From positions 434,001-498,000 of the forward strand of contig NZ_FOGD01000002.1 of NCBI RefSeq assembly GCF_900111115.1: a stretch of DNA of 64,000 bases, in the 5' to 3' direction. A program made the translations under genes and the position numbers. The first letter of the stretch is position 1; each line of letters begins with the position of its first letter. Source of the stretch: Giesbergeria anulus (GTDB lineage: Bacteria; Pseudomonadota; Gammaproteobacteria; Burkholderiales; Burkholderiaceae_C). This document shows positions 1-64,000 of the stretch, piece after piece. The notes below the pieces were generated by a model. The model saw only the letters and a list, made by a program, of their open reading frames with translations, searched no databases and was not told the DNA's origin.

Positions 1-678
1 AGCAAAACGCTGCTCTTGCAACTGCGCCGCTGTGCCATCAAAGTTAATCACCAGTGGGTCTTGCTGTTGCACCGCTGCTGCACCGCCGCGCACCACGGTG
101 CTCGATTCAAAACGGAAGCTGCGCTGCATTTCTAGGCGCAAAGCAAAATTGATTTCGCGGCCATCGCTGGTATGCACCGTGCCCTCAGCGGCAAAGCGGG
201 TGCTTTCGGCTTCTTCATAAACTTCGGTTTTTTCATAAACCCAGCCTAGCCTTGCAGGTGCCTCTGGGGCTGGTGCTGCTGTGGTGTCGTCTGCCACGGC
301 AAAACGCACCCTGCCCTGACCGGCTGGCGCTTGGGCCGTGGGCGCATCGGCATCACCATAAATGCGGACGGTCTGGCCGGTAAGGCGCTCAATGAGATCG
401 CGCAAGGCCACCAAGCGCGGCGGCAACTGGGCATTGCGTTCTTCTTGCGAGCCAGAGACTGGATCGATTTCGGCGCTGGCATCAGGTGCAGGGCGGCGCG
501 GGCGCTGCATTACCGCTGGGGCTGGTGTAGCCACCAAGGGTTGCGCAGCGAGCGGCAAGTCTGGCAGGCGGGTAGCCACCGGCACACCGCTGCTGATGCG
601 CAACCGCTCGGTGCTGGTTTGGGATTGGCTGGCGCGGTGCTGCGCTTGCAACTGCACCTGCGAGGTTTGAATCTTCAT
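1..678 (-). CDS. Uncharacterised protein, 3' end cut off by the window edge
   Basis: The ATG at 678 is preceded by an AGAGGTG ribosome binding site seven bases upstream, and the frame stays open for 226 codons to base 1, so the gene runs out of the window. The N-terminal half is rich in Gln, Ala and Pro. After about residue 140 comes a more conserved-looking block with a GTVHTSDGREINF segment, a run of M-R/F-type beta-strand residues and DPLVINFDGTAAQL. I associate this pattern with a family of uncharacterised proteobacterial proteins that continue into Asp-rich, calcium-binding-like repeats, but that part is outside the window and the function is unknown. It is on the same strand as ftsY and lies 72 bases downstream of it. 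Confidence 0.7.
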   Translation of the reverse strand, partial: MKIQTSQVQLQAQHRASQSQTSTERLRISSGVPVATRLPDLPLAAQPLVATPAPAVMQRPRRPAPDASAEIDPVSGSQEERNAQLPPRLVALRDLIERLTGQTVRIYGDADAPTAQAPAGQGRVRFAVADDTTAAPAPEAPARLGWVYEKTEVYEEAESTRFAAEGTVHTSDGREINFALRLEMQRSFRFESSTVVRGGAAAVQQQDPLVINFDGTAAQLQEQRFA

Positions 679-750
679 AACCGGGCACCTCTGTGAAGGA
701 TATACCCAGTTATCGACGCAACATAATCAGCGCTTGAGCACTGTTACCTT

Positions 751-1896
751 TTAAGACAAGAGTGCTTGGGCAAACTCGCGGGCATTAAAGGTTTCTAGGT
801 CTTCTAGTTTTTCACCCACGCCAATAAAGTACACCGGCACCGGGCGCTCTTGGGCAATAGCTGCCAGCACACCGCCTTTGGCTGTGCCGTCGAGTTTGGT
901 CACGATCAAGCCGGTCAGTTGCAGCGCATCATCAAAGGCGCGCACTTGCGCTAGGGCGTTTTGGCCGGTGTTGCCATCAATCACCAACAGCACTTCGTGC
1001 GGGGCAGTGCCATCGGCCTTGGTCACTACGCGCTTGATTTTTTTCAGTTCTTCCATCAAGTGCAGTTGCGTGGGCAAGCGCCCAGCGGTATCGACCAGCA
1101 CTACATCTTTGCCACGGGCTTTACCAGCGGTGACAGCATCAAAGCTGACGGCGGCAGGGTCGCCACCTTCTTGGCTCACGATTTCGACCAAATTGCGGTC
1201 AGCCCACACGCCCAATTGCTCGCGCGCTGCGGCGCGGAAGGTATCGGCAGCGGCCAACAAGACGGAAGCGCCTTCTAGCGCCAAGTGCTTGGTCAGTTTG
1301 CCAATCGAGGTGGTTTTGCCTGCGCCATTGACGCCCGCCACCATGATGACGGTGGGGGTGTGCTGGCCGATCACCAGCGGTTTTTCTAGCGGTGTGAGCA
1401 GTTCGGTCAGGGCATCAGCCAACAGCGCTTTGACAGCGGCGGGGTCGGTGGTTTTGCTGTCTTTGACGCGGCGCTTGAGATCGTCTAGCAGCCATTGCGT
1501 GGCTTTGACGCCGGTGTCGGCCAGCAACAGGGCTTCTTCAAGCTCCTCGTAGAGGGCTTCGTCGATTTTGGTGCCGGTAAACACGGTGGCAATACTGCTG
1601 CCGGTTTTGCGCAACCCAGCCTTGAGCTTGTCCATCCAGCCTTGGCGTTCGGGCTTGGCGGTGGGTTCGGGGGCCGAGGTTAATGGCGATGCGGCTACCG
1701 GCAGCGTGCTGGCCTCTGGGGCTGGCTCTACGGCAGGGGCGGCGCTGGCTTTGTTGGCAAAGGGGTTGCGTAGCCAACTGCGTTTGGCTTCTGTGGCCTC
1801 AGCGGAGGGCACTGGCGGGGCAGAGGCGGGCGCAGCGGCAGCCTCAGGGGTGGGCACTACGGGTGCCGGGGGCTTTTTTTTGAAAAAACTGAACAT
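751..1896 (-). CDS. ftsY: Signal recognition particle receptor FtsY
   Basis: FtsY is the membrane-associated GTPase that docks SRP-bound ribosomes at the SecYEG translocon. The protein has 381 residues: a variable Ala/Pro/Glu-rich N-terminal tail of about 80 residues (the acidic A domain of the family, here rather Ala-rich), then the NG domain. The P-loop GVNGAGKTT lies near residue 190, DTAGR near 270 and TKLDGTAKGG near 332, all diagnostic of SRP GTPases; FtsY rather than Ffh is indicated by the absence of a Met-rich M domain and by the short C-terminal end. The ATG at 1896 opens MFSFFKKK, a typical FtsY start. It is divergent from the M16 peptidase gene pair, an arrangement common in Burkholderiales. 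Confidence 0.96.
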   Translation of the reverse strand: MFSFFKKKPPAPVVPTPEAAAAPASAPPVPSAEATEAKRSWLRNPFANKASAAPAVEPAPEASTLPVAASPLTSAPEPTAKPERQGWMDKLKAGLRKTGSSIATVFTGTKIDEALYEELEEALLLADTGVKATQWLLDDLKRRVKDSKTTDPAAVKALLADALTELLTPLEKPLVIGQHTPTVIMVAGVNGAGKTTSIGKLTKHLALEGASVLLAAADTFRAAAREQLGVWADRNLVEIVSQEGGDPAAVSFDAVTAGKARGKDVVLVDTAGRLPTQLHLMEELKKIKRVVTKADGTAPHEVLLVIDGNTGQNALAQVRAFDDALQLTGLIVTKLDGTAKGGVLAAIAQERPVPVYFIGVGEKLEDLETFNAREFAQALLS

Positions 1897-1950
1897 TGCG
1901 GGGTGATATGAGCCTGTGCGGTCGGGCGATAGTGGTGAACGGGCACCACT

Positions 1951-2112
1951 TTAGCGCCAAGCGATGATGCCACCGATGGTAGTGGCTTGGGCACGGCCTT
2001 TAAAGTCGGCCTCAATGTGCATTTTGCTCAACGATGAGAGACGCGTATGGTTGCCAGTGGCAAAAACAAGGTCAATCAAGGCAAGTGCAGCGGCCTCGGG
2101 TGCAGGGAACAT
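1951..2112 (-). CDS. Possible small protein or gene remnant, 53 residues, unknown
   Basis: A 53-codon frame on the minus strand fills the gap between ftsY and the M16 peptidase gene. It starts with ATG at 2112 and ends with TAA at 1951. The translation is coding-like in composition (Ala, Leu, Ile-rich start, then NHTRLSSLSKMHIEADFKGR and a hydrophobic GGIIAW tail). It could be a small gene, or the 3' end of a degraded larger gene, because no clear ribosome binding site was seen. I do not recognise the family. The frame overlaps only the 5' leader of the M16 gene, not its coding part. Confidence 0.3.
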   Translation of the reverse strand: MFPAPEAAALALIDLVFATGNHTRLSSLSKMHIEADFKGRAQATTIGGIIAWR

Positions 2113-2139
2113 TGCTTAGTTCTTAGAATCAAGCGATCC

Positions 2140-3594
2140 ATGAAACACGTCCTCCCCCTTTTCGGCCTCTTGGCCTGTTTTGCAGCCGGAGCACAAGATC
2201 CGGCCCCTACCCAGCCTGTGGCTTCTAACGCTACACCGGCAGCCCTGCCTACCAGCACCACAGCCAGCCCGGTACAGCAGTTCACCCTGCGCAACGGCAT
2301 GACGCTGATTGTGCAAGCCGACCGGCGCGCACCCACGGCGCTGCACATGGTCTGGCTACGCGTGGGCGCGATGGACGAAGTGGACGGCACCTCAGGCGTG
2401 GCCCATGTGTTAGAGCACATGATGTTCAAGGGCAGTGCCAAGGTAGCCCCCGGAGATTTCTCACGCCGCGTAGCGGCATTGGGTGGACAAGAGAACGCCT
2501 TTACCAGCCGCGATTACACCGGCTACTACCAGCAAATTCCATCGGACAAGCTGGCGGCAGTGATGCAACTAGAGGCCGACCGCTTTGCACACAACCAATG
2601 GCCCGATGCAGAATTTAAAAAAGAACTAGAGGTGGTGAAAGAGGAGCGCCGCCTGCGCACCGAAGACAAACCCCGCGCCCTGCTGATGGAGCAACTGTAT
2701 GCCACGGCTTTTAACGCATCCCCCTACCGGCGGCCCATCATTGGCTGGATGAGCGATTTGGACTCGCTCACCGCCAACGATGTGCGCCAATTCCACCGCC
2801 AATGGTATGTACCGGCCAACGCCGCTGTGGTGGTGGTGGGTGATGTCGATGTGCAGCAAGTGCGCCAACTGGCCGAAAAAACCTATGGCCGCATTGCGGC
2901 CCGTGCCGTGCCCACACGCAAGCCGCGCACCGAACCGGCGCAACAGGGCTTGCGCCGGGTAGAAGTCAAAGCCCCCGCCGAGCAAGGTTATGTGGCGCTG
3001 GGCTTTAAGGCCCCGGCATTGCGCCAATTAGACGCGCAAGCCATGACCGATGGCGACCGCGATGCCTTGGCGCTGATCGTGCTATCGGCGCTGCTCAGTG
3101 GCTACGATGGTGCCCGACTAGAGCGCGCCCTCAGCCAAGGGCCACAACGCGTTGCTGATGCTACCCACAGTGGCGCGGATGTCATGGGCCGAGGCCCCGG
3201 CTTGTTCGTGTTGCTGGGCGTGCCTAGCCAAGGCAAAACCGCACAACAGGTAGAAGACGCCTTGCGCGCCGAACTGGCCCGTGTGGCCCGCGATGGCGTC
3301 AACAGCGCCGAGCTAGAGCGCGTAAAAACACAATGGATGGCCAGCACCATCTACGAACGCGACTCACTGCAAAGCCGGGGGCAAGATGTAGGCAGCTCAT
3401 GGGTACAAGGCTTGCCACTGGATGCCGAAGACCGGCTACTGGCCTTGCTGGGCACCGTAACGCCCGCGCAGGTGCAAGCCGTGGCGCAACGCTATTTTGT
3501 CGATGAGCAACTCACCGTAGCTACCCTGATCCCGCAGCCGCTAGACACCCAGCGCAAACGCGCACCCGGCCCGGCCCTCAGCACCCGCCATTAA
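2140..3594 (+). CDS. Zinc-dependent M16 family (pitrilysin) peptidase, catalytic subunit
   Basis: The chosen ATG at 2140 gives a 484-residue protein with a signal peptide (MKHVLPLFGLLACFAAGAQ), while upstream in-frame starts would add 31 residues that spoil the signal. The inverted zinc motif HxxEH is present as H89-V-L-E-H93, followed about 75 residues later by the Glu-rich segment that supplies the third ligand. The rest is the usual pair of M16 alpha/beta domains. It is 18 bases upstream of a second M16 gene that lacks the zinc site, so the two probably form a heterodimeric periplasmic peptidase, as is known for bacterial M16B pairs. No substrate can be inferred. Confidence 0.9.
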   Translation: MKHVLPLFGLLACFAAGAQDPAPTQPVASNATPAALPTSTTASPVQQFTLRNGMTLIVQADRRAPTALHMVWLRVGAMDEVDGTSGVAHVLEHMMFKGSAKVAPGDFSRRVAALGGQENAFTSRDYTGYYQQIPSDKLAAVMQLEADRFAHNQWPDAEFKKELEVVKEERRLRTEDKPRALLMEQLYATAFNASPYRRPIIGWMSDLDSLTANDVRQFHRQWYVPANAAVVVVGDVDVQQVRQLAEKTYGRIAARAVPTRKPRTEPAQQGLRRVEVKAPAEQGYVALGFKAPALRQLDAQAMTDGDRDALALIVLSALLSGYDGARLERALSQGPQRVADATHSGADVMGRGPGLFVLLGVPSQGKTAQQVEDALRAELARVARDGVNSAELERVKTQWMASTIYERDSLQSRGQDVGSSWVQGLPLDAEDRLLALLGTVTPAQVQAVAQRYFVDEQLTVATLIPQPLDTQRKRAPGPALSTRH

Positions 3595-3612
3595 CGCTGC
3601 ACCAAAACCCCT

Positions 3613-4962
3613 ATGTTGATCTTCAAAAAATATATCGCCCGCACCTGTGTGCTGGGCGCTGGCTTGGTTTTGTCGGTGCAATCTGCTTGGGCACTCATCC
3701 CCATACAGCACTGGCAACAGGCCAATGGTGCCCAAGTCTGGTTGGTAGAAAGCCCCGCCATTCCGATGGTGGATGTGCAAATCCATTTTGATGCGGGTGG
3801 GCGGCGCGACCCTGCCGATCAGTCCGGGCTGGCTCAAGCAGTTGCGGGTATGGTAAGTAAAGGCGTGCGCGCCGTGGGCGAAGCCCCAGCCTTGGACGAA
3901 AACGCCTTGGGTGAGGCTTGGGCCGATTTGGGGGCCAGCCTGAACATCAGCGCCAGCGAAGACGCCTTAGCCTTCGGCCTGCGCTCTTTGACCCGCCCCG
4001 AACTACTGAACAAAGCGGCGCAGCTAGCAGCACGCCAACTGGCCGAGCCCGCTTGGCCGCAAGACATCTGGCAGCGCGAACGCCAGCGCTGGGGCGCAGC
4101 CCTGCGCGAGGCCCGCACCCGCCCCGGCACAGTGGCCCACGAAACGTTTGAGCAAGCCGTCTATGGCAACCACCCCTACGGCTACCGCGTGACAGATGAC
4201 ACGCTAGCGCGTATCGACGTGGCCGATATGGCGCAATTCCACAGCCGCTACTTGCAAGCCTGCAGCGCCCGCGTGCATATCGTCGGAGCCCTGACCAAGC
4301 CCCAAGCCGAAACACTGGTGCAGACTTTGCTGGCCCGCCTGCCCGCGCCAGCCCAATGCGACCCCCTGCCTGCCGTGGCGGAAGTTACGCCACTGACCAC
4401 ACCCACGCAGCAAAACATTGCCTTTACCTCGGCCCAAGCCCATGTGTTGATCGGTCAACCCGGCTTTCCCCGGAGCGACCCCGACTTTTTGGCACTGCTG
4501 GTGGGCAACCACATTTTGGGCGGCGGCGGTTTTGTCTCGCGGCTGATGGAAGAGGTGCGCGAAAAGCGCGGCCTGAGCTACAGCGTCTATAGCCAATTTG
4601 CCCCCAGCCTGCACGCCGGTGCCTTCACCATCGCCCTGCAAACACGCCCAGACCAAGCCGACCAAGCCTTGCAAGTAGCACGCCAAGTGCTGGCCCGCTT
4701 TGTGGCCCAAGGCCCTACGCCCGCCGAATTGCGCGCCGCCAAAGACAACCTGATTGGTGGCTTTGCCCTGCGCATCGACAGCAACCAAAAACTGCTAGGC
4801 AATGTAGTCAACATTGCTACCCACGGCTTGCCACTGGACTACCTAGAGCACTGGCGCGAGCGCGTGCAAGCCATCACCATCACTGACATTAAGGCCGCTA
4901 TGCAACGTAAATTACAACCAGAGCGCATGGCTACGGTCATCGTGGGAGGCCAGCAGCCATGA
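3613..4962 (+). CDS. M16 family peptidase-like protein, non-catalytic partner
   Basis: This 449-residue protein has the M16 two-domain layout and an N-terminal signal sequence ending near AWA, so it is exported like its upstream neighbour. Where the zinc motif should be (around residue 75) the sequence is GLAQAVAGM, with no HxxEH. The C-terminal half has the conserved KRGLSYSVYS segment near residue 320, the Arg/Tyr pair that non-catalytic M16 subunits contribute to substrate binding. It therefore looks like the regulatory half of a heterodimer. The last codons overlap rsmD by four bases (ATGA), indicating one transcript and translational coupling. Confidence 0.88.
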   Translation: MLIFKKYIARTCVLGAGLVLSVQSAWALIPIQHWQQANGAQVWLVESPAIPMVDVQIHFDAGGRRDPADQSGLAQAVAGMVSKGVRAVGEAPALDENALGEAWADLGASLNISASEDALAFGLRSLTRPELLNKAAQLAARQLAEPAWPQDIWQRERQRWGAALREARTRPGTVAHETFEQAVYGNHPYGYRVTDDTLARIDVADMAQFHSRYLQACSARVHIVGALTKPQAETLVQTLLARLPAPAQCDPLPAVAEVTPLTTPTQQNIAFTSAQAHVLIGQPGFPRSDPDFLALLVGNHILGGGGFVSRLMEEVREKRGLSYSVYSQFAPSLHAGAFTIALQTRPDQADQALQVARQVLARFVAQGPTPAELRAAKDNLIGGFALRIDSNQKLLGNVVNIATHGLPLDYLEHWRERVQAITITDIKAAMQRKLQPERMATVIVGGQQP

Positions 4963-5636
4963 GCCGCCGCCGCCTCACCCCCGCACAGGCGCAAGCCGCC
5001 CTGCGCGCCCCCGCCCCAGCACCTGCCGCCCCCACCAGCAAAACCGTGCCTGCACCCCGTAGCAAACCTGCCCCCGCCGGAGCCGGTGAAGTGCGCATCA
5101 TTGGCGGCCAATGGCGACGCACTCGGCTGCCGGTAGCCACCAAGCCCGGTTTGCGCCCTACGCCCGACCGGGTGCGCGAAACCCTGTTTAACTGGCTAGG
5201 CCAAGATCTGAGCGGCTGGCGCTGTTTGGATGCCTTTGCAGGCACCGGCGCGCTGGGGCTAGAGGCTGCCTCACGCGGAGCCTCCAGCGTACAACTGATT
5301 GAGCAAGACGCCGCCTTGGTGGCCCAGCTCCAAATTCTGTGCCAACGCCTACAAGCCAGCACAGTGCAAGTGCGCCGGGGCGATGGCGTGGCCCAACTGC
5401 GGCAATGCCCACCCGCCAGCCTCGATCTGGTGCTGATCGACCCCCCCTTTGACAGCGACCTGTTCCAGCCCGCCCTGCAAGCCGCCGTAGCCACCTTGGC
5501 ACCCCAAGGTTTTATTTACTTAGAGGCCCCCACCGCTTGGAGCGATGCCGCCCTAGAGCCGCTGGGCTTGGCGCTGCACCGGCACCTGCGCGCCGGGGCC
5601 GTCCATGCCCATTTGCTGGTACTGCGCCAGCCATAA
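4959..5636 (+). CDS. rsmD: 16S rRNA (guanine(966)-N(2))-methyltransferase RsmD
   Basis: RsmD methylates G966 of 16S rRNA using S-adenosylmethionine. The 225-residue protein has a 40-residue Ala/Pro-rich tail, then the family start VRIIGGQWRRTRL, the RPTPDRVRETLFNWL block, the SAM-binding DAFAGTGALGLEA near residue 90 and the catalytic DPPF near residue 161. The ATG at 4959 overlaps the stop of the preceding M16 gene (ATGA) and has GGGAGG about nine bases upstream. The Ala/Pro-rich extension is longer than in most RsmD proteins, and I saw no better internal start. coaD follows after 26 bases, the usual rsmD-coaD pairing. Confidence 0.95.
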   Translation: MSRRRLTPAQAQAALRAPAPAPAAPTSKTVPAPRSKPAPAGAGEVRIIGGQWRRTRLPVATKPGLRPTPDRVRETLFNWLGQDLSGWRCLDAFAGTGALGLEAASRGASSVQLIEQDAALVAQLQILCQRLQASTVQVRRGDGVAQLRQCPPASLDLVLIDPPFDSDLFQPALQAAVATLAPQGFIYLEAPTAWSDAALEPLGLALHRHLRAGAVHAHLLVLRQP

Positions 5637-5662
5637 ACCACCCCATCACCGGAGACACCTCT

Positions 5663-6163
5663 ATGGCAAACGACATTCTGGCTATTTACCCCGGCACTTT
5701 TGACCCCATCACCTTGGGCCACGAAGATATGCTGCACCGCGCCGCCCGCCTGTTTGGCCGCGTCACAGTGGCGGTGGCTATCGCACACCACAAAAAAACC
5801 ATGTTCACGCTAGACGAGCGCCTGCACATGGTGCGCGAGGCTGTCAAAGACTACCCCCACATCCAAGTCGAACCCTTTGAAGGGCTAGTCACAGAGTTTG
5901 CCGCCGCCAGTGGCGCGCAAGTCATGGTGCGCGGCCTGCGTTCGGGCACTGATTTTGATTATGAATTTCAACTCGCGGGCATGAACAGCGCCCTGCGCCC
6001 TGAAATAGAAAGCGTGTTTTTAACCCCCAGCACCCCCTACCAGCACATCAGCAGCACTTTGGTGCGCGAGATTGCCATGCTGCGCGGCGCTGTGGCGCAG
6101 TTTGTCTCGCCCGCTGTGCATGAGCAGTTGCTGCGCAAGCTCAACCCAGCAGCCAACGCATAA
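5663..6163 (+). CDS. coaD: Phosphopantetheine adenylyltransferase CoaD
   Basis: CoaD transfers AMP to 4'-phosphopantetheine, the penultimate step of coenzyme A synthesis. The ATG at 5663 has GGAG eight bases upstream and gives 166 residues, the normal family length. The nucleotidyltransferase motif PGTFDPITLGH starts near residue 9, the RGLRSGTDFDYE block is in the middle and the ISSTLVRE signature is near residue 129. The gene closes the M16-M16-rsmD-coaD operon. Together with panB, panC and panD elsewhere in this window it covers much of the route from aspartate and ketoisovalerate to CoA. Confidence 0.97.
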   Translation: MANDILAIYPGTFDPITLGHEDMLHRAARLFGRVTVAVAIAHHKKTMFTLDERLHMVREAVKDYPHIQVEPFEGLVTEFAAASGAQVMVRGLRSGTDFDYEFQLAGMNSALRPEIESVFLTPSTPYQHISSTLVREIAMLRGAVAQFVSPAVHEQLLRKLNPAANA

Positions 6164-6180
6164 ACTCCAAAATCGGGTGA

Positions 6181-6303
6181 CTAGTGCTGGTTCTCGTGCA
6201 CGCTCATGAAGGCATCGACCACCTCAGGCACCAACTGGCTGCCGCGCCCTTGTTGGATTTCATGGGTTGTTGCAATACCTTGCAAAATTTGAGATGACAC
6301 CGG
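6181..6303 (-). pseudogene. Remnant of an HD-GYP-type phosphodiesterase/response regulator, C-terminal end
   Basis: Directly after the moeB stop and in the same frame, the minus strand reads ILQGIATTHEIQQGRGSQLV followed by PEVVDAFMSVHENQH and a stop at 6181. The pattern of a Gly-Arg-Gly followed by P-x-V-V-D-A-F is what the last helices of HD-GYP domains look like. There is no start codon and no HD or GYP motif, so only about 35 codons of a former gene remain. The gene probably once lay downstream of moeB and was deleted or replaced. The match is by eye only. Confidence 0.5.
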
Positions 6304-7056
6304 CTAAGTCGCGCTTGCGCACACTTCGCACTCTGGGTTGTGCGGCACCCTGAGGCTGCGCCACTGCATAGAGCGGGCATCGAGCATGAGCAACCGCCCC
6401 GCCAGCGAGGAGCCAGTGGCACACAGCAGCTTGAGGGCTTCGGCGGCCTGCATGGCCCCGATAATCCCTACCAAGGGTGCCAGCACCCCCATCGTGGCAC
6501 AACGCAGGTCTTCAAATTGGGCATCAGGGGCAAACAGGCAGGCATAGCAGGGCGATGCCGCTTGGCGCGGATCCACTACGGTAATCTGCCCCTCCCACCG
6601 GCTGGCAGCCCCTGCCACCAAGGGTACGCGCTGGCGCACACAGGCAGCATTGATGGCATGGCGGGTGGCGTAGTTGTCACTGCAATCGAGCACTACGCTG
6701 GCTTGGCCTACCAGCTGGGCCAGCAAGGCTGCATCAGCACGGGCCTGCACCGCAGTAACCTGCACCTGCGGATTGACCTCGTGCAGCGCCTGCGCCATCG
6801 ACTCCACTTTGGGCAGGCCTACCCGCGCCGTGGTGTGGGCAATCTGGCGCTGTAAGTTGGTCAGCTCTACGGTATCGTCATCGACGAGCGTGATGTGCCC
6901 CACCCCTGCTGAGGCCAAATACAGTGCTGCCGGTGAGCCTAGGCCCCCGGCACCGATCACCAGCGCATGGGCAGCCAAGAGCTGCTGCTGGCCCTCTATG
7001 CCCAAACCATCGAGCAGAATGTGGCGCGAGTAGCGCAACAGCTGCTCATCGGTCAT
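6304..7056 (-). CDS. moeB: Molybdopterin-synthase adenylyltransferase MoeB (HesA/MoeB/ThiF family)
   Basis: This E1-like enzyme adenylates the C-terminal glycine of a small sulfur carrier (MoaD, possibly ThiS) so that it can be thiocarboxylated. The 250-residue protein has the nucleotide-binding GAGGLGSPAALYLA near residue 37, the DDDTVELTNLQRQ block, and two zinc-type Cys pairs (CYAC and CEVC near the C-terminus), matching MoeB length and layout. No rhodanese domain is fused to it. Its ATG overlaps the ctpA stop (ATGA), so it is translated from the gpmA-ctpA-moeB strand. ThiF is the main alternative name and cannot be excluded without thi or moa genes nearby. Confidence 0.88.
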   Translation of the reverse strand: MTDEQLLRYSRHILLDGLGIEGQQQLLAAHALVIGAGGLGSPAALYLASAGVGHITLVDDDTVELTNLQRQIAHTTARVGLPKVESMAQALHEVNPQVQVTAVQARADAALLAQLVGQASVVLDCSDNYATRHAINAACVRQRVPLVAGAASRWEGQITVVDPRQAASPCYACLFAPDAQFEDLRCATMGVLAPLVGIIGAMQAAEALKLLCATGSSLAGRLLMLDARSMQWRSLRVPHNPECEVCASAT

Positions 7057-8492
7057 GGCGTTTCTTTTTTCTCGTCCTTGCGCTCGCTTTGCGTTTTGCT
7101 CACCAGCACCGGCTGGCCGCGCAGTTGCTTAATCGCTTGCAACAGTTGGAAGTCTTTCTCGGAGCCAAATTCAGGCAGTTTGCGCTCGGTCAGTGGCTTT
7201 TTGGCTTCTTCTTCGAGGCGCTTGCGCGCTTCCTCGCGGGCCTGTTCGCGGACTTCGTCTTTTTTCTCAGCAGTTTGGCCGTTGCCTAGGTGTTTTTCGA
7301 GGTCAGCCTCGCGGGTACGCAGCGCGGCAAACAAGTCGCCCTCGGCGGTTTCGTCGAGCATGACATCGGGCACGATACCCTTGGCTTGGATGGCTTTGCC
7401 GCTGGGCGTGTAGTAGCGCGCCGTGGTCAGCTTGATGCCGGTATCCGGCCCCAAGGGGCGCACGGTTTGCACCGAGCCTTTGCCAAAGGTTTGGCTGCCC
7501 ATGACGGTGGCACGTTTGTAGTCTTGCAGCGCACCGGCCACGATCTCACTGGCCGAGGCCGAGCCTTCGTTCACCAGCACCACCAGCGGCACGGTTTTCA
7601 GAGCCACCGGCAGGCGCTTGAGCGGATCACCACTGCCCCGACGCGCATAAAACTCAGGCGATGCCTTGTAAATGGCCTTGCTCTCGGCCAGTTGGCCGTT
7701 GGTAGAGACCACCGTGACATCCGAAGGCAAGAAAGCTGCCGACACCGCCACCGCTGCATCGAGCAAGCCACCAGGGTCATTGCGCAGGTCGAGCACCAAG
7801 CCCTTGAGGTGCGGGTCTTGCTTATACAACTCTTCGATTTTGCGCACAAAATCATCGACGGTGCGCTCTTGGAACTGGCTCAGGCGAATCCAGCCGTAGC
7901 CGGGTTCGATCATTTTGGCTTTGACCGATTGGGTCTTGATTTCTTCGCGGGTGATAGTCACCGGGAAGGTACGGGCCTCGTCTTTGCGCAAAATCATTAG
8001 CGTGACTTTGGTGCGTGGCTCGCCGCGCATTTTTTTCACGGCATCGCTCAGGGACAAACCCTTGACGGCGGTGTCATCAATTTTGGTAATCAGGTCGTTG
8101 GTTTTGAGGCCAGCGCGAAAAGCGGGCGAGCCTTCAATGGGCGAGACCACCTTGATGAGGCCGTCTTCTTGGGTGATTTCAATGCCCACACCGACAAACT
8201 TGCCCGTGGTGCCTTCGCGAAATTCAGCGAACGATTTTTTATCGAAATACTGTGAATGCGGATCAAGGCTGGCCACCATGCCAGCGATGGCATCGGTAAT
8301 GAGCTTTTTATCGTCCACTGGCTCGACATAGTCGGTCTTGACCAAGCCAAAGACAGCGGACAGTTGCTGAATTTCTTCCAGTGGCAGCGGCGACATGGCA
8401 CCGCGCGCCATGGTTTGTAGCGACACCGTGGTCAGCGCCCCGGCGACCACGCCTATCGACACCCACCCTGCAATTTTGAGTTTGTGGCCCAT
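7053..8492 (-). CDS. S41 family carboxyl-terminal processing peptidase (CtpA-like)
   Basis: A periplasmic, membrane-anchored serine peptidase that trims C-termini of envelope proteins. The ATG at 8492 was chosen because an AAAGGTG site lies six bases upstream; a start at 8519 has no properly spaced site. The 479-residue protein begins with a signal anchor (about residues 5-28), then a tail-binding segment, a PDZ domain (GVGIEITQEDGL through LSDAVKKMRGE), and the S41 catalytic core with the Ser of GSASASE near residue 314 and the Lys of GKGSVQT about 25 residues later. The C-terminal 60 residues are charged Lys/Glu-rich. It overlaps moeB by four bases. Confidence 0.94.
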   Translation of the reverse strand: MGHKLKIAGWVSIGVVAGALTTVSLQTMARGAMSPLPLEEIQQLSAVFGLVKTDYVEPVDDKKLITDAIAGMVASLDPHSQYFDKKSFAEFREGTTGKFVGVGIEITQEDGLIKVVSPIEGSPAFRAGLKTNDLITKIDDTAVKGLSLSDAVKKMRGEPRTKVTLMILRKDEARTFPVTITREEIKTQSVKAKMIEPGYGWIRLSQFQERTVDDFVRKIEELYKQDPHLKGLVLDLRNDPGGLLDAAVAVSAAFLPSDVTVVSTNGQLAESKAIYKASPEFYARRGSGDPLKRLPVALKTVPLVVLVNEGSASASEIVAGALQDYKRATVMGSQTFGKGSVQTVRPLGPDTGIKLTTARYYTPSGKAIQAKGIVPDVMLDETAEGDLFAALRTREADLEKHLGNGQTAEKKDEVREQAREEARKRLEEEAKKPLTERKLPEFGSEKDFQLLQAIKQLRGQPVLVSKTQSERKDEKKETP

Positions 8493-8613
8493 AGAACACA
8501 CCTTTACCGTTTCAATCATTCCCTTGGAGGGGCCGCGCCTGCACCAGTTCCCGGTGCAGACACTTTACTTATATGCTTTGTGGATGGAGCCGCTGCGAAA
8601 GCAACCAGTTTTT

Positions 8614-9357
8614 TTATGCTTTGCCTTGCGAAGCCACAGCGGCAGCGGCCTTGGCTGCTGCCTCAGCATCGCCCAGATAGTAGTTGCGGATGGGCTTGAG
8701 GTTTTCATCCAGTTCATATACTAGCGGAATACCGTTGGGAATGTTGAGCCCCACAATATCTTGCTCAGAGATGTTGTCTAGGTACTTGACCAAAGCCCGA
8801 ATGGAGTTGCCGTGCGCCGCCACCACTACACGCTGGCCGCTTTGGATGGCTGGAGCCATCACTTCGTTCCAGAACGGCAGCACACGGGCCACGGTGTCTT
8901 TGAGGCATTCGGTCAGCGGCACTTGGTCAGGCGTGAGTGCGGCGTAGCGGCGGTCATCGCGCTGGCCTCGGGGGTCGTTTGCTTCAAGGGCGGGCGGGGG
9001 GGTGTCGTAGCTGCGACGCCAGATCAGCACCTGCTCATCGCCATACTGCTGTGCCATGTCGGCTTTGTTCAAGCCCTGCAAAGCACCATAATGGCGCTCG
9101 TTCAAGCGCCAGCTTTTTTGCACCGGCAGCCAAGTGCAATCCATCTCATCTAAGGCATACCACAGGGTGTGGATGGCGCGCTTGAGCACGCTGGTGTAGG
9201 CCAGATCAAACTCGTAGCCTTCGGCCTTGAGCAGTTTGCCCGCCGACATGGCCTGCGAAACGCCCGTGGGGGTCAAATCGACATCAGTCCAGCCGGTGAA
9301 GCGGTTTTCAAGGTTCCAAGTGGATTCGCCGTGGCGGATCAGAACGAGTTTGTGCAT
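8614..9357 (-). CDS. gpmA: 2,3-bisphosphoglycerate-dependent phosphoglycerate mutase
   Basis: Interconverts 3- and 2-phosphoglycerate in glycolysis and gluconeogenesis. The 247-residue protein opens [15 protein letters not shown], where His9 is the phospho-acceptor, followed by [12 protein letters not shown]. The [12 protein letters not shown] block and the second catalytic His in [12 protein letters not shown] are present; the length is that of the cofactor-dependent type. AGGGAAA just upstream of the ATG at 9357 serves as ribosome binding site. The gene is divergent from the rhodanese gene and lies upstream of ctpA on the same strand, separated by 121 bases. Confidence 0.96.
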
Positions 9358-9429
9358 GGTTTCCCTAGAGAGAGCAGGTCAAAACCGTACATTCTAAAAT
9401 TGTCGCTGTTTGCTAACCCAAGGAATAAC

Positions 9430-9837
9430 GTGAATTTCATCGTCGAGAACTGGTATTTGATCCTTCTGGCCGTGGTCTCCGGCGCTATGTTGCTGTTGCC
9501 CGCCCTGCAAGGCGGGGCCGGTGGCCTGAGCACGGCAGCAGCGGTGCAGCTCATCAACCGCGAAAAAGGCGTGCTCATTGATGTCTGCGGCGCCGATGAA
9601 TACGCGGCCATTCATGCCGTGGGTGCCAAAAATGTGCCACTGGCAGACCTAGAAAGTCGCCTGCCTGCGGTCGCGAAGAACAAGGCCCTGCCACTGGTGC
9701 TGGTGTGCGCCCGTGGCAGCCGCGCCCAGCGCGCTGCAGCCGTGGCGCAAAAGTTGGGCTACACCAATGCCCAAGTGCTGGCAGGTGGACTCAAGGCTTG
9801 GCAAGATGCGGGGCTGCCGGTAGAAAAGAAAGCCTAG
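9430..9837 (+). CDS. Membrane-anchored rhodanese-like domain protein
   Basis: The start is a GTG at 9430 with AAGGA six bases upstream. The 135-residue product has one N-terminal transmembrane helix (roughly residues 7-25) and then a single rhodanese domain. The active-site loop CARGSRAQRA places the catalytic Cys near residue 93, so sulfurtransferase activity is possible. Its neighbours grxC and secB follow on the same strand, an arrangement (rhodanese, glutaredoxin, SecB) common in beta- and gammaproteobacteria and suggesting a role in envelope or thiol homeostasis. The precise substrate is unknown. Confidence 0.88.
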   Translation: MNFIVENWYLILLAVVSGAMLLLPALQGGAGGLSTAAAVQLINREKGVLIDVCGADEYAAIHAVGAKNVPLADLESRLPAVAKNKALPLVLVCARGSRAQRAAAVAQKLGYTNAQVLAGGLKAWQDAGLPVEKKA

Positions 9838-9875
9838 CCGTCTCTTCTCCTAGCCAGCCATCAAAAGGACACACC

Positions 9876-10136
9876 ATGCAAGCCGTCAAGATGTATACCA
9901 CCGCCGTTTGCCCCTATTGCATCCGCGCCAAACAGTTGCTCAAAAGCCGAGGGGTAGAGCAGATTGAAGAAATCCGTATCGACCAAGACCCTGTCGCCCG
10001 CCAGCAGATGATGGAGCTGACTGGGCGGCGCACCGTGCCACAAATTTTTATCGGCAGCACCCATGTGGGTGGCTGTGATGACCTGATCGCACTCGACGGC
10101 CAAGGCGGCCTGCTACCCCTGCTGGGCGCTGCATAA
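9876..10136 (+). CDS. grxC: Glutaredoxin 3
   Basis: Small dithiol glutaredoxin that reduces disulfides with glutathione. The ATG at 9876 has AAAAGGAC upstream and gives 86 residues. The redox motif C12-P-Y-C15 is intact, as are the TVPQIFIG cis-proline loop and the GGCDDLIAL glutathione-binding segment. It lies 38 bases after the rhodanese gene and before secB. Confidence 0.95.
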   Translation: MQAVKMYTTAVCPYCIRAKQLLKSRGVEQIEEIRIDQDPVARQQMMELTGRRTVPQIFIGSTHVGGCDDLIALDGQGGLLPLLGAA

Positions 10137-10162
10137 TCCACCTACCGTGTGCCCGCTGTGGG

Positions 10163-10185
10163 AGCCACTCCCCGGTGGGCTTTTT
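10163..10185 (+). terminator. Possible intrinsic terminator between grxC and secB
   Basis: AGCCAC (10163-10168) can pair with GTGGGCT (10175-10181) with one bulged base across a TCCCCG loop, followed by five T residues. The stem is short, so it may attenuate rather than end transcription. Confidence 0.45.
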
Positions 10186-10214
10186 CATGTACCTATTGCA
10201 GAAAGACTTTTGCC

Positions 10215-10682
10215 ATGAGCGATCAAGCTAACAACCCCGTATTCCAAATTCAGCGCGTTTACCTCAAGGATGCTTCTTTAGAGCAACCTAATTCGCCCGG
10301 CATTTTGCTCGAGCAAGAGCAGCCCAGCGTGGATATTCAATTGGGCGTAGAAGCCACCCCCGTGGCCGAAGGCATTTTTGAAGTAGCCGTGACCGCCACG
10401 GTGCAAACCAAAGTCAAAGACCGCACCGTGTTTCTGGTGGAAGCCAAGCAAGCCGGTATTTTTGAAATCCGCAATATCCCTGAAGAACAAATGGGCCCCA
10501 TCATGGGTATTGCCTGCCCGCAAATTGTTTACCCTTATCTGCGTGGCAACGTGGCCGACCTCATCACCCGTGCAGGCTTTCCGCCCGTGCATCTGGCAGA
10601 AATCAATTTCCAAGCCATGTACGAGCAGCAACAACAGGCCCAAGTAGAAGGCCAAGCGCCCTCTACCTTGCTGCCACAGTAA
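10215..10682 (+). CDS. secB: Protein-export chaperone SecB
   Basis: SecB holds precursor proteins unfolded and hands them to SecA. The ATG at 10215 gives 155 residues, the usual length. Recognisable segments are [14 protein letters not shown] near the start, the [21 protein letters not shown] strands, the [13 protein letters not shown] block and the [14 protein letters not shown] segment that forms part of the tetramer and SecA-binding surface. It follows grxC and precedes gpsA, the common proteobacterial order. Confidence 0.97.
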
Positions 10683-10736
10683 TCTTTTGTCCAGAGGGCA
10701 CCTGCGGCACACCCGCCGGGGTGCCCGCACGCCATC

Positions 10737-11747
10737 ATGAAAATTCTTGTACTTGGTGCCGGTGCTTGGGGCACTGCTGTGGCTATCAGTGCGGCCCAGC
10801 ATCCAGCAGGCCATGCCGTCACGCTGTGGACGCGCGATGCCCACCAGTGTGCCGATATGCTGGCGGCGCGGTGCAATACCCGCTATTTGCCCGCTATCGC
10901 CCTGCCCGCTCCCTTGGCTTTGGCCGATGGCCCAGTGCAGGCGCAATGGGCAGGTGCTGATTTGGTTATTGTGGCCACGCCCACAGCAGCACTACGCAGC
11001 CTGCTCACACAGTTGCGTGACTGCCCTGCCCCAGTGGCTTGGCTGTGTAAGGGTTTTGAAGCGGTACCGGCAGGCTCCAATGCTTTTGGCCTGTTGGCGC
11101 ATGAAGTATGCGCCCAAGTAGCACCCCATTTGCTGTCTGGGGCGCTCAGTGGCCCCAGTTTTGCCCAAGAAGTAGCGCGCGGCCAGCCTACGGCCTTGGT
11201 GGCCGCCAGCGAGCACGCCAGCGTGCGTGACGCCTTGGTACAAGCGTTGCACAGCCCCAGCCTGCGTGTGTATGCCAACGACGACATCGTGGGCGTAGAG
11301 GTAGGTGGTGCTGTCAAAAATGTACTAGCCATTGCCACCGGCCTGTGCGATGGCTTGGCGCTGGGCCTCAATGCCCGTGCTGCACTCATCACACGCGGTT
11401 TGGCCGAAATGACCCGCCTAGGGTTGGCGCTGGGCGCACGAGCTGAGACCTTTATGGGGTTGTCTGGGCTGGGTGATTTGGTGCTCACGGCCACTGGCGA
11501 TTTGTCGCGCAACCGCCGCGTCGGCCAATTGCTGGCCCAAGGGCAAAGCCTAGAGCAAGCGGTTAACTCATTGGGCCATGTGGCCGAGGGTGTTTACAGC
11601 GCCCGCACTGTGGTGCAGCGCGCCCGCCATATGGGCGTAGAAATGCCGATCAGCGAGGGCGTGGTGGCTTTGCTCGATGGCCTACTGCGCCCCTTGGACG
11701 CAGTGTCTATCTTGATGGAACGCGACCCCAAACAAGAATGCGTATAA
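10737..11747 (+). CDS. gpsA: NAD(P)+-dependent glycerol-3-phosphate dehydrogenase
   Basis: GpsA reduces dihydroxyacetone phosphate to sn-glycerol 3-phosphate for phospholipid synthesis. The 336-residue protein starts with the dinucleotide-binding GAGAWG at residues 7-12, then has [18 protein letters not shown] and the catalytic [17 protein letters not shown] block with its conserved Lys, and [20 protein letters not shown]. It lies 54 bases after secB on the same strand. The run secB-gpsA is typical. Confidence 0.96.
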
Positions 11748-11769
11748 ATCAGCAATCCCAGCATGCACC

Positions 11770-12024
11770 TCAATGCTGCTGCAATTCCTCTACATAGAGA
11801 GCGCTGGCCAAAATTTTAACCTTGCTGGCATAGTAGCGGTCTAAACGCCATTCTTTGATAATCTCGACTGCAACTTCAAAGTTTTTATAATCCAACTCAT
11901 AAAGACGGTGCAGATTGAAATTGGTATCTTTTTCCAATGACAGCACCAGCTCAGAGAAAATGGAGGCAGCAACAGAATCTATTTCTCGTTGAATGATTTT
12001 TTGCGCTTTTTTGATGGCAATCAT
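11770..12024 (-). CDS. Small hypothetical protein, 84 residues
   Basis: The ATG at 12024 has TAAGGATT about eight bases upstream, and the frame is visibly AT-richer than the surrounding genes. The product is charged and mostly helical in appearance (MIAIKKAQKIIQREIDSVAA, then an aromatic middle with NFNLHRLYELDYKNF, ending EELQQH). There is no signal peptide, membrane segment or Cys/His cluster. It converges with gpsA, 22 bases apart. I do not recognise it; its base composition suggests recent acquisition or weak selection. Confidence 0.6.
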   Translation of the reverse strand: MIAIKKAQKIIQREIDSVAASIFSELVLSLEKDTNFNLHRLYELDYKNFEVAVEIIKEWRLDRYYASKVKILASALYVEELQQH

Positions 12025-12083
12025 TGTGAATCCTTACAATTTTTCATGCAGATGAGAAATTTGAACATCCCGCAACAATTCTA

Positions 12084-12106
12084 GCAGCATTCCTTGCATA
12101 TGCTGC
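12084..12106. promoter_or_regulatory. Inverted repeat upstream of the phasin gene
   Basis: GCAGCAT (12084-12090) and ATGCTGC (12100-12106) are perfect 7-base inverted arms separated by nine bases, about 80 bases before the phasin start. Phasin genes are commonly repressed by PhaR at nearby GC-rich palindromes, so this is a candidate operator; that link is an inference. Confidence 0.35.
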
Positions 12107-12187
12107 AGCGCAACATATCATCTTGTCATTCATATAAATGTCACATTTGACTTTTACATTGGGCACTTACCCTTACCAAGGATGACC

Positions 12188-12724
12188 ATGTTGCCCACTG
12201 CACGTCCGTTTTTTCTTTCGTCTGATCCGTTTGAATTTTTTCAGCAGCTCACACGCCAAACCTGTGAAAGCATGGTGCAAATTTCTACGCTCAATGTGCA
12301 AACCACACAGGCGGCCTTAGGCACACAAACACAGCATTGGACCAAACTGCTCCAAGTGCAACGCCCCGAAGAGTTAAGCGCTTTACAGGCCGATGTGGTG
12401 CAACCGCTCGCTAAGCAAGCCAGTCAGTACGGCCAGCAGCTCTACCAAATTGCCAACGATCTGGGGCAAGCCTGGCAAGTGCAGCCCAAGGCGGGGCTGG
12501 GTGATGTGTCTAGCCAGTGGGAGCGGATGCAAAGCAACATGGACAAAATGCTCAAAAATATGCCCGTGGCCGCCCAAGCCCTCAGCGCCAGCGTTAAAAA
12601 CCGCTTGGCTTCGGCCAACGAGGCCGTCAGTGCCATTCAGCAAGTTGTGACCCAAGCGAACAACGCCACCCAAGCTAACCTGTTGGCCGCAGTGGAAAGC
12701 ACAGCACACCCCGAAACGGCCTAA
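12188..12724 (+). CDS. Phasin family protein (PHA granule-associated)
   Basis: Phasins coat polyhydroxyalkanoate granules. The 178-residue product is almost wholly helical and Ala/Gln-rich, with the phasin-type opening F-E-F-F-Q-Q-L, an amphipathic middle and repeated heptad-like Ala/Val stretches. AAGGA at 12178-12182 sits five bases before the ATG at 12188 but overlaps the alternative ATG at 12182, so 12188 is preferred. The presence of PHA synthase about 25 kb away in this window fits. It converges with cheR. Confidence 0.82.
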   Translation: MLPTARPFFLSSDPFEFFQQLTRQTCESMVQISTLNVQTTQAALGTQTQHWTKLLQVQRPEELSALQADVVQPLAKQASQYGQQLYQIANDLGQAWQVQPKAGLGDVSSQWERMQSNMDKMLKNMPVAAQALSASVKNRLASANEAVSAIQQVVTQANNATQANLLAAVESTAHPETA

Positions 12725-12742
12725 GCGCCTACCTTCCCCCCG

Positions 12743-13603
12743 TCAGGCTCCAGCTCTGGCGGGTGGCACCGGGGTTTGGCGGCGGTAAATACTGGGCAAC
12801 TCCTGCACCAAAGCTTGGCTCACGCCCTTGAGGGATTCAGAATGGCCCACAATGAGGTGGCCGCCCTCGCGCAAAAACGGCAGCAAGTTGGCAATCACCC
12901 GCTTTTTGGTTTCTAAATTGAAATAGATCAGCAGGTTGCGGATAAAAATCACGTCAAACAAGCCTGTAACCGCTGTCGGGGCCAACAGGTTGCAATGCAA
13001 AAATTGCACGCGCTGGCGCAGCTCTTTACTCACTAACAAGGTGCCATCTTGCTGACGTATGCCTTTGCGGCAGTATTTTTTCAGTAAGGGCAACGGAATG
13101 CCCTCCGTGCGCGTCATCGGGTAATGGCCGCCTTGGGCGGTGGCCAGCACCTTGGTACTGATGTCGGTGCCCAGCACCTCCCACGGGCGCTTGCCCAAAG
13201 TCTCGGCCAACACCATGGCCACGGTGTAGGCTTCTTCGCCACTAGAGGCAGCAGCGCTCCACACCCGAAACGCCCGCTTGCCCTCGCAGCGGTGCTGCTC
13301 GGCCTGTTGCTGCAAAAAATCAAAGTGCTTAGGCTCACGGAAAAAATACGTCTCGTTGGTGGTCACCAAGTTGACCATTGCCTGCAACTCAGCGGCATTT
13401 TTACCTTTGCTCAGGTAGTCAAAATACGCACTGAAGCTGTGGCAGCCCAGCGCCTGCACGCGCCGCGCCAGCCGCCCCACCAACAAGTCTTGCTTGGCCT
13501 CTGACAGGCTGATGCCCGTCATCTTGAAGATCAGCCCCTGAAAGCTGGCAAACTCTTTGCGCGTGAGCCGAGTCACCAGTGGCGGCAGCGGTGCATGGGG
13601 CAT
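12743..13603 (-). CDS. cheR: Chemotaxis protein methyltransferase CheR
   Basis: CheR methylates glutamates of chemoreceptors with S-adenosylmethionine, resetting sensitivity. The ATG at 13603 shares one base with the cheW stop (TGATG), a tight coupling that argues for this start over one 39 bases upstream. The 286-residue protein has the N-terminal helical CheR_N domain and then the SAM fold with VWSAAASSGEEAYTVAM, the GTDISTKVLATA segment, a FDVIFIRNLLIYF motif and the GHSESL end. No cheB or cheD follows; the next gene is the convergent phasin gene. Confidence 0.93.
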   Translation of the reverse strand: MPHAPLPPLVTRLTRKEFASFQGLIFKMTGISLSEAKQDLLVGRLARRVQALGCHSFSAYFDYLSKGKNAAELQAMVNLVTTNETYFFREPKHFDFLQQQAEQHRCEGKRAFRVWSAAASSGEEAYTVAMVLAETLGKRPWEVLGTDISTKVLATAQGGHYPMTRTEGIPLPLLKKYCRKGIRQQDGTLLVSKELRQRVQFLHCNLLAPTAVTGLFDVIFIRNLLIYFNLETKKRVIANLLPFLREGGHLIVGHSESLKGVSQALVQELPSIYRRQTPVPPARAGA

Positions 13604-14142
13604 CAGCGCAACGCCCCCATGATCGCTACCTCTGGCAGCCAAAGCACGCGCTCTAGCTGGAGCAGCACCACAAACTGCCCACCGATACGGCCCATCGCTT
13701 GGACAAAATCGGGCCGCATGTGGGTACCAAACTCCGGGGTGGGCACTTTGTCGGCCTCTGGTAGCTCTTGCACCTGAGACACCGCATCTACCACCAGCCC
13801 CATTTTGTAACCACGCGGCAGATGCTCGGTGCTCTCCAACTCAACAATAACGATGCAGGTTTGCTCCGTTACCGGGCCAGCGGTGCGCCCCAACCGCACC
13901 GCCAGATCAATCACTGGCACCACGGCCCCACGCAAATTGATAACCCCCCGGATCAGTGGTGGCACCAGCGGCACGGTGGTCAGGTCGCGGTATTGCAGGA
14001 TTTCGCGCACGCTGACCAAGCCCATGCCAAAACGCTCTGCACCTAACTGCACCATCAAATACTGCGACGCGGGCACGGGCACGGCCTCCACCACCGACTC
14101 AGTGGCTGTTGCCAGCCCCGGCGCGCCTGTTTGCATCAGCAT
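13603..14142 (-). CDS. cheW: Chemotaxis adaptor protein CheW
   Basis: CheW bridges CheA kinase and the receptors. The 179-residue protein has the single SH3-like CheW fold, seen in YLMVQLGAERFGMGLVSVRE, the central RGVINLRGAVVPVIDLAVRL and the GLVVDAVSQVQEL strand. A GGAG lies seven bases before the ATG at 14142. It sits 15 bases downstream of the mcp gene and one base overlaps cheR, consistent with a cheA-mcp-cheW-cheR operon. Confidence 0.94.
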   Translation of the reverse strand: MLMQTGAPGLATATESVVEAVPVPASQYLMVQLGAERFGMGLVSVREILQYRDLTTVPLVPPLIRGVINLRGAVVPVIDLAVRLGRTAGPVTEQTCIVIVELESTEHLPRGYKMGLVVDAVSQVQELPEADKVPTPEFGTHMRPDFVQAMGRIGGQFVVLLQLERVLWLPEVAIMGALR

Positions 14143-14157
14143 AGGGTCACTCCAGCA

Positions 14158-16638
14158 TCAAAACGCAACAAAATCGACCTCATCAGCGCTACCAATCGTC
14201 AGCTTGGGCGAGTTCAGTGCCGGTGACATGGCAAACAGGCTGGCGGCGGGCGACAGGCGGGCCATCTTGGGCTGGGGTGGCGCACTCCAGCGGCTGGGGC
14301 CACCGTCTCTGTCACTGACCTGAAAAAATGCCATCACTTCTTGCAGATTGGCCGCCTGCGAGGACATCTCTTCGGCGGTGGCCGCCAGCTCTTCGGAGGC
14401 ACTGGCGTTTTGCTGGGTAATCTGGTTCAGCTGGCCCATGGCAATGGTAATTTGACCGGCACTGGTGCTCTGCTCTTGCGAGGCGGCGGCAATCTCTTGC
14501 ACCAGATCAGCGGTTTTTTGCGTAGTGGGCACAATCTCATCCAGCAAAGCCCCGGCACGCTCGGCCATGCTGACGCTGTTGCCCGCCAATTGGCCGATTT
14601 CTTGTGCTGCCACTTGGCTGCGCTCGGCCAGCTTGCGCACCTCGGCGGCCACCACAGCAAAGCCCCGGCCATGCTCACCGGCACGGGCGGCCTCAATGGC
14701 GGCATTGAGCGCCAACAAGTTGGTTTGGTAAGCAATGTCGTTGATGATGCCAATTTTGCGGGCAATTTGCTGCATGGCACCCACGGTTTCACTCACGGCT
14801 TGGCCGCCTTCGGTAGCGCGCTGGCTGCCTTGGGCAGACATGCCATCGGCCACCTTGGCGTTGTCGGTGTTTTGTTGGATTGAGGCGGCCATCTGGTTCA
14901 CGGCTGCCGAGGTTTGCTCCACCGAGGCCGCTTGCTCGCTAGAGGCTTGGGCCAGCGATTGCGAGGTGGCCGATACCTGTGCCGTGGCCGAGACCAAATT
15001 GGCGGCGGTGGTGTTGACCTCGACAATCGCCTGCGAGAGTTTTTCTACCGTGTTGTTCACCACTTCCTTAAAGTCGCGCAAATCGCCCCGGTAGTCGCCC
15101 TTCACTTTGCGGGTCAAGTTGCCACGCTCCATCTCTTTGAGCACCGCCACTGCCTCATTGACTGGCAGCACAATGGCGTCCAGCGTTTGGTTAATGCCCT
15201 GCACAATTTTGCGGAAATCCCCTTGGTGGTGCACCGCATCAGCACGGGTAGAAAGCTGGCCCTGCGCAGCAGCATCGGCCAGCATGGCGGCATCGGCTAC
15301 CAGTGCCTGCACGGCGTCAATGCAGGTGTTGAGGTTGTTTTTCAGGGTATTAAAGTCGCCTTGGTAGGCATCGGTAATGCGCGCCGGAATAGCCCCGCGT
15401 GCAATATCGTCTACATAGCGCGCTGCCACGCCCAAGGGGCCAATCACGGCATCCAAAGTCTGGTTAACACCTTCGACGATTTTGCGGAAGTCCCCTTGGT
15501 GTTTAGAGGCATCGGCACGGGTGGCCAGCTTGCCTTCTACGGCGGCCTTGGCCAACACACCAGCATCGGCCACCAAAGCATTGACGGCATCAATGCAGGT
15601 GTTGAGGTTATTTTTCAGCGCATTAAAGTCGCCTTGGTAGGTGTCGGTGATGCGTGCGGGCACATCGCCCTTGGCAATGCGCTCCACATGGTTAGCAGCC
15701 ATGTTCAGGGGGCCGATCACGGCGTCTAGGGTCTGGTTAACCCCTTGGATAATCTGGCGGAAATCCCCTTGGTGGCGGCTTTCATCGGCACGGATCGAGA
15801 GCCTACCCTCCACCGCCGACTTCACCAGCAATTGCGCATCAGCGGCCATGCTGTGTACTGCACCGTGCAAGGCACGCATGGCTTGGGCGAGTTGGCCCAC
15901 CTCGTCTTGGCCCTGCAAGGTGATGCGGCTGCTAAAGTCGCCTTGGGCCATTTGCTCAACACTGTGCAAAAGTTGGCGCGTGGGCACAGTGACGCTGCGG
16001 GTAATCAGCACCCCTGAGAGCACACTGAGCAGCGCCGCCAAAGCCCCCAAGCCCAGCAGCAGCCATGCTGTATCGTGGGCTTGCTGTGTGGCCTGTGTGC
16101 CAATTTGCTTGGCGGTATGCGTGACCAAAGCAATCAGGCTGTCCATGCTTTGCACGTAGGCATTTTGTGCTTCTAAGGCTGGGCCTAAGGCCTCTACCGC
16201 TGCCTCTTCGGGTTTGTTGGCACGCAGCAGAACCACCACCCGCTTTTGCGCCTCACGGTAGGTTTTGCGCGCATCGGCCACTTTGGCCAGTTGTTGTATG
16301 GTTTTTGGCTGATGCAGCAAGCCCTCTAGCTGCTGGTAGCGGTCGTTGATCTTTTCGCTGATGGGTGCTAGTTTTTCTAGCTGGTTTTGCATGTCGGTAT
16401 CGGCACGCAGCATCGCATAGATGATGGCTCCATTGACAGTACGTGCATACAGGTTGATCTGATCAATCATTTCATTGGCTATAACAACTTGGGCTAACTG
16501 CTCAGTAGCCAAGGCATCTACATCTTTGCTGATAGCGCCGATACGGCCTACGCCCACGGCCACAATGGCGATCAAAAAAGCCAAGGCGGCGGCAAAGGCC
16601 AGTCCTAGCCGCGTTCCGATCTTGAGGTTTGCGAACAT
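14158..16638 (-). CDS. Methyl-accepting chemotaxis protein with tandem HAMP-like repeats
   Basis: A transmembrane chemoreceptor of 826 residues, longer than the usual 520-560. It has an N-terminal transmembrane helix (about 12-33), a helical periplasmic sensor of the four-helix-bundle type, a second transmembrane helix (about 190-212), a HAMP domain, then at least two 92-residue repeats (about 301-392 and 393-484) with the core [10 protein letters not shown] and QGDFN, each containing HAMP-like helices. The signalling domain follows with the highly conserved hairpin tip [20 protein letters not shown]. The C-terminus lacks the NWETF-type pentapeptide that tethers CheR. It is in the che operon directly after cheA, so it probably signals through it. 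Confidence 0.93.
15187..15738 (-). repeat. Two tandem 276-bp coding repeats inside the chemoreceptor gene
   Basis: The segment [10 protein letters not shown] recurs with a spacing of 92 codons: copies begin at about 15738 and 15462, and a third, diverged beginning ([10 protein letters not shown]) is at about 15186. DNA copies of [10 protein letters not shown] and NTCIDAV are nearly identical. The array is in frame and encodes poly-HAMP-like modules, so it can expand or contract without shifting the frame. Confidence 0.8.
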
Positions 16639-16663
16639 ATAAGCGCTTTCTTGGTTAGATTTT

Positions 16664-18850
16664 TTATGCAGTAGCTACCGTGCTAAGGAGCTGGGGCACA
16701 TCCACAATCAGGGCGACACGGCCTGTGCCCAAAATAGTGAAGCCGCCCATACCGGGCAGGCCGTCAAACACCGGCCCCAGTGGGCGGATCACGGTCTGAA
16801 ACTCGCCTTGCAGGGCATCGACAATCAGGCCAGCGCGGTGCGAGCCGCAGCGCACTACCACCACGTTTTCGCGCACGGGCGGCTCTTGCCCCACCATAAA
16901 ATCAGCGGGCACGCTAGGCAGTTCGGGCAGGCCAAACCAAGGCCGCAGCCGAATGACGGGCAGCAGGGCATCGCGCAGGTTGATGTGCTCGTGAGCGTCT
17001 TGCAGCGCCTGCGCGGGCAGCTCGACGCACTCTTCCACCATGTCCAGCGGAATGACCAAGCTGGACTCGCCCACCGTGACCAAAAAACCATCGATGATGG
17101 CTAACGTGAGCGGTAAACGGATGCGGATGCGGGTGCCTGCCCCCTCGACGCTGTGCAACTCAATGCTGCCGCGCAAGGCGCTGATGTTGCGGCGCACCAC
17201 GTCCATCCCCACGCCGCGCCCAGACAGGTTGTTGACCTGCTCGGCGGTAGAAAAGCCCGGCTCAAAAATAAGCTGATGGATGTCGTGCTCAGTCAAGGCT
17301 TGGTCGGGCCGCACCAAGCCGCGCTCAATCGCCTTGCGCAAGATGCGCTCTTGCGACAGCCCGCCGCCATCGTCGGACACTTCAATCAGGATACTGCCGG
17401 AGTCGTGGCAGGCGTGTAGCCGCACCCGGCCTTGGGCTGGTTTGCCACAGGCGACACGCACGGCCACGGGCTCGATGCCGTGGTCAATGGCGTTGCGCAC
17501 CAAGTGGGTGAGCGGGTCGCCAATTTTTTCGATAACGGTTTTGTCCAGCTCAGTATCGGCACCGCTGATGTCTAGCGCAATGTCTTTGCCGATCTCTTGC
17601 GAGACTTCGCGCACCACGCGCTGAAACTTGTTGAAGGTGGCACCAATTTGCACCATGCGCAATTGCAAGGCCGAACCGCGCACCGACTCCACCAAGCGCG
17701 CCAGCACCGAGGAGATTTCTTGCAACTGCGGCAGCCCACTTTGTGCCACCGCCAAGTGCATACCGGCACTGGCAATAATCAGCTCGCCAATCAGGTTGAT
17801 GTGCTCGTCCAAGGTATCGGCATTGACGCGAATCAGCGTGGCGGCCTCGCTATTTTTGGCCGCTGGGGCTGGGTATGGCTTGTCCGGCGTAGGGGCCTGG
17901 GCTACAGGCAACACTACGGGCGCAGCAGGCACCACGGGTGCAACAGGCGTGGCAGCGGGCCAAAGCTGTGCCCGCTCCTCTGGGGTCAGGCTGCCACAGG
18001 CCACCAAAGCATCGGCCCAAGATGCTGCCCATTGCGCTGGGCCAGGCAGCACGGCGTAATCAGCCAAGGGGCTGTGCGGCGGCACGATGTGTACCTGCGC
18101 CATGTCTTGCACAAACTCGAACACGCTGACAATGGCTTTTTCACCCAGATCGCTGTGGTAGCGGATGGCAAAACCGAGGTAGCAAGCCTCCGGGTCTAGC
18201 TCGGCAACGTCGGGCAGCTCATCGGCCAAGGTGGCTACGCCCACGATGCGGCCTTGGCTGCCCAAGCAGTGCAACAGCGCCAGCGGCTCCATGCCATCGC
18301 GCAACATGTCGCGGCCACAGCGCAAGGCAATGTGCCAGTCACTAGTGGCGGCCAATGGCCCAGAGGCGGCAGGGCTGGCAGCGGGCGGTGCAGGCGGGGC
18401 CAACTGGCTGGCCGGGGGAGATGCGGGGGCAGCAGAGGCCTGCACGGCGGCCTGTTTGTCTGCACTGGCCGTTTTTTGCAAGGCCAGTATCAGCACCTCA
18501 CTGTGGGCATGGATGGCAGCGGTAGGCACTGTACGCTGCTCGGCATGGTCAACCAACGCACCAATGTGGTCACGCACCTGCAACAACAGGGCCAGCAACT
18601 CGCGCGAAAGTGGCTGCTCACCGGCACGCACCCGATCGAGCACATTTTCGGCATGGTGGGTAAAGGCCACCAGATACTCTAGGCCAAACAGCCCCGCCGA
18701 GCCTTTGATGGTGTGCGCCGCTCGAAAAATGGCATGGATCAACTCAGAATCGGTCGGGGCTTGCTCCAACTGCAACAGTGCGTGCTCCATGCCCTCCAAC
18801 AGCTCGCGGCTTTCAACAATGAATGTCTGAAGGATCTCATCAAGATTCAT
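16664..18850 (-). CDS. cheA: Chemotaxis histidine kinase CheA
   Basis: CheA autophosphorylates in response to receptors and passes phosphate to CheY or CheB. The ATG at 18850 opens [20 protein letters not shown], a typical CheA start. The HPt domain carries the phospho-accepting His46 in AHTIKGSAG. An Ala/Pro-rich linker leads to a regulator-binding region, then a dimerisation segment, the ATPase with N box [13 protein letters not shown] near residue 450, G1 SDDGGGLS and G2 [10 protein letters not shown], and a CheW-like C-terminal domain. The total is 728 residues. Its ATG overlaps the stop of a truncated cheY (ATGA), so translation may be coupled to the broken gene. Confidence 0.93.
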
Positions 18851-19032
18851 GATGAACGAACAGCCTTCAAGGAGCATCTAATCACCAAATGGATTTTTTT
18901 GCCATCCAGATGACCCAGCGCGTCTTGGCTACCACTGGCTTCTATGACCTCCAAGCCTGCACCGCGCAGGGCGATGCGTACCACTTGCCGCAGGGAGGCT
19001 GAGTCGTCAACGATCATGATGGTTTTGGCCAC
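18847..19032 (-). pseudogene. Truncated response regulator (cheY remnant) fused to the cheA start
   Basis: From a GTG at 19032 the frame reads MAKTIMIVDDSASLRQVVRI and continues as a perfect CheY-type receiver up to KKIHLVI at residue 51, then changes to [10 protein letters not shown] and stops at 18847. The acidic pair D9-D10 is present, but the phosphorylated Asp, the Thr/Ser and the Lys of the C-terminal half are missing, so it cannot work as a receiver. The break lies about 30 bases before the cheA ATG, as if a deletion removed the end of cheY and joined the stump to the cheA leader. The stop overlaps the cheA start. Confidence 0.82.
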
Positions 19033-19129
19033 AGCGCGTTCCAATCAAAGGGTGGATGTATCTCTCTTTCCAAGATACCCAGCCTTTGTGACACTGGTAT
19101 GGCCCACCCGCTAGGGGGTGCAGCAGGGG

Positions 19130-19780
19130 CTAGGAGAACGCCGCTGCCGTGAGTGTGGCGGGCACTTCGCGCCACTGGCCGGGGGCCAGATCGTCCAATG
19201 CCCACGGGCCAATACGCACACGCACCAGCCGCAGCGTAGGCAAGCCCACCGCCGCCGTCATACGGCGCACTTGGCGGTTGCGACCTTCACGAATCACCAA
19301 CTCTAGCCAAGCGGTAGGAATATGTTGGCGAAACCGCACCGGCGGCTTGCGCTCCCACAACGCCGGAGGCTCTAACGCCCGCACTTGCGCGGGCAGGGTA
19401 GGGCCATCGTTGAGCAACACGCCCGCGCACAACTGTTGCAATTGCGCTTCGGTAGGCGTGCCTTCTACCTGCACCCAGTAGGTTTTAGCCAGTTTGTGCC
19501 GAGGGTCGGCAATGCGCGCTTGCAGGGCACCATCGTTGGTGAGCAACAACAGGCCCTCGCTGTCTCGATCCAAGCGGCCTGCCGGATACACACCGGGCAC
19601 AGCCACAAAATCTTTCAGCGTGGCGCGGCCCTCGCCACCGCTGAACTGGGTGAGCACATCAAACGGCTTATTGAGCAGCAACAGGCGCGGCTGTACTGGC
19701 GCGGGCTGCGGGCTGCGGCGCGCCAGTTGCGTGGGTCTGCCAGCGCTACTGCTGCGCTGCCATTGCGCTTTAGATTTCAA
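19130..19780 (-). CDS. rluE: RsuA/RluE-family rRNA pseudouridine synthase
   Basis: Converts a specific uridine of rRNA to pseudouridine; RluE acts on 23S rRNA U2457. The 216-residue protein lacks an S4 domain and has [15 protein letters not shown], the catalytic [17 protein letters not shown] with its Asp, and [11 protein letters not shown], all RsuA/RluE/RluF type; the absence of S4 and the length favour RluE. No ATG precedes the core in frame: the only candidate is a TTG at 19780, which overlaps the end of panC by 11 bases. The N-terminal 30 residues are Ser/Arg/Pro-rich and poorly conserved. Confidence 0.85.
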
Positions 19781-20627
19781 AGTTGTCGATCAACCGCGTA
19801 TTGCCCAAGCGGGCCGCGCCCAACACCACCAAGGCACCAGCGCCATCACCTGCTTGGGGCAGCTGCAAATCACTGCGGCGGCGCACCGTGAGGTAGTCGG
19901 GCTGCCAGCCGCGTGCGCCCAGCGCTTGCATGGCTTGCGCCTCTAGGGCAGCACATTGTTCGGGCAAGGCTTGGGCGGCGGCCACGGCATCGCGCCCCAA
20001 GGCTTGTAAGGCCAGCGAGAGCTGCACCGCCTCGGCGCGCTCGGCCTCACTCAGATAGCCGTTGCGTGAACTGAGCGCCAGCGCGTCAGCGGCGCGTTGC
20101 GTCTGACCAGCCACCACATCGATTGGCAAGGCAAACTGCTGCACCATGCGCCGCAGCACCATCAGCTGCTGGTAATCTTTTTGGCCAAACACGGCCACGC
20201 CCTGTGATTTGCCCGCAAACACGGCGCTCAACAGCTTCATCACTACGGTGCAAACACCGGTGAAGAAACCGGGGCGAAATTGCCCTTCCAAAATGTCAGC
20301 CAGTTGCGGGTCAGGCTGCACCTTGAAGGTTTGTGGCTGCGGGTACAAATCCGACTCGCGCGGGGCAAACAACACATCACAGCCCGCGGCTTGGAGCTTG
20401 GCGCAATCGGCCTCCCAAGTGCGCGGGTAGCTGTCAAAGTCCTCATGCGGCAAAAATTGCAAGCGATTGACAAAAATGCTCACCACCGTGGCATCGCCCA
20501 GTGGCTTGGCTTGGCGCACCAGCGCGATATGGCCGTCGTGCAGATTGCCCATTGTGGGCACAAAAGCGGGCTTGCTGTACGCCGCCAAAGCGGCGCGCAG
20601 TTCGGGAATGGTATGGACGATGTGCAT
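19770..20627 (-). CDS. panC: Pantothenate synthetase
   Basis: PanC condenses pantoate with beta-alanine using ATP. The 285-residue protein shows [19 protein letters not shown] with the HxGH-type ATP motif, [19 protein letters not shown], and [15 protein letters not shown]. The last part, with SSRNGYLS for the KMSKS-like loop, is complete. It is one strand with rluE (11-base overlap) and diverges from a chemoreceptor gene. panB (22385-23275) and panD (29148-29528), the other two genes for pantothenate, are nearby but not adjacent. Confidence 0.96.
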
Positions 20628-20816
20628 AAGAAAAAGGGCTGAGAATCCGGCAGCAACCAGCCCGCCGGTAAGGTCAATAGTTAATTTGCATTGACTATTA
20701 CATTTCGATACACCGTGGTACGCTTACTGCCTTTTCAGACGGACGGGATGTGCTACATCGGCCAATGTGCCGCTACGCCTGAACATGCTAATTTTACGTG
20801 TTAAGGGAAATCACTT

Positions 20817-22361
20817 ATGGAAGCATTCCAACTCACCTCCATCAAAGCAAAACTCATTGGCCTGATCGTTGCCATTTTGATTGCGTTGTCCACCTCGGTG
20901 CTAGTGATGGATGCAGCAGCGGCGCGGGCACTAGAGCAGACCATACGCTCAGTGGCCGCCTATGAATCAGGTATCAAGCTGGCCTTGGAGTGGAAAGGGC
21001 TGATCGGCAACAACCTACAGCGGGTAGTTGCGATTGCCGTGAGTTCAGACGAGAACGTAGCCAAAACCTTTGGCTCTCAAATCAAAGCCACCATTGAAGA
21101 AATCGGCAAGGTTCACGAGCGCATCGTGGCCGAAACCCAAGATGAAAAAGCCAAAAAAGCCCTGCTCCAAGTTCATGCCTTCCGCCAGCCCATCTTGGCG
21201 ATGGTGACCGAGATCAATGCACTGAAAAAAGAGCAGAAGTTTGATGAGGCCCGCTCCTTGGCAACCAGCAAGCTCATGCCGATCAGCCAGAACTACTTGG
21301 AATCGCTCCAAGCCTTTATTAGGGTGCAAGAATCGCTGCGCGATCAAGCCCGTGATGATGGTTTTGCTTCTGTTGAACGCGCCCGTATGTTGGGGGGAGT
21401 GGCTATTGCCGTAGTGCTGGGTTTGAGCCTGTTGGCAGCATGGTGGATGGTGCGCTCAATCACCGATCCGCTGGCCCGTACGGTAGAGCTAGCGCAGACC
21501 ATTGCCCGTGGCGACCTCAGTGCCAGCCTGCAATCGCAGCAACAAGATGAAATCGGCCAGCTTATGAATGCTGTGGGCACCATGAACCACAAACTGCGCG
21601 AGCTGGTATCGCAAGTGCGCTCTGGCACCCAATCGGTCACTGCGGCCTCGACTGAAATCGCCCAAGGCAATCTGGACTTGAGCCACCGTACCGAACAGAC
21701 CAGCAGCAACTTGCAAGAAATGGCCGTTGCCATCGACGAGTTGACCCGCATCGTCACCCAATCGACCGACTCTGCCCAACGGGCGGCCCACTTGGCCCAA
21801 ACCGTCTCTAACTCTGCCAATCTGGGCGGTGACGTAGTAGCCAAAGTGGCAAAGAACATGTCGCAAATCACCGAGCATTCCAAGCACATTGGGGATATCG
21901 TCGGCATCATTGATGGCATTGCCTTCCAGACCAATATCTTGGCACTCAATGCTGCGGTCGAGGCGGCACGGGCCGGTGAGCAAGGTCGAGGCTTTGCCGT
22001 GGTGGCCTCTGAGGTGCGTACCTTGGCCCAACGCAGCGCCCAATCGGCCAAAGAAATCAAAGAGTTGATCCAAGCATCTGAAACCTCGGTGGGGGTGGGT
22101 GCCACGTTGGTGGGCCAATCTGGCGATGTGATGCGCGAGATGGTGCAAGGCGTACAACAGGTCAGCCAGCTGATTGCCGAAATCGCGGGCATGGCGCAAT
22201 CCCAGCGTGACGGCATCAGCCAAGTACAAATGGCAGTGGGCCAGCTTGACCAAATGACGCAGCAAAATGCCGCGCTGGTCGATGAGTCTGCAGCCTCGGC
22301 CCACTCTATGAATGAGCAGGCACAAAAGCTCTCTAGCTTGGTCGGGCAGTTCCGCCTATAA
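20817..22361 (+). CDS. Methyl-accepting chemotaxis protein
   Basis: A 514-residue receptor of standard layout: transmembrane helix near residues 13-31, a helical periplasmic sensor with many charged residues, second transmembrane helix (about 191-211), HAMP, and a signalling domain with the tip [20 protein letters not shown] near residue 390. The first helical half resembles four-helix-bundle ligand-binding domains. AAGGGA lies eight bases upstream of the ATG at 20817. There is no NWETF-like C-terminus. It is monocistronic and converges with panB; the ligand is not predictable from sequence. Confidence 0.93.
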   Translation: MEAFQLTSIKAKLIGLIVAILIALSTSVLVMDAAAARALEQTIRSVAAYESGIKLALEWKGLIGNNLQRVVAIAVSSDENVAKTFGSQIKATIEEIGKVHERIVAETQDEKAKKALLQVHAFRQPILAMVTEINALKKEQKFDEARSLATSKLMPISQNYLESLQAFIRVQESLRDQARDDGFASVERARMLGGVAIAVVLGLSLLAAWWMVRSITDPLARTVELAQTIARGDLSASLQSQQQDEIGQLMNAVGTMNHKLRELVSQVRSGTQSVTAASTEIAQGNLDLSHRTEQTSSNLQEMAVAIDELTRIVTQSTDSAQRAAHLAQTVSNSANLGGDVVAKVAKNMSQITEHSKHIGDIVGIIDGIAFQTNILALNAAVEAARAGEQGRGFAVVASEVRTLAQRSAQSAKEIKELIQASETSVGVGATLVGQSGDVMREMVQGVQQVSQLIAEIAGMAQSQRDGISQVQMAVGQLDQMTQQNAALVDESAASAHSMNEQAQKLSSLVGQFRL

Positions 22362-22384
22362 GGCCCACCACCGCCCAGTGCCGC

Positions 22385-23275
22385 TTACCAAGCGTGCCGG
22401 GCATTGTCTGGAAAGGTGCCTGCCTTGACGGCGCGCACATAGGCTTCCATTGCACCACGCACGCTGCCTGCATCTTGCATAAAGTTGTGGACAAATTTGG
22501 CCATCTTGCCCAAATTCATGCCCAGCATGTCGTGCAACACCAGCACTTGGCCCGCCGTGCCATTGCCCGCACCGATGCCAATGGTGTGGCAGTGCGCAAG
22601 CTCTTGCGTCAGTTCGGCTGCCAGCTGCGCGGGCACCATCTCTAGCACTACCATCGTGGCCCCAGCGTCTTGCAAATCGAGCGCGTGGCGGCGTAGGGTT
22701 TGCGCTGCTTGGTCGCCCTTGCCCTGCACGCGGTAGCCACCCAAGGCATGCACCGTTTGCGGTGTCAGGCCCAAATGGGCGCAGACCGGAATGCCGCGCT
22801 CGACCAAAAAACGCACGGTCTCAGTCGTCCAGCCACCGCCTTCGAGCTTGACCATGTGGGCACCGGCGTGCATCAGCGCCGAGGCACTGCGCATGGCCTG
22901 CTCTTTCGATTCTTGGTAGCTGCCAAAGGGCAGATCACTCACCACCCAGGCCGTGCCCTGCACCCGGCGCAAGCCACGGGCTACGCTGTCGGTGTGGTAG
23001 ATCATGGTCTCTAGCGTGACGCCCACGGTGCTGCCCAAGCCTTGGCAGACCATGCCCAAAGAATCCCCCACCAGCAAGCACTCGACGCCAGCGGCATCGG
23101 CCACAGCGGCAAAAGTGGCATCGTAAGCCGTGAGCATGGTGATTTTGTCACCCGCCTCGCGCATCTGTTGCAGGCGCGGCAAACTGACCGGGCGGCGCTG
23201 GGGCAACGGCGAAGCCGGGGGCAAGGTGCCGTAAGGGGTGGCAGAGGCAGCAGAGGGCATGGCAGTTTCAGTCAT
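22385..23275 (-). CDS. panB: 3-methyl-2-oxobutanoate hydroxymethyltransferase (ketopantoate hydroxymethyltransferase)
   Basis: PanB adds a hydroxymethyl group from methylenetetrahydrofolate to alpha-ketoisovalerate, the first committed step of pantothenate synthesis. The ATG at 23275 gives 296 residues. A 30-residue Pro/Ala-rich N-terminal tail precedes the (beta-alpha)8 barrel with [35 protein letters not shown] and MVKLEGG, and the [18 protein letters not shown] segment; metal-binding Asp residues are in place. It converges with the chemoreceptor gene at 22361. Confidence 0.95.
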
Positions 23276-23372
23276 TGAGCCAACTCGCAAAATCCATAAA
23301 AGGGCCAAAGTGTAGCCCCGCACTGCGCAACCCGCACAGCACAGGCAATGAAGCCGCTATGCTTATCACACT

Positions 23373-24239
23373 ATGACCTATCTCAACGATGAAACCCGTC
23401 AGGCGCTGCACAGCCAAGTGCTGCTGGATGTAGCCCGTGCATTGCAAGAAGACGTGGGCAGCGGCGATTTAACGGCGGCCTTGGTAGCCCCCCAGCGCCG
23501 CGCCCGTGGCCGCATTTTGGCCCGCGAAGCGGCGGTGATTTGCGGTGCCCCTTGGGCCGAGGCCGCCTTTCGTGCCCTAGACCCCACCGTACAACTGCAT
23601 TGGTGCGTGGCTGAAGGCCAGCGCTGCGCCCCCGATGAAGTGGTGCTGGAATTCGAAGGCAATGCCCGCGCCCTGCTCAGTGCCGAGCGCACCGCCCTCA
23701 ATTTCTTGCAATTGCTGTCGGCGGTAGCCAGCAAAACTGCCACTTATGTCGAGGCAGTGCAAGGCACCCGCGCACAGATTGTCGATACGCGCAAAACCAT
23801 TCCCGGCCTGCGCTTGGCACAAAAATACGCCGTGCGCGTGGGCGGTGGCACCAACCACCGTATTGGCCTGCACGATGCCGTGCTGATTAAAGAAAACCAC
23901 ATTGCCGCTGCGGGTGGTGTCACGCCGGTGCTGCAAGCCGCACAACAAACAGCCGCTCGCGCCCAGTTCATTGAAATCGAAGTAGAAACGCTGGCGCAAC
24001 TAGAAGAAGCCTTGGCCGCTGGTGCCAAGATGGTGCTGCTGGACAACATGCCCAAGGCGCAACTGCACGAGGCCGTACGCATCAATGCCGGGCGGGCGAT
24101 TTTGGAAATCTCTGGCGGCGTGACGCTGGAGGGTCTGCGCGCCTTGGCCGAAACTGGCGTCGATCGTATCTCCATTGGCGGCCTGACCAAAGATGTCAAA
24201 GCCACCGATTTTTCTATGCGTTTGCAGGAGCTTGCTTAA
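23373..24239 (+). CDS. nadC: Nicotinate-nucleotide pyrophosphorylase (quinolinate phosphoribosyltransferase)
   Basis: NadC converts quinolinate and PRPP to nicotinate mononucleotide. The 288-residue protein has EDVGSGDLTAALV near the start, LNFLQLLSAVAS, DTRKTIPGLRLAQKYAVRVGGG with the catalytic-site Arg/Lys, HRIGLHDAVLIKENHI, and ISGGVTLEGLRALAETGVDRIS at the end, all family signatures. Its TAA is immediately followed by the nadA ATG, so the two genes form an operon. Confidence 0.96.
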   Translation: MTYLNDETRQALHSQVLLDVARALQEDVGSGDLTAALVAPQRRARGRILAREAAVICGAPWAEAAFRALDPTVQLHWCVAEGQRCAPDEVVLEFEGNARALLSAERTALNFLQLLSAVASKTATYVEAVQGTRAQIVDTRKTIPGLRLAQKYAVRVGGGTNHRIGLHDAVLIKENHIAAAGGVTPVLQAAQQTAARAQFIEIEVETLAQLEEALAAGAKMVLLDNMPKAQLHEAVRINAGRAILEISGGVTLEGLRALAETGVDRISIGGLTKDVKATDFSMRLQELA

Positions 24240-25358
24240 ATGACCACCCCTGAAGCCCTCAAAGACGTTGAATACGAACAGCCCAGCGAAGGCACCGTCT
24301 GCGCCACCAAGCACGTTTGGGCGCGGGTGCCTGCCGAGCCAGCACCAGCAGAACGCGTTGCGCTGAAAGACAAAATCCGCCGCCTGCTTAAAGAAAAGAA
24401 CGCGGTATTGGTGTCGCACTACTATGTGCATCCCGACCTGCAAGACTTGGCCGAAGAAACTGGCGGCCTTGTGAGCGACTCGCTAGAAATGGCCCGTTTT
24501 GGCCGCGACCACGCTGCGCAAACCTTGGTGGTGTCGGGCGTGCGCTTTATGGGCGAGACGGCCAAAATCCTCTCGCCAGAAAAAACCATCCTGATGCCCG
24601 ATCTGGATGCCACCTGCTCGCTCGATTTGGGCTGCCCAGTGGATGAATTTAGCGCTTTTTGCGATGCCCACCCAGATCGCACCGTGGTGGTGTATGCCAA
24701 CACCAGCGCCGCCGTCAAAGCGCGTGCTGACTGGCTGGTCACGTCCAGTTGTGCGCTTGACATCGTGCGCGCCCTCAAAGAAAAGGGACAAAAAATCCTC
24801 TGGGCACCTGATCGCCACTTGGGCGACTACATCCGCCGCGAAACCGGCGCAGACATGGTGTTTTGGAACGGTGCCTGCATCGTCCACGACGAGTTCAAAG
24901 CCTTTGAGCTACAAGAGCTGAAACAGCAACACCCCCAAGCCAAGGTGCTGGTACACCCCGAATCCCCCGCCGAGGTGGTGGCACTGGCCGATGCTGTAGG
25001 CTCAACCTCGGCCATTTTGCACGCCGCCAAAACGCTGGATGCCCAAGAGTTCATCGTCGCCACCGACAACGGCATGATGCACAAGCTGCGCACGCTCAAC
25101 CCCGGCAAGGTGTTTTACGAAGCGCCCACGGCAGGCAACAGCGCCACCTGCAAAAGCTGCGCCCATTGCCCGTGGATGGCGATGAACAGTTTGGCTGGCG
25201 TCGCGCAAGTGCTAGAGAGCGGCAGCAACGCCATTGAGGTCGATCCGGCCTTGATTCCACGCGCCCGCCTGCCAATTGACCGGATGCTGGCCTTTACCGC
25301 CGCACTGAAAAACGGCCAGCCTACTGCTGGGCTAGTGCCGAATATCGGGGCGGCCTAA
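24240..25358 (+). CDS. nadA: Quinolinate synthase A (4Fe-4S)
   Basis: NadA condenses iminoaspartate with dihydroxyacetone phosphate to quinolinate, using a 4Fe-4S cluster. The 372-residue protein begins with a non-conserved 50-residue tail and then [20 protein letters not shown] and [10 protein letters not shown]. Cluster-type cysteines lie in [13 protein letters not shown] (near 125), [10 protein letters not shown] (near 214) and [13 protein letters not shown] (near 306). It directly follows nadC. nadB is 4.2 kb away on the other strand, so the whole de novo NAD route is represented in this window. Confidence 0.96.
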
Positions 25359-25363
25359 ACGGC

Positions 25364-25726
25364 TTATAAATCCAGCGTACAGCTATCGCCCACTGCGTCG
25401 CGCCACACGCGCACACGGCTGGGCGGTGGTTGCATATCGGCCAGCGCGTTGGCAATAAACAAGCACAGGTTCTCTAGCGTGGCTGGCCCCAAGTTGGGCA
25501 CTTCATCGAGCAAATGGTGGTCTAGCTGCTCGCGCAGGGCGACTAGCCGCTGGCGCACATGCCCCAGATCAATCACCATGCCACTGACAGGGTTGCGGGG
25601 GCCAGAGATAAACACTTCGGCGTGGTAAGTATGGCCGTGAATACGGCGGCTGCCTTCGGCCTCAATCTCGCGTTGTAAGGTGTGGGCGGCGTCAAAGAAA
25701 AAACGTTGGCTAACGGTCAATTGCAT
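25364..25726 (-). CDS. queD: 6-pyruvoyl tetrahydropterin synthase/QueD family protein, catalytic Cys replaced
   Basis: The family converts dihydroneopterin triphosphate to 6-carboxy-tetrahydropterin, the second queuosine/7-deazaguanine step. The 120-residue product keeps zinc ligands His15 (DAAHTL) and the HGHTYH pair, the DHHLLDE catalytic Asp-His and ATLENLC. Four residues before the HGH motif, where QueD has its catalytic Cys (as in KCGRLHGH), this protein has Ser (EGSRRIHGH), and no other Cys lies nearby. It is next to queE (9 bases), which supports the role, but the chemistry may differ. It converges with nadA. Confidence 0.8.
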   Translation of the reverse strand: MQLTVSQRFFFDAAHTLQREIEAEGSRRIHGHTYHAEVFISGPRNPVSGMVIDLGHVRQRLVALREQLDHHLLDEVPNLGPATLENLCLFIANALADMQPPPSRVRVWRDAVGDSCTLDL

Positions 25727-25735
25727 GGTGGGGCC

Positions 25736-26374
25736 TCAACGGATGCCGGTGAGTTTGTGGGTTTGCAGGCTCAAACGCCAAGCGGGGCGTTGCAAGCAGG
25801 TATCAATGCACAGGGCAATATGCTGTGCCTGTTGTGCATTATCCAAGGGCTGCAAAAAGCGGTGCGCAAATTGGCCCGTGCTTTCGAGCAGGTCTAAATC
25901 CAGCCCCGGCTGCGGCCACACCACTTTCAACTCTTGGCCCTGCTGTTGCACCCAGGTGGTACCAGCTTTGGGGCTGACACACAGCCAATCAATGCCCGGC
26001 GGTGCCAGCAAGGTGCCATTGGTTTCTAACGCAATCCGAAAGCCTTGCGCGTGCAGAGCGTCGATCAGGGCGGTATCTACTTGCAGCAGTGGCTCGCCGC
26101 CGGTGAGCACTACGAGGCGGTGCTGCTTATCGCCCGCTGGCCACAGCGCAGCAATTTGCTCGGCCAAGGCCATCGCACTGTCAAACTTGCCGCCCAAAGT
26201 GCCATCGGTGCCCACAAAATCGGTATCGCAAAAGCGACACAAGGCGCTGGCACGGTCTGAAGGGCGGCCACTCCAGAGGTTGCAGCCAGCAAAGCGGCAA
26301 AATACGGCGGGCAGTCCGGCTTGGGCACCTTCGCCTTGCAGGGTATAAAAAATTTCCTTGACGGAGTAGCTCAT
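25736..26374 (-). CDS. queE: 7-carboxy-7-deazaguanine synthase
   Basis: A radical-SAM enzyme that makes 7-carboxy-7-deazaguanine, precursor of queuosine. The 212-residue protein has the atypical cluster motif C31-X14-C46-X2-C49 (CNLWS...CRFC) typical of the QueE type found in Burkholderia, in place of the usual CX3CX2C, followed by VVLTGGEPLLQVD and the ALETNGTL segment. The upstream NIL-type GEG substrate motif TLQGEGAQAG is present. It leads queD by nine bases and is divergent from the pabB fusion gene. Confidence 0.93.
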   Translation of the reverse strand: MSYSVKEIFYTLQGEGAQAGLPAVFCRFAGCNLWSGRPSDRASALCRFCDTDFVGTDGTLGGKFDSAMALAEQIAALWPAGDKQHRLVVLTGGEPLLQVDTALIDALHAQGFRIALETNGTLLAPPGIDWLCVSPKAGTTWVQQQGQELKVVWPQPGLDLDLLESTGQFAHRFLQPLDNAQQAQHIALCIDTCLQRPAWRLSLQTHKLTGIR

Positions 26375-26520
26375 GGGGGTGGGGTAATGTCGGGCCGGGA
26401 ACGATACTAGGGGCGTGCGAGTCTATGCGATGCTGCCATTCAAGATACCACCACCAGCGCTAAGCCCCCATAAGATACGCGACGAGCCTCCTTTTGTTTC
26501 CATCCGATCCTCCTCTTTCC

Positions 26521-28302
26521 ATGCCAGTGCGCCTGACCGCCCAGCTTGATTTTTCTGACCCGCACGCTGGCCCCGACGCCCCCCGGCTGCGCCACACCTT
26601 TGGCACGCCCCGGCAGGTATTAACAGCGCACACGTGGGCAGAGGTGCCCACCGTGCTCGATAGCGTGCAAGCGGCTGCCGCAGCGGGTGCTTGGTGCCTT
26701 GGCTATCTGCGCTACGAAGCCGCAGCCGCCTTTGATACAGCCCTGCGCACGCACCCAGCCGATGGCCCGCTGGCTTGGTTTGCCCTGTACGATCAAGCCT
26801 TGCCTTGGCCCGACAACGCCGAGACAGTGCCAGCCCCCCGCTTGCACTGGCAGCCAACGCTAACGCGCAGCGCCTTTGATACAGCCCTGCACCAGATCCA
26901 ACAGGCGATTGCCAACGGCGAGTATTACCAAGTCAACTACACCGCGCCCATGCTGGCCCGTATCGAGGATGATCAAGCAACCGCAGCCCCGGCTCTGTTT
27001 GCCGCCTTGCAACGGGCACAACCGGGAGGCTACGCTGCCTATCTGGACACCGGCGATACGCAGGTGCTTTCGGTATCACCCGAACTGTTTTTTGATTGGC
27101 ACTGCCACACCGATAGCGGGCAGATACTCGCCCGCCCGATGAAGGGCACCGCACCACGCGGCAGCACGCCAGAGCAAGACGCTGCCCAAGCCACTGCTTT
27201 GCGCACCAGCCCCAAAGAACGCGCAGAAAACGTCATGATTGTGGATTTGCTGCGCAACGACCTCTCGCGCATTGCCAGCCCCGGCAGCGTACAGGTACCC
27301 CAGTTGTTCCACACCCAAGCCCTGCCCGCTGTTTGGCAGATGACGTCGGATGTGCAAGCCCGCACCCGTGCAGGTACCACGCTGGCACAAGTGTTTGCAG
27401 CGTTGTTTCCGTGTGGCTCCATCACTGGAGCCCCCAAAGTGCGGGCTATGCAGGCCATTACTGCATTAGAGAGCGGGCCACGGGGCATTTATTGTGGCGC
27501 GCTGGGCGTGGTGCGCCCAGATACAGCGGGTGGCATCCGGGCCACCTTCAATGTACCGATCCGCACAGTAGTGCTCCAAGGCGGCCAAGCCCGCTGCGGT
27601 ATTGGCAGCGGCATTACCGCCAGTGCCCAAGCCAGTGCAGAATGGAATGAATGGCGTCACAAACGCGCTTTTGTGGAACAAGCAAGTATGCCTTTTGATC
27701 TTCTGGAAACCCTAGCGCTAGAGCAGGGCCAATGGCGCTACGGTGCCCACCACTTGGCACGCTTGCACAGTGCGGCCCAGCATTTTTCTTATCCTTGGGA
27801 TATGGCCCGCGTGCAGCAATGCCTCAACGACTTGGCCCAAACCCACCCCCAAGGTTGCTGGCGTGTGCGCCTGCTACTGAACGCCAGCGGCCAGCCCAGC
27901 GCCCAAGCCTTTGCACTGGAACCCTCTCCAGTTCAGGTACGCTTGCAACTGGCTGCCCAGCCGCTGGCTGAGGCGCATGGCCCCTTTGTTCGACACAAAA
28001 CCACCCGCCGCGTACATTACGAAGCGTTTGCTCCCAGCACTGCCGACATTTACGACACCGTGCTTTACAACCAAGAAGGCGAAATTACCGAATGCACCCG
28101 GGGCAATGTGGCTATGCTGATCGATGGACAATGGGTCACGCCTGCGCTGCACTGCGGGCTGCTGCCCGGTGTCGGGCGGGCGGTGGCTCTGCATGAAGGA
28201 CGTCTGCGTGAGGCCGTAATACGGCTAGAAGACATGCCAAAGATACAAGCCTGGGCCTTTATCAACAGTCTGCGCGGCTGGATCAGCGCCCAACTGGCCT
28301 AA
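26521..28302 (+). CDS. pabB: Aminodeoxychorismate synthase component I fused to aminodeoxychorismate lyase
   Basis: Makes 4-aminobenzoate for folate. The ATG at 26521 gives 593 residues; an in-frame TTG 27 bases upstream is unlikely. The first 395 residues are a chorismate-binding PabB/TrpE domain with NGEYYQVNYTAP, SPELFF, PMKGTAPRG and the signature FPCGSITGAPKVRAM. From about residue 400 a class IV PLP aminotransferase-like lyase (PabC) follows, with RHKTTRRVHYEAF carrying the probable PLP Lys near residue 493, the EITECTRGNVAM segment and LLPGVGRAVAL. A glutamine amidotransferase (PabA) is not seen here. Confidence 0.93.
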   Translation: MPVRLTAQLDFSDPHAGPDAPRLRHTFGTPRQVLTAHTWAEVPTVLDSVQAAAAAGAWCLGYLRYEAAAAFDTALRTHPADGPLAWFALYDQALPWPDNAETVPAPRLHWQPTLTRSAFDTALHQIQQAIANGEYYQVNYTAPMLARIEDDQATAAPALFAALQRAQPGGYAAYLDTGDTQVLSVSPELFFDWHCHTDSGQILARPMKGTAPRGSTPEQDAAQATALRTSPKERAENVMIVDLLRNDLSRIASPGSVQVPQLFHTQALPAVWQMTSDVQARTRAGTTLAQVFAALFPCGSITGAPKVRAMQAITALESGPRGIYCGALGVVRPDTAGGIRATFNVPIRTVVLQGGQARCGIGSGITASAQASAEWNEWRHKRAFVEQASMPFDLLETLALEQGQWRYGAHHLARLHSAAQHFSYPWDMARVQQCLNDLAQTHPQGCWRVRLLLNASGQPSAQAFALEPSPVQVRLQLAAQPLAEAHGPFVRHKTTRRVHYEAFAPSTADIYDTVLYNQEGEITECTRGNVAMLIDGQWVTPALHCGLLPGVGRAVALHEGRLREAVIRLEDMPKIQAWAFINSLRGWISAQLA

Positions 28303-28346
28303 ACCCGTGAACAAGCGATCACAAAAGAAGATGCAGGGAGACAGGC

Positions 28347-28754
28347 ATGGATGACTTCGGCGAATACACCAAAGCGCTCATTATCATGGGCATGATTACC
28401 GTTTCGGTGCTGGTGTGGTTTCTGGTGGCCTCCATCGCTGGAGAAGTGTTTGACCACAAAAAAACCGCGCCCTCGGACGAGCCAGAAGTGGAAACACCTC
28501 CTACCCCCGAACCTGCTGCCACCCCTGTCGCAACGACAGTGCGGCCCGCACTCGACCGCACACCCGCCGATCCGCGTCTGTTGGCAGCGGTGTCGGCGCG
28601 CAACTGGGCAGCGGCAAACCAATTGCTACGTGCTGGCGTCTCTCCACGGGGAATGGATACCCAAGGCAATTCGCTTCTGACTTTGGCGCAGAAGAGGCAG
28701 GACGAGCAAATGGTGCAACTGCTCAAATCGCATGGGGCCAAGCACAGCGGCTAG
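28347..28754 (+). CDS. Single-pass membrane protein with a C-terminal ankyrin-repeat-like segment
   Basis: AGGGAGA precedes the ATG at 28347. The 135-residue product starts with a short acidic stretch, one transmembrane helix (about 9-31), then a Pro/Thr-rich linker (about 35-70), and a C-terminal unit DPRLLAAVSARNWAAANQLL followed by a G-x-x-P...G-N-S-L-L-x-L-A loop and a second helix-turn-helix (QMVQLLKSHGA), resembling about one and a half ankyrin repeats. This predicts a membrane-tethered cytoplasmic protein-binding unit. The partner is unknown. It is 44 bases after pabB, possibly on its transcript. Confidence 0.7.
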   Translation: MDDFGEYTKALIIMGMITVSVLVWFLVASIAGEVFDHKKTAPSDEPEVETPPTPEPAATPVATTVRPALDRTPADPRLLAAVSARNWAAANQLLRAGVSPRGMDTQGNSLLTLAQKRQDEQMVQLLKSHGAKHSG

Positions 28755-28769
28755 GCCCCTGCACGCAGC

Positions 28770-29129
28770 TTACAGGCGGGTTTTGATGTAGGAAGGCCGA
28801 TCCATATCGACAATCTCGACGCTCAACTGCACCAACACGCCCTCAGGCTGGGGTGTCAAGCGGCGCAACACATCAACAATGCGCTGCGAAAAATCGAGCT
28901 TGGCCTCAGGGCTGCGGCCCGACAACAGTCGCAATTGGGCATGGACAAAAGCACGGCCCGTGGTTTGGGTGCCTACCGCGTAAGACGCATGGGCCACGCA
29001 GCGGCTCTTGAGCTCAATCTCATCAGGAATTTCTGGGCTAGCGGTGACGGTCTGGTTTAGCTCGGCCAACATTTGGGCTTCAGGAAAACCGCTCAGGTTG
29101 GCAGAATATTCAACAATCAAGTGGGGCAT
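28770..29129 (-). CDS. 5-carboxymethyl-2-hydroxymuconate delta-isomerase-like tautomerase
   Basis: The 119-residue product begins MPHLIVEYSANL, with the Pro2 that becomes the catalytic N-terminal proline after Met removal in the tautomerase superfamily. It continues with C-V-A-H-A-S-Y-A-V and RAFVHAQLRLLSGR, matching CHMI (HpaF) in length and layout. HpaF acts in homoprotocatechuate degradation, but no other genes of that pathway are in the window, so the true substrate is uncertain. It is 18 bases downstream of panD on the same strand. Confidence 0.82.
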   Translation of the reverse strand: MPHLIVEYSANLSGFPEAQMLAELNQTVTASPEIPDEIELKSRCVAHASYAVGTQTTGRAFVHAQLRLLSGRSPEAKLDFSQRIVDVLRRLTPQPEGVLVQLSVEIVDMDRPSYIKTRL

Positions 29130-29147
29130 GGTGGGCTTTCAGGCTGC

Positions 29148-29528
29148 TTAGAGTTGCTGGGTAGGCACATGGTGGCGCAGTTCGGTCTGGCGGTTGTTGT
29201 CATCAACAAACACCAGTTCTGGCTCGTGCGTTTTAACGTGATCTTCATGGACTTGGGCAAAAGCAGCAATGATGAGCAAATCGCCCACACAGGCGCGGCG
29301 CGCTGCCGAGCCGTTGACCGAGATCATGCCACTGCCGCGTTGGCCCTTGATGGCATAAGTGACAAAGCGTTCGCCATTGTCGATGTTCCAGATATGGACT
29401 TGTTCGTTCTCGGCAATATTGGCAGCATCGAGCAAGTCTTCGTCAATGGCGCAGGAGCCTTCGTAGTGCAGCTCGCAATGCGTGGTTTTAACGCGGTGGA
29501 TTTTGGATTTGAGCAAGGTACGGAACAT
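29148..29528 (-). CDS. panD: Aspartate 1-decarboxylase (pyruvoyl enzyme)
   Basis: PanD makes beta-alanine for pantothenate from aspartate. It is a proenzyme: cleavage between Gly24 and Ser25 (in HYEGSCAID) generates the pyruvoyl group on Ser25. The start [20 protein letters not shown] is typical, and Lys9 and Tyr-type residues for the active site are present; [12 protein letters not shown] and [19 protein letters not shown] complete the fold. The ATG at 29528 gives 126 residues; an upstream TTG would add five. The gene follows nadB by 17 bases. Confidence 0.95.
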
Positions 29529-29545
29529 GGTGGATACGTCCAATT

Positions 29546-31126
29546 TCAGTGGGTAAGGGGAGGAACAAGAATGGTGGGAGCCGCCGGTGCGGCCAGACTG
29601 GGGTAATCACGGCTGTAATGCAAACCCCGACTTTCACGGCGCATTTGCGCCGAACGCACAATCAGGTCAGCCACCTGCACCAGATTGCGCAGCTCCAGCA
29701 GGTCGCGGGTGACATGAAAATGGGCATAAAACTCTTGGATTTCAGCTTGCAACAGCCGGATGCGGTGTGCAGCCCGCTCCAGCCGCTTGTTCGTACGCAC
29801 TATGCCCACATAGTCCCACATAAAGCGGCGCAGCTCATCCCAATTGTGCGAGATGACCACGGCCTCATCGGCGTCTTGCACGCGGCTGTCATCCCAGCGC
29901 GGCAGCGCCGGAATCAAAGAGCGTGGCGCGGCAGCAATGGCTTGGGCAGCGGCACGTGCAAACACCATGCACTCTAGCAATGAATTGCTGGCCAGCCGGT
30001 TGGCACCATGCAGGCCGGTGCAGGCGGCCTCGCCCACAGTGTAAAGACCGGGCAGGTCAGTGCGCCCAGCCAAGTCGGTCAAGACACCGCCGCAGGTAAA
30101 GTGGGCGCTGGGCACCACCGGAATCGGGTCTTTGCTGATGTCAATGCCCAACTCGGCGCAGCGCGCCAAGATGTTGGGGAAATGCTCTTGCAAAAACGCC
30201 GGGCTTTGGTGAGAAATGTCTAAATACACGCAATCGAGGCCGTGCTTTTTCATCTCAAAATCGATGGCACGGGCCACGATGTCACGCGGGGCCAGTTCAG
30301 CGCGCGGGTCGTGCGCCAGCATAAAGCGCGTGCCATCGGGCAACTTGAGCTGCCCGCCTTCGCCACGCACGGCTTCGCTAATCAAAAACGATTTAGCGTG
30401 TGGGTGGTAGAGGCTGGTAGGGTGAAACTGGATGAACTCCATGTTTGCCACCCGGCAACCCGCCCGCCAAGCGGCAGCAATGCCATCGCCAGTAGAGGTA
30501 TCGGGGTTGGTGGTGTACAGGTACACCTTGCCTGCGCCGCCGGTAGCCAACACCGTTTGTGGCGCACGGAAGGTAATCACCTCGTCGGTTTGCTCATCTA
30601 AGGCATACAGGCCCAAGCAGCGCTGCCCGGCCAGCCCTAGCTTTTGGCTGGTAATCAAATCGACCAACGTATGGTGCTCAAACAGCGTGATGCCCGGCGT
30701 GGCCCGCACCACATCGATCAGTGTTTCTTGCACGGCAGCACCCGTGGCGTCGGTGACGTGGGCAATGCGCCGAGCGCTGTGGCCGCCTTCACGCGTCAGG
30801 TGCAACTGCTCACCTTCGCGGGTGAAGGGCACACCCAACTCGCGCAACCACGCAATGGCCGCTGGCGCGTTTTCGACCACAAAGCGCGTGCTGGCTAAAT
30901 CACACAAACCGGCCCCGGCCACCAGCGTGTCTTCAATGTGGGCGGCAAAGCTGTCGCTGTCAGACAGCACCGCCGCAATACCCCCCTGCGCCCACGCGCT
31001 GGAGCCATCGTGCATGGTGCGCTTGGTAATCACTGCCACGCGGTGGGTGGCGGCCAGATGCAAGGCGGCAGACAAGCCCGCCAGACCACTGCCCACAATC
31101 AGAACATCAAAATCGTGTGAAGCCAT
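29546..31126 (-). CDS. nadB: L-aspartate oxidase
   Basis: NadB oxidises L-aspartate to iminoaspartate, which NadA then uses. The ATG at 31126 gives 526 residues with an immediate FAD-binding [18 protein letters not shown]; the next 13 upstream codons form only a hydrophobic run. Signature segments include [29 protein letters not shown] with active-site residues, and the [20 protein letters not shown] loop. The C-terminal helical domain with [14 protein letters not shown] is complete. It leads panD and the CHMI-like gene, so NAD, beta-alanine and an unrelated tautomerase share one strand. Confidence 0.95.
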
Positions 31127-31177
31127 AAAGAATAGGAATAAAAAAAGAGCACCCACCAAGGGCACGGCATGGAGGCA

Positions 31178-32047
31178 TCAGACGGGCGTATAGGCCAACC
31201 TGACATAGATGGGGGCAAAGGCTTCGGCCTGCGTGATCTCGATCAGCGTTTCTTTGGCTAATTCCAAGAGGGCAATAAAAGTCACCACCAGCACGGTGCG
31301 GCCTTGGGCCGGATCAAACAGTTCTTCAAACTCGACAAAGCGCCGCCCTTGCAAGGCGCGCAGCACTTGGCCCATGTACTCGCGCACGCTTAACTCTTCG
31401 CGCGTGATGCGGTGGTGCTGCACGAGGGTGGCACGCCGCAAAATATCACGCCACGCCGTTTGCAAGTCCGCCACACACACATCGGGCAGGCGCTGTTGCA
31501 GGTTTTGCCCCACTACCACCTGCGCCACCCAAAAGTCGCGCCCTTGTTGCGGCGCTTGGCCCAACTGCACGGCAGCGCCCTTGATCTGCTCGTACTCTAG
31601 CAAGCGGCGCACCAATTCGGCGCGGGGGTCGTCCACATCGTCACAGCTGTCGGCCTTGCGCACCGGCAGCAACATGCGCGATTTGATCTCGATCAGCATA
31701 GCGGCCATCAGCAGGTACTCGGCGGCCAGCTCCAGGTTGCGGCTGCGAATCTCTTCGACATAGGCCAAATACTGGCGCGTGAGCGCCGCCATCGGGATGT
31801 CGAGGATATTAAAGTTTTGCTTGCGGATCAGGTACAGCAGTAAGTCCAGCGGGCCTTCAAAGGCATCAAGCATGACCTCCAGCGCATCGGGCGGGATGTA
31901 CAAATCCGCTGGCAAGGCAAACAAAGGCTGACCATACAGGCGCGCCAAAGCCGAGCTGTGGCTATCTACAGGCTCTACAGATACAGCAGCACCTGCCAAG
32001 GCCACTGGGGGCTGCTTGGCAGGCGTATTGGCAGGGATACTGCCCAT
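31178..32047 (-). CDS. scpA: Segregation and condensation protein A (kleisin)
   Basis: ScpA joins SMC and ScpB to condense the chromosome. The 289-residue protein starts with a non-conserved 45-residue tail, then has the kleisin N-terminal domain DAFEGPLDLLLYLIRKQNFN, followed by AAEYLLMAAMLIEIKSRMLLP, and ends with a winged-helix C-terminal domain (VVTFIALLELAKETLIEITQ). ScpB is not in the window. It sits 72 bases downstream of a DUF3460 gene and 51 bases upstream of nadB on the same strand. Confidence 0.94.
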   Translation of the reverse strand: MGSIPANTPAKQPPVALAGAAVSVEPVDSHSSALARLYGQPLFALPADLYIPPDALEVMLDAFEGPLDLLLYLIRKQNFNILDIPMAALTRQYLAYVEEIRSRNLELAAEYLLMAAMLIEIKSRMLLPVRKADSCDDVDDPRAELVRRLLEYEQIKGAAVQLGQAPQQGRDFWVAQVVVGQNLQQRLPDVCVADLQTAWRDILRRATLVQHHRITREELSVREYMGQVLRALQGRRFVEFEELFDPAQGRTVLVVTFIALLELAKETLIEITQAEAFAPIYVRLAYTPV

Positions 32048-32119
32048 TATTGGCTCATGCCTTTATCGCCTTGAGCGCTGGGGGCCGTTGCCAAACCAGT
32101 GCCAGCGACCATGCTGTGC

Positions 32120-32335
32120 TTACAAATCCTTGCTGGGACTGGCTTGGTAGGGATAGGGCTTTTGCGCCACACGGCCAGCGTCGTAGTCTTGCCAGAGATC
32201 GCGGTCTACCTGCTTGTCCCACAGCAGGGCACGGCCTGCCACCTGCTGGACATCCAGCTCGGGGCGCTGCGCTTTGAGCTGGTTGATGAACTGTGTCGCG
32301 TCGGACATATAGTGGGGGCGGGCAAAGATGGACAT
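32120..32335 (-). CDS. DUF3460 family protein
   Basis: A 71-residue protein starting MSIFARPHYMSDATQFINQL and ending VAQKPYPYQASPSKDL, with the GRALLWDKQVDRD core that I recall for the betaproteobacterial DUF3460 family. There is no signal peptide, Cys or membrane segment; it is a short, mostly helical soluble protein of unknown function. It is immediately upstream of scpA on the same strand, a pairing often seen in this order. The ATG at 32335 was preferred to longer upstream frames, although the ribosome binding site is weak. Confidence 0.78.
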   Translation of the reverse strand: MSIFARPHYMSDATQFINQLKAQRPELDVQQVAGRALLWDKQVDRDLWQDYDAGRVAQKPYPYQASPSKDL

Positions 32336-32381
32336 GGACTGGGTTAACCTCTCTGGCCGCAATTTTACCGGGGGATGCGCG

Positions 32382-32894
32382 ATGCCGTCTTTGAAACACC
32401 TTGCCAGCCGCTTTGCTATCGCTTGCGCCCTGCTCGCGCTAAGTGCCTGCGACCCCCAGCGCATCAGCGAACTGGAGGAGGGGCTATCAACCGAAGTGGA
32501 TGTGCGCGACCGCTTTGGCGTGCCCGATCAGGTGTGGGACGACGGCGGCGGCAGCCGGACGCTGGAATACAACCGCCAGCCCGCTGGCCTGCGCAATTAC
32601 ATGATTACCATTGGCCCCGATGGCAAGATGAGCGCGCTGCGCCAAGTGCTGACACCAGAGAACTTTGCCCGCATTATCCCCGGCATGGGCATGGACGAAG
32701 TGCGCAGGCGCTTGGGCAAACCGGCCAAAGTCACGCCCTTGGCGCTACAAAACGAAACGCACCACGATTGGCGTTTTTTGGAACCACCGACGAATACGAC
32801 GATGATGTTTACGGTGGTGGCAGATCGGCAACTGCGGGTGCTGCGTACGCAGGTTGGGCCTGATCTAAATATGCAACAGGGTGGGGGGCGGTGA
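32382..32894 (+). CDS. Outer membrane lipoprotein, SmpA/OmlA (BamE)-like fold
   Basis: The ATG at 32382 has GGGGGAT upstream and gives 170 residues. The signal sequence ends in the lipobox LSAC with the lipidated Cys at 23. The mature part shows the small alpha/beta SmpA-type pattern twice: a helix followed by V-R-D-R-F-G-V-P-D near residue 38-46, and later M-D-E-V-R-R-R-L-G-K-P near residue 110, so it may contain two BamE-like repeats. BamE itself is shorter (about 115 residues). It is divergent from DUF3460. A role in outer-membrane assembly is an inference from the fold. Confidence 0.7.
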   Translation: MPSLKHLASRFAIACALLALSACDPQRISELEEGLSTEVDVRDRFGVPDQVWDDGGGSRTLEYNRQPAGLRNYMITIGPDGKMSALRQVLTPENFARIIPGMGMDEVRRRLGKPAKVTPLALQNETHHDWRFLEPPTNTTMMFTVVADRQLRVLRTQVGPDLNMQQGGGR

Positions 32895-33039
32895 GAATGG
32901 GCAAATCGGTGGTTTGAATGGGAGGTGCTTTTTCCAATGGTGTAGGTCGGGTTACGGACTTTTTTACGCTCAAAATGTCTCGATGACAATCACTCTGAAG
33001 GACGGGGTTTGACATACATTTTGATTACGCACCGGCATA

Positions 33040-33057
33040 AATAACAAATTTGTTATT
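33040..33057. promoter_or_regulatory. 18-bp perfect palindrome, candidate autoregulatory operator of the toxin-antitoxin pair
   Basis: AATAACAAATTTGTTATT is a perfect 9+9 palindrome that ends nine bases before the toxin ATG at 33067. Type II antitoxins of the XRE type bind such palindromes to repress their own promoter. A TTGACA hexamer at 33009-33014 and a TTGATT at 33021-33026 lie upstream, but neither has a good -10 at normal spacing. Confidence 0.6.
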
Positions 33058-33066
33058 ATTAAAATC

Positions 33067-33400
33067 ATGCCGTACGCTATTCAATTTTATGATGCCACTG
33101 TCCAAGGGCAAGTGCTGGCCCTACCTTCTACGCTGCTGGCCCGTTACATTGTCTTGGAGGATCGCATGGTGAATTATGGCCCCCATATGGGCCTGCCACA
33201 CACCAAGGCGCTGGGCGATGGCTTTAGAACTACGCCTCAAAGGCGCTGAGGGTATCGCCCGTGTGCTGTACTGCACTTTATTAGTCGGGCAGCGCATCGT
33301 GGTGTTGCACAGCTTCATTAAAAAAACCGACAAGATCCCAACCAAGGAATTGGCGGTGGCCCACAAACGCTTAAACGAGATTAAAGATGCTCACCCATGA
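33067..33400 (+). pseudogene. HigB/RelE-like toxin gene with a +1 frameshift
   Basis: The first frame from ATG 33067 reads MPYAIQFYDATVQGQVLALP and on to HTKALGDGF at 33225, then ends in a nonsense tail. Skipping one base (A at 33226) continues in the next frame with ELRLKGAEGIARVLYC, a V-G-Q-R-I-V-V-L-H-S-F-I-K-K-T-D strand and a stop at 33400. Joined, this is a 110-residue phage-derived Gp49/HigB-type toxin with intact conserved Arg, Lys and His-Ser-Phe elements. So either a one-base insertion has inactivated the toxin or ribosomes shift +1 at TTT AGA. It overlaps the antitoxin gene by 14 bases. Confidence 0.78.
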
Positions 33401-33674
33401 ACAACTCAAGGCCCAAGCACTGAAAAACCCAGCTGTGCGCGCAGAGTACGAACGCCTGCAACGCGAAGAAATGCCCATGCTCGATGCCATTCTCAAAGCT
33501 CGGCACGAGGCGGGCTTAACGCAAGCCCAAGTGGCAGAGCGCATGGGCACTAAGGCCCCTGCTGTGGCCCGTTTGGAGGCTTCGCTGATCAGTGGCAAGC
33601 ATTCACCATCATTGGCTACGCTGCAAAAGTATGCGGCTGCATTGGGTAAACGGGTACAGGTTCAATTGGTTTAG
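33387..33674 (+). CDS. XRE family (HigA-like) antitoxin
   Basis: The 95-residue product has an N-terminal helical tail (MLTHEQLKAQALKNPAVRAEY) and then a helix-turn-helix: AGLTQAQVAERMGTKAPAVA followed by the recognition helix and ALGKRVQVQLV. This is the layout of HigA-type antitoxins that bind DNA and neutralise the toxin next door. The start at 33387 overlaps the toxin end by 14 bases. Its reading frame is intact even though the toxin frame is broken, as expected when a toxin is lost first. Confidence 0.85.
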   Translation: MLTHEQLKAQALKNPAVRAEYERLQREEMPMLDAILKARHEAGLTQAQVAERMGTKAPAVARLEASLISGKHSPSLATLQKYAAALGKRVQVQLV

Positions 33675-33725
33675 TGGTTATCTGACCCCAATTTTCTTCT
33701 GACCGTTAAGTTTCTCAAATCCTCT

Positions 33726-34130
33726 ATGCCACATGCCATTTATCTTCATGAAGTAGAGTTCAGCGCAGTGCGCTCCCAAGGGCCGGGCGGTCAAAATGTC
33801 AATAAGGTCTCTAGCGCCATTCATTTGCGCTTTGATATTGGCCGCTCCTCCCTTGCCCCAGCGGTGAAAGAAAAACTGCTTCGGTGGCAAGATCACCGCA
33901 TCACCAAAGACGGCGTTATCGTCATCAAAGCGCAATCTTCGCGCAGTCAAGATCAAAATAAGGCAGAAGCCCTAGCGCGCCTTGGCGAGCTGATCGCCCA
34001 AGCATCGTTAGTGCTGCCGGTACGTCGGCCCACCAAGCCCACTTTTGCCTCCAAGCGGCGGCGACTCGAAGGCAAGTTGCTTCGCTCTGGTATCAAATCG
34101 GGCCGTGGCAAAGTAGATATTTGTATGTAA
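33726..34130 (+). CDS. arfB: Alternative ribosome-rescue factor ArfB (peptidyl-tRNA hydrolase)
   Basis: ArfB releases ribosomes stalled on truncated mRNAs. The 134-residue protein has a release-factor-like GGQ motif at residues 21-23 (in GPGGQNVNKVSSAIHLRF), a conserved catalytic domain, and a basic C-terminal tail rich in Arg and Lys (RRPTKPTFASKRRRLEGKLL) that inserts into the empty mRNA channel. The length and basic tail distinguish it from true release factors. The ribosome binding site is weak. It lies 51 bases after the antitoxin gene. Confidence 0.93.
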   Translation: MPHAIYLHEVEFSAVRSQGPGGQNVNKVSSAIHLRFDIGRSSLAPAVKEKLLRWQDHRITKDGVIVIKAQSSRSQDQNKAEALARLGELIAQASLVLPVRRPTKPTFASKRRRLEGKLLRSGIKSGRGKVDICM

Positions 34131-34234
34131 CGCGGAGGGCTGGCCGCCCCTGCACCAAGGTTCTAGCAAACTGCTACCATGCGCTGAAAACCCGTCTACA
34201 GCGGGGCACATCCGACTTGAGACCGCCTACTTCC

Positions 34235-35152
34235 ATGCCCTTGCTACCACCAGAAATGACCGTCATGGAACGCGGTTGGCTTTCAGCCAACACTATCGTG
34301 TTTACGGGCGGGCCTTGCGGCCCTGTGGTGGTCGATACTGGCTATTGCACCCATGCGGAACAAACGGTGGCTTTGGTGGCACACACGCTACAGGGCCAAG
34401 CGTTAGAGCGGATTGTTAACACCCATTTGCACAGTGACCACTGTGGCGGCAATGCCGCCTTGCAACAGCATTGGCCCCAAGTGCAAACCGCCATTGCGCC
34501 CGGATTGGCAGCCGCTGTGGCGCATTGGGATGCCCATGCCTTGAGCTACACGCCCACGGGCCAAGAGTGTCCGCCCTTTCGTTACGATGCCTTATTGCAG
34601 CCGGGCCATGAAGTTTGGCTGGGCGAGCGCCCTTGGCAAATCCACGCCGCGCCAGGCCATGACACCCATGCCGTCTTGTTGTTTGAACCGCAGCAGCGCA
34701 TCCTGATCTCAGGCGATGCCCTGTGGGAAAACGGGTTTGGCGTCGTCTTTCCAGAGCTTGATGGTGAGGCAGCCTTTGCAGATGTGGCAGCCACCTTAGA
34801 CCTGATTGCTGATTTGGCCCCGCACACCGTAGTGCCCGGACACGGCCCCGTGTTTCAAGACACGCCCCGCGCTCTAGATACCGCTCGCCGCCGTCTTGAC
34901 ACATGGGTGCGTGATCCGCTCAAACATGCGCGCTATGCCGCCAAGGTACTGCTCAAGTACAAATTGCTAGAGTGGCAACAGACACCCGTGAGTGTTTTGC
35001 AGCACTGGTTTGCCCACACCCCGTATTTTGCCCAGCTCCATGCGGCCTATTTTGCCGAGCTGCCGTTGCCAGCGTGGTACCACAGTTTGGTCGATGATCT
35101 GGTGCGCTCTGGTGCAGCCCGTCGGCAAGAGCAGCACCTGTACAACGTTTAA
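34235..35152 (+). CDS. Metallo-beta-lactamase-fold hydrolase
   Basis: The ATG at 34235 gives 305 residues. The metal-binding motif is THLHSDHCGGN (near residue 63), followed by APGHDTHAVLL and LISGDALWENGFG with the bridging Asp, and VVPGHGP with the last His. The C-terminal 80 residues form a helical extension (AAKVLLKYKLLEWQQ) like the winged-helix part of LACTB2-type proteins, which suggests a nuclease or thioester hydrolase rather than a lactamase. The substrate is unknown. There is no signal peptide, so it is cytoplasmic. Confidence 0.86.
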   Translation: MPLLPPEMTVMERGWLSANTIVFTGGPCGPVVVDTGYCTHAEQTVALVAHTLQGQALERIVNTHLHSDHCGGNAALQQHWPQVQTAIAPGLAAAVAHWDAHALSYTPTGQECPPFRYDALLQPGHEVWLGERPWQIHAAPGHDTHAVLLFEPQQRILISGDALWENGFGVVFPELDGEAAFADVAATLDLIADLAPHTVVPGHGPVFQDTPRALDTARRRLDTWVRDPLKHARYAAKVLLKYKLLEWQQTPVSVLQHWFAHTPYFAQLHAAYFAELPLPAWYHSLVDDLVRSGAARRQEQHLYNV

Positions 35153-35376
35153 GACCCCCGCAGACTATCGGGCCAGTGGGCTGCATCCGCAGTTTTTTCC
35201 CTCAAATGGTGCCTGCTCCTTCTATGATGGCTACCGATGGTGGTGCATAGCACCGCTTTCGTTGTTCAAGCATTCAAGATAGCCCACAAAGAAAGGATGC
35301 GGGAGAGGGTCGTGCTGTGGCACGATGCGCTATCCACCCTAGGCATTTGCTGCCGGGGCGTCCCGCGAGTCACCAG

Positions 35377-36768
35377 ATGCATACTGTGTTCGACCCGCTG
35401 CGCCTGTCCTCGATCTCCATGGACGTCATGGCTGTGAACCGGGGTACACCGCAAGGTATTGTCCAGCGCCAGCAGGCCCGTTTGGCCCAGTTGTTGGAGG
35501 CCACCTTGCGCGGCTCGCGCCTGTACCGCTCACTATGGCCTGCTGGCACCACCGCCAACACGCCACTAGAGCAGCTGCCCATGGTCACGCGCGGCCAACT
35601 CATGGCTAATTTTGACCATTGGGTCACTGATCCACAGATCAACCTAGAGGCACTGCGCCAGTTTACTGCCGACCCCACGCGCATTGCCCAGCCTTGGCTG
35701 GGACGCTACATGGTCTGGGAGAGTTCAGGCACCAGCGGGGAGCCGGGTATCTTCGTGCAAGACGTAGCCACCATGGCCGTCTATGACGCCCTAGAAGCCC
35801 TGCGCCGCTGCGCTACCCGGCCTTTGGCGCGCTGGCTCGATCCTTTAGGCCTGACCGAGCGTATCGCTTTTGTCGGGGCCACGGGCGGACACTTTGCCAG
35901 CTATGCCTCGGTGCAGCGCTTGCGGGCTATCAACCCGGTGTTGTCTAGCACCATGCGCAGCTTTTCTATCCAAGTACCTACCCACATGCTGGTAGCCCAG
36001 CTCAATGCCTTTTCGCCTTCGGTGGTGGTTACTTATCCCACAGTTGCGGCTTTGTTGGCCGATGAAGCCCGTTCTGGTGCCCTACGGGCACGCCCGCGTG
36101 AAATCTGGACGGGCGGGGAGTCATTGAGCCCAGCAGTACGCACCCACGTGCAGCAAACCTTAGGCAGTCTGGTGCGCAACAGCTATGGCTCCTCAGAGTT
36201 TCTGGCTATTGGCTGGGAATGTGCACATGGCCACATGCACGCCAACACCGATTGGGTCATTTTGGAGCCGGTGGACGAGCATTTCCGTCCGGTGCCGCCG
36301 GGGCACCCCTCTTGCAGCGTGTTACTCACCAATCTGGCCAACCACGTCCAACCCTTGGTGCGCTACAACCTCAGTGACCACCTGACCCTGCACCCAGAGC
36401 GCTGTGCTTGTGGCTCACCATTGCCGGTCATTACGGTGCAAGGACGCCGTGATGAGCCATTGATCATGGCAGGTGCTAACGGCCAACCTGTGACGCTGCT
36501 GCCCTTGGCCTTGTCCACGGTGCTTGAAGACGAAGCTGGGGTATTTGACTTTTATTTGCACCAATTGGATGACACCACCTTGGTGCTGCACATCCCCCTT
36601 GAGGGAGAGGCTGGACGGGCCGCTATGGTCAGGGGTTGTGCCGCCCTGACGGCATTTGCCATAGCCCAAGGTGTCACGGCGATTGAGGTGCGTGCCGAGC
36701 TAGGCCAAGCCGTGCCCCGTGGCCGCAGCGGCAAAGCCTGCCGTATCACGGCCTGTATTGCCGACTGA
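35377..36768 (+). CDS. PaaK-like AMP-forming ligase (phenylacetate-CoA ligase/F390 synthetase-related)
   Basis: Family members activate an acid to an acyl-adenylate and pass it to CoA. The start MHTVFDPLRL at 35377 gives 463 residues. It has RQQARLAQLLEATLRGSRLY near the N-terminus, the ATP/Mg motif ESSGTSGEPGIF near residue 115, YGSSEFLAIG near residue 270 and VRYNLSD with the downstream C-terminal domain (TVQGRRDEP). The 224-base leader is free of genes. It shows no paa or aromatic degradation neighbours, and the substrate is unknown. The 3' end is 315 bases before the Pho-controlled PHA operon. Confidence 0.8.
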   Translation: MHTVFDPLRLSSISMDVMAVNRGTPQGIVQRQQARLAQLLEATLRGSRLYRSLWPAGTTANTPLEQLPMVTRGQLMANFDHWVTDPQINLEALRQFTADPTRIAQPWLGRYMVWESSGTSGEPGIFVQDVATMAVYDALEALRRCATRPLARWLDPLGLTERIAFVGATGGHFASYASVQRLRAINPVLSSTMRSFSIQVPTHMLVAQLNAFSPSVVVTYPTVAALLADEARSGALRARPREIWTGGESLSPAVRTHVQQTLGSLVRNSYGSSEFLAIGWECAHGHMHANTDWVILEPVDEHFRPVPPGHPSCSVLLTNLANHVQPLVRYNLSDHLTLHPERCACGSPLPVITVQGRRDEPLIMAGANGQPVTLLPLALSTVLEDEAGVFDFYLHQLDDTTLVLHIPLEGEAGRAAMVRGCAALTAFAIAQGVTAIEVRAELGQAVPRGRSGKACRITACIAD

Positions 36769-36867
36769 TCTCTCCTGATCTTTTTTCCTTTTTACCTTGT
36801 GACAGTACGGTGCCACCCCTTTGCGGGTGCCACTGTGCTCTTAGTGTTGCCCGTTGTGGGTGCAGCA

Positions 36868-36924
36868 TTGTCATAGAACACTCATTTCTTTGTCATGGCT
36901 TTGTCGTGATCGGTGGCTTATTAT
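36868..36924 (+). promoter_or_regulatory. Candidate PhoB-dependent promoter: four 11-bp-spaced Pho half-sites and a -10 hexamer
   Basis: Half-sites begin at 36868, 36879, 36890 and 36901, exactly 11 bases apart: TTGTCAT, CACTCAT, TTGTCAT, TTGTCGT, each followed by a four-base spacer. They match the known PhoB element (CTGTCAT at 11-bp spacing) at 5 to 6 of 7 positions. A TATTAT hexamer at 36919-36924 lies 11 bases after the last half-site, where the -10 of PhoB promoters falls, while no -35 hexamer is needed. The 315-base gap 36769-37083 in front of phaC contains nothing else convincing. Confidence 0.78.
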
Positions 36925-36951
36925 CTGGTCACAGTGATTGGGGCATGGATG

Positions 36952-36969
36952 GTGTCAAAGCAGTGTCAC
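36952..36969 (+). promoter_or_regulatory. Second Pho-box-like half-site pair
   Basis: GTGTCAA (36952-36958) and GTGTCAC (36963-36969) are again 11 bases apart and share the TGTCA core, 28 bases after the first promoter's -10. An AT-rich TTTTAAAA follows. It may be a second, weaker PhoB site. Confidence 0.4.
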
Positions 36970-37083
36970 ATCGGGGGGATTTTAAAAACCACCGGGTTCT
37001 TCACACGCTAAACGATATGTCAGTCATAAATGAAGTTTGGCATACTGCCTTTTTTGTAATGTATTGAGCCTGAAGGATTTGCA

Positions 37084-38898
37084 ATGGATAAAGCTAATGC
37101 CTCCTGTGTGCCGTTTGAACGTCAGCGCGAAGCTACCAAAGCGCTAGATGAGACGTTCCACGGTTTTCTGACACGCAGCACAATGGGCCTATCCCCCATT
37201 GCACTGGCGCTGGCAGCTGCTGATTGGGCCATGCACTTGGCCGCCTCTCCTGGCCGCCAGCTGGTGCTGGGCCAGCGGGCGCTGGCTTTGGGCCAACAAG
37301 CGCTGGCCAGCGCTGTGGCGCCCCCAGAGGACGAGCAAGGCCAGCCTATGGTCGATAACGACAACCGCTTTACCGATCCAAGCTGGCGTCAGTGGCCGTT
37401 CAGTGCACTCAAAGAAGGTTACAAAGCCAATAGCGCTTGGTGGCGCGAGGCGGTGCAGGTCGATGGCATGTCCCGCCACCACAGCCACATGGTGGAGTTT
37501 TTTAACCGCCAGATCATGGACACCTTTACCCCGTCCAACTGGTTATTGACCAACCCAGAGGCCCTGCACAAAGCCCAAGAAACCCAAGGCCAGAGCTTGG
37601 TACAAGGTTATGAGCATTTTGCAGACGACATGCGCAAGGCCGAAGTGGCCCGCAGTGCGCCCGAAACACTAGAGCCACTCACCTTTGCTGTAGGCAAGGA
37701 TGTAGCCATCACACCCGGCAAGGTGGTGTACCGCAACCACCTCATTGAGCTGATCCAATACAGCCCAACCACTGACAAAGTCTATCCAGAGCCGTTGCTC
37801 ATCGTGCCTTCGTGCATCATGAAGTACTACATTTTGGATTTGTCGCCGTCCAACTCGATGGTGCGCTACATGGTGGGCCAAGGCTACACCGTGTTCATCA
37901 TCTCTTGGCGCAACCCCGACGCCTCCGACCGCGATTTGGGTATGCAAGACTACCTGCACATGGGCGTGATGGATGCCTTGGCTGCCATCAAAGCGCGCAC
38001 CGGCGCACCGCGTGTCCATGCCTTGGGTTACTGCTTGGGTGGCACCTTCATGGCCATTGTGGCTGCTGCGATGGGGCGCCACACCCGCATGGCCCAAAAC
38101 TCTGGCAATGCCCGCCGCCGTGCCGAAGACCACCCAATGGATCGTCTGCCTCAGCTGGCCACCGTCACGCTGCTGGCGGCGCAAACCGACTTTACCGAGC
38201 CTGGTGAAATGGGAGTGTTCATTGACGATGAACAGCTCAAAACCCTGCGCCAGCAAATGGATCGCAAGGGCTATCTGCCCGGCAGCGCGATGGCCGGTTC
38301 GTTCCAGTTCCTGAATATGCGCGAGCTGGTGTTTATGCGCAACACGCGCCGCTACCTGCTGGGCCAAGATGAGGCCGACTTCGATCTGATGAGCTGGAAC
38401 GCCGATCTGACCCGCCTGCCCGCGCGGATGCACTCGGAGTACCTATCCTCGCTGTTCCTGAACAATGCGTTGGCTACCGGCAAATACCGGGTGGGTGGTC
38501 AAGCCGTTGCCCTGATGGATATTCATGCGCCCATGCTGGTGGTGGGCACCACGCGCGACCACGTCTCGCCTTGGCGCTCGGTGTACAAAATCCATTTGCA
38601 AACCGACACCCACGTTACCTTTGTGCTGGCCGCTGGCGGCCACAATGCCGGTATCGTCTCGGAGCCGGGGCGTCCACGGCGCAGCTACCAGATCAACAGC
38701 ATTGAAGACAACCAAGGCTGGACAGAGCCTGATGAGTGGCTGGCCAACGCCCCCACCCGCCAAGGCTCGTGGTGGGAAGCCATGGATGCGTGGCTCAAAG
38801 AGCGCTCGGGTGCGCCCGTGGCACCGCCCGCTATCGATCCTGCCAACGTACTCTGTGATGCCCCCGGCGAGTATGTGATGGTGCGCTATGTCGACTGA
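37084..38898 (+). CDS. phaC: Class I poly(3-hydroxyalkanoate) synthase
   Basis: PhaC polymerises (R)-3-hydroxyacyl-CoA into PHA granules. The 604-residue protein has an N-terminal non-conserved domain and an alpha/beta-hydrolase core with the lipase-like box GYCLGGT placing the nucleophile Cys near residue 317, the catalytic Asp in TTRDHVSPW near 491 and the His in GGHNAG near 519. PSCIMKYYILDLSP, the P-x-I-M-K-Y-Y-x-L-D-L consensus, is present. AAGGA precedes the ATG. It is the first gene after the Pho-like promoter and overlaps the next by 11 bases. Confidence 0.95.
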   Translation: MDKANASCVPFERQREATKALDETFHGFLTRSTMGLSPIALALAAADWAMHLAASPGRQLVLGQRALALGQQALASAVAPPEDEQGQPMVDNDNRFTDPSWRQWPFSALKEGYKANSAWWREAVQVDGMSRHHSHMVEFFNRQIMDTFTPSNWLLTNPEALHKAQETQGQSLVQGYEHFADDMRKAEVARSAPETLEPLTFAVGKDVAITPGKVVYRNHLIELIQYSPTTDKVYPEPLLIVPSCIMKYYILDLSPSNSMVRYMVGQGYTVFIISWRNPDASDRDLGMQDYLHMGVMDALAAIKARTGAPRVHALGYCLGGTFMAIVAAAMGRHTRMAQNSGNARRRAEDHPMDRLPQLATVTLLAAQTDFTEPGEMGVFIDDEQLKTLRQQMDRKGYLPGSAMAGSFQFLNMRELVFMRNTRRYLLGQDEADFDLMSWNADLTRLPARMHSEYLSSLFLNNALATGKYRVGGQAVALMDIHAPMLVVGTTRDHVSPWRSVYKIHLQTDTHVTFVLAAGGHNAGIVSEPGRPRRSYQINSIEDNQGWTEPDEWLANAPTRQGSWWEAMDAWLKERSGAPVAPPAIDPANVLCDAPGEYVMVRYVD

Positions 38899-39316
38899 GG
38901 AGATTCATCCCTCTGACGCCCACCTGACCGGCTATTTGCAGCGCATGAGCGAGTCGATTGAATCGATCAATGCGCGCATTGCCCGTTTGGCCACCACGTT
39001 AGACATCAATCTGCAAAACGAGAGCGAACTCAACGACGTACTCACCCAAAACGATGAGCGACCGCCCCCGGTCGAGCGGCGCAAACCCGGTGCAGCCCGC
39101 ACCGGCATGAGCCCAGAGCGGCGCAAATCCCATTTGCGCCAAGAGCTTCGCGCCTTGCTCGTGCTGCGCTATGGCGTAGCCACCCGTTACGTGGAGCAGG
39201 TGGGGGTAGATACCACCCGCCACATTTTGGTCAGCGCCCAAGACAAACTCGAACGCGAGGGCTTCAAGCCCGGTGCAGCCGGGGTTGACTTGCGGCGTGT
39301 ATTCAGTGGGCATTAG
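38888..39316 (+). CDS. Uncharacterised 142-residue protein coupled to phaC
   Basis: The ATG at 38888 overlaps the phaC end by 11 bases, so translation is probably coupled. The product is hydrophilic and charged: an N-terminal amphipathic helix (YLQRMSESIESINARIARLA) that could form a coiled coil, a Pro/Arg-rich linker near residue 58-80, and a basic C-terminal half (RRKSHLRQELRALL and KLEREGFKPGAAG). There is no signal peptide, membrane helix or known catalytic motif. Its place between phaC and the fabI-like gene suggests a role with the granule or synthase, but that is inference. Confidence 0.75.
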   Translation: MSTEEIHPSDAHLTGYLQRMSESIESINARIARLATTLDINLQNESELNDVLTQNDERPPPVERRKPGAARTGMSPERRKSHLRQELRALLVLRYGVATRYVEQVGVDTTRHILVSAQDKLEREGFKPGAAGVDLRRVFSGH

Positions 39317-39397
39317 CCCTTTTTTCTGGCACACCTTGTGCTTTGCCAGCAGACGCAGCGCCGCTGTGCCTGGCTTTTCTTTGGAGATTTTCCACCC

Positions 39398-40177
39398 ATG
39401 ACGCTCAACACATCCTCTTTCGGTCTGGCAGGCAAAAAAGGTTTGATTCTCGGTGTGGCCAACAACAGCAGCATTGCTTGGGGTTGCACCCAAGTCATGC
39501 ACCAGCTTGGTGCTGATCTGGTGGTCTCCTGCCTGAACGAAAAGGCCCGTCGCTTTGTCGAGCCACTGACCGATCCTTTGGGCGTGGAGCTGGTCAATTG
39601 CAACGTCGAGGGCGAAGGCGAACTCGAAGCCACCGTGGCGCGTGCTGTAGAGCGCTTGGGACATCTGGACTTTGTGGTGCACTCGATTGCTTGGGCACCA
39701 CTGGAAGACCTGCACGGTGATGTGATTGACAGCTCCAGCGAGGGCTTTGCCCGCGCCATGAATGTCTCTTGCCACTCCTTTGCCCGTTTGGCCAAACTGT
39801 GCGCGCCGCACATGCGCAATGGTGGCGCGATGCTGAGCATGACCTACCTCGGTGCCGATGAGGCCGTGCCCCATTACGGCCTGATGGGGCCAGTGAAGGC
39901 TGCACTCGAATCCCTGACGCGCTATATGGCGATGGAACTGGGCCCTCAAGCCATCCGCGTTCATGCTGTATCGCCCGGCCCCATCCTGACCCGTGCCGCC
40001 TCCGGTATTGCCAGCTTTGACGACCTGATGGCCCACGCCGCTGAGAAGTCTCCACTCAAGCGTCTGGTCAGACTGGAAGAAATCGCCAATCTGTGCGCCT
40101 TCCTGTGCTCGGACGCTGCCTCGGGCATGACCGGCCAGACCATCTATGTCGATGGTGGTTGCCACGCGATGGCCTAA
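39398..40177 (+). CDS. Enoyl-ACP reductase-like short-chain dehydrogenase (FabI family)
   Basis: The ATG at 39398 gives 259 residues, a FabI-length SDR. It has the FabI-type nucleotide motif GVANNSSIAWG rather than TGxxxGxG, and the catalytic Tyr, Tyr and Lys in MTYLGADEAVPHYGLMGPVK (near residues 149, 159 and 166), followed by RYMAMELGPQAIRVHAVSPG and FLCSDAASGMTGQTIYVDGG. Family knowledge says it reduces trans-2-enoyl-ACP or -CoA. Its position in a PHA/phosphotransacylase operon and not in a fatty acid locus suggests a paralogue with a special role. Confidence 0.88.
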   Translation: MTLNTSSFGLAGKKGLILGVANNSSIAWGCTQVMHQLGADLVVSCLNEKARRFVEPLTDPLGVELVNCNVEGEGELEATVARAVERLGHLDFVVHSIAWAPLEDLHGDVIDSSSEGFARAMNVSCHSFARLAKLCAPHMRNGGAMLSMTYLGADEAVPHYGLMGPVKAALESLTRYMAMELGPQAIRVHAVSPGPILTRAASGIASFDDLMAHAAEKSPLKRLVRLEEIANLCAFLCSDAASGMTGQTIYVDGGCHAMA

Positions 40178-40230
40178 ACCGCGCCTTGCGCCCCGATTGG
40201 CTGTCTTTAAATTTCAAGGATTTTTGCACT

Positions 40231-41661
40231 ATGAACATGGCAACCCCCACCGCTGAATGGATGGAAAACGTCACCTTTGACGAGATGAGCGTTGGCCAAA
40301 GTGCCCGCTTGGTGCGCACGGTCACGCAGGCCGACATTGAAGCCTTTGCCGCCGTGTCCGGCGACATTAACCCGGCCCACCTGAACCCCGAATACGCCGA
40401 TGCCACCATGTTCCACGGCGTGATCGCCCATGGCATGCTGGGCGCAGCGCTGATCTCGGCACTGTTTGGCACTCAGTTCCCCGGCCCCGGCACCATCTAC
40501 TTGGGCCAAGAGCTCAAGTTCACCAAGCCAGTGCGTATTGGTGACACGCTCACCGTCAGCGCCACCGTGTCCGAAAAAGACGACGAGAAAAAGCGCGTCA
40601 AAATGAGCTGCCTGGTCACCAACCAAAAGGGTGAAACCGTGCTCAAGGGCGATGCTAATTTGATGCCGCCCACCACCAAGGTGCGGGTGGAAAAAATCAA
40701 CGCACCACAAATCCAACTGTTTGATCCTGAAGCGCGCTTCAATGAGCTGCTGGCCCGCGCCGAAGGCTTGGAGGCGGTGCGCTGCGCGGTGGTGCATCCC
40801 TGCGATGAAGGCTCGCTCAGTGGCGCGATGGACGCTGCCCGCCACGGCCTGATCGTGCCGGTGCTGATTGGCCCCGAAGCCCGCATCCGCCAACTGGCTA
40901 CCCAGTTTGAGATTGATCTGACGGGTGCTGAAATCATCTCGGTCGAGCACAGCCACGCCGCTGCTGAGTTGGCCGCCAGTATGGCCGCCAAGGGCCAAGT
41001 GGAAGTGCTGATGAAGGGCAGCTTGCACACCGATGAGCTGCTGCACGCCGTGCTGTCGCAGCCCAGCTTGCGCACAGGCCGTCGCATGTCGCATGTGTTC
41101 CGCTTTGATGTGCCGCTGTACCCCAAGCCGCTGCTGATTACCGATGCCGCTTTGAACATCGAGCCTACGCTGGCCGAGAAAGTGGACATTATCCAAAACG
41201 CCATCAATTTTGCCCATGTGATGGGCGTAGCCAACCCCAAAGTGGCTATTTTGGCCGCCGTAGAAACAGTCAGCCCCAATATGCGCTCGACGCTGGATGC
41301 AGCGGCGCTGTGCAAGATGGCCGACCGGGGCCAAATCAAGGGCGGTGTACTCGATGGCCCCTTGGCTTTTGACAACGCCATCTCGCCAGAAGCTGTGCAA
41401 ATCAAGCATATCCAATCGCCGGTGGCAGGCCACGCCGACATTTTGGCCGTCCCCGATCTGGAAAGCGGCAATATGCTGGCCAAGCAGCTCGAATATCTGG
41501 CCGGTGCCTCCGGTTCTGGTTTGGTGCTGGGTGCCCGTGTGCCAATTGCCCTCACCAGCCGCGCCGACGGCCCCATGAGCCGCGTGGCTTCGGCCCTGCT
41601 GGCGGTGTTGGCTGCCCACGCGGCGCGCGCAGCCAAGGCCGCTTCTATTCCTACTGCTTAA
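40231..41661 (+). CDS. Bifunctional (R)-specific enoyl-CoA hydratase/phosphate acetyl(butyryl)transferase
   Basis: A fusion of 476 residues. The N-terminal MaoC-like hot-dog domain (about 1-150) has the hydratase residues D45 and H50 in SGDINPAHLN, followed by HGVIAHGMLGAALIS. From about residue 165 a phosphotransacylase domain starts (PTA_PTB family) with DAARHGLIVPVLIGP, GQVEVLMKGSLHTDELL, the VFRFDVPLYPK segment, ITDAALNIEP and GVANPKVAIL, matching phosphate acetyl/butyryltransferases. It can hydrate enoyl-CoA to the PHA monomer and exchange acyl-CoA with phosphate. AAGGA precedes the ATG; ackA follows after nine bases. Confidence 0.93.
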   Translation: MNMATPTAEWMENVTFDEMSVGQSARLVRTVTQADIEAFAAVSGDINPAHLNPEYADATMFHGVIAHGMLGAALISALFGTQFPGPGTIYLGQELKFTKPVRIGDTLTVSATVSEKDDEKKRVKMSCLVTNQKGETVLKGDANLMPPTTKVRVEKINAPQIQLFDPEARFNELLARAEGLEAVRCAVVHPCDEGSLSGAMDAARHGLIVPVLIGPEARIRQLATQFEIDLTGAEIISVEHSHAAAELAASMAAKGQVEVLMKGSLHTDELLHAVLSQPSLRTGRRMSHVFRFDVPLYPKPLLITDAALNIEPTLAEKVDIIQNAINFAHVMGVANPKVAILAAVETVSPNMRSTLDAAALCKMADRGQIKGGVLDGPLAFDNAISPEAVQIKHIQSPVAGHADILAVPDLESGNMLAKQLEYLAGASGSGLVLGARVPIALTSRADGPMSRVASALLAVLAAHAARAAKAASIPTA

Positions 41662-41670
41662 GGTCGTCTT

Positions 41671-42909
41671 ATGGCTATTCTTGCTGTAAATGCGGGGTCA
41701 TCGTCGCTGAAGTTCTCTTTGCATCCATTACAAGATGGCGGCAAGGTGCAGCCCAGCGTACTTAACGGCTGTATCGAGGGCCTAGAGCCGGGCGGTACAC
41801 CGCAAATGGACTGGACTTTTGCCGGCCAGCGCCACCAAGAAACCATCACCACGCCCGGCGAGTCGTCCTTTCAGCGTGCGCTGGCCCGCCTGCGCGTGCT
41901 ACTGGGCGAGCTGGAAGGCGCGCCCACCATCAAGGCGGTGGCGCACCGGGTGGTGCATGGCGGCCAAGCGTTCAAGCAGAGCGTGGTGGTGGCTGGCACC
42001 GTGCTAGAGCAGCTCGAAAGCCTGAACTCGATGGCACCACTGCACCAGCCGCACAACTTGGCCGGTATCCGCTCGTTCCAGCAGGCTTTCCCCAACCTGC
42101 CGCAGGTGGCCTGTTTTGATACGGCCTTCCATACCAGCTTGCCGGATGTGGCCAGCGCCTTTGCACTACCGCAATCGCTGACCGAACAAGGCGTGCGCCG
42201 CTATGGTTTTCATGGGTTGTCTTACCACTACATCATGGACACCCTGCTAGAGCAATCGCCCCGCGCCACAGGCCGGGTGCTGATGGCCCACTTGGGCAAC
42301 GGTGCTAGCCTGTGTGCTGCTGTGGCTGGGCGCAGCTGTGCCACCACCATGGGCTTCTCGGCTCTGGATGGCTTGATGATGGGCACCCGCAGTGGCACAT
42401 TGGATGCCGGTGTGCTGCTGTACCTGATGGAGCAGGGCTGGGACCACGACCGCATCCAAAAGCTGCTCTACAAGCAAAGCGGCTTGCTGGGCGTGTCGGG
42501 CATTTCTGCCGATATGCGCCGCTTGCGCGCCGATGGCAGCGAGGCCGCACAGCGCGCCATCGACCAGTTCACTTACCGTGTAGTGCGTGAATCGGGGGCC
42601 TTGATTGCCAGCATGGGCGGCTTGGATGTGCTGGCCTTCAGTGGCGGTATTGGCGAGCATGATGCCGTGCTGCGGGCACAGGTGTGTGAGCGCTTGGGCT
42701 GGCTGGGGGTGGAAATTGATGCTGGCCGCAATGCTGAAGCCACGCGCGATGCCATCAGCGCCATCCATACGTCCGGCAGCAGCATGGAGGTGTGGGTGAT
42801 TCCTACCGATGAGGGTCGTGTGGCTGCCCGCGAGGCCGCTACCCTGTTGCACCAAGGTGACGATGAGCCTGAACAGGCACAGGAGCTGGCGCTAGAAGGC
42901 ATCGAGTAA
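41671..42909 (+). CDS. ackA: Acetate kinase
   Basis: AckA interconverts acetyl phosphate plus ADP with acetate plus ATP. The 412-residue protein has NAGSSSLKFSLHP at the start, RVVHGG, DTAFHTSLPDVASAFALP, YGFHGLSYHYI with the conserved His, AHLGNGASL, DGLMMGTRSGTLD, FSGGIGEHDAVLR and the C-terminal PTDEGRVAAREA, all family signatures. Next to the phosphotransacylase it can turn acyl phosphate into ATP. The gene is the last of the operon; a strong terminator follows 22 bases after the stop. Confidence 0.96.
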   Translation: MAILAVNAGSSSLKFSLHPLQDGGKVQPSVLNGCIEGLEPGGTPQMDWTFAGQRHQETITTPGESSFQRALARLRVLLGELEGAPTIKAVAHRVVHGGQAFKQSVVVAGTVLEQLESLNSMAPLHQPHNLAGIRSFQQAFPNLPQVACFDTAFHTSLPDVASAFALPQSLTEQGVRRYGFHGLSYHYIMDTLLEQSPRATGRVLMAHLGNGASLCAAVAGRSCATTMGFSALDGLMMGTRSGTLDAGVLLYLMEQGWDHDRIQKLLYKQSGLLGVSGISADMRRLRADGSEAAQRAIDQFTYRVVRESGALIASMGGLDVLAFSGGIGEHDAVLRAQVCERLGWLGVEIDAGRNAEATRDAISAIHTSGSSMEVWVIPTDEGRVAAREAATLLHQGDDEPEQAQELALEGIE

Positions 42910-42931
42910 GCCCTCAGGGGTGCTCTAGAGG

Positions 42932-42973
42932 CCGGGATAAGGGTGATTACCACCTCTATCCCGGTTTTTTTTT
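42932..42973 (+). terminator. Strong intrinsic terminator of the phaC-to-ackA operon
   Basis: CCGGGATA (42932-42939) and TATCCCGG (42957-42964) form a perfect 8-bp stem with a 17-base loop, followed by nine T residues (42965-42973). It lies directly after ackA. Confidence 0.87.
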
Positions 42974-43074
42974 GCTGTGTTGGATATACGATGGCACGTG
43001 CCTGTCGCTGTCGTAAAGTCCATAGGCTGTAGTAGCAGACGGGGCCTGAAAAAACATAGCAAAGGAGAGACTCC

Positions 43075-44352
43075 ATGGACGCATCGCGATTTTCAGGCGA
43101 CATGTCAGCCCTGAGCGGCTTGGCAGTAGCGCTGGGCTGTGGTTTGCTCATGGGCATTGAGCGCGAGCGCCGCAACAGCGTGGCCTCAAAACAGGTGATG
43201 GCGGGGATGCGCTCGTTCGCATTGGCCTCCCTCACAGGGGCCTGCGCAGCCTTTTTAGACTCGCAAGCCCTGATGGCTGTGGGAGCAGCCTTTGTGGCAC
43301 TCATCAGCGTGGTGGCCTATGCCTACGACCGCTCTGACTCCCCAGGCATCACCACCGAAATCGCCCTATTCATGGCCTACCTGATTGGCGTACTGGCGGT
43401 ACAGGCTCCCATGTTGGCCGCCGGGCTAACGGTGATGGTGACGGGGCTACTGGCCGCGCGAGACTCACTGCACCAATTTGCCCGCGACTGGCTGCGCCCC
43501 GGCGAGGCACAAGGCGGGCTGATTTTGGGCGCATTGGCGTTGTTGGTGATGCCCTTGGTGCCCGACCGGGCGTTGTGGGGGCCGGTGCTCAACCCCCAAC
43601 TGGTGATGAAGCTGCTGATTGTGCTGCTGCTCATCCAATCCTTGGCCCACGTGGGGCGGCGCTTGTTGCAGGCGCGCCAAGCGGTAGCCTTGTCGGCACT
43701 GGCCTCAGGCTTTGTCTCTAGCACTGCCACCATTGGCAGCTTGGGTATGGAGTTACGCACCACACAGGGCTCGCCCAAGCTCCAAGCCGGGGCGGCTTTA
43801 CTGTCTTGCGTGGGCACCACCACGCAAATTTTGATTATTGGTGGCACCATCGAGCCTGCTTGGATTATGCCGCTGTGGCTGCCTGCCCTATCGGGCAGTT
43901 TGGTGGCTGCGCTTTGGGGCGGTTGGATGGTGTGGCGCTACGCGGTTCCTGCTGGCAGTGAGGCAGCAGGTGCCAAAACCCCCGATACCAAGCTGTTTCG
44001 CCTGCGTGATGCGGCGCTGATCGTGTTGCTGCTCACAGCTATTCAGGCCGGTGTGCATGGCTTGCGCCTGTGGCAAGGCGAGGCTGGGGTCATGGCCGGC
44101 ACCTTGGTGGCAGCACTGGCCGATATTCACGCCGTCACGGCGGCGCTGCTGACCATTGGCATGCCCGGCACCAAAGAAGCAACCAACATTGTCTGGGCGC
44201 TGGGGGCGGCGATGGTGGTGCATGCCTTTAGCAAAAGCACGGTGGCTTGGGCCAGTGGCGGCTGGCGTTATGCGCTGGCGCTGGCGCCTGGGCTGTTTGC
44301 CCACACCTTGGCGTTTGTGGGCATCTTGATGCTGCTGACGCTGCGCAGCTGA
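43075..44352 (+). CDS. MgtC/SapB-DUF4010 family membrane protein
   Basis: A 425-residue integral membrane protein with about 11 hydrophobic helices. It begins LSGLAVALGCGLLMGIERER, the MgtC/SapB-type start of these proteins, followed by MRSFALASLTGACAAFLD, and the second half is DUF4010-like with LSALASGFVSSTATIGSLGM. AAAGGAGAG precedes the ATG at 43075. MgtC-like proteins act in Mg2+ homeostasis in some bacteria, but the DUF4010 type has no established function. It is preceded by the ackA terminator and converges with livF. Confidence 0.85.
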   Translation: MDASRFSGDMSALSGLAVALGCGLLMGIERERRNSVASKQVMAGMRSFALASLTGACAAFLDSQALMAVGAAFVALISVVAYAYDRSDSPGITTEIALFMAYLIGVLAVQAPMLAAGLTVMVTGLLAARDSLHQFARDWLRPGEAQGGLILGALALLVMPLVPDRALWGPVLNPQLVMKLLIVLLLIQSLAHVGRRLLQARQAVALSALASGFVSSTATIGSLGMELRTTQGSPKLQAGAALLSCVGTTTQILIIGGTIEPAWIMPLWLPALSGSLVAALWGGWMVWRYAVPAGSEAAGAKTPDTKLFRLRDAALIVLLLTAIQAGVHGLRLWQGEAGVMAGTLVAALADIHAVTAALLTIGMPGTKEATNIVWALGAAMVVHAFSKSTVAWASGGWRYALALAPGLFAHTLAFVGILMLLTLRS

Positions 44353-44400
44353 ACGGAGCTGCCGCTTTTTTCTGGGCAAGGCGGTACTTTTTCCGCCTTG

Positions 44401-45129
44401 CTACAGTTCACCCAGATAGGCTGAACGCACTTTCGGGTCGGCCAGCAGCGCTTGCCCAGACCCAGTGAGTGTGATGCGGCCAGATTCCATCACATAGGCG
44501 CGCTGTGAAAACTCCAGCGCCAAAGTGGCGTTTTGCTCTACCAGCAAAATCGTGACCCCTTCGGCAGCCACCGAGCGAATCACCTCAAAGATTTTTTCTA
44601 CCACCAGCGGGGCCAGCCCCATCGACGGCTCATCGAGCAGCAACAAACGCGGGCGTGACAGCAAAGCGCGGCCAATGGCTACCATTTGCTGCTCGCCGCC
44701 AGAGAGCGTACCCGCCACTTGGTGCAGCCGCTCTTTGACCCGTGGCAGCATGGTAAACACCCGCTCCATATCGGCCTCAATGGCGGCGGCAGCATCGCGG
44801 CGCGCATAGGCCCCCATGCGCAGGTTCTCTTCTACCGTCAGGCGGGTAAAAATGCCACGGCCTTCGGGCACCAAGGCAATGCCTTGGCGCAAACGCTGGT
44901 GGGTAGGCAGCCGCTCAATGGCAGCGCCCTCGTAATGCAAACGGCCTTGGGTTAAGGGCAACAAACCGGCAATGGTGTTGAGCGTGGTGGTTTTGCCTGC
45001 CCCATTGGCACCAATCAGCGATACCAGCTCGCCGTGGTGCAGCACCAAGTCTATGCCTTTGACGGCCATGATGGCACCATAGGCCACATGGGCATCTTGC
45101 AATTGCAACAAGGGCTGCTGCTCGTTCAT
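44401..45129 (-). CDS. livF: Branched-chain amino-acid ABC transporter ATP-binding protein LivF
   Basis: A 242-residue ATPase of the LivF type, with Walker A GANGAGKTT, the LivF-typical VPEGRGIFTRLTVEENLRMG, signature LSGGEQQMVAIGRAL, Walker B LLLLDEPSMGLAP and the LVEQNATLAL segment. It ends the livH-livM-livG-livF run and overlaps livG by four bases (ATGA). Confidence 0.95.
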   Translation of the reverse strand: MNEQQPLLQLQDAHVAYGAIMAVKGIDLVLHHGELVSLIGANGAGKTTTLNTIAGLLPLTQGRLHYEGAAIERLPTHQRLRQGIALVPEGRGIFTRLTVEENLRMGAYARRDAAAAIEADMERVFTMLPRVKERLHQVAGTLSGGEQQMVAIGRALLSRPRLLLLDEPSMGLAPLVVEKIFEVIRSVAAEGVTILLVEQNATLALEFSQRAYVMESGRITLTGSGQALLADPKVRSAYLGEL

Positions 45130-45929
45130 ACGCTGGCTCCTGTGTCTGCCGCTGCCGCTGGAGGATGGCTAGGCCGTCCCAAGTAGGCGGTAATGACGGC
45201 CTCGTTTTGCTGCACCGCCGCCGGGACATCCTCGGCAATCTTGGTACCAAAATCCAATACCGCAATGCGGTCACACAAGCCCATCACCAGTTTGACGTCG
45301 TGCTCAATCAACAGCACCGTCATGCCATCGTGGCGGATGGTTTGTACCAGCTCGCGCAGCCGGGCGGTTTCGGTGGCGTTCATGCCTGCCGCCGGTTCAT
45401 CCAAGGCCAGCAATTGCGGCTCGGTGGCCAGTGCGCGGGCAATTTCTAGGCGGCGCTGATCGCCATACGATAAATTGCGTGCAAGGGTGTCGGCAAAGCG
45501 CTCAATGCCCACATATTTGAGCAGTTCGTAAGCGCGCTCGGTAATCAGGTCTTCTTCCATGCGGGCAGCGCGGGTTTGCCAGAGGATAGAGAACAAATTG
45601 GCACGGGTACGAATATGGTGCCCAGTCATCACGTTCTCTAGCGCCGTCATTTCACGAAACAGGCGGATGTTTTGAAAGGTGCGTGCAATACCTGCCGCCA
45701 CGATTTGATCGGGGCTGCCCACAGGCAACTCGGTGCCATTGAACACCAGCTCACCGCCATCGGGCGTATAAGCGCCGGTCAACACATTAAAGAAGGTGGT
45801 TTTGCCTGCACCATTGGGGCCAATCAAGCCATAGATTTCACCCTTGCGGATGGTGAGCGACACCTCCGACAGCGCTTGCAAGCCACCAAAGCGCTTGGTA
45901 ATGTGGCGCGCTTCGAGCAAAGAGATCAT
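45126..45929 (-). CDS. livG: Branched-chain amino-acid ABC transporter ATP-binding protein LivG
   Basis: A 267-residue ATPase with the LivG-type Walker A GPNGAGKTTFFNVLTGAYTP, then IARTFQNIRLFREMTALENV, the LSYGDQRRLEIARAL signature, LALDEPAAGMNATE Walker B and the LLIEHDVKLVM segment. It overlaps both livM upstream (ATGA) and livF downstream, so the ATPases are made from one transcript. Confidence 0.95.
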   Translation of the reverse strand: MISLLEARHITKRFGGLQALSEVSLTIRKGEIYGLIGPNGAGKTTFFNVLTGAYTPDGGELVFNGTELPVGSPDQIVAAGIARTFQNIRLFREMTALENVMTGHHIRTRANLFSILWQTRAARMEEDLITERAYELLKYVGIERFADTLARNLSYGDQRRLEIARALATEPQLLALDEPAAGMNATETARLRELVQTIRHDGMTVLLIEHDVKLVMGLCDRIAVLDFGTKIAEDVPAAVQQNEAVITAYLGRPSHPPAAAADTGASV

Positions 45930-47026
45930 GGCGTGCCCTCCTTGCCCAGCACCTGCTGTGGGCGCGAATAGCGGCTATACGACGGAATCAAACCCGCCGG
46001 ACGCCACAGCATCATGCCAATCATCGCCAGCGAGAGCAGCAACATCCGCAGCACCTCTGGGTCAAGCAGCACCTGATTGAACACCGCCTGCTGCACCGGC
46101 ACGGCCAAGTGGCGCAAAATTTCTGGCAGAAAACTCAGCAGCAAAGCACCAGTAATCACCCCCGCCAGATTGCCCATGCCACCAAACACCACCATCGTCA
46201 GCACGGCAATCGACTCCATCAGCGAAAAGCTCTCTGGCGAGACAAACCCCTGAAAGGCCGCAAACAACCCACCGGCCACGCCGCCAAAGGTAGCCCCCAT
46301 ACCAAAGGCCAGCAGCTTCATGTTGCGTGTGTTGATGCCAATGGCCTTGGCTGCCAGCTCATCATCACGGATAGCAGCCCAAGCCCGGCCCATGCGCGAG
46401 ACCTGCATCCGCTGCACCAGCACGATGGACAGCACCACACAAATCAGAAACACGTAGTAATACAACAACAAAGAGTGGATGGTGATGCTCTCGCCAATCT
46501 TCAAGGGCCGCGAAATATCCCAGCCAAACAGCACCAGCGGGTCAATCATGTTGATGCCTTGGGGGCCATTGGTGATGTTGATGGGGTGGTTCAAGTTGTT
46601 CATGAAGATACGAACAATCTCGCCAAACCCCAGCGTGACGATAGCCAGATAGTCGCCCCGCAACCGCAGCGTCGGCAAGCCCAGCACCACCCCGGCTAGT
46701 GCGGCAAAACAAGCTCCCAGCGGCAGCACCACCCAAAACGGCCAGTGCAAATCAAACTGTGGTGAGCCTAAAAAGGCAAAGGTGTAAGCCCCCACGGCAT
46801 AAAAGGCGATGTAGCCCAAATCGAGCAGGCCCGCAAACCCCACCACCAAATTGAGGCCAATCGCCAACATGACATAGAGCATGGCAAAGTCGAGCACCCG
46901 CACCCAAGTGCGGCCAAACAGCAGCGCCAGCAGCGGCGCGCCCAGTGCCAATGCCAGCAACAACCAGCGGGCAGCCGCCGGGTTGCGCTTGCCAATCCAA
47001 GGCAGGGCCAGAGCAATATCGTTCAT
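45926..47026 (-). CDS. livM: Branched-chain amino-acid ABC transporter permease LivM
   Basis: The ATG at 47026 gives 366 residues with MNDIALALPWIGKRNPAAAR at the N-terminus and about nine transmembrane helices. LNLVVGFAGLLDLGYIAFYAVGAY and LPTLRLRGDYLAIVTLGFGEI are hallmark LivM segments, as is the cytoplasmic loop AIRDDELAAKAIGINTRNMK that contacts the ATPases. Its stop overlaps the livG start. Confidence 0.94.
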   Translation of the reverse strand: MNDIALALPWIGKRNPAAARWLLLALALGAPLLALLFGRTWVRVLDFAMLYVMLAIGLNLVVGFAGLLDLGYIAFYAVGAYTFAFLGSPQFDLHWPFWVVLPLGACFAALAGVVLGLPTLRLRGDYLAIVTLGFGEIVRIFMNNLNHPINITNGPQGINMIDPLVLFGWDISRPLKIGESITIHSLLLYYYVFLICVVLSIVLVQRMQVSRMGRAWAAIRDDELAAKAIGINTRNMKLLAFGMGATFGGVAGGLFAAFQGFVSPESFSLMESIAVLTMVVFGGMGNLAGVITGALLLSFLPEILRHLAVPVQQAVFNQVLLDPEVLRMLLLSLAMIGMMLWRPAGLIPSYSRYSRPQQVLGKEGTP

Positions 47027-47039
47027 GGTGTGTGGCCCC

Positions 47040-47972
47040 TCAGGCGCGGTCGGCCACGCGCTCACCCAGCAAGCCCGTGGGGCGGAAGATGAGCACGATG
47101 CCGAGAATAATGAAAGCAAAAATATCTTGGTAGGCGGAATTGAGGTAGCCAAAAGTCCAGTCGCCGATATAGCCTGCGCCAATCGACTCCACCAGCCCCA
47201 GCACCAAACCACCCACCACGGCACCAGCCAAATTGCCAATGCCGCCCAGCACCGCTGCGGTAAACGCCTTGAGCCCCGGAATAAAGCCCATTGCGTAATG
47301 GGCCACCCCATAGTTGGCCGAATACATCATCCCGGCAATCGCTGCCAGCGCCGACCCCAAAATAAAGGTGATGGAGATGATGCGGTTGGTATCTACCCCC
47401 ATCAGGCTAGCGACACGGTGGTTCTCTGCCGTGGCACGCATGGCCCGACCCAACGAGGTTTTATTTACCAAAAACAGCAACCCCACCATCAGCGTGGCCG
47501 ATACCAGCAAAATGATGATTTGCACTGGGGTGATAAACACCCCAGCCACCGGTTGCAAGGGCGTACTCGACACCAACGACGGAAAGGTGTGGTAGTTGCG
47601 CCCCCAAATAATCATGGCCAGCGTTTGCAGCAGAAAAGACACCCCAATGGCCGTAATCAGCGGTGCCAAACGCGGCGCATTGCGCAAACGGCGGTAAGCG
47701 GTGCGCTCAATGGCATAGCCCAAGGCCATGCACACCGCCATCGCCACCAGCAAGCCGATCAGCAAGGTAGGTATGGCCCCCAGCCCCGGCGCATGGAGCA
47801 GCAAAAAATTGACGGTGGAGTAAGCCACCAAGGCTCCCACCATCAACACGTCACCATGGGCAAAGTTAATCAGGCCCAAAATGCCGTAGACCATCGTGTA
47901 GCCTAGGGCAATGAGCGCATAAACACTGCCCACCACCAGACCATTGACAATTTGCTGGAGCAGGGTTTCCAT
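47040..47972 (-). CDS. livH: Branched-chain amino-acid ABC transporter permease LivH
   Basis: The ATG at 47972 (METLLQQIVNGLVVGSVYAL) gives 310 residues, the usual LivH length; a start 36 bases upstream is less likely. The segments ALGYTMVYGILGLINFAHGD, RRLRNAPRLAPLITAIGVSF, RAMRATAENHRVASLMGVDT and the GGIGNLAGAVVGG loop are classic LivH. It is 13 bases upstream of livM on the same strand. Confidence 0.94.
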   Translation of the reverse strand: METLLQQIVNGLVVGSVYALIALGYTMVYGILGLINFAHGDVLMVGALVAYSTVNFLLLHAPGLGAIPTLLIGLLVAMAVCMALGYAIERTAYRRLRNAPRLAPLITAIGVSFLLQTLAMIIWGRNYHTFPSLVSSTPLQPVAGVFITPVQIIILLVSATLMVGLLFLVNKTSLGRAMRATAENHRVASLMGVDTNRIISITFILGSALAAIAGMMYSANYGVAHYAMGFIPGLKAFTAAVLGGIGNLAGAVVGGLVLGLVESIGAGYIGDWTFGYLNSAYQDIFAFIILGIVLIFRPTGLLGERVADRA

Positions 47973-47999
47973 CAGTGCATCTTTAACAAGGCTTGCGAA

Positions 48000-48015
48000 A
48001 CCCGGCAAGCCGGGT
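48000..48015. other. Perfect inverted repeat between the substrate-binding gene and livH
   Basis: ACCCGGC (48000-48006), AA, then GCCGGGT (48009-48015) form a compact hairpin with no T run, 23 bases after the substrate-binding protein gene. Such hairpins commonly protect the upstream mRNA, so that the binding protein is made in excess of the permeases; this is an inference. Confidence 0.5.
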
Positions 48016-48038
48016 GCGTGATTCTCTGAGAAGGCAGA

Positions 48039-49151
48039 TTACGGCAAAGGCTCCCACTTGCCCGCCTTGAGCTGGTACACCGTCACAGCGCCGTCTTTGA
48101 TGTCTCCCTTGGCATCAAAAGCCACGGTGCCAATCACACCGGGAAAGTTAACCTTGCCCAACTGGGCCGTATATTTAGCAGGTTCGGCAGAGTTGGCCGC
48201 CTTCATGGCCTCGATCAGGGCCGAAGTGGCATCGTAGGCATAGGGGGCATAAATTTGCACGGGCGCATTAAAGCGCTTGCTGTAGCGGGCATTAAAGTCT
48301 TTGCCGCCCGGCATCTGCTCTAGCGGCAGGCCCGGCTGGGTGCAGTAGGCATTGGCACTGATGGCGTCGCCCGCCAGCTTGATGATCTCGCTGGTGCAAC
48401 CACCATCGCCAGTGATGAACTTGGTGTTCAGGCCCAACTGCTTGATCTGCTTGAGCATCGGGCCGCCTTGGCTGTCCATGCCGCTGTACACAATCACATC
48501 GGGGTTTTGTGCTTTGACGCGGGTCAGAATGGCTTGGAAGTCGGTGGCCTTGTCGCTGGTGAACTCACGCCCGGTCACGGTGCCGCCGTTGGCCTTGACG
48601 GCTTTTTCCACCTCGTCGGCCAAGCCTTGGCCGTAGGCGGTACGGTCATCAATGATGGCAATTTTCTTGCCCAGTTTGGTGGCTGCATATTTGCCAATAG
48701 ACAGGCCCTGTTGCACATCATTGGCAATGGTGCGGAAGGTGGCCTTGAAGCCTTGCTGGGTCAGCTTGGGGTTGGTGGAGGCGGGAGAGACTTGGGGCAG
48801 GCTGGCATCGTTGTAGATGCGCGAGGCCGGAATGGAGGCTCCAGAGTTCAGGTGGCCCACCACGCCCTTAACGCCACTATCGGCCAGCCGCTGTGCCACG
48901 GTGGTAGCGGTGCGCGGGTCAGCTTGATCGTCTTCGGCTTGCAGTTCAAACTTCACCTTCTTGCCTGCCAGAGTCACGCCTTTGGCGTTGTACTCTTCAA
49001 TCGCCAAACGGGCACCGTTTTCGATGTCCTTGCCCAAGTGGGCTTGGCTGCCTGTCAAGGGGGCGGCCACCCCAATTTTGACGACTTCCTGTGCTTGGGC
49101 TACCGAAGTGAGCAAACCCAAAATGGCGATGGAGACGAGACTACGCTTCAT
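48039..49151 (-). CDS. Branched-chain amino-acid ABC transporter substrate-binding protein
   Basis: A periplasmic binding protein of 370 residues with a signal peptide (MKRSLVSIAILGLLTSVAQA), then EVVKIGVAAPLTGSQAHLGK and an ENGARLAIEEYNAKG segment, all typical of LivJ/LivK-type receptors. The hinge region VIVYSGMDSQGGPMLKQIKQ is present. GGGGA lies eight bases before the ATG. It is first in the transporter operon, followed by a hairpin and livH; the ligand may be a branched-chain amino acid or a related compound. Confidence 0.93.
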   Translation of the reverse strand: MKRSLVSIAILGLLTSVAQAQEVVKIGVAAPLTGSQAHLGKDIENGARLAIEEYNAKGVTLAGKKVKFELQAEDDQADPRTATTVAQRLADSGVKGVVGHLNSGASIPASRIYNDASLPQVSPASTNPKLTQQGFKATFRTIANDVQQGLSIGKYAATKLGKKIAIIDDRTAYGQGLADEVEKAVKANGGTVTGREFTSDKATDFQAILTRVKAQNPDVIVYSGMDSQGGPMLKQIKQLGLNTKFITGDGGCTSEIIKLAGDAISANAYCTQPGLPLEQMPGGKDFNARYSKRFNAPVQIYAPYAYDATSALIEAMKAANSAEPAKYTAQLGKVNFPGVIGTVAFDAKGDIKDGAVTVYQLKAGKWEPLP

Positions 49152-49315
49152 GAATATTTCCCCTGAATCAAGATCAATGGTGAATGAAAGCTGTACGCAA
49201 AAAGCACCCTCAACGGCAGCGTCGAGGGACGCTCAGACTATACGCAAAAACCATGCCTTACCTATGGATTTTGTAGCAAGGGTATGCCCTGAGCTTGGCA
49301 CCGATAATGGCCCCC

Positions 49316-50713
49316 ATGACTTCCACCGCCGCGCACCGCGCCACCGACTTCAGCGCCTTGGCGCTCAGCCCGGCCACCTTGGCCAATCTGCAACAACTGG
49401 GCTACTTGCAAATGACCCCAATCCAAGCGGCCAGCCTGCCTGCCGCCTTGCAGGGGCAAGACCTGATTGCCCAAGCCAGCACCGGCAGCGGCAAAACCGC
49501 CGCTTTTGGGCTGGCTCTGCTGGCCCGGCTCAATCCGCGCTGCTTTGGCGTGCAAGCTTTGGTACTGTGCCCGACGCGCGAGCTGGCCGACCAAGTGAGT
49601 GCAGAAATCCGCCGTTTGGCCCGTGCCGAAGACAACATCAAGGTCGTCACGCTGTGTGGCGGCGTGCCGCTGCGCGGGCAAGCGCAAAGCCTATCGCATG
49701 GCGCGCACATTGTGGTGGGCACACCGGGGCGCGTCATGGATCACCTAGAGCGCCAAAATCTGTCTCTGGATCAGCTCAACACCTTGGTGCTGGACGAAGC
49801 CGACCGAATGCTGGACATGGGCTTTTTTGACGATATTGCCACCGTGGCCCGCCAATGCCCCAAAGTGCGCCAGACGCTGCTGTTTTCGGCCACCTACCCC
49901 GAAGGCATTGCCAAACTCAGCCAGCAGTTCATGAAAAACCCGCAGCAAATCACCGTGCAGGCGCAGCACAGCGCCAGCAAAATTGACCAGCGCTGGTTTG
50001 AAGTGAAAGAAAGCCAGCGCTTGCACGCCGTAGGCCAGTTGCTGGCGCATTTTCGGCCAGAGTCCACGCTGGCGTTTTGCAACACCAAGCAGCAATGCCG
50101 CGATTTGGTCGAGGTATTGCAGGCGCAGGGTGTGGGCGCACTGGCCCTGTATGGCGAGTTAGAGCAGCGCGAGCGTGACCAAGTGCTGGTGCAGTTTGCC
50201 AACCGCAGTTGCGCGGTGCTGGTAGCCACCGACGTGGCAGCACGCGGCTTGGACATTGCCCAGTTAGCGGCTGTGATCAACGTCGATGTCACGCCCGACC
50301 CGGAGGTGCATATCCACCGCATTGGCCGCACGGGCCGGGGCGATGCCGAAGGCTTGGCGCTCAATTTGGTCAGCATGGACGAGATGGGCAGCGTGGGCAA
50401 AATCGAAGTATTGCAAGGCCGCCCCTCCGAATGGACACCGCTGGCCGAACTCACCCCTGCCCCCGGTGGCCCGCTGCTGCCCCCGATGGCCACGGTGCAA
50501 ATCATTGGCGGGCGCAAAGAAAAAATCCGCGCTGGCGATGTGCTGGGCGCTCTGACCGGCGAGATGGGCTTTACGCGCGAGCAGGTGGGCAAAATCAACG
50601 TCAATGAGTTCTCGACCTATGTGGCGGTAGAGCGGGGCATTGCCGAGCAGGTAGTGCATCGTCTCAACACAGGTCGCGTCAAAGGTAAGAGCGTTAAGGC
50701 ACGGCTGGTATAA
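49316..50713 (+). CDS. dbpA: ATP-dependent RNA helicase DbpA (DEAD-box)
   Basis: DbpA unwinds RNA in 50S ribosome assembly, guided by 23S rRNA hairpin 92. The 465-residue protein (start MTSTAAHRATDFSALAL, with an ATG nine bases further upstream also possible) has the Q motif near the start, Walker A ASTGSGKT, PTRELADQV, DEAD in VLDEADRMLD, SAT, and the C-terminal helicase part with HRIGRTGRGDAEGLAL. The last 75 residues form the DbpA RNA-binding domain (VQIIGGRKEKIRAGDVLGAL). It is divergent from the transporter operon. Confidence 0.94.
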   Translation: MTSTAAHRATDFSALALSPATLANLQQLGYLQMTPIQAASLPAALQGQDLIAQASTGSGKTAAFGLALLARLNPRCFGVQALVLCPTRELADQVSAEIRRLARAEDNIKVVTLCGGVPLRGQAQSLSHGAHIVVGTPGRVMDHLERQNLSLDQLNTLVLDEADRMLDMGFFDDIATVARQCPKVRQTLLFSATYPEGIAKLSQQFMKNPQQITVQAQHSASKIDQRWFEVKESQRLHAVGQLLAHFRPESTLAFCNTKQQCRDLVEVLQAQGVGALALYGELEQRERDQVLVQFANRSCAVLVATDVAARGLDIAQLAAVINVDVTPDPEVHIHRIGRTGRGDAEGLALNLVSMDEMGSVGKIEVLQGRPSEWTPLAELTPAPGGPLLPPMATVQIIGGRKEKIRAGDVLGALTGEMGFTREQVGKINVNEFSTYVAVERGIAEQVVHRLNTGRVKGKSVKARLV

Positions 50714-50744
50714 GACTCGTCTGTTCAACGATTCTTCACGGCCC

Positions 50745-51713
50745 ATGCCTACACCTCCACCATCATCGAGCGCACTGCCCGCTTGGATGACACCACGCAA
50801 TCTGCTGTGGGCCTCTGTGGGCATGGCCCTGACCACCATGGCCCTCAAAACGATGGCGTGGTACATCACCGGCTCGGTGGGGCTGCTCTCGGATGCGATG
50901 GAATCGGTGGTCAATCTGGCCAGCGCCATGTTTGGCGTAACGATGGTGACGCTGGCGGCCCAGCCTGCCGACGACAACCACCCCTATGGGCACCACAAGG
51001 CAGAGTATTTTTCCTCCGCCTTTGAAGGGATGCTGATTTTTGTCGCCGCCGGAGCCATTTTGTGGACGGCCATAGAGCGCCTGCTCGCACCGCAGCCGCT
51101 GGAGCAAGTGGGCTGGGGGTTGGCGCTATCGGTGTTTAGCTCACTGCTCAATGGCGGCTTGGCTTGGGTGATGCTGCGCGCCTCACGCCAGCACCGCTCC
51201 ATCGCTTTAGAGGCTGATGCGCGCCATTTGTTCACCGATGTCTGGACTTCCGCCGGGGTCGTGTTGGGTTTAGGTGCCGTGGCCCTGACCGGCTGGAACT
51301 GGCTTGACCCCGTGGTGGCTATTGGTGTGGCCCTCAACATCTTGCGAGAAGGAGCACATCTGATCTGGCGCTCCTCGCAAGGCCTGATGGATGAAGCGGT
51401 GGAACCAGACGTGCGCGACACTATCCAGCAAACTTTGACCACTTTTTTACACCAACACAATGCCAGTACAACACCATCGGGTTGTGTACGCTTTGACCAC
51501 ATCACCACGCGCATGGCAGGCCAGCGCCGTTTTGTCGATTTGCATATGCACATTCCCGGCCATTGGACACTCAGCCATGCCGCCGAGCTGCGCGGCCAAG
51601 TAGAACAGGCACTGATGGCGGCTGTGCCCGGCTTGCGCACCACCATTGAGCTGCTGCCTTGTAATGTTGAAGCCTACCTAGACCCGGTAGCTGCCCCGGA
51701 GTCCCATCCATGA
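50745..51713 (+). CDS. Cation diffusion facilitator family transporter
   Basis: A 322-residue membrane protein with six helices and a C-terminal cytoplasmic domain, the CDF layout for efflux of divalent cations such as Zn2+, Fe2+ or Mn2+. The second transmembrane segment carries [12 protein letters not shown] near residue 50 and the fifth [16 protein letters not shown], which hold the metal-binding Asp, His and Glu residues. [13 protein letters not shown] is the loop after TM2. The C-terminal domain has [15 protein letters not shown]. Its stop overlaps the dtd start (ATGA). Confidence 0.92.
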
Positions 51714-52195
51714 TCAGCCTGTTACAGCGCGTGCGCCAAGCCCATGTCGAGATTGAGGGCCAAGTGGTAGGCCAAATTGGCCCCGGTGTGCTGGTGCTGC
51801 TGTGTGCCGAGCGTGGCGACAGCCCCGCCGAGGCCCAAAAATTGCTGACCAAGTTGCTCAAACTGCGCATCTTTAGTGATGAGGCAGGCAAGATGAACCG
51901 CAGCGTGCAAGATGTGCAGGGTGGCTTGCTGATCGTGAGCCAATTCACGCTGGCCGCCAATACCAGCGCCGGCAACCGGCCCAGCTTTACCCAAGCGGCA
52001 GCCCCCGAAGACGGGCGGCGCTTGTATGACTATTTTGTCGCCCAAGCCCGCGCCCAGCATCCACTGGTGCAAACGGGCCAGTTTGCCGCCGATATGCAAG
52101 TGCATTTGGTCAACGATGGCCCAGTGACCATTCCGTTGCGCATCGCACCCACGGCCCTACAAACCGCAGGGATGGGGGCCGCTCAGTTGGCGTAG
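51710..52195 (+). CDS. dtd: D-aminoacyl-tRNA deacylase
   Basis: Dtd removes D-amino acids wrongly attached to tRNA. The 161-residue protein has [20 protein letters not shown] at the start, [14 protein letters not shown], the active-site [17 protein letters not shown] loop and the cross-subunit NDGPVTIPL near residue 137, all DTD signatures. The ATG overlaps the CDF stop. Its 3' end overlaps gspD on the opposite strand by 13 bases (52183-52195), so the two transcripts converge. Confidence 0.95.
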
Positions 52196-54678
52196 TACGA
52201 TGGCTGCGCCACCGATTGCGGCTTGGCCGTAGGCAGCTCAAAGGCACCGGCAGGCAAAGCATCGCTGTTCAGCGCCGGGGTGGTGGTATTGCCCAGCAAC
52301 ATACCGCGCAGCTTTTGCAGGCTTTCTTGGAACGAGCCGGTCAGGCGCTCGCCCTCGGCGCGGCTGGTCACAATGTAGGGCGTGATGGTGATGAGCAGCT
52401 CGGTTTTGTCGCGCACCTTTTTGGTCGAGCCAAACAAGCCGCCCAAAATCGGGATATCTTTAAAACCCGGCACCCCAGTGCTGGTGTTGTTGCCTTTGCT
52501 CTGAATCAGGCCCGCCAGCATGATGGTTTTGCCGTTCTCAATGGTCACATCGGTGGTCACTTTGCGCTTAGAGAAGCTCGGATACTCTGAGCCCCCAGTG
52601 GAGACAGAATTGCCCAAGCTGCTCACTTCTTGCGCAATGCTCAACGACACATTGCCCGAAGCGGTAATGCTGGGCTTGACCTCCAGCAAAATGCCGGTGG
52701 GGCGGTACTGCACCGAGTTGGAGGTGGAGAACGAACTACCACTGAGCAAACTGCCACTGCTGGGGGTAGACACCGTTTGCGTAATCACCGGAATCTCATC
52801 GCCCACTTCTACCTTGGCAATTTTGCCGTCGCTGGCCAGCACATGGGGCGTAGACAGGATGTTGACATCGGTATCTTGGCCCAACAAATTGAGCATACCA
52901 ATCACCTGCCCAGCGCTGCCAAAAACAGCATAGTTCAGGCCAGTGCTTGAACCTGTTACCGCAGGTGTCGCCCCACCGGGACTACTAACACCGGGCTTAA
53001 TAGCCCCCTCCAGCCCGACAAAGCCCGGCCAGCTCTTGCCGTTGCGCGACAACGCCGATTTGAGCCACCACTCCACACCATATTGCAGGGTATCGGTGAG
53101 CGTCACTTCGGCCACCATCACCTGAATCAGCACTTGGCGCGGCACCGAGTCGAGGCGCTCTAGCACCTTGCGAATCTGCTGATAATCTTGTGCTGAAGCA
53201 CGGATGATGAGCGAGTTGGTCACATCATCGGCAATCACCTGCACCGAGCCACCCAGCCCGGTGCCTGTCCCGGTGCTACCGGGTGTGCCGGGCACGTTGC
53301 TGCCGCGCTCAATGGTGCGTGTGGTGCCTGCCGCCGCTGTATTGGCTGTACTGGCTATTGTTCCCCCCAAGCCCCCAGCGCCACCACCACCGCCGGCACT
53401 AGAGCTACCAAAAGCCGAGCTGTTGGCCGATGGCAAGGTCGAGGCCCCGGAGTTGCTGGCTGCCGGTGCAGCGGCCCCACCAAACAGTTGCTGCAAAATG
53501 CCCGACAGATGCTGGGCATTGCTGTTGACCACCGGATAAACGTGCACATAGGCCCCCAAGCCATTGCGTGGCTCGGTATCTAGCGTTTTTGTCCACTGCT
53601 CGGCGGCCTGCATCAGCTTGTCGTTGGCCGTGGCTACCAAGAGGGCGTTCATGCGCACCACGGGCAGAACATAAACCTTGTTGGCATCCGTGCCCGCCCA
53701 GTTAAACAGGCCGGAGGTTTTAAACAGGCCATCAATCTCCTTGGCCATATCGTTGGCCTCGGCGTGCTCTAGCGGCAGCAGCTTGATCTGGACATGGTTG
53801 AAGTAATCCACATCCAGTGTTTTCACCATATCGACAATTTTGTCTACGTTGGCCTGCCGGTCGGCCACGATCAGGTGCTTGTTGGTCGGATCGTTGGTAA
53901 TGGCCGCCTGTGACCCGACAAAATTGCGCAGGGTATTGACAAGCTGGTTGGCTTGCACAAAACGCAGCGGAATGATCTGCATCACCACCGAGCCTGCACC
54001 TACGCCTTGGCCGCTCAAAGAATCACGCACCGCCGCCGCATCGCGCAGCACCTTGTAGGTCTTGCCTTGGCGCACGATGGCAATATTGCTGGTAGACAAG
54101 GCCGTCTCTAGCGCGCTAAAGATGTCGGCCATGCTGATGGCCCCGGTGCTCTTGAGCGTAATACGGCCCTGTACTGACGGATCAATGATGTAGTCGAGCT
54201 TGAGGATGTCGCCCAGCACCACCTGCAACACGTCGTAAATGTCGGCGTTGTCAAACTTGAGCGTCACGCCGGGGTTGGGGGTGTTAGACAGCTCGGCACC
54301 TGCATTGCCGGTAGGCGCTGCGGTTCGAGCTGGCGGCACAGGCGTGGCAGCAAGGGCTGGAGTGGCAGCCAGCGGCTGAGTAGCTACGGGCGTTGGTGCT
54401 GCCGGTGCGGGTGCTGGGGCCACTGGCGCAGGTTTAGCTTTGTTGAGTAGTGTAGACAGCGTGGTTGCACTAGCAGCCGTGGGTGCAGTGGCATCTGCTG
54501 CTGGCGTTGGCGTTGGCGCTGGTGCCGGATTGGCTGCCTGCATGGGCAGGCCGGTAAACGGATTGACCATGACCGGCGGCTGCTGCGCCAGCACGCTAGG
54601 AGCCATCAAGGCCACGCCGGGCACCAACAGACTGGCAAGGGCGATTTTGCGCAGCATGAAAGAGGGTAGTTTGTTCAT
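52183..54678 (-). CDS. gspD: Type II secretion secretin GspD
   Basis: GspD forms the outer-membrane channel. The 831-residue protein has a signal peptide ([20 protein letters not shown]), a Pro/Ala-rich linker (about 40-130), N0-N3 domains with [20 protein letters not shown] and the repeated [17 protein letters not shown] type segments, a long Gly/Ser/Thr-rich insert (about 405-470), and the secretin core with [38 protein letters not shown] and the [20 protein letters not shown] lip motif. It shares one base with the gspM stop. Unusually, it is last in the operon. Confidence 0.95.
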
Positions 54679-55331
54679 TATTGTGGCTTACGAGAATTCG
54701 GAAGATCGCGGTTGTTTTTGGCAGTGGCTGCGGCTGCGGCTACGGTTTCCAGCGCGGCTGGCATGGGTTTCATGTGCAGGCTGGTCAGGCGCATGGTGAT
54801 ATCGAGCTGCTGGCCGCCGCGCTGTGGGTCGGGCACCACCTTGAGCTCCAGATTTTCGATGCCCAGCGTCTTGGGCGCTTGGGCCAAGGCCGCTTGCAGG
54901 CGGGGCAACTGCTGCGGCACCCCCTGAAAATGGGCAGTCAGGGAGATACGGTTTACCACCGTATTGACCGGCTTGTCTTGCAGGTCGGTGAATTGCACGC
55001 CATCAAAATACAGCGATTGCAGCATAGGCTGCAACTGGCCCTGCATGGCTTGCAGCGCCTCTTGCGCGTTAGCGTGGACAAAGACCTTTTGCTGCACAGT
55101 CTGAAAATCAGCGTTTAGCTTGTCATGGCTAGCCACGATTTTTTCGTTCAGTGCGAGGATGCTTTCGTTGTTTTCTGCCGTCAGTTGCTGATCGACCACT
55201 TCTTCGCGCTTTTCAAGATAAGGCCCCAGATGCTCATCGAACAAAGAGGCCAGCAGCAGTACAACCACCACCGGAAAAGCAAAGTATTTGATGCCGTGTT
55301 CACGGTACACACGTTGGGCCGCACGTTTCAT
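54678..55331 (-). CDS. gspM: Type II secretion protein GspM
   Basis: A 217-residue inner-membrane protein with a short cytoplasmic start (MKRAAQRVYREHGIKYFAFP), one transmembrane helix near residues 17-32 and a periplasmic domain with a coiled-coil-like stretch followed by a ferredoxin-like part (NRISLTAHFQGVPQQLPRLQ). GspM proteins are poorly conserved, so identity rests mainly on its place between gspL and gspD; it binds GspL in the assembly platform. It overlaps gspL by four bases (ATGA). Confidence 0.85.
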   Translation of the reverse strand: MKRAAQRVYREHGIKYFAFPVVVVLLLASLFDEHLGPYLEKREEVVDQQLTAENNESILALNEKIVASHDKLNADFQTVQQKVFVHANAQEALQAMQGQLQPMLQSLYFDGVQFTDLQDKPVNTVVNRISLTAHFQGVPQQLPRLQAALAQAPKTLGIENLELKVVPDPQRGGQQLDITMRLTSLHMKPMPAALETVAAAAATAKNNRDLPNSRKPQ

Positions 55332-56683
55332 GGTTTTGCCTTTTCTGGCTCGGTGGGTTTGGCCTCGGCGGCGGGGGCAGGTTCAGGCGCAGGTGCTTGT
55401 TTAGCGGCCTGCATATGGATGGCAATACTTTGCTCAGCCAAAAACTCAGGCACGGGCATCTCGGTAAAAGGCTGGTACTGCGGCAAAGGATGCTCGCGCA
55501 GCCACTGCACAGCAGCTTCATCGCCAGTGCCTGCCAAGGCCACGTCTTTTCCATCCAAGCGCAGGTAAAGCAGCGCTGCTGGGGGTGGCGGAAACACGGC
55601 CAGAACGTCAGGCAGGGCCGCTGCGGCTTGGCTGTCTTTGTCCAGTGCCTGGGCGGCATGCACCACATCGGCCATCCACAGGGTTTTGGCCTTGAGCAGC
55701 TTGGCCGCTTCTACCTTGGGGGCTTGCTTGCGCAAATCTTCGTGAGCGTCTTCGATTTGGCGCTCTAGCCGTCCATCGTGCCACAGCATGGTGCCCAAGG
55801 CTGCCAGCCCCAGCACTGCCGCCGCCATGCTCCAAATGTTGATTTTTTGGATCAACTCGTTGTGCGTGGCTTGCAGCACGATGCCCTCTAACCCAGAGCG
55901 CCAAAGCTGCTCTAACAAGGGGGCCGGCGGCTGTACAGGCAAGGCCTGCGCAGCATGAGGCCAAGCCTCTTTGGCAGGCAGCTGTGCAGCAGGGGCCAAC
56001 AATTGCACGCCCCCCTTGGCAGCCTCCCTCTGGTTTTCAGGCAAGCTGGCCAGTTCGATCTGTAGCAGCCCGGCCAAACCATCGCCCAGCGCCGCAGACT
56101 CAACCACGCGGCTGCGCAAAATGGCCCCACTGGGGGCAAAAATATGCAAGAAATAATCGTCTTGCGCACCCTCTAACACCAAGCTGATGTGCTTTTTGCT
56201 GCGCGCGCACAGGGGTTGGAACAGTTGTGCCCGGGCAAAAAGCTCTACCGCCCGCAGTTGGCAGGCGCTACTGATACGCTCAATTTCAGTAGCCCAATCT
56301 TTGTGCATCCAAAGCAGGGATTTTTCCTCCTCTGGGCCAAAGCGGTCTGGTTGTGTGAGCACGCTGCCCGGCGCAAAGGGAAGCAGGGCACCCGGTTCTG
56401 CCAGCGCAGTCGCTGGCATAGGCGGCAAGACGCCCAGAATGTCGCCCGCCAACACCCAGTACACATCGCTGCGGGCCGGAATCTGCCAACTCTGGCAGCA
56501 CTCCTTCAAGGCTGCCTGTACGCGCTGGAGATAGTCATCACCCTCAGGCAATGGTGTTTGGTGCGCATGGGCCTGCTTCCAGCCCAGCCAGCCGCGCTGA
56601 AAGTGCAGCACCTGCACACCGTGCGGAGAAAGAGAGACGAGCAGTTGGTGTCGCCGTGAAGGAGAAGTAAACCGGTTGCGCAT
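55328..56683 (-). CDS. gspL: Type II secretion protein GspL
   Basis: GspL links the ATPase GspE to the membrane complex. The 451-residue protein has a large cytoplasmic actin-like domain (LLVSLSPHGVQVLHFQRGWL through WRSGLEGIVLQATHNELI), one transmembrane helix near residues 280-300 and a periplasmic ferredoxin-like domain, ending with a Pro/Glu/Ala-rich tail. The start is uncertain: ATG 56683 or an in-frame GTG 15 bases upstream, which has AGGATT too close to it. It overlaps gspM by four bases and lies 51 bases from gspK. Confidence 0.88.
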   Translation of the reverse strand: MRNRFTSPSRRHQLLVSLSPHGVQVLHFQRGWLGWKQAHAHQTPLPEGDDYLQRVQAALKECCQSWQIPARSDVYWVLAGDILGVLPPMPATALAEPGALLPFAPGSVLTQPDRFGPEEEKSLLWMHKDWATEIERISSACQLRAVELFARAQLFQPLCARSKKHISLVLEGAQDDYFLHIFAPSGAILRSRVVESAALGDGLAGLLQIELASLPENQREAAKGGVQLLAPAAQLPAKEAWPHAAQALPVQPPAPLLEQLWRSGLEGIVLQATHNELIQKINIWSMAAAVLGLAALGTMLWHDGRLERQIEDAHEDLRKQAPKVEAAKLLKAKTLWMADVVHAAQALDKDSQAAAALPDVLAVFPPPPAALLYLRLDGKDVALAGTGDEAAVQWLREHPLPQYQPFTEMPVPEFLAEQSIAIHMQAAKQAPAPEPAPAAEAKPTEPEKAKP

Positions 56684-56734
56684 GGGGTAAAGCGTCACAA
56701 TCCTAAAAAATAATCGTCAATGGCCGTGCTGACC

Positions 56735-57676
56735 TCAAAACGGTAGGCTGCGTTCTGTCCATTGGTCCAGCACCTGCAAAGCCCCATTCTTTTTGCCCAC
56801 CGTGGCCCGCAAAATGCTGCTACCAGCTACCGGTTTGCTACGCTGCGGATAAGCCCGCAACAACCACACCGGGTTGTCCGGGGTGGCTGCTGTCAGCCCC
56901 GTGCCCTGCAACCATGCCTGAAACTGCACCGGCGCAACCGAGCCAGCGCGCCGCCATTGGCCCAGTTGTTGCAACTGCGCATCTGTGGCGTTGCCCAGCA
57001 CCGCAAACAGGGGCAGCGGCGTTAAGTCTTTATCCACCTTTTTGTGGCCTGACCCAACCACCAGCCAATGCTGCAAGCCCTGCACGGCCCCAGCCACGGT
57101 GGTAGTAGAGACCATTCTGCGCGGAATCTCTGGCCAATCGAGCAATTCTTGCAGACTGGCAAAGCCAGCACCACCACGCATGCGGATCAGCTCTTGCTTG
57201 AACTCCACCAAGCGGGCGGCCAAAGTTTGTGCAGCCAGCGGTGTCGGGGCCCCCAGCAGCAAGAACAGGCGCTCCCACTCTGGTGCCGTGAGTGTATTGG
57301 CATCAGGCAGGCCGAGGGCCTCTTGCACCTGCACCTCGATGCGCCGCTTGGCCACCGTGACGGTATAGGGCTGGGGGGTAGGCCGCCAAAACTGCCCATT
57401 GCGCAGCAGTTCATCTTTCGGGTCAAGCTGCAAACTATTGACCGCGTCAGTGAGGGCCAATTGGGCAACAGCATACTGCACAGCCCCGTGCAGGGCGTAG
57501 TTTTCTTGGAGCAAGTCTTTTTCGCGGGCCAGCAACTGGGTATCTAGGCGCAGCGAGGCACTGACTCCCAGCACCAAGGTAGACACCACCGCCAGCAGCC
57601 CCAAGGCGAACAACAAGACATAGCCGCGCTGGCGCGCACCGGGGCGGGGGTAAGGTAGAGGCAGTAAAGGCGGCAT
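56735..57676 (-). CDS. gspK: Type II secretion minor pseudopilin GspK
   Basis: GspK caps the pseudopilus tip. The 313-residue protein opens with a positively charged leader and the prepilin cleavage region RGYVLLFALGLLAVVSTLVL, then a large globular domain, as expected for GspK, which lacks Glu5. It shares one base with the gspJ stop (TGATG). The later YPQRSKPVAGSSILRATV end is the normal C-terminus. Confidence 0.88.
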   Translation of the reverse strand: MPPLLPLPYPRPGARQRGYVLLFALGLLAVVSTLVLGVSASLRLDTQLLAREKDLLQENYALHGAVQYAVAQLALTDAVNSLQLDPKDELLRNGQFWRPTPQPYTVTVAKRRIEVQVQEALGLPDANTLTAPEWERLFLLLGAPTPLAAQTLAARLVEFKQELIRMRGGAGFASLQELLDWPEIPRRMVSTTTVAGAVQGLQHWLVVGSGHKKVDKDLTPLPLFAVLGNATDAQLQQLGQWRRAGSVAPVQFQAWLQGTGLTAATPDNPVWLLRAYPQRSKPVAGSSILRATVGKKNGALQVLDQWTERSLPF

Positions 57677-58335
57677 CAGCGCGCTCCATCCCGGTCTGCG
57701 CTATAGACCACTGGCGGCACATCGGCGTGCAGGCCCGATAGTGCCAGCCGCAGCAAAGCGGGTGGCGGTTGGGTGGGTTCCCAGCGTTTCACCCAACGCG
57801 GCTCTGGCTGGCCTTGCGCGTTCAGGCCCTGTAGTAAAAAGGAAAAAGCACACACCTGCAACTGCGCGGCCAGCACCGTTTGCGTGCCCTCTTCGGTTTT
57901 GGGGGGCGGCGGCAAACGCGTTGTGGAGGCACCCACTGGCAGGGGTGGAGGCAGGGGCTGCACCTGATAAAGCAAAGACCAGCCGCGCCCACCCGCAGAT
58001 GGCTCACAACGGTAACGCACCCGTGCCAGCGGCAGCGGTAGCACAGCAGCCCCCTTGGGCAACTGCAAGGGATGCACGGTGTCAAACTCCAGCACCGCAC
58101 CGTCTGAGGCCACGCGCAGGCCACGCCCAGCCCACTCGTGGCGCAAAATGCGTTCCACAGCGCGTACGCTGTCACGGGCTTGGGTGCGGCTTTGGTTGCG
58201 GGCATAAAAATCTGACGACATAGACAGCGCCACCGTACCCACCATCGCCACCAATGACGACAAAGCCAGCGCCACAATCAGCTCCAGCAAGGTAAAACCC
58301 TGCTGCCGTGGCCCAAGATGCTGCAATCGCTTCAT
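57676..58335 (-). CDS. gspJ: Type II secretion minor pseudopilin GspJ
   Basis: The 219-residue pseudopilin has the leader MKRLQHLGPRQQ and the prepilin peptidase site QG-FTLLELIVALALSSLVA, followed by a globular C-terminal domain typical of GspJ. The ATG overlaps the gspI stop (ATGA), and it couples to gspK through TGATG. Confidence 0.88.
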   Translation of the reverse strand: MKRLQHLGPRQQGFTLLELIVALALSSLVAMVGTVALSMSSDFYARNQSRTQARDSVRAVERILRHEWAGRGLRVASDGAVLEFDTVHPLQLPKGAAVLPLPLARVRYRCEPSAGGRGWSLLYQVQPLPPPLPVGASTTRLPPPPKTEEGTQTVLAAQLQVCAFSFLLQGLNAQGQPEPRWVKRWEPTQPPPALLRLALSGLHADVPPVVYSADRDGAR

Positions 58336-58841
58336 GGCTTTATTGGAGCAGGTGGCGCTGGAGTGGCTGGGCTGGCCGCCGCTGGGGCAGCACTATCCAA
58401 GCGATAGGTACTAAGCCGGTACGACTGTGGTGCCCCTTTCGGCCCCCAAAACACCTCAATTTCCACCTCTTGCAATTTTTGCGTAAAGCCAGTGAGCCGG
58501 GCCATCTGGCGGGGCTCTAACAGGGGCACCGGGCGTATTTGGATACGGTAGCCCAAGTCGATGCCCGCAAAGCGTTCTTCACCGGCATCGGTAGCCAGCA
58601 CATAGTCGGGGTGTTTGAGCACTTCATCGAGCTTGGCGCGGGCCAAGGCCATCGCGGCGGCGTGGGCACTGGCTTTGCCATCGAGCTGCGTGCTGCCAGA
58701 AATAGCGGTGAAGGCGATAGCCAGCCCCACACTGAGCAGCACCATCGCTACCAGCACCTCCAGCAGGGTAAATCCGTGCTGGGGGCGATGGCGGGGTTTA
58801 GGGGGCGGCTGCCACCCAGTCTTGTCGTTCGATACGGCCAC
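58332..58841 (-). CDS. gspI: Type II secretion minor pseudopilin GspI
   Basis: A 169-residue pseudopilin with a long leader of about 22 residues and cleavage at HG-FTLLEVLVAMVLLSVGLA. The only start in front of the leader is a GTG at 58841, which overlaps gspH by 44 bases. The C-terminal part is short and Ala/Pro-rich. Confidence 0.87.
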   Translation of the reverse strand: MAVSNDKTGWQPPPKPRHRPQHGFTLLEVLVAMVLLSVGLAIAFTAISGSTQLDGKASAHAAAMALARAKLDEVLKHPDYVLATDAGEERFAGIDLGYRIQIRPVPLLEPRQMARLTGFTQKLQEVEIEVFWGPKGAPQSYRLSTYRLDSAAPAAASPATPAPPAPIKP

Positions 58842-59301
58842 TGATTTTTGCCAAATGAAAAATTTGCTGCATTCCCGTAGGGGTGCGGATCAAAAAACGG
58901 GCCTCAGACAGGCTGCCATCGGGATAGAACACCAGCGCTAGGCTAGAAGCCGCCACATCAGAGGAGACCGAAGAGGCGGGACGAAACTGGTAACGCGGTG
59001 GCAATTGGAGCACTGGGCGCTGCTCTTTGGCCGCTACTTGCTGCACGATAGTGCCGCGTTGAAAATCCACCAACGCCTGCACGGTGGCACCACCCAACAC
59101 CGCTTTGTTGCGCAAGCGCTTGAGTTCTAGTTGCGTCCGGTCAATCCAGTGCCGTTCGTTGGCCCGCAAAGCCATCTGATCGACTGACACAATCGCCAGC
59201 CCGGTACCAATGCCAATCAACACCAGCACCAGTAGCAGTTCCAGCAGCGTAAAGCCTAGGGATGAATGCTTGGCCGGTGCGTGGCGTGCCAAGCGGCTCA
59301 T
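58798..59301 (-). CDS. gspH: Type II secretion minor pseudopilin GspH
   Basis: The 167-residue protein has the leader MSRLARHAPAKHSS and cleavage at LG-FTLLELLLVLVLIGIGT, then a beta-rich globular domain. The ATG overlaps the gspG stop by four bases (ATGA). Confidence 0.87.
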   Translation of the reverse strand: MSRLARHAPAKHSSLGFTLLELLLVLVLIGIGTGLAIVSVDQMALRANERHWIDRTQLELKRLRNKAVLGGATVQALVDFQRGTIVQQVAAKEQRPVLQLPPRYQFRPASSVSSDVAASSLALVFYPDGSLSEARFLIRTPTGMQQIFHLAKISGRIERQDWVAAAP

Positions 59302-59750
59302 TCCCAGCTATGGATGTCGGTGTTGTCGCCACTGCCCCCTTCTTTGCCATCAGCGCCCAGCGAGGACAGCTCATAGTCGGCTTTTTCGCCCGGCGCTTTA
59401 TAGACATAAGAGTTGCCCCAAGGGTCTTTGTCCACGCGCTTTTTCAGGTAGGGGCCGCGCCACTTCAGGGCTTCAGCGGCATCAGCAGGCTTATCAGACA
59501 AGGCGCGGATACCTTGTTCCGTGCTGGGATACTGCGACATATCCAGCCGGTAGGTATCGAGCGCCGCACCCACCATCTCGATTTGGGTGCGTGCTGCCTT
59601 GATTTTGGACGAATCGAGCTGTCCAAACAGCCGTGGCCCCACCAGCGAGGCCAGCAGGCCCAAAATGACCATCACGATCAGCAGCTCGATCAGCGTAAAG
59701 CCGCGCGAGCGACGCCGAGAGTAAGACAATTTTTTGTTTTGAAATAGCAT
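59298..59750 (-). CDS. gspG: Type II secretion major pseudopilin GspG
   Basis: GspG polymerises into the pseudopilus. The ATG at 59750 gives 150 residues with the leader MLFQNKKLSYSRRRSRG and the site G-FTLIELLIVMVILGLLASL. The globular part has the conserved YRLDMSQYPSTEQGIRAL and RGPYLKKRVDKDPWGNSYVY and the calcium loop near the C-terminus (LGADGKEGGSGDNTDIHSW), all hallmarks of GspG. Confidence 0.95.
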   Translation of the reverse strand: MLFQNKKLSYSRRRSRGFTLIELLIVMVILGLLASLVGPRLFGQLDSSKIKAARTQIEMVGAALDTYRLDMSQYPSTEQGIRALSDKPADAAEALKWRGPYLKKRVDKDPWGNSYVYKAPGEKADYELSSLGADGKEGGSGDNTDIHSWE

Positions 59751-59766
59751 GTGTACCAAAGCCCGC

Positions 59767-60975
59767 TCACATAGGCATGTCATTGATCGAAAAAATAGCC
59801 GTTAGCATCGACACCACAATGCCGCCAATCAGGCCGCCCATCAGCAAAATCATCATGGGCTCAAACAAGGCCACCAGATTGCGCGTGGCTTTTTGGATGT
59901 CCTTTTCGTACTGGTCGGCTACTTTAATCAGCATGGTGTCTAAGGCCCCCGATTCTTCACCCACGGTGGCCAATTGCCCCAGCAGTTTGGGAAAGAACGG
60001 ATCAGCGCGCACCGGCGCTGACACGCCCCGCCCTTCTTGCACCGCACGCACCAGCCGATCCAGCGCTTTGCGCAGCGGGATATGGTCGGTCAACTCGCGC
60101 ACGATACGCATGCCGGTGAGTATCGGAACCCCACTGGACAGCAGAGTTCCCCAAGTACGGCAAACATGGGCCAATTGCACCTTGAGTAGCAACGGCCCCA
60201 GCACCGGTAGGCGCAGCAGGACTAGTTGCCAGCGCTCGCGCCACAGCTCGTCGCGCAGAGCCATCGTAAAGCCCACTACCGCCAGCACCAGCCCAATGAC
60301 AAAGAAAATGCCATAGGTTTTGAGAAACTCGCCAATGCCAATCAATACCGCTGCGGGCAGGGGCAGGGCTTGGTTCATGTCAGAAAAAATCTGGCCAAAC
60401 TTGGGCAGCACAAACACCGTCAGGCCCAGCAAGGCGCTCATGCCAAACAAAAATAGCAAGATCGGGTAGATGGACGACGTGACCAAAAACGAGCGAAACT
60501 CCATGCTGCGGGTATAAAACTCCACCAAACGGCGCATCACCACCGGCAGCACGCCGCCTTCTTCACCGGCACGCACCATGTTGATATACAACCGTGGAAA
60601 TACCTTGGGATGCAGCATGAAGGCATCGGCCAAGGTGTTGCCCTTTTCTACCTCTAGCACCACCTGCTGCATCACGGCACGAAAATGGGCCTGCTCTAGG
60701 CTGCCCGTGCTGATGTGCAGCGCCCGGTCTAGTGGCAAGCCCGCATCGAGCAAAGTGAGCAATTGTTCCGTCATGGCCAGCACATGCTTGATGCTGACTC
60801 GCTCTTGGCCCCAACGCCCAGCGGTGGAGCCGGTGCCGGACGATGGCGTGGCTACTGGGCGCTCTGGTGCGGGGGTGGGCTGTGCTGCCCCGGCAGGCCG
60901 GGCGCGCGCGGGCACGGCTGCCGCAGCAGACGGCACATCCTTATCCGCAGCGCTGGGGCTTGGGCGTGGCCGCAC
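59767..60975 (-). CDS. gspF: Type II secretion inner-membrane platform protein GspF
   Basis: A 402-residue polytopic protein. The start is a GTG that shares a base with the gspE stop (TAGTG). The first 55 residues are Ala/Pro-rich and replace the usual short N-terminal sequence. From residue about 60 two homologous GspF domains follow, seen in MTEQLLTLLDAGLPLDRALHI and later LLSSGVPILTGMRIVREL, with three transmembrane helices, ending AIFSINDMPM. It is 16 bases before gspG. Confidence 0.92.
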   Translation of the reverse strand: MRPRPSPSAADKDVPSAAAAVPARARPAGAAQPTPAPERPVATPSSGTGSTAGRWGQERVSIKHVLAMTEQLLTLLDAGLPLDRALHISTGSLEQAHFRAVMQQVVLEVEKGNTLADAFMLHPKVFPRLYINMVRAGEEGGVLPVVMRRLVEFYTRSMEFRSFLVTSSIYPILLFLFGMSALLGLTVFVLPKFGQIFSDMNQALPLPAAVLIGIGEFLKTYGIFFVIGLVLAVVGFTMALRDELWRERWQLVLLRLPVLGPLLLKVQLAHVCRTWGTLLSSGVPILTGMRIVRELTDHIPLRKALDRLVRAVQEGRGVSAPVRADPFFPKLLGQLATVGEESGALDTMLIKVADQYEKDIQKATRNLVALFEPMMILLMGGLIGGIVVSMLTAIFSINDMPM

Positions 60976-62573
60976 TACTGAATCTCCTGCCGCGTCACGC
61001 GGGCCAATTCTTCTAGCGTAGTGATACCCGCCAGCACCTTGCGAATGCCATCGGCACGCATGGTACGCACGCCCTGCTCTTGCGCTTTTTTGCGCACGCC
61101 TTCAGCGGAGAGCTTTTTGATAATCGCCTCTTTGATGGCCGTGGTCATGGGCAACAACTCGTAAATGCCGGTACGCCCGGTGTAACCCGATTGCCCACAA
61201 TGGCTGCAACCCCGGCCATGAAACAGTTGTGGCACCTGATCGGCAGAGACCCCTTCTTCGGCCAGAAACAACAAATCGGCCTCAGTGGGAGGAGTGGCCT
61301 CTTTGCAGTGTGGGCAAATCATGCGCACCAAGCGCTGCGCTACGATCAGCACAACGGAAGAAGCAATCAGGTAGCTTTCTACCCCCATGTCCATCAAGCG
61401 GTGCGCTGCGCCAAAAGAATCGTTGGTGTGCAGGGTAGAAAATACCAAGTGCCCAGTGAGCGCCGACTGGATGGAGATTTCAGCCGTTTCTTGGTCGCGG
61501 ATTTCGCCTACCATGATGATGTCTGGGTCTTGGCGCACGATAGAGCGCAGGGCACTGGCAAAGGTCAGGCCAATTTGCGCTTTGACCTGAATTTGGTTAA
61601 TACCATCAATTTGGTATTCCACCGGGTCTTCTACGGTGATGATCTTGTTTTCTGGCACATTCACGCAGCCCAGCGCCGCATACAAAGTGCTGGTCTTGCC
61701 GCTGCCAGTGGGGCCAGTCACCAAAATCATGCCGTGCGGCTGTGCAATGGCCTGCTCCAAGGCTTGCAGGGTTTCATCGTCCAGCCCCAAAGACTCTAGC
61801 CCCATCAGGCCCGGCCCTTGGTCTAGCAAGCGGATCACCATGCTCTCACCATACACCGTGGGCACGGTAGAGACACGCATATCCACTTGCCGCCCAGCCA
61901 CTTCCATTTTCATGCGACCATCTTGGGGCAGGCGGCGCTCGGCAATGTTCATTTTGGCGCGCAGCTTCAGGTGCGAGATGGCCGGGGTGTACATACGCCG
62001 AGGCGGCGGTTCGGACTCGCACAACACGCCATCGACCCGGTAGCGCACCCGAAACTGCTGCTGGGAGATTTCAAGGTGCAAGTCAGAAGCCCGGCGCTCC
62101 ACCGCCCGCAGCAGCAGAGCTTGCACCAAGCGCACCACAGGCGCATCTTCGGCCAGTGCCTTGAGGGTTTCTAGATCGTCGTCGGGGCTGTCGCCGCTGC
62201 TGTCTACCTCGGCTTGGGTAAAGGCATGGGCGTCAGAGCTTTCTGGGTTATAGACTTGGGCCAACTGGGTGGCAATCCAAGCCTTGGGGGCCAAAGATAG
62301 TACTACTGGGGCGGTAAAAAACTGCTTGAGCGCATCGAGCGCAGCCATGCGTACAGGCACAGCGCTGACCACTTGCACCGCCGCAGCATCCACTGACAGC
62401 GGCAATAAACCGTTGGCACGCAAAAACTCCGGTGACAGTCCGGCCACGGGCAGTATCGGCACGGATTGGAGTGCGGCAGTATCGAGCACTGGAGCGCGCA
62501 GATTGCGGGCAAACTCGGCCAGAAGGGGGGCCTCCGCAGCGTCCGTTGCGGTGCCGGGGGGATGGCTGCTCAT
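60975..62573 (-). CDS. gspE: Type II secretion ATPase GspE
   Basis: GspE powers pseudopilus assembly. The ATG at 62573 gives 532 residues. It has an N-terminal GspE-N domain, then Walker A GPTGSGKTSTLYAAL, the ASP box, VGEIRDQETAEISIQSALTG (Walker B and His box) and the tetracysteine zinc motif MICPHCKE...CSHCGQ near residue 450, typical of GspE rather than PilB-less forms. It opens the gsp run and shares a base with gspF. Confidence 0.94.
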   Translation of the reverse strand: MSSHPPGTATDAAEAPLLAEFARNLRAPVLDTAALQSVPILPVAGLSPEFLRANGLLPLSVDAAAVQVVSAVPVRMAALDALKQFFTAPVVLSLAPKAWIATQLAQVYNPESSDAHAFTQAEVDSSGDSPDDDLETLKALAEDAPVVRLVQALLLRAVERRASDLHLEISQQQFRVRYRVDGVLCESEPPPRRMYTPAISHLKLRAKMNIAERRLPQDGRMKMEVAGRQVDMRVSTVPTVYGESMVIRLLDQGPGLMGLESLGLDDETLQALEQAIAQPHGMILVTGPTGSGKTSTLYAALGCVNVPENKIITVEDPVEYQIDGINQIQVKAQIGLTFASALRSIVRQDPDIIMVGEIRDQETAEISIQSALTGHLVFSTLHTNDSFGAAHRLMDMGVESYLIASSVVLIVAQRLVRMICPHCKEATPPTEADLLFLAEEGVSADQVPQLFHGRGCSHCGQSGYTGRTGIYELLPMTTAIKEAIIKKLSAEGVRKKAQEQGVRTMRADGIRKVLAGITTLEELARVTRQEIQ

Positions 62574-62694
62574 ATTCAAGGAAGTGGGGATGTTCTGCCA
62601 GAGGCTGCCTTGCCACGGCCCTAGGGGTACCGGGGCGGCCAAATAAAGGGACTGAGACCACCACCGCTAGGCGCTGCGATGGCTGGTCAGCCTG

Positions 62695-63015
62695 CTATTC
62701 TACCGATTCAGCTTTGGCAAGCCCCAGCAGGCCATCCACCCCATAAAGTACCGCCATGCGCCCCAGCGCAGCAGGCAAGCCCTGCACCTGCAAAGACCGG
62801 CCTTGCCCCAACACGGTGCGGCGGCATTCGAGCAGCACCGCCAAGGCTGACGTGTCAAACTGGCGCAGCGCCGAGGCATCGAGCACCAGTACGGCATCGG
62901 TGTGCGTGGTAAAGGCTTGCTGCAAACGCGCCAAAGTGGCCGCAGCTTGCGGGTGGGTTAACTCCGCTGGCAGGGCCAAGGCCGGAGCTCCGGGGGCGTT
63001 AACGCTTGGCGGCAT
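62695..63015 (-). CDS. mlaB: STAS-domain protein MlaB
   Basis: MlaB is the cytoplasmic partner of the MlaFEDB phospholipid transporter. The 106-residue protein is a single STAS domain with LVLDASALRQFDTSALAVLL, containing the D-T-S-A motif. The ATG lies inside mlaC (17-base overlap). It is 121 bases upstream of gspE, so the gsp genes may be read through from this operon. Confidence 0.87.
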   Translation of the reverse strand: MPPSVNAPGAPALALPAELTHPQAAATLARLQQAFTTHTDAVLVLDASALRQFDTSALAVLLECRRTVLGQGRSLQVQGLPAALGRMAVLYGVDGLLGLAKAESVE

Positions 63016-63643
63016 TGCTCAGGTTGCGCGCAGCCAGCGATTCAATCAGGCCATCGACACCCTTGGCATTGATCTCTTGGCCAAACTGGGTGCGGTAGGT
63101 ATCAACCAGCCAAACGCCCAGCACATTGAGGTTGTAGATTTTCCAGCCTGCCCCGACGCCGGGGGTTTTTTCGAGCCGGTAGTCCAACTGCACCGGATCG
63201 CCTCGGCCCCGCACTTCAGTGCGTACCAGCACATCTTTATCTTCCGGTGCGGCGCGCAGCGGTTTGACGGTGACGGTTTGGTCATTGACTTGGGTGAGCG
63301 CACCGGCATAGGTACGCACCAGCAGGGTTTTAAATTCTTCTTGCAAGCGTTGTTGTTGTGGCACGCTGGCTTGACGCCAGCCGGGGCCGACGGCAGCCGC
63401 CGTCATGCGGCGAAAGTTAACATTGGGCATGATGGTTTTGTCCACCAGCGTGATGATCTTGTCGATCTCACCGGCCTTGATGCTTTTGTCGGCGCGCAAG
63501 GCATCGAGCATCTCGGTAGAGAGGCGGCGGATCAGGGCGTCTGGGGCTTCATCATCAGCGGCATGGGCAGCAGGCAAGCCCGCGCCCATCATCCATAGGG
63601 CCAGTGTGGTGGCGGCCCAGCGGCCTAAAAAACGTCGTTGCAT
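62999..63643 (-). CDS. mlaC: Periplasmic phospholipid-binding protein MlaC
   Basis: MlaC ferries phospholipids between the outer-membrane MlaA and the inner-membrane MlaFEDB complex. The ATG at 63643 has AAAGGA six bases upstream and gives 214 residues with a signal peptide (RRFLGRWAATTLALWMMGAG). Hallmarks are NVNFRRMTAAAVGPGWRQAS, LQEEFKTLLVRTYAGAL and a YNLNVLGVWLVDTYRTQF segment. It overlaps mlaB by 17 bases. Confidence 0.93.
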   Translation of the reverse strand: MQRRFLGRWAATTLALWMMGAGLPAAHAADDEAPDALIRRLSTEMLDALRADKSIKAGEIDKIITLVDKTIMPNVNFRRMTAAAVGPGWRQASVPQQQRLQEEFKTLLVRTYAGALTQVNDQTVTVKPLRAAPEDKDVLVRTEVRGRGDPVQLDYRLEKTPGVGAGWKIYNLNVLGVWLVDTYRTQFGQEINAKGVDGLIESLAARNLSNAAKR

Positions 63644-63678
63644 AAAATTCCTTTGAAACATCAGGGCGCGTGCCGGGC

Positions 63679-64000
63679 TTATTGTTCAGGCTCTGGGGGC
63701 AAGCTACCGTCGGAGCCGCCCTCTGCTGCAGTGCTAGCACTGGGGCCTGCACCTGCACGCTGGCTGCGTACCCGCAAAAACACATCGCGGGTAAAGCTGT
63801 ATTTGTCTAGGGCTGCGCCATCGAGTACCTCGCCAGCGCGCAAAAAATTGGCACGGGTATCGACCAAGCGCAGCGCGTATAGGCTGTTGCGCGTAGCGAT
63901 GTCATTGACGCCACTGAGCAGATTGCCTTGGCTATCGACCGGCAGGGCCAGCGTGTCACGCACCGTCGATGGCCCCAGCAGCGGCAACACCACATAGGGG
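63679..64000 (-). CDS. mlaA: Outer-membrane lipoprotein MlaA (VacJ), N-terminal part cut off by the window edge
   Basis: The frame is open to base 64000 and ends at 63679. It encodes the last 107 codons of MlaA, with the conserved start of this part YVVLPLLGPSTVRDTLALPV, and then NDIATRNSLYALRLVDTRAN and a C-terminal Ser/Pro-rich tail (SASTAAEGGSDGSLPPEPEQ). MlaA sits in the outer membrane and hands mislocalised phospholipids to MlaC, encoded 35 bases downstream. Confidence 0.88.
   Translation of the reverse strand, partial: PYVVLPLLGPSTVRDTLALPVDSQGNLLSGVNDIATRNSLYALRLVDTRANFLRAGEVLDGAALDKYSFTRDVFLRVRSQRAGAGPSASTAAEGGSDGSLPPEPEQ

Follow-up and report, generated by a model that had tools for sequence, protein, structure and literature searches.

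Predicted PhoB sites upstream of a polyhydroxyalkanoate synthase gene set in Giesbergeria anulus

Direct repeats that resemble PhoB half-sites lie upstream of a polyhydroxyalkanoate (PHA) synthase gene, phaC, in Giesbergeria anulus, and raise the question of whether this gene and those that follow it are under phosphate control. The window analysed, to which coordinates without a contig or locus prefix refer, is a 64,000-nucleotide stretch of contig NZ_FOGD01000002.1. In the original prediction, four repeats in this window were held to drive a PHA/phosphotransacylase operon. The results presented below make it likely that positions 36868-36924 serve as a distal promoter (P1), activated by PhoB, for the gene set phaC-orf142-fabI-phaJ/pta-ackA, as predicted from their sequence.

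Half-sites and PhoB

The four 7-mers, TTGTCAT, CACTCAT, TTGTCAT and TTGTCGT, which start at 36868, 36879, 36890 and 36901, and the TATTAT downstream of them were found exactly where they had originally been placed, and the identity of the next gene as a PHA synthase was borne out by profile matches (Table 1). The repeats are 11-base direct repeats of a TGTCA-type half-site, of which repeat 2 is weak and repeat 4 reads TGTCG, and a -10 box of the form TAnnAT was noted shortly downstream of the last half-site in each of the four genomes that carry the motif. The array was not upheld as a four-repeat unit: the overlapping pair formed by the half-sites at 36879 and 36890 scored just 4.3 bits with a matrix derived from pstS promoters, and the conserved part consists of repeats 3 and 4 only, repeat 1 being present in two of the four genomes. 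The earlier list of sites, although correct, had also overlooked the pair at 36952-36969 and the minus-strand site at 36799-36816. The former pair resembles the box upstream of the genome's own pstS (GTGTCAC-AACG-GTGTCAC) and was not conserved in three aligned relatives. The conserved unit is the pair at 36890-36907, with 36868 as an accessory half-site and 36952-36969 as a separate, non-conserved pair.

PhoB is encoded in the genome (332.5 bits, family cut-off 296.2) by a gene that adjoins phoR, phoU and pstB, these being named by eye from their translations. The pstS gene, the box of which is followed after 10 bases by TAGAGT, lies about 3.6 kb from this group. Other OmpR-type regulators are also encoded.

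Table 1. Predicted regulatory elements and genes of the window
Feature	Position	Strand	Remarks
Predicted Pho-type promoter of phasin gene: CATTCAT-ATAA-ATGTCAC, 10 bases, TACATT	12127..12160	+	12.7 bits; no ORF over it
Phasin gene	12182..12724	+	Phasin_2, 47.8 bits
Pho-box-like site GTGGCACCGTACTGTCAC	36799..36816	-	12.8 bits; one of four-site cluster
Repeat 1 TTGTCAT and repeat 2 CACTCAT, linker AGAA	36868..36885	+	Pho-box-like pair; 10.9 bits (pstS-derived matrix)
Repeat 3 TTGTCAT and repeat 4 TTGTCGT, linker GGCT; core Pho box	36890..36907	+	10.5 bits; kept in the four nearest species
TATTAT, probable -10 box of P1	36919..36924	+	11 bases after TGTCGT; same place in four species
Extra Pho-box pair GTGTCAA-AGCA-GTGTCAC	36952..36969	+	10.6 bits; then TTTTAA at spacing 10
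P2, proximal promoter-like element: TGTCAGTC ... TTTGG-CATACT (CATACT 37041-37046)	37018..37046	+	Second island of alignment A1
phaC, PHA synthase (class I-like)	37084..38898	+	PhaC_N 196 bits, PHBC_N 58 bits
orf142, 142-aa protein overlapping phaC end	38888..39316	+	Beside phaC in orthologous loci except L084
Hairpin then T-rich tract, terminator- or attenuator-like	39345..39374	+	Directly before fabI ribosome site
fabI-type enoyl-ACP reductase	39398..40177	+	NF005717 366 bits, cut-off 337; start codon picked by eye
phaJ/pta fusion, MaoC-type enoyl-CoA hydratase and phosphate acetyl/butyryltransferase	40231..41661	+	NF006045 711 bits, cut-off 282
ackA, acetate/propionate kinase family	41671..42909	+	TIGR00016 343 bits, cut-off 293

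Rarity and clustering of the sites

Scans of both strands were performed on an 848-kb sample of the genome (3,420,562 bases in all) that comprised the whole of contig C18 and positions 1-220000 of contig C14. Scored as four 7-mers spaced 11 bases apart against YTGTCAY (maximum 28), the array reached 25 and was the sole place in the sample at or above 23. Since 5 of 200 shuffled half-site motifs also reached at least 25 somewhere (20 reached at least 23), the array by itself is suggestive rather than decisive.

The matrix consisted of 27 distinct sites from the upstream regions of 30 pstS genes (that of this genome and 29 from relatives), among which a few were weak and had been picked automatically, with the own genome left out and with G004 (a Giesbergeria sp. 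MAG) and G001 (Simplicispira metamorpha DSM 1837) included in training. The own pstS box scored 17.4 bits as opposed to 10.9, 10.5 and 10.6 bits for the pairs at 36868, 36890 and 36952. With both array pairs counted in, 25 of 1,695,640 positions equalled or exceeded the pair 36868+36879 and 29 the pair 36890+36901. At least three matrix sites per 200 bp occurred at two places in the 848 kb, one before pstS and the other before phaC, with thresholds of 8, 9 and 10 bits alike; some sites of the pstS cluster overlap one another, and both clusters persisted after overlaps were merged. In 60 runs with column-permuted matrices, any such cluster was seen in 0, 1 and 4 runs when the best 40, 60 and 81 sites, respectively, were taken. 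Thus, in the matrix scan that had been put forward as a check, the fit to the group's Pho-box matrix was above background and chance for the cluster, whereas the pairs taken singly (4.3-10.9 bits, and 25-29 equal or better positions for each of the three forward pairs) were moderate and unconvincing.

Among 14 top matrix matches examined, 11 lay within ORFs or before genes that have no obvious connection with phosphate, and these are regarded as chance matches. The best match of the sample (19.0 bits at C18:340456-340473, also contained in L203) has the form TGTCAC-N10-TAGGCT and lies just upstream of an EAL/GGDEF gene, a location that makes phosphate control of cyclic-di-GMP through this site possible. 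A site of 12.3 bits was noted at C14:103733-103750, before a DUF47/PhoU-like gene named by eye.

The strict pattern TGTCRY-N5-TGTCRY gave 4 matches in the 3.42-Mb genome compared with 14 for the reversed control; these were located upstream of pstS, in the phaC array (36890-36907) and, in two cases, within genes. In the relatives G001, G004 and G009, the pattern gave 5, 7 and 7 matches (controls 11, 7 and 12) and in all three matched upstream of both phaC and pstS. Besides these 3 phaC and 3 pstS matches, the 19 included one before the polyphosphate kinase gene (ppk) of G009 and, in the same genome, a further one on the strand opposite the pstS box and 72 bases away from it; the 11 others belonged to neither phaC, pstS nor ppk, and 10 of them lay under at least one ORF.

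These results bear on the view that a T-rich intergenic stretch mimics Pho boxes by chance, which is highly improbable. The frequency of single pairs as good as those of the array, and of shuffled motifs that attain the array score, would be compatible with it; the clustering, the genome-wide rarity and the conservation in four species described below already disfavour it. Four adjacent half-sites had been thought sufficient to make chance unlikely; the array alone fell short of this, and it was the clustering together with conservation that exceeded chance.

Conservation and promoter geometry

Conservation was assessed among phaC orthologues of at least 66% identity with upstream DNA, which represent 16 distinct genomes after nine duplicate locus pairs were merged; G007, with no upstream DNA, was left out and L080 was counted with only 246 bases upstream. 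The motif TTGTCAY-N4-YTGTCGY-N11-TAnnAT was exact in 4 of the 16, these being the four closest (82-100% identity): the own genome, G004, G001 and G009. The same four had a forward matrix site of at least 8 bits within 400 bases upstream, and the other 12 had no matrix site of that score in this interval (246 bases for L080). Among 19 more distant phaC loci (L021-L039), a single site was found, on the minus strand of L031.

Core-box scores were 15.4 bits for G004, 11.3 for G001 and 17.4 for G009, that of the own genome (10.5 bits) being the lowest. Repeat 1 was kept in the own genome and G004 and absent at that place in G001 and G009, and the -10 boxes of the four species (TATTAT, TACCAT, TAGCAT and TACCAT) occupied the same place. 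Two clear conserved islands, the Pho motif and GTCAGTC ... TTTGGCATACT, stood out between diverged flanks in the four-species alignment (A1). On its upstream side the region borders on a co-directional gene for a ligase in the own genome and G004 and on a divergently oriented gene for an ABC-type ATPase (named by eye) in G001 and G009; thus, the box stays with phaC while the neighbour differs. The phaC-pta-ackA set may thus have come under Pho control, or remained under it, in a single small clade. Taken together, the rarity of the strict pattern, the clustering at pstS and phaC only in the 848-kb sample and the conservation in the four closest orthologues make control by PhoB likely. The matches before the phasin, DUF47/PhoU-like and ppk genes also speak for it; against it stand the 11 of 14 top matrix matches and 11 of 19 strict matches that have no such assignment, and the 12 orthologues that lack a site.

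The pstS promoters found across the genus, the family and the order share with the phaC box TGTCAY half-sites 11 bases apart and a TA-type -10 box. The two differ in that the second half-site is TGTCA-type for pstS, with 10 bases to the -10 box in all 22 distinct strict boxes (found in 23 of 30 upstream regions, one duplicate removed), as opposed to TGTCG and 11 bases for phaC in 4 of 4 genomes. The statement that TATTAT is placed as in PhoB promoters therefore could not be maintained for promoters of the pstS type, in which TAnnnT follows after exactly 10 bases, an arrangement found in the phasin promoter at 12127-12160 and lacking in the phaC box. The ppk box of G009 and the DUF47 box of the own genome are likewise without TAnnnT at 10 bases, so that the spacing of 10 is possibly a habit of pstS. 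Because of both its TGTCG half-site and its spacing, P1 is possibly weak.

The same two features are unlike pstS in a way that another OmpR-family regulator using 11-base direct repeats might explain, and the genome does encode regulators of this type. Binding of such a protein in place of PhoB is nevertheless improbable, since the pstS boxes of the group are themselves built of TGTCA half-sites at 11-base intervals and a matrix derived from pstS picks out the phaC upstream region.

The CATACT of P2, which lies closer to phaC than P1 does, was present in 14 of the 16 distinct orthologue upstream regions (missing from L080 and L084), so that phaC most likely has two promoters; P2 may carry most phaC transcription. 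Scans with a sigma-70 consensus gave no forward promoter near 36919 or 37041, and the assignment of P1 and P2 rests on conservation. Just upstream of the P2 CATACT, an inverted repeat, ACTGACC-N4-GGTCAGT, was noted in just 2 of the 16 genomes, S. metamorpha (L074) and G009 (L085), where it lies 78 and 75 bases, respectively, from the start of phaC, with a remnant at 37018-37025 of the window; it looks like a putative operator for some regulator.

The wide occurrence of CATACT compared with the Pho motif (14 as opposed to 4 of 16 orthologues) would fit a situation in which the sites are PhoB sites but minor or decaying ones, phaC being driven mainly by P2 and P1 adding little in this species. 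The own core box, the weakest of the four and at spacing 11 rather than 10, points the same way, whereas conservation of the core box and TAnnAT in four species despite diverged flanks, and the extra pair at 36952 in the own genome, speak for functional sites. This reading, which overlaps with that of a PhoB-activated P1 and does not exclude it, is possible but on the unlikely side.

Downstream genes, the phasin gene and phosphate

The synthase matched TIGR01838 with 505 bits, under the cut-off of that family (622.65), and orf142 had no Pfam or NCBIfam match (E 0.001). MaoC and PTA_PTB domains were identified in the phaJ/pta fusion, and pta, ackA and fabI are adjacent on one strand, as in an operon of the Sinorhizobium meliloti kind. 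A motif scan detected the hairpin at 39345-39374 in the own locus and 5 of 15 orthologue loci, L079 and L084 being possibly without this gap. Across these six loci, which were chosen by eye before alignment, a two-sided compensatory change was seen in 2 of 10 hairpin pairs. Since terminator-like sites occur at about the shuffled rate in simple scans (9 compared with 6.2 expected, and 1 compared with 0.8), the call rests on conservation in the six loci, which points to a terminator- or attenuator-like element between orf142 and fabI. Because this hairpin separates the two genes, read-through into fabI-phaJ/pta-ackA is an assumption. The proposal that the array drives the operon could not be retained as written, given the closer CATACT in 14 of 16 orthologues and the hairpin. 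As for phosphate control of the downstream genes, PhoB sites before phaC are well supported by rarity, the pstS matrix, the presence of PhoB and four species, and control would extend to fabI-phaJ/pta-ackA by read-through.

A sample of 120 genomes contained 21 loci outside the family with a full-length phaJ/pta fusion, of which 20 were read (G065 was left out) over approximately 7.5-8 kb upstream, minus-strand sites being listed only from 12 bits. A forward site of at least 10 bits less than 200 bases before phaJ/pta was found in just 1 of the 20 (L221), and order-wide Pho control of the phaJ/pta-ackA set was rejected. The comparison is loose and not one of the same operon, since phaC was found in only one of these stretches (L219, downstream). 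The scarcity of close sites fits local rewiring, though those loci are not phaC-led. One minus-strand site of 22.5 bits, L208:7167-7184, lies before fabI of the fabI-phaJ/pta-ackA set but faces a gene on the other side that runs divergently and was named by eye as polyphosphate-kinase-2-like.

The pattern TGTCAY-N10-TANANT gave 6 matches in the genome compared with 3 for its control, and a fitting upstream half-site was present only for pstS (17.4 bits) and the phasin gene (12.7 bits), the other four scoring below 0. Among 30 phasin loci of the genus, 5 of them with a short flank, a forward site of at least 8 bits was found in 4: the own locus, that of the near-identical relative G007 (TATATT at 10 bases), that of a different phasin on the same contig as phaC in G009 (TAGATT at 10 bases) and L165, where no -10 box follows. 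The phasin orthologue of G004 (54% identical) scored less than 8 bits, although CATTCAT-GGCT-TTGTCAT followed after 10 bases by TAGAGT was recognized by eye. Neither the second phaC of the genome (C14:370545, L202) nor phasin locus L199 had a site of 9 bits; L187 had none of 8 bits, and L201 had one minus-strand site of 9.8 bits. According to excerpts of PMC6995625, the Pseudomonas putida phasin PhaF rose in carbon- and phosphorus-limited culture, and no Pho box is described for phaF in these excerpts.

The phosphate link, originally regarded as novel, is of a kind already in print. Summers 1999, as cited in the excerpted text of PMC8231600, reported PhoB control of the ORF-pta-ack-fabI operon of S. 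meliloti, which resembles the present locus in that Pta, acetate kinase and FabI genes occur together. Here, in a betaproteobacterium, phaC and orf142 lead, the order is fabI-pta-ackA and pta is fused to a MaoC hydratase, and PhoB control is predicted from sequence, the Pho motif being found for 4 of the 16 orthologues. For the Acinetobacter pha locus, Schembri 1995, according to part of PMC7204398, reported two start points, two potential Pho boxes and a requirement for PhoB and phosphate limitation. Potential boxes, more than one of them, precede a PHA locus here too; the lineage and gene set differ, and the PhoB requirement reported there stands against predicted sites here. The excerpts of PMC8231600 also describe a phaC-pta-ack-fabI group (D1) of Burkholderia sensu lato with a phaJ/pta fusion, and those of PMC8222739 describe Herbaspirillum seropedicae phaC2 as co-expressed with pta-ackA, this set and phosphate genes showing higher expression with 50 mM phosphate than with 5 mM. 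Both are gene sets of the same kind, and no Pho box is described for them in these excerpts; in that of PMC5127829, phosphotransacetylase appears only in the reference list. A Pho box before phaC or phasin genes of Simplicispira, Giesbergeria or Acidovorax was not found in the open-licence literature as partly accessible, which is weak evidence of absence, nor was any paper there that linked Comamonadaceae with a Pho box. Phosphate control of such gene sets is therefore in print, and the sites of this clade and that of the phasin gene were not found in the accessible print.

Returning to P1 as a PhoB-activated promoter, we infer the following course, from PhoB binding and the sign of the regulation to the two start points, transcription continuing into fabI-phaJ/pta-ackA, and the physiology. 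When phosphate is short, PhoR would phosphorylate PhoB, which would bind the direct repeats at 36890-36907, assisted by the half-site at 36868 and perhaps also by the 36952 pair, and recruit RNA polymerase to TATTAT; the transcript would start at about 36931 and have a leader of approximately 150 bases, while P2 would provide a phosphate-independent level. The phasin gene at 12182 is probably PhoB-induced too, so that synthase and granule coat would rise together and surplus acetyl and acyl groups would enter PHA when lack of phosphate stops growth. It is possible but unlikely that a small Simplicispira/Giesbergeria-type clade placed PHA storage as a whole, with the synthase operon and one or more phasins, under the PhoB regulon; PhoB would then form a feedback loop with what may be the source of its own phosphate, and carbon would be diverted to polymer. 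The feedback part leans on Wanner and Wilmes-Riesenberg 1992, by its title, and on excerpts of PMC8222739.

Similar links between phosphate and PHA are known in other bacteria, and these phaC sites are seen in a few close relatives only. The predicted promoter provides a concrete candidate route from phosphate limitation to more PHA making in this bacterial family, and one that is open to test because the box is carried by S. metamorpha DSM 1837, a named strain of a culture collection. Of note are also the phasin gene, with a predicted promoter of similar kind, and the clade-restricted conservation. Polymer making is probably raised under phosphate shortage in this Simplicispira relative.
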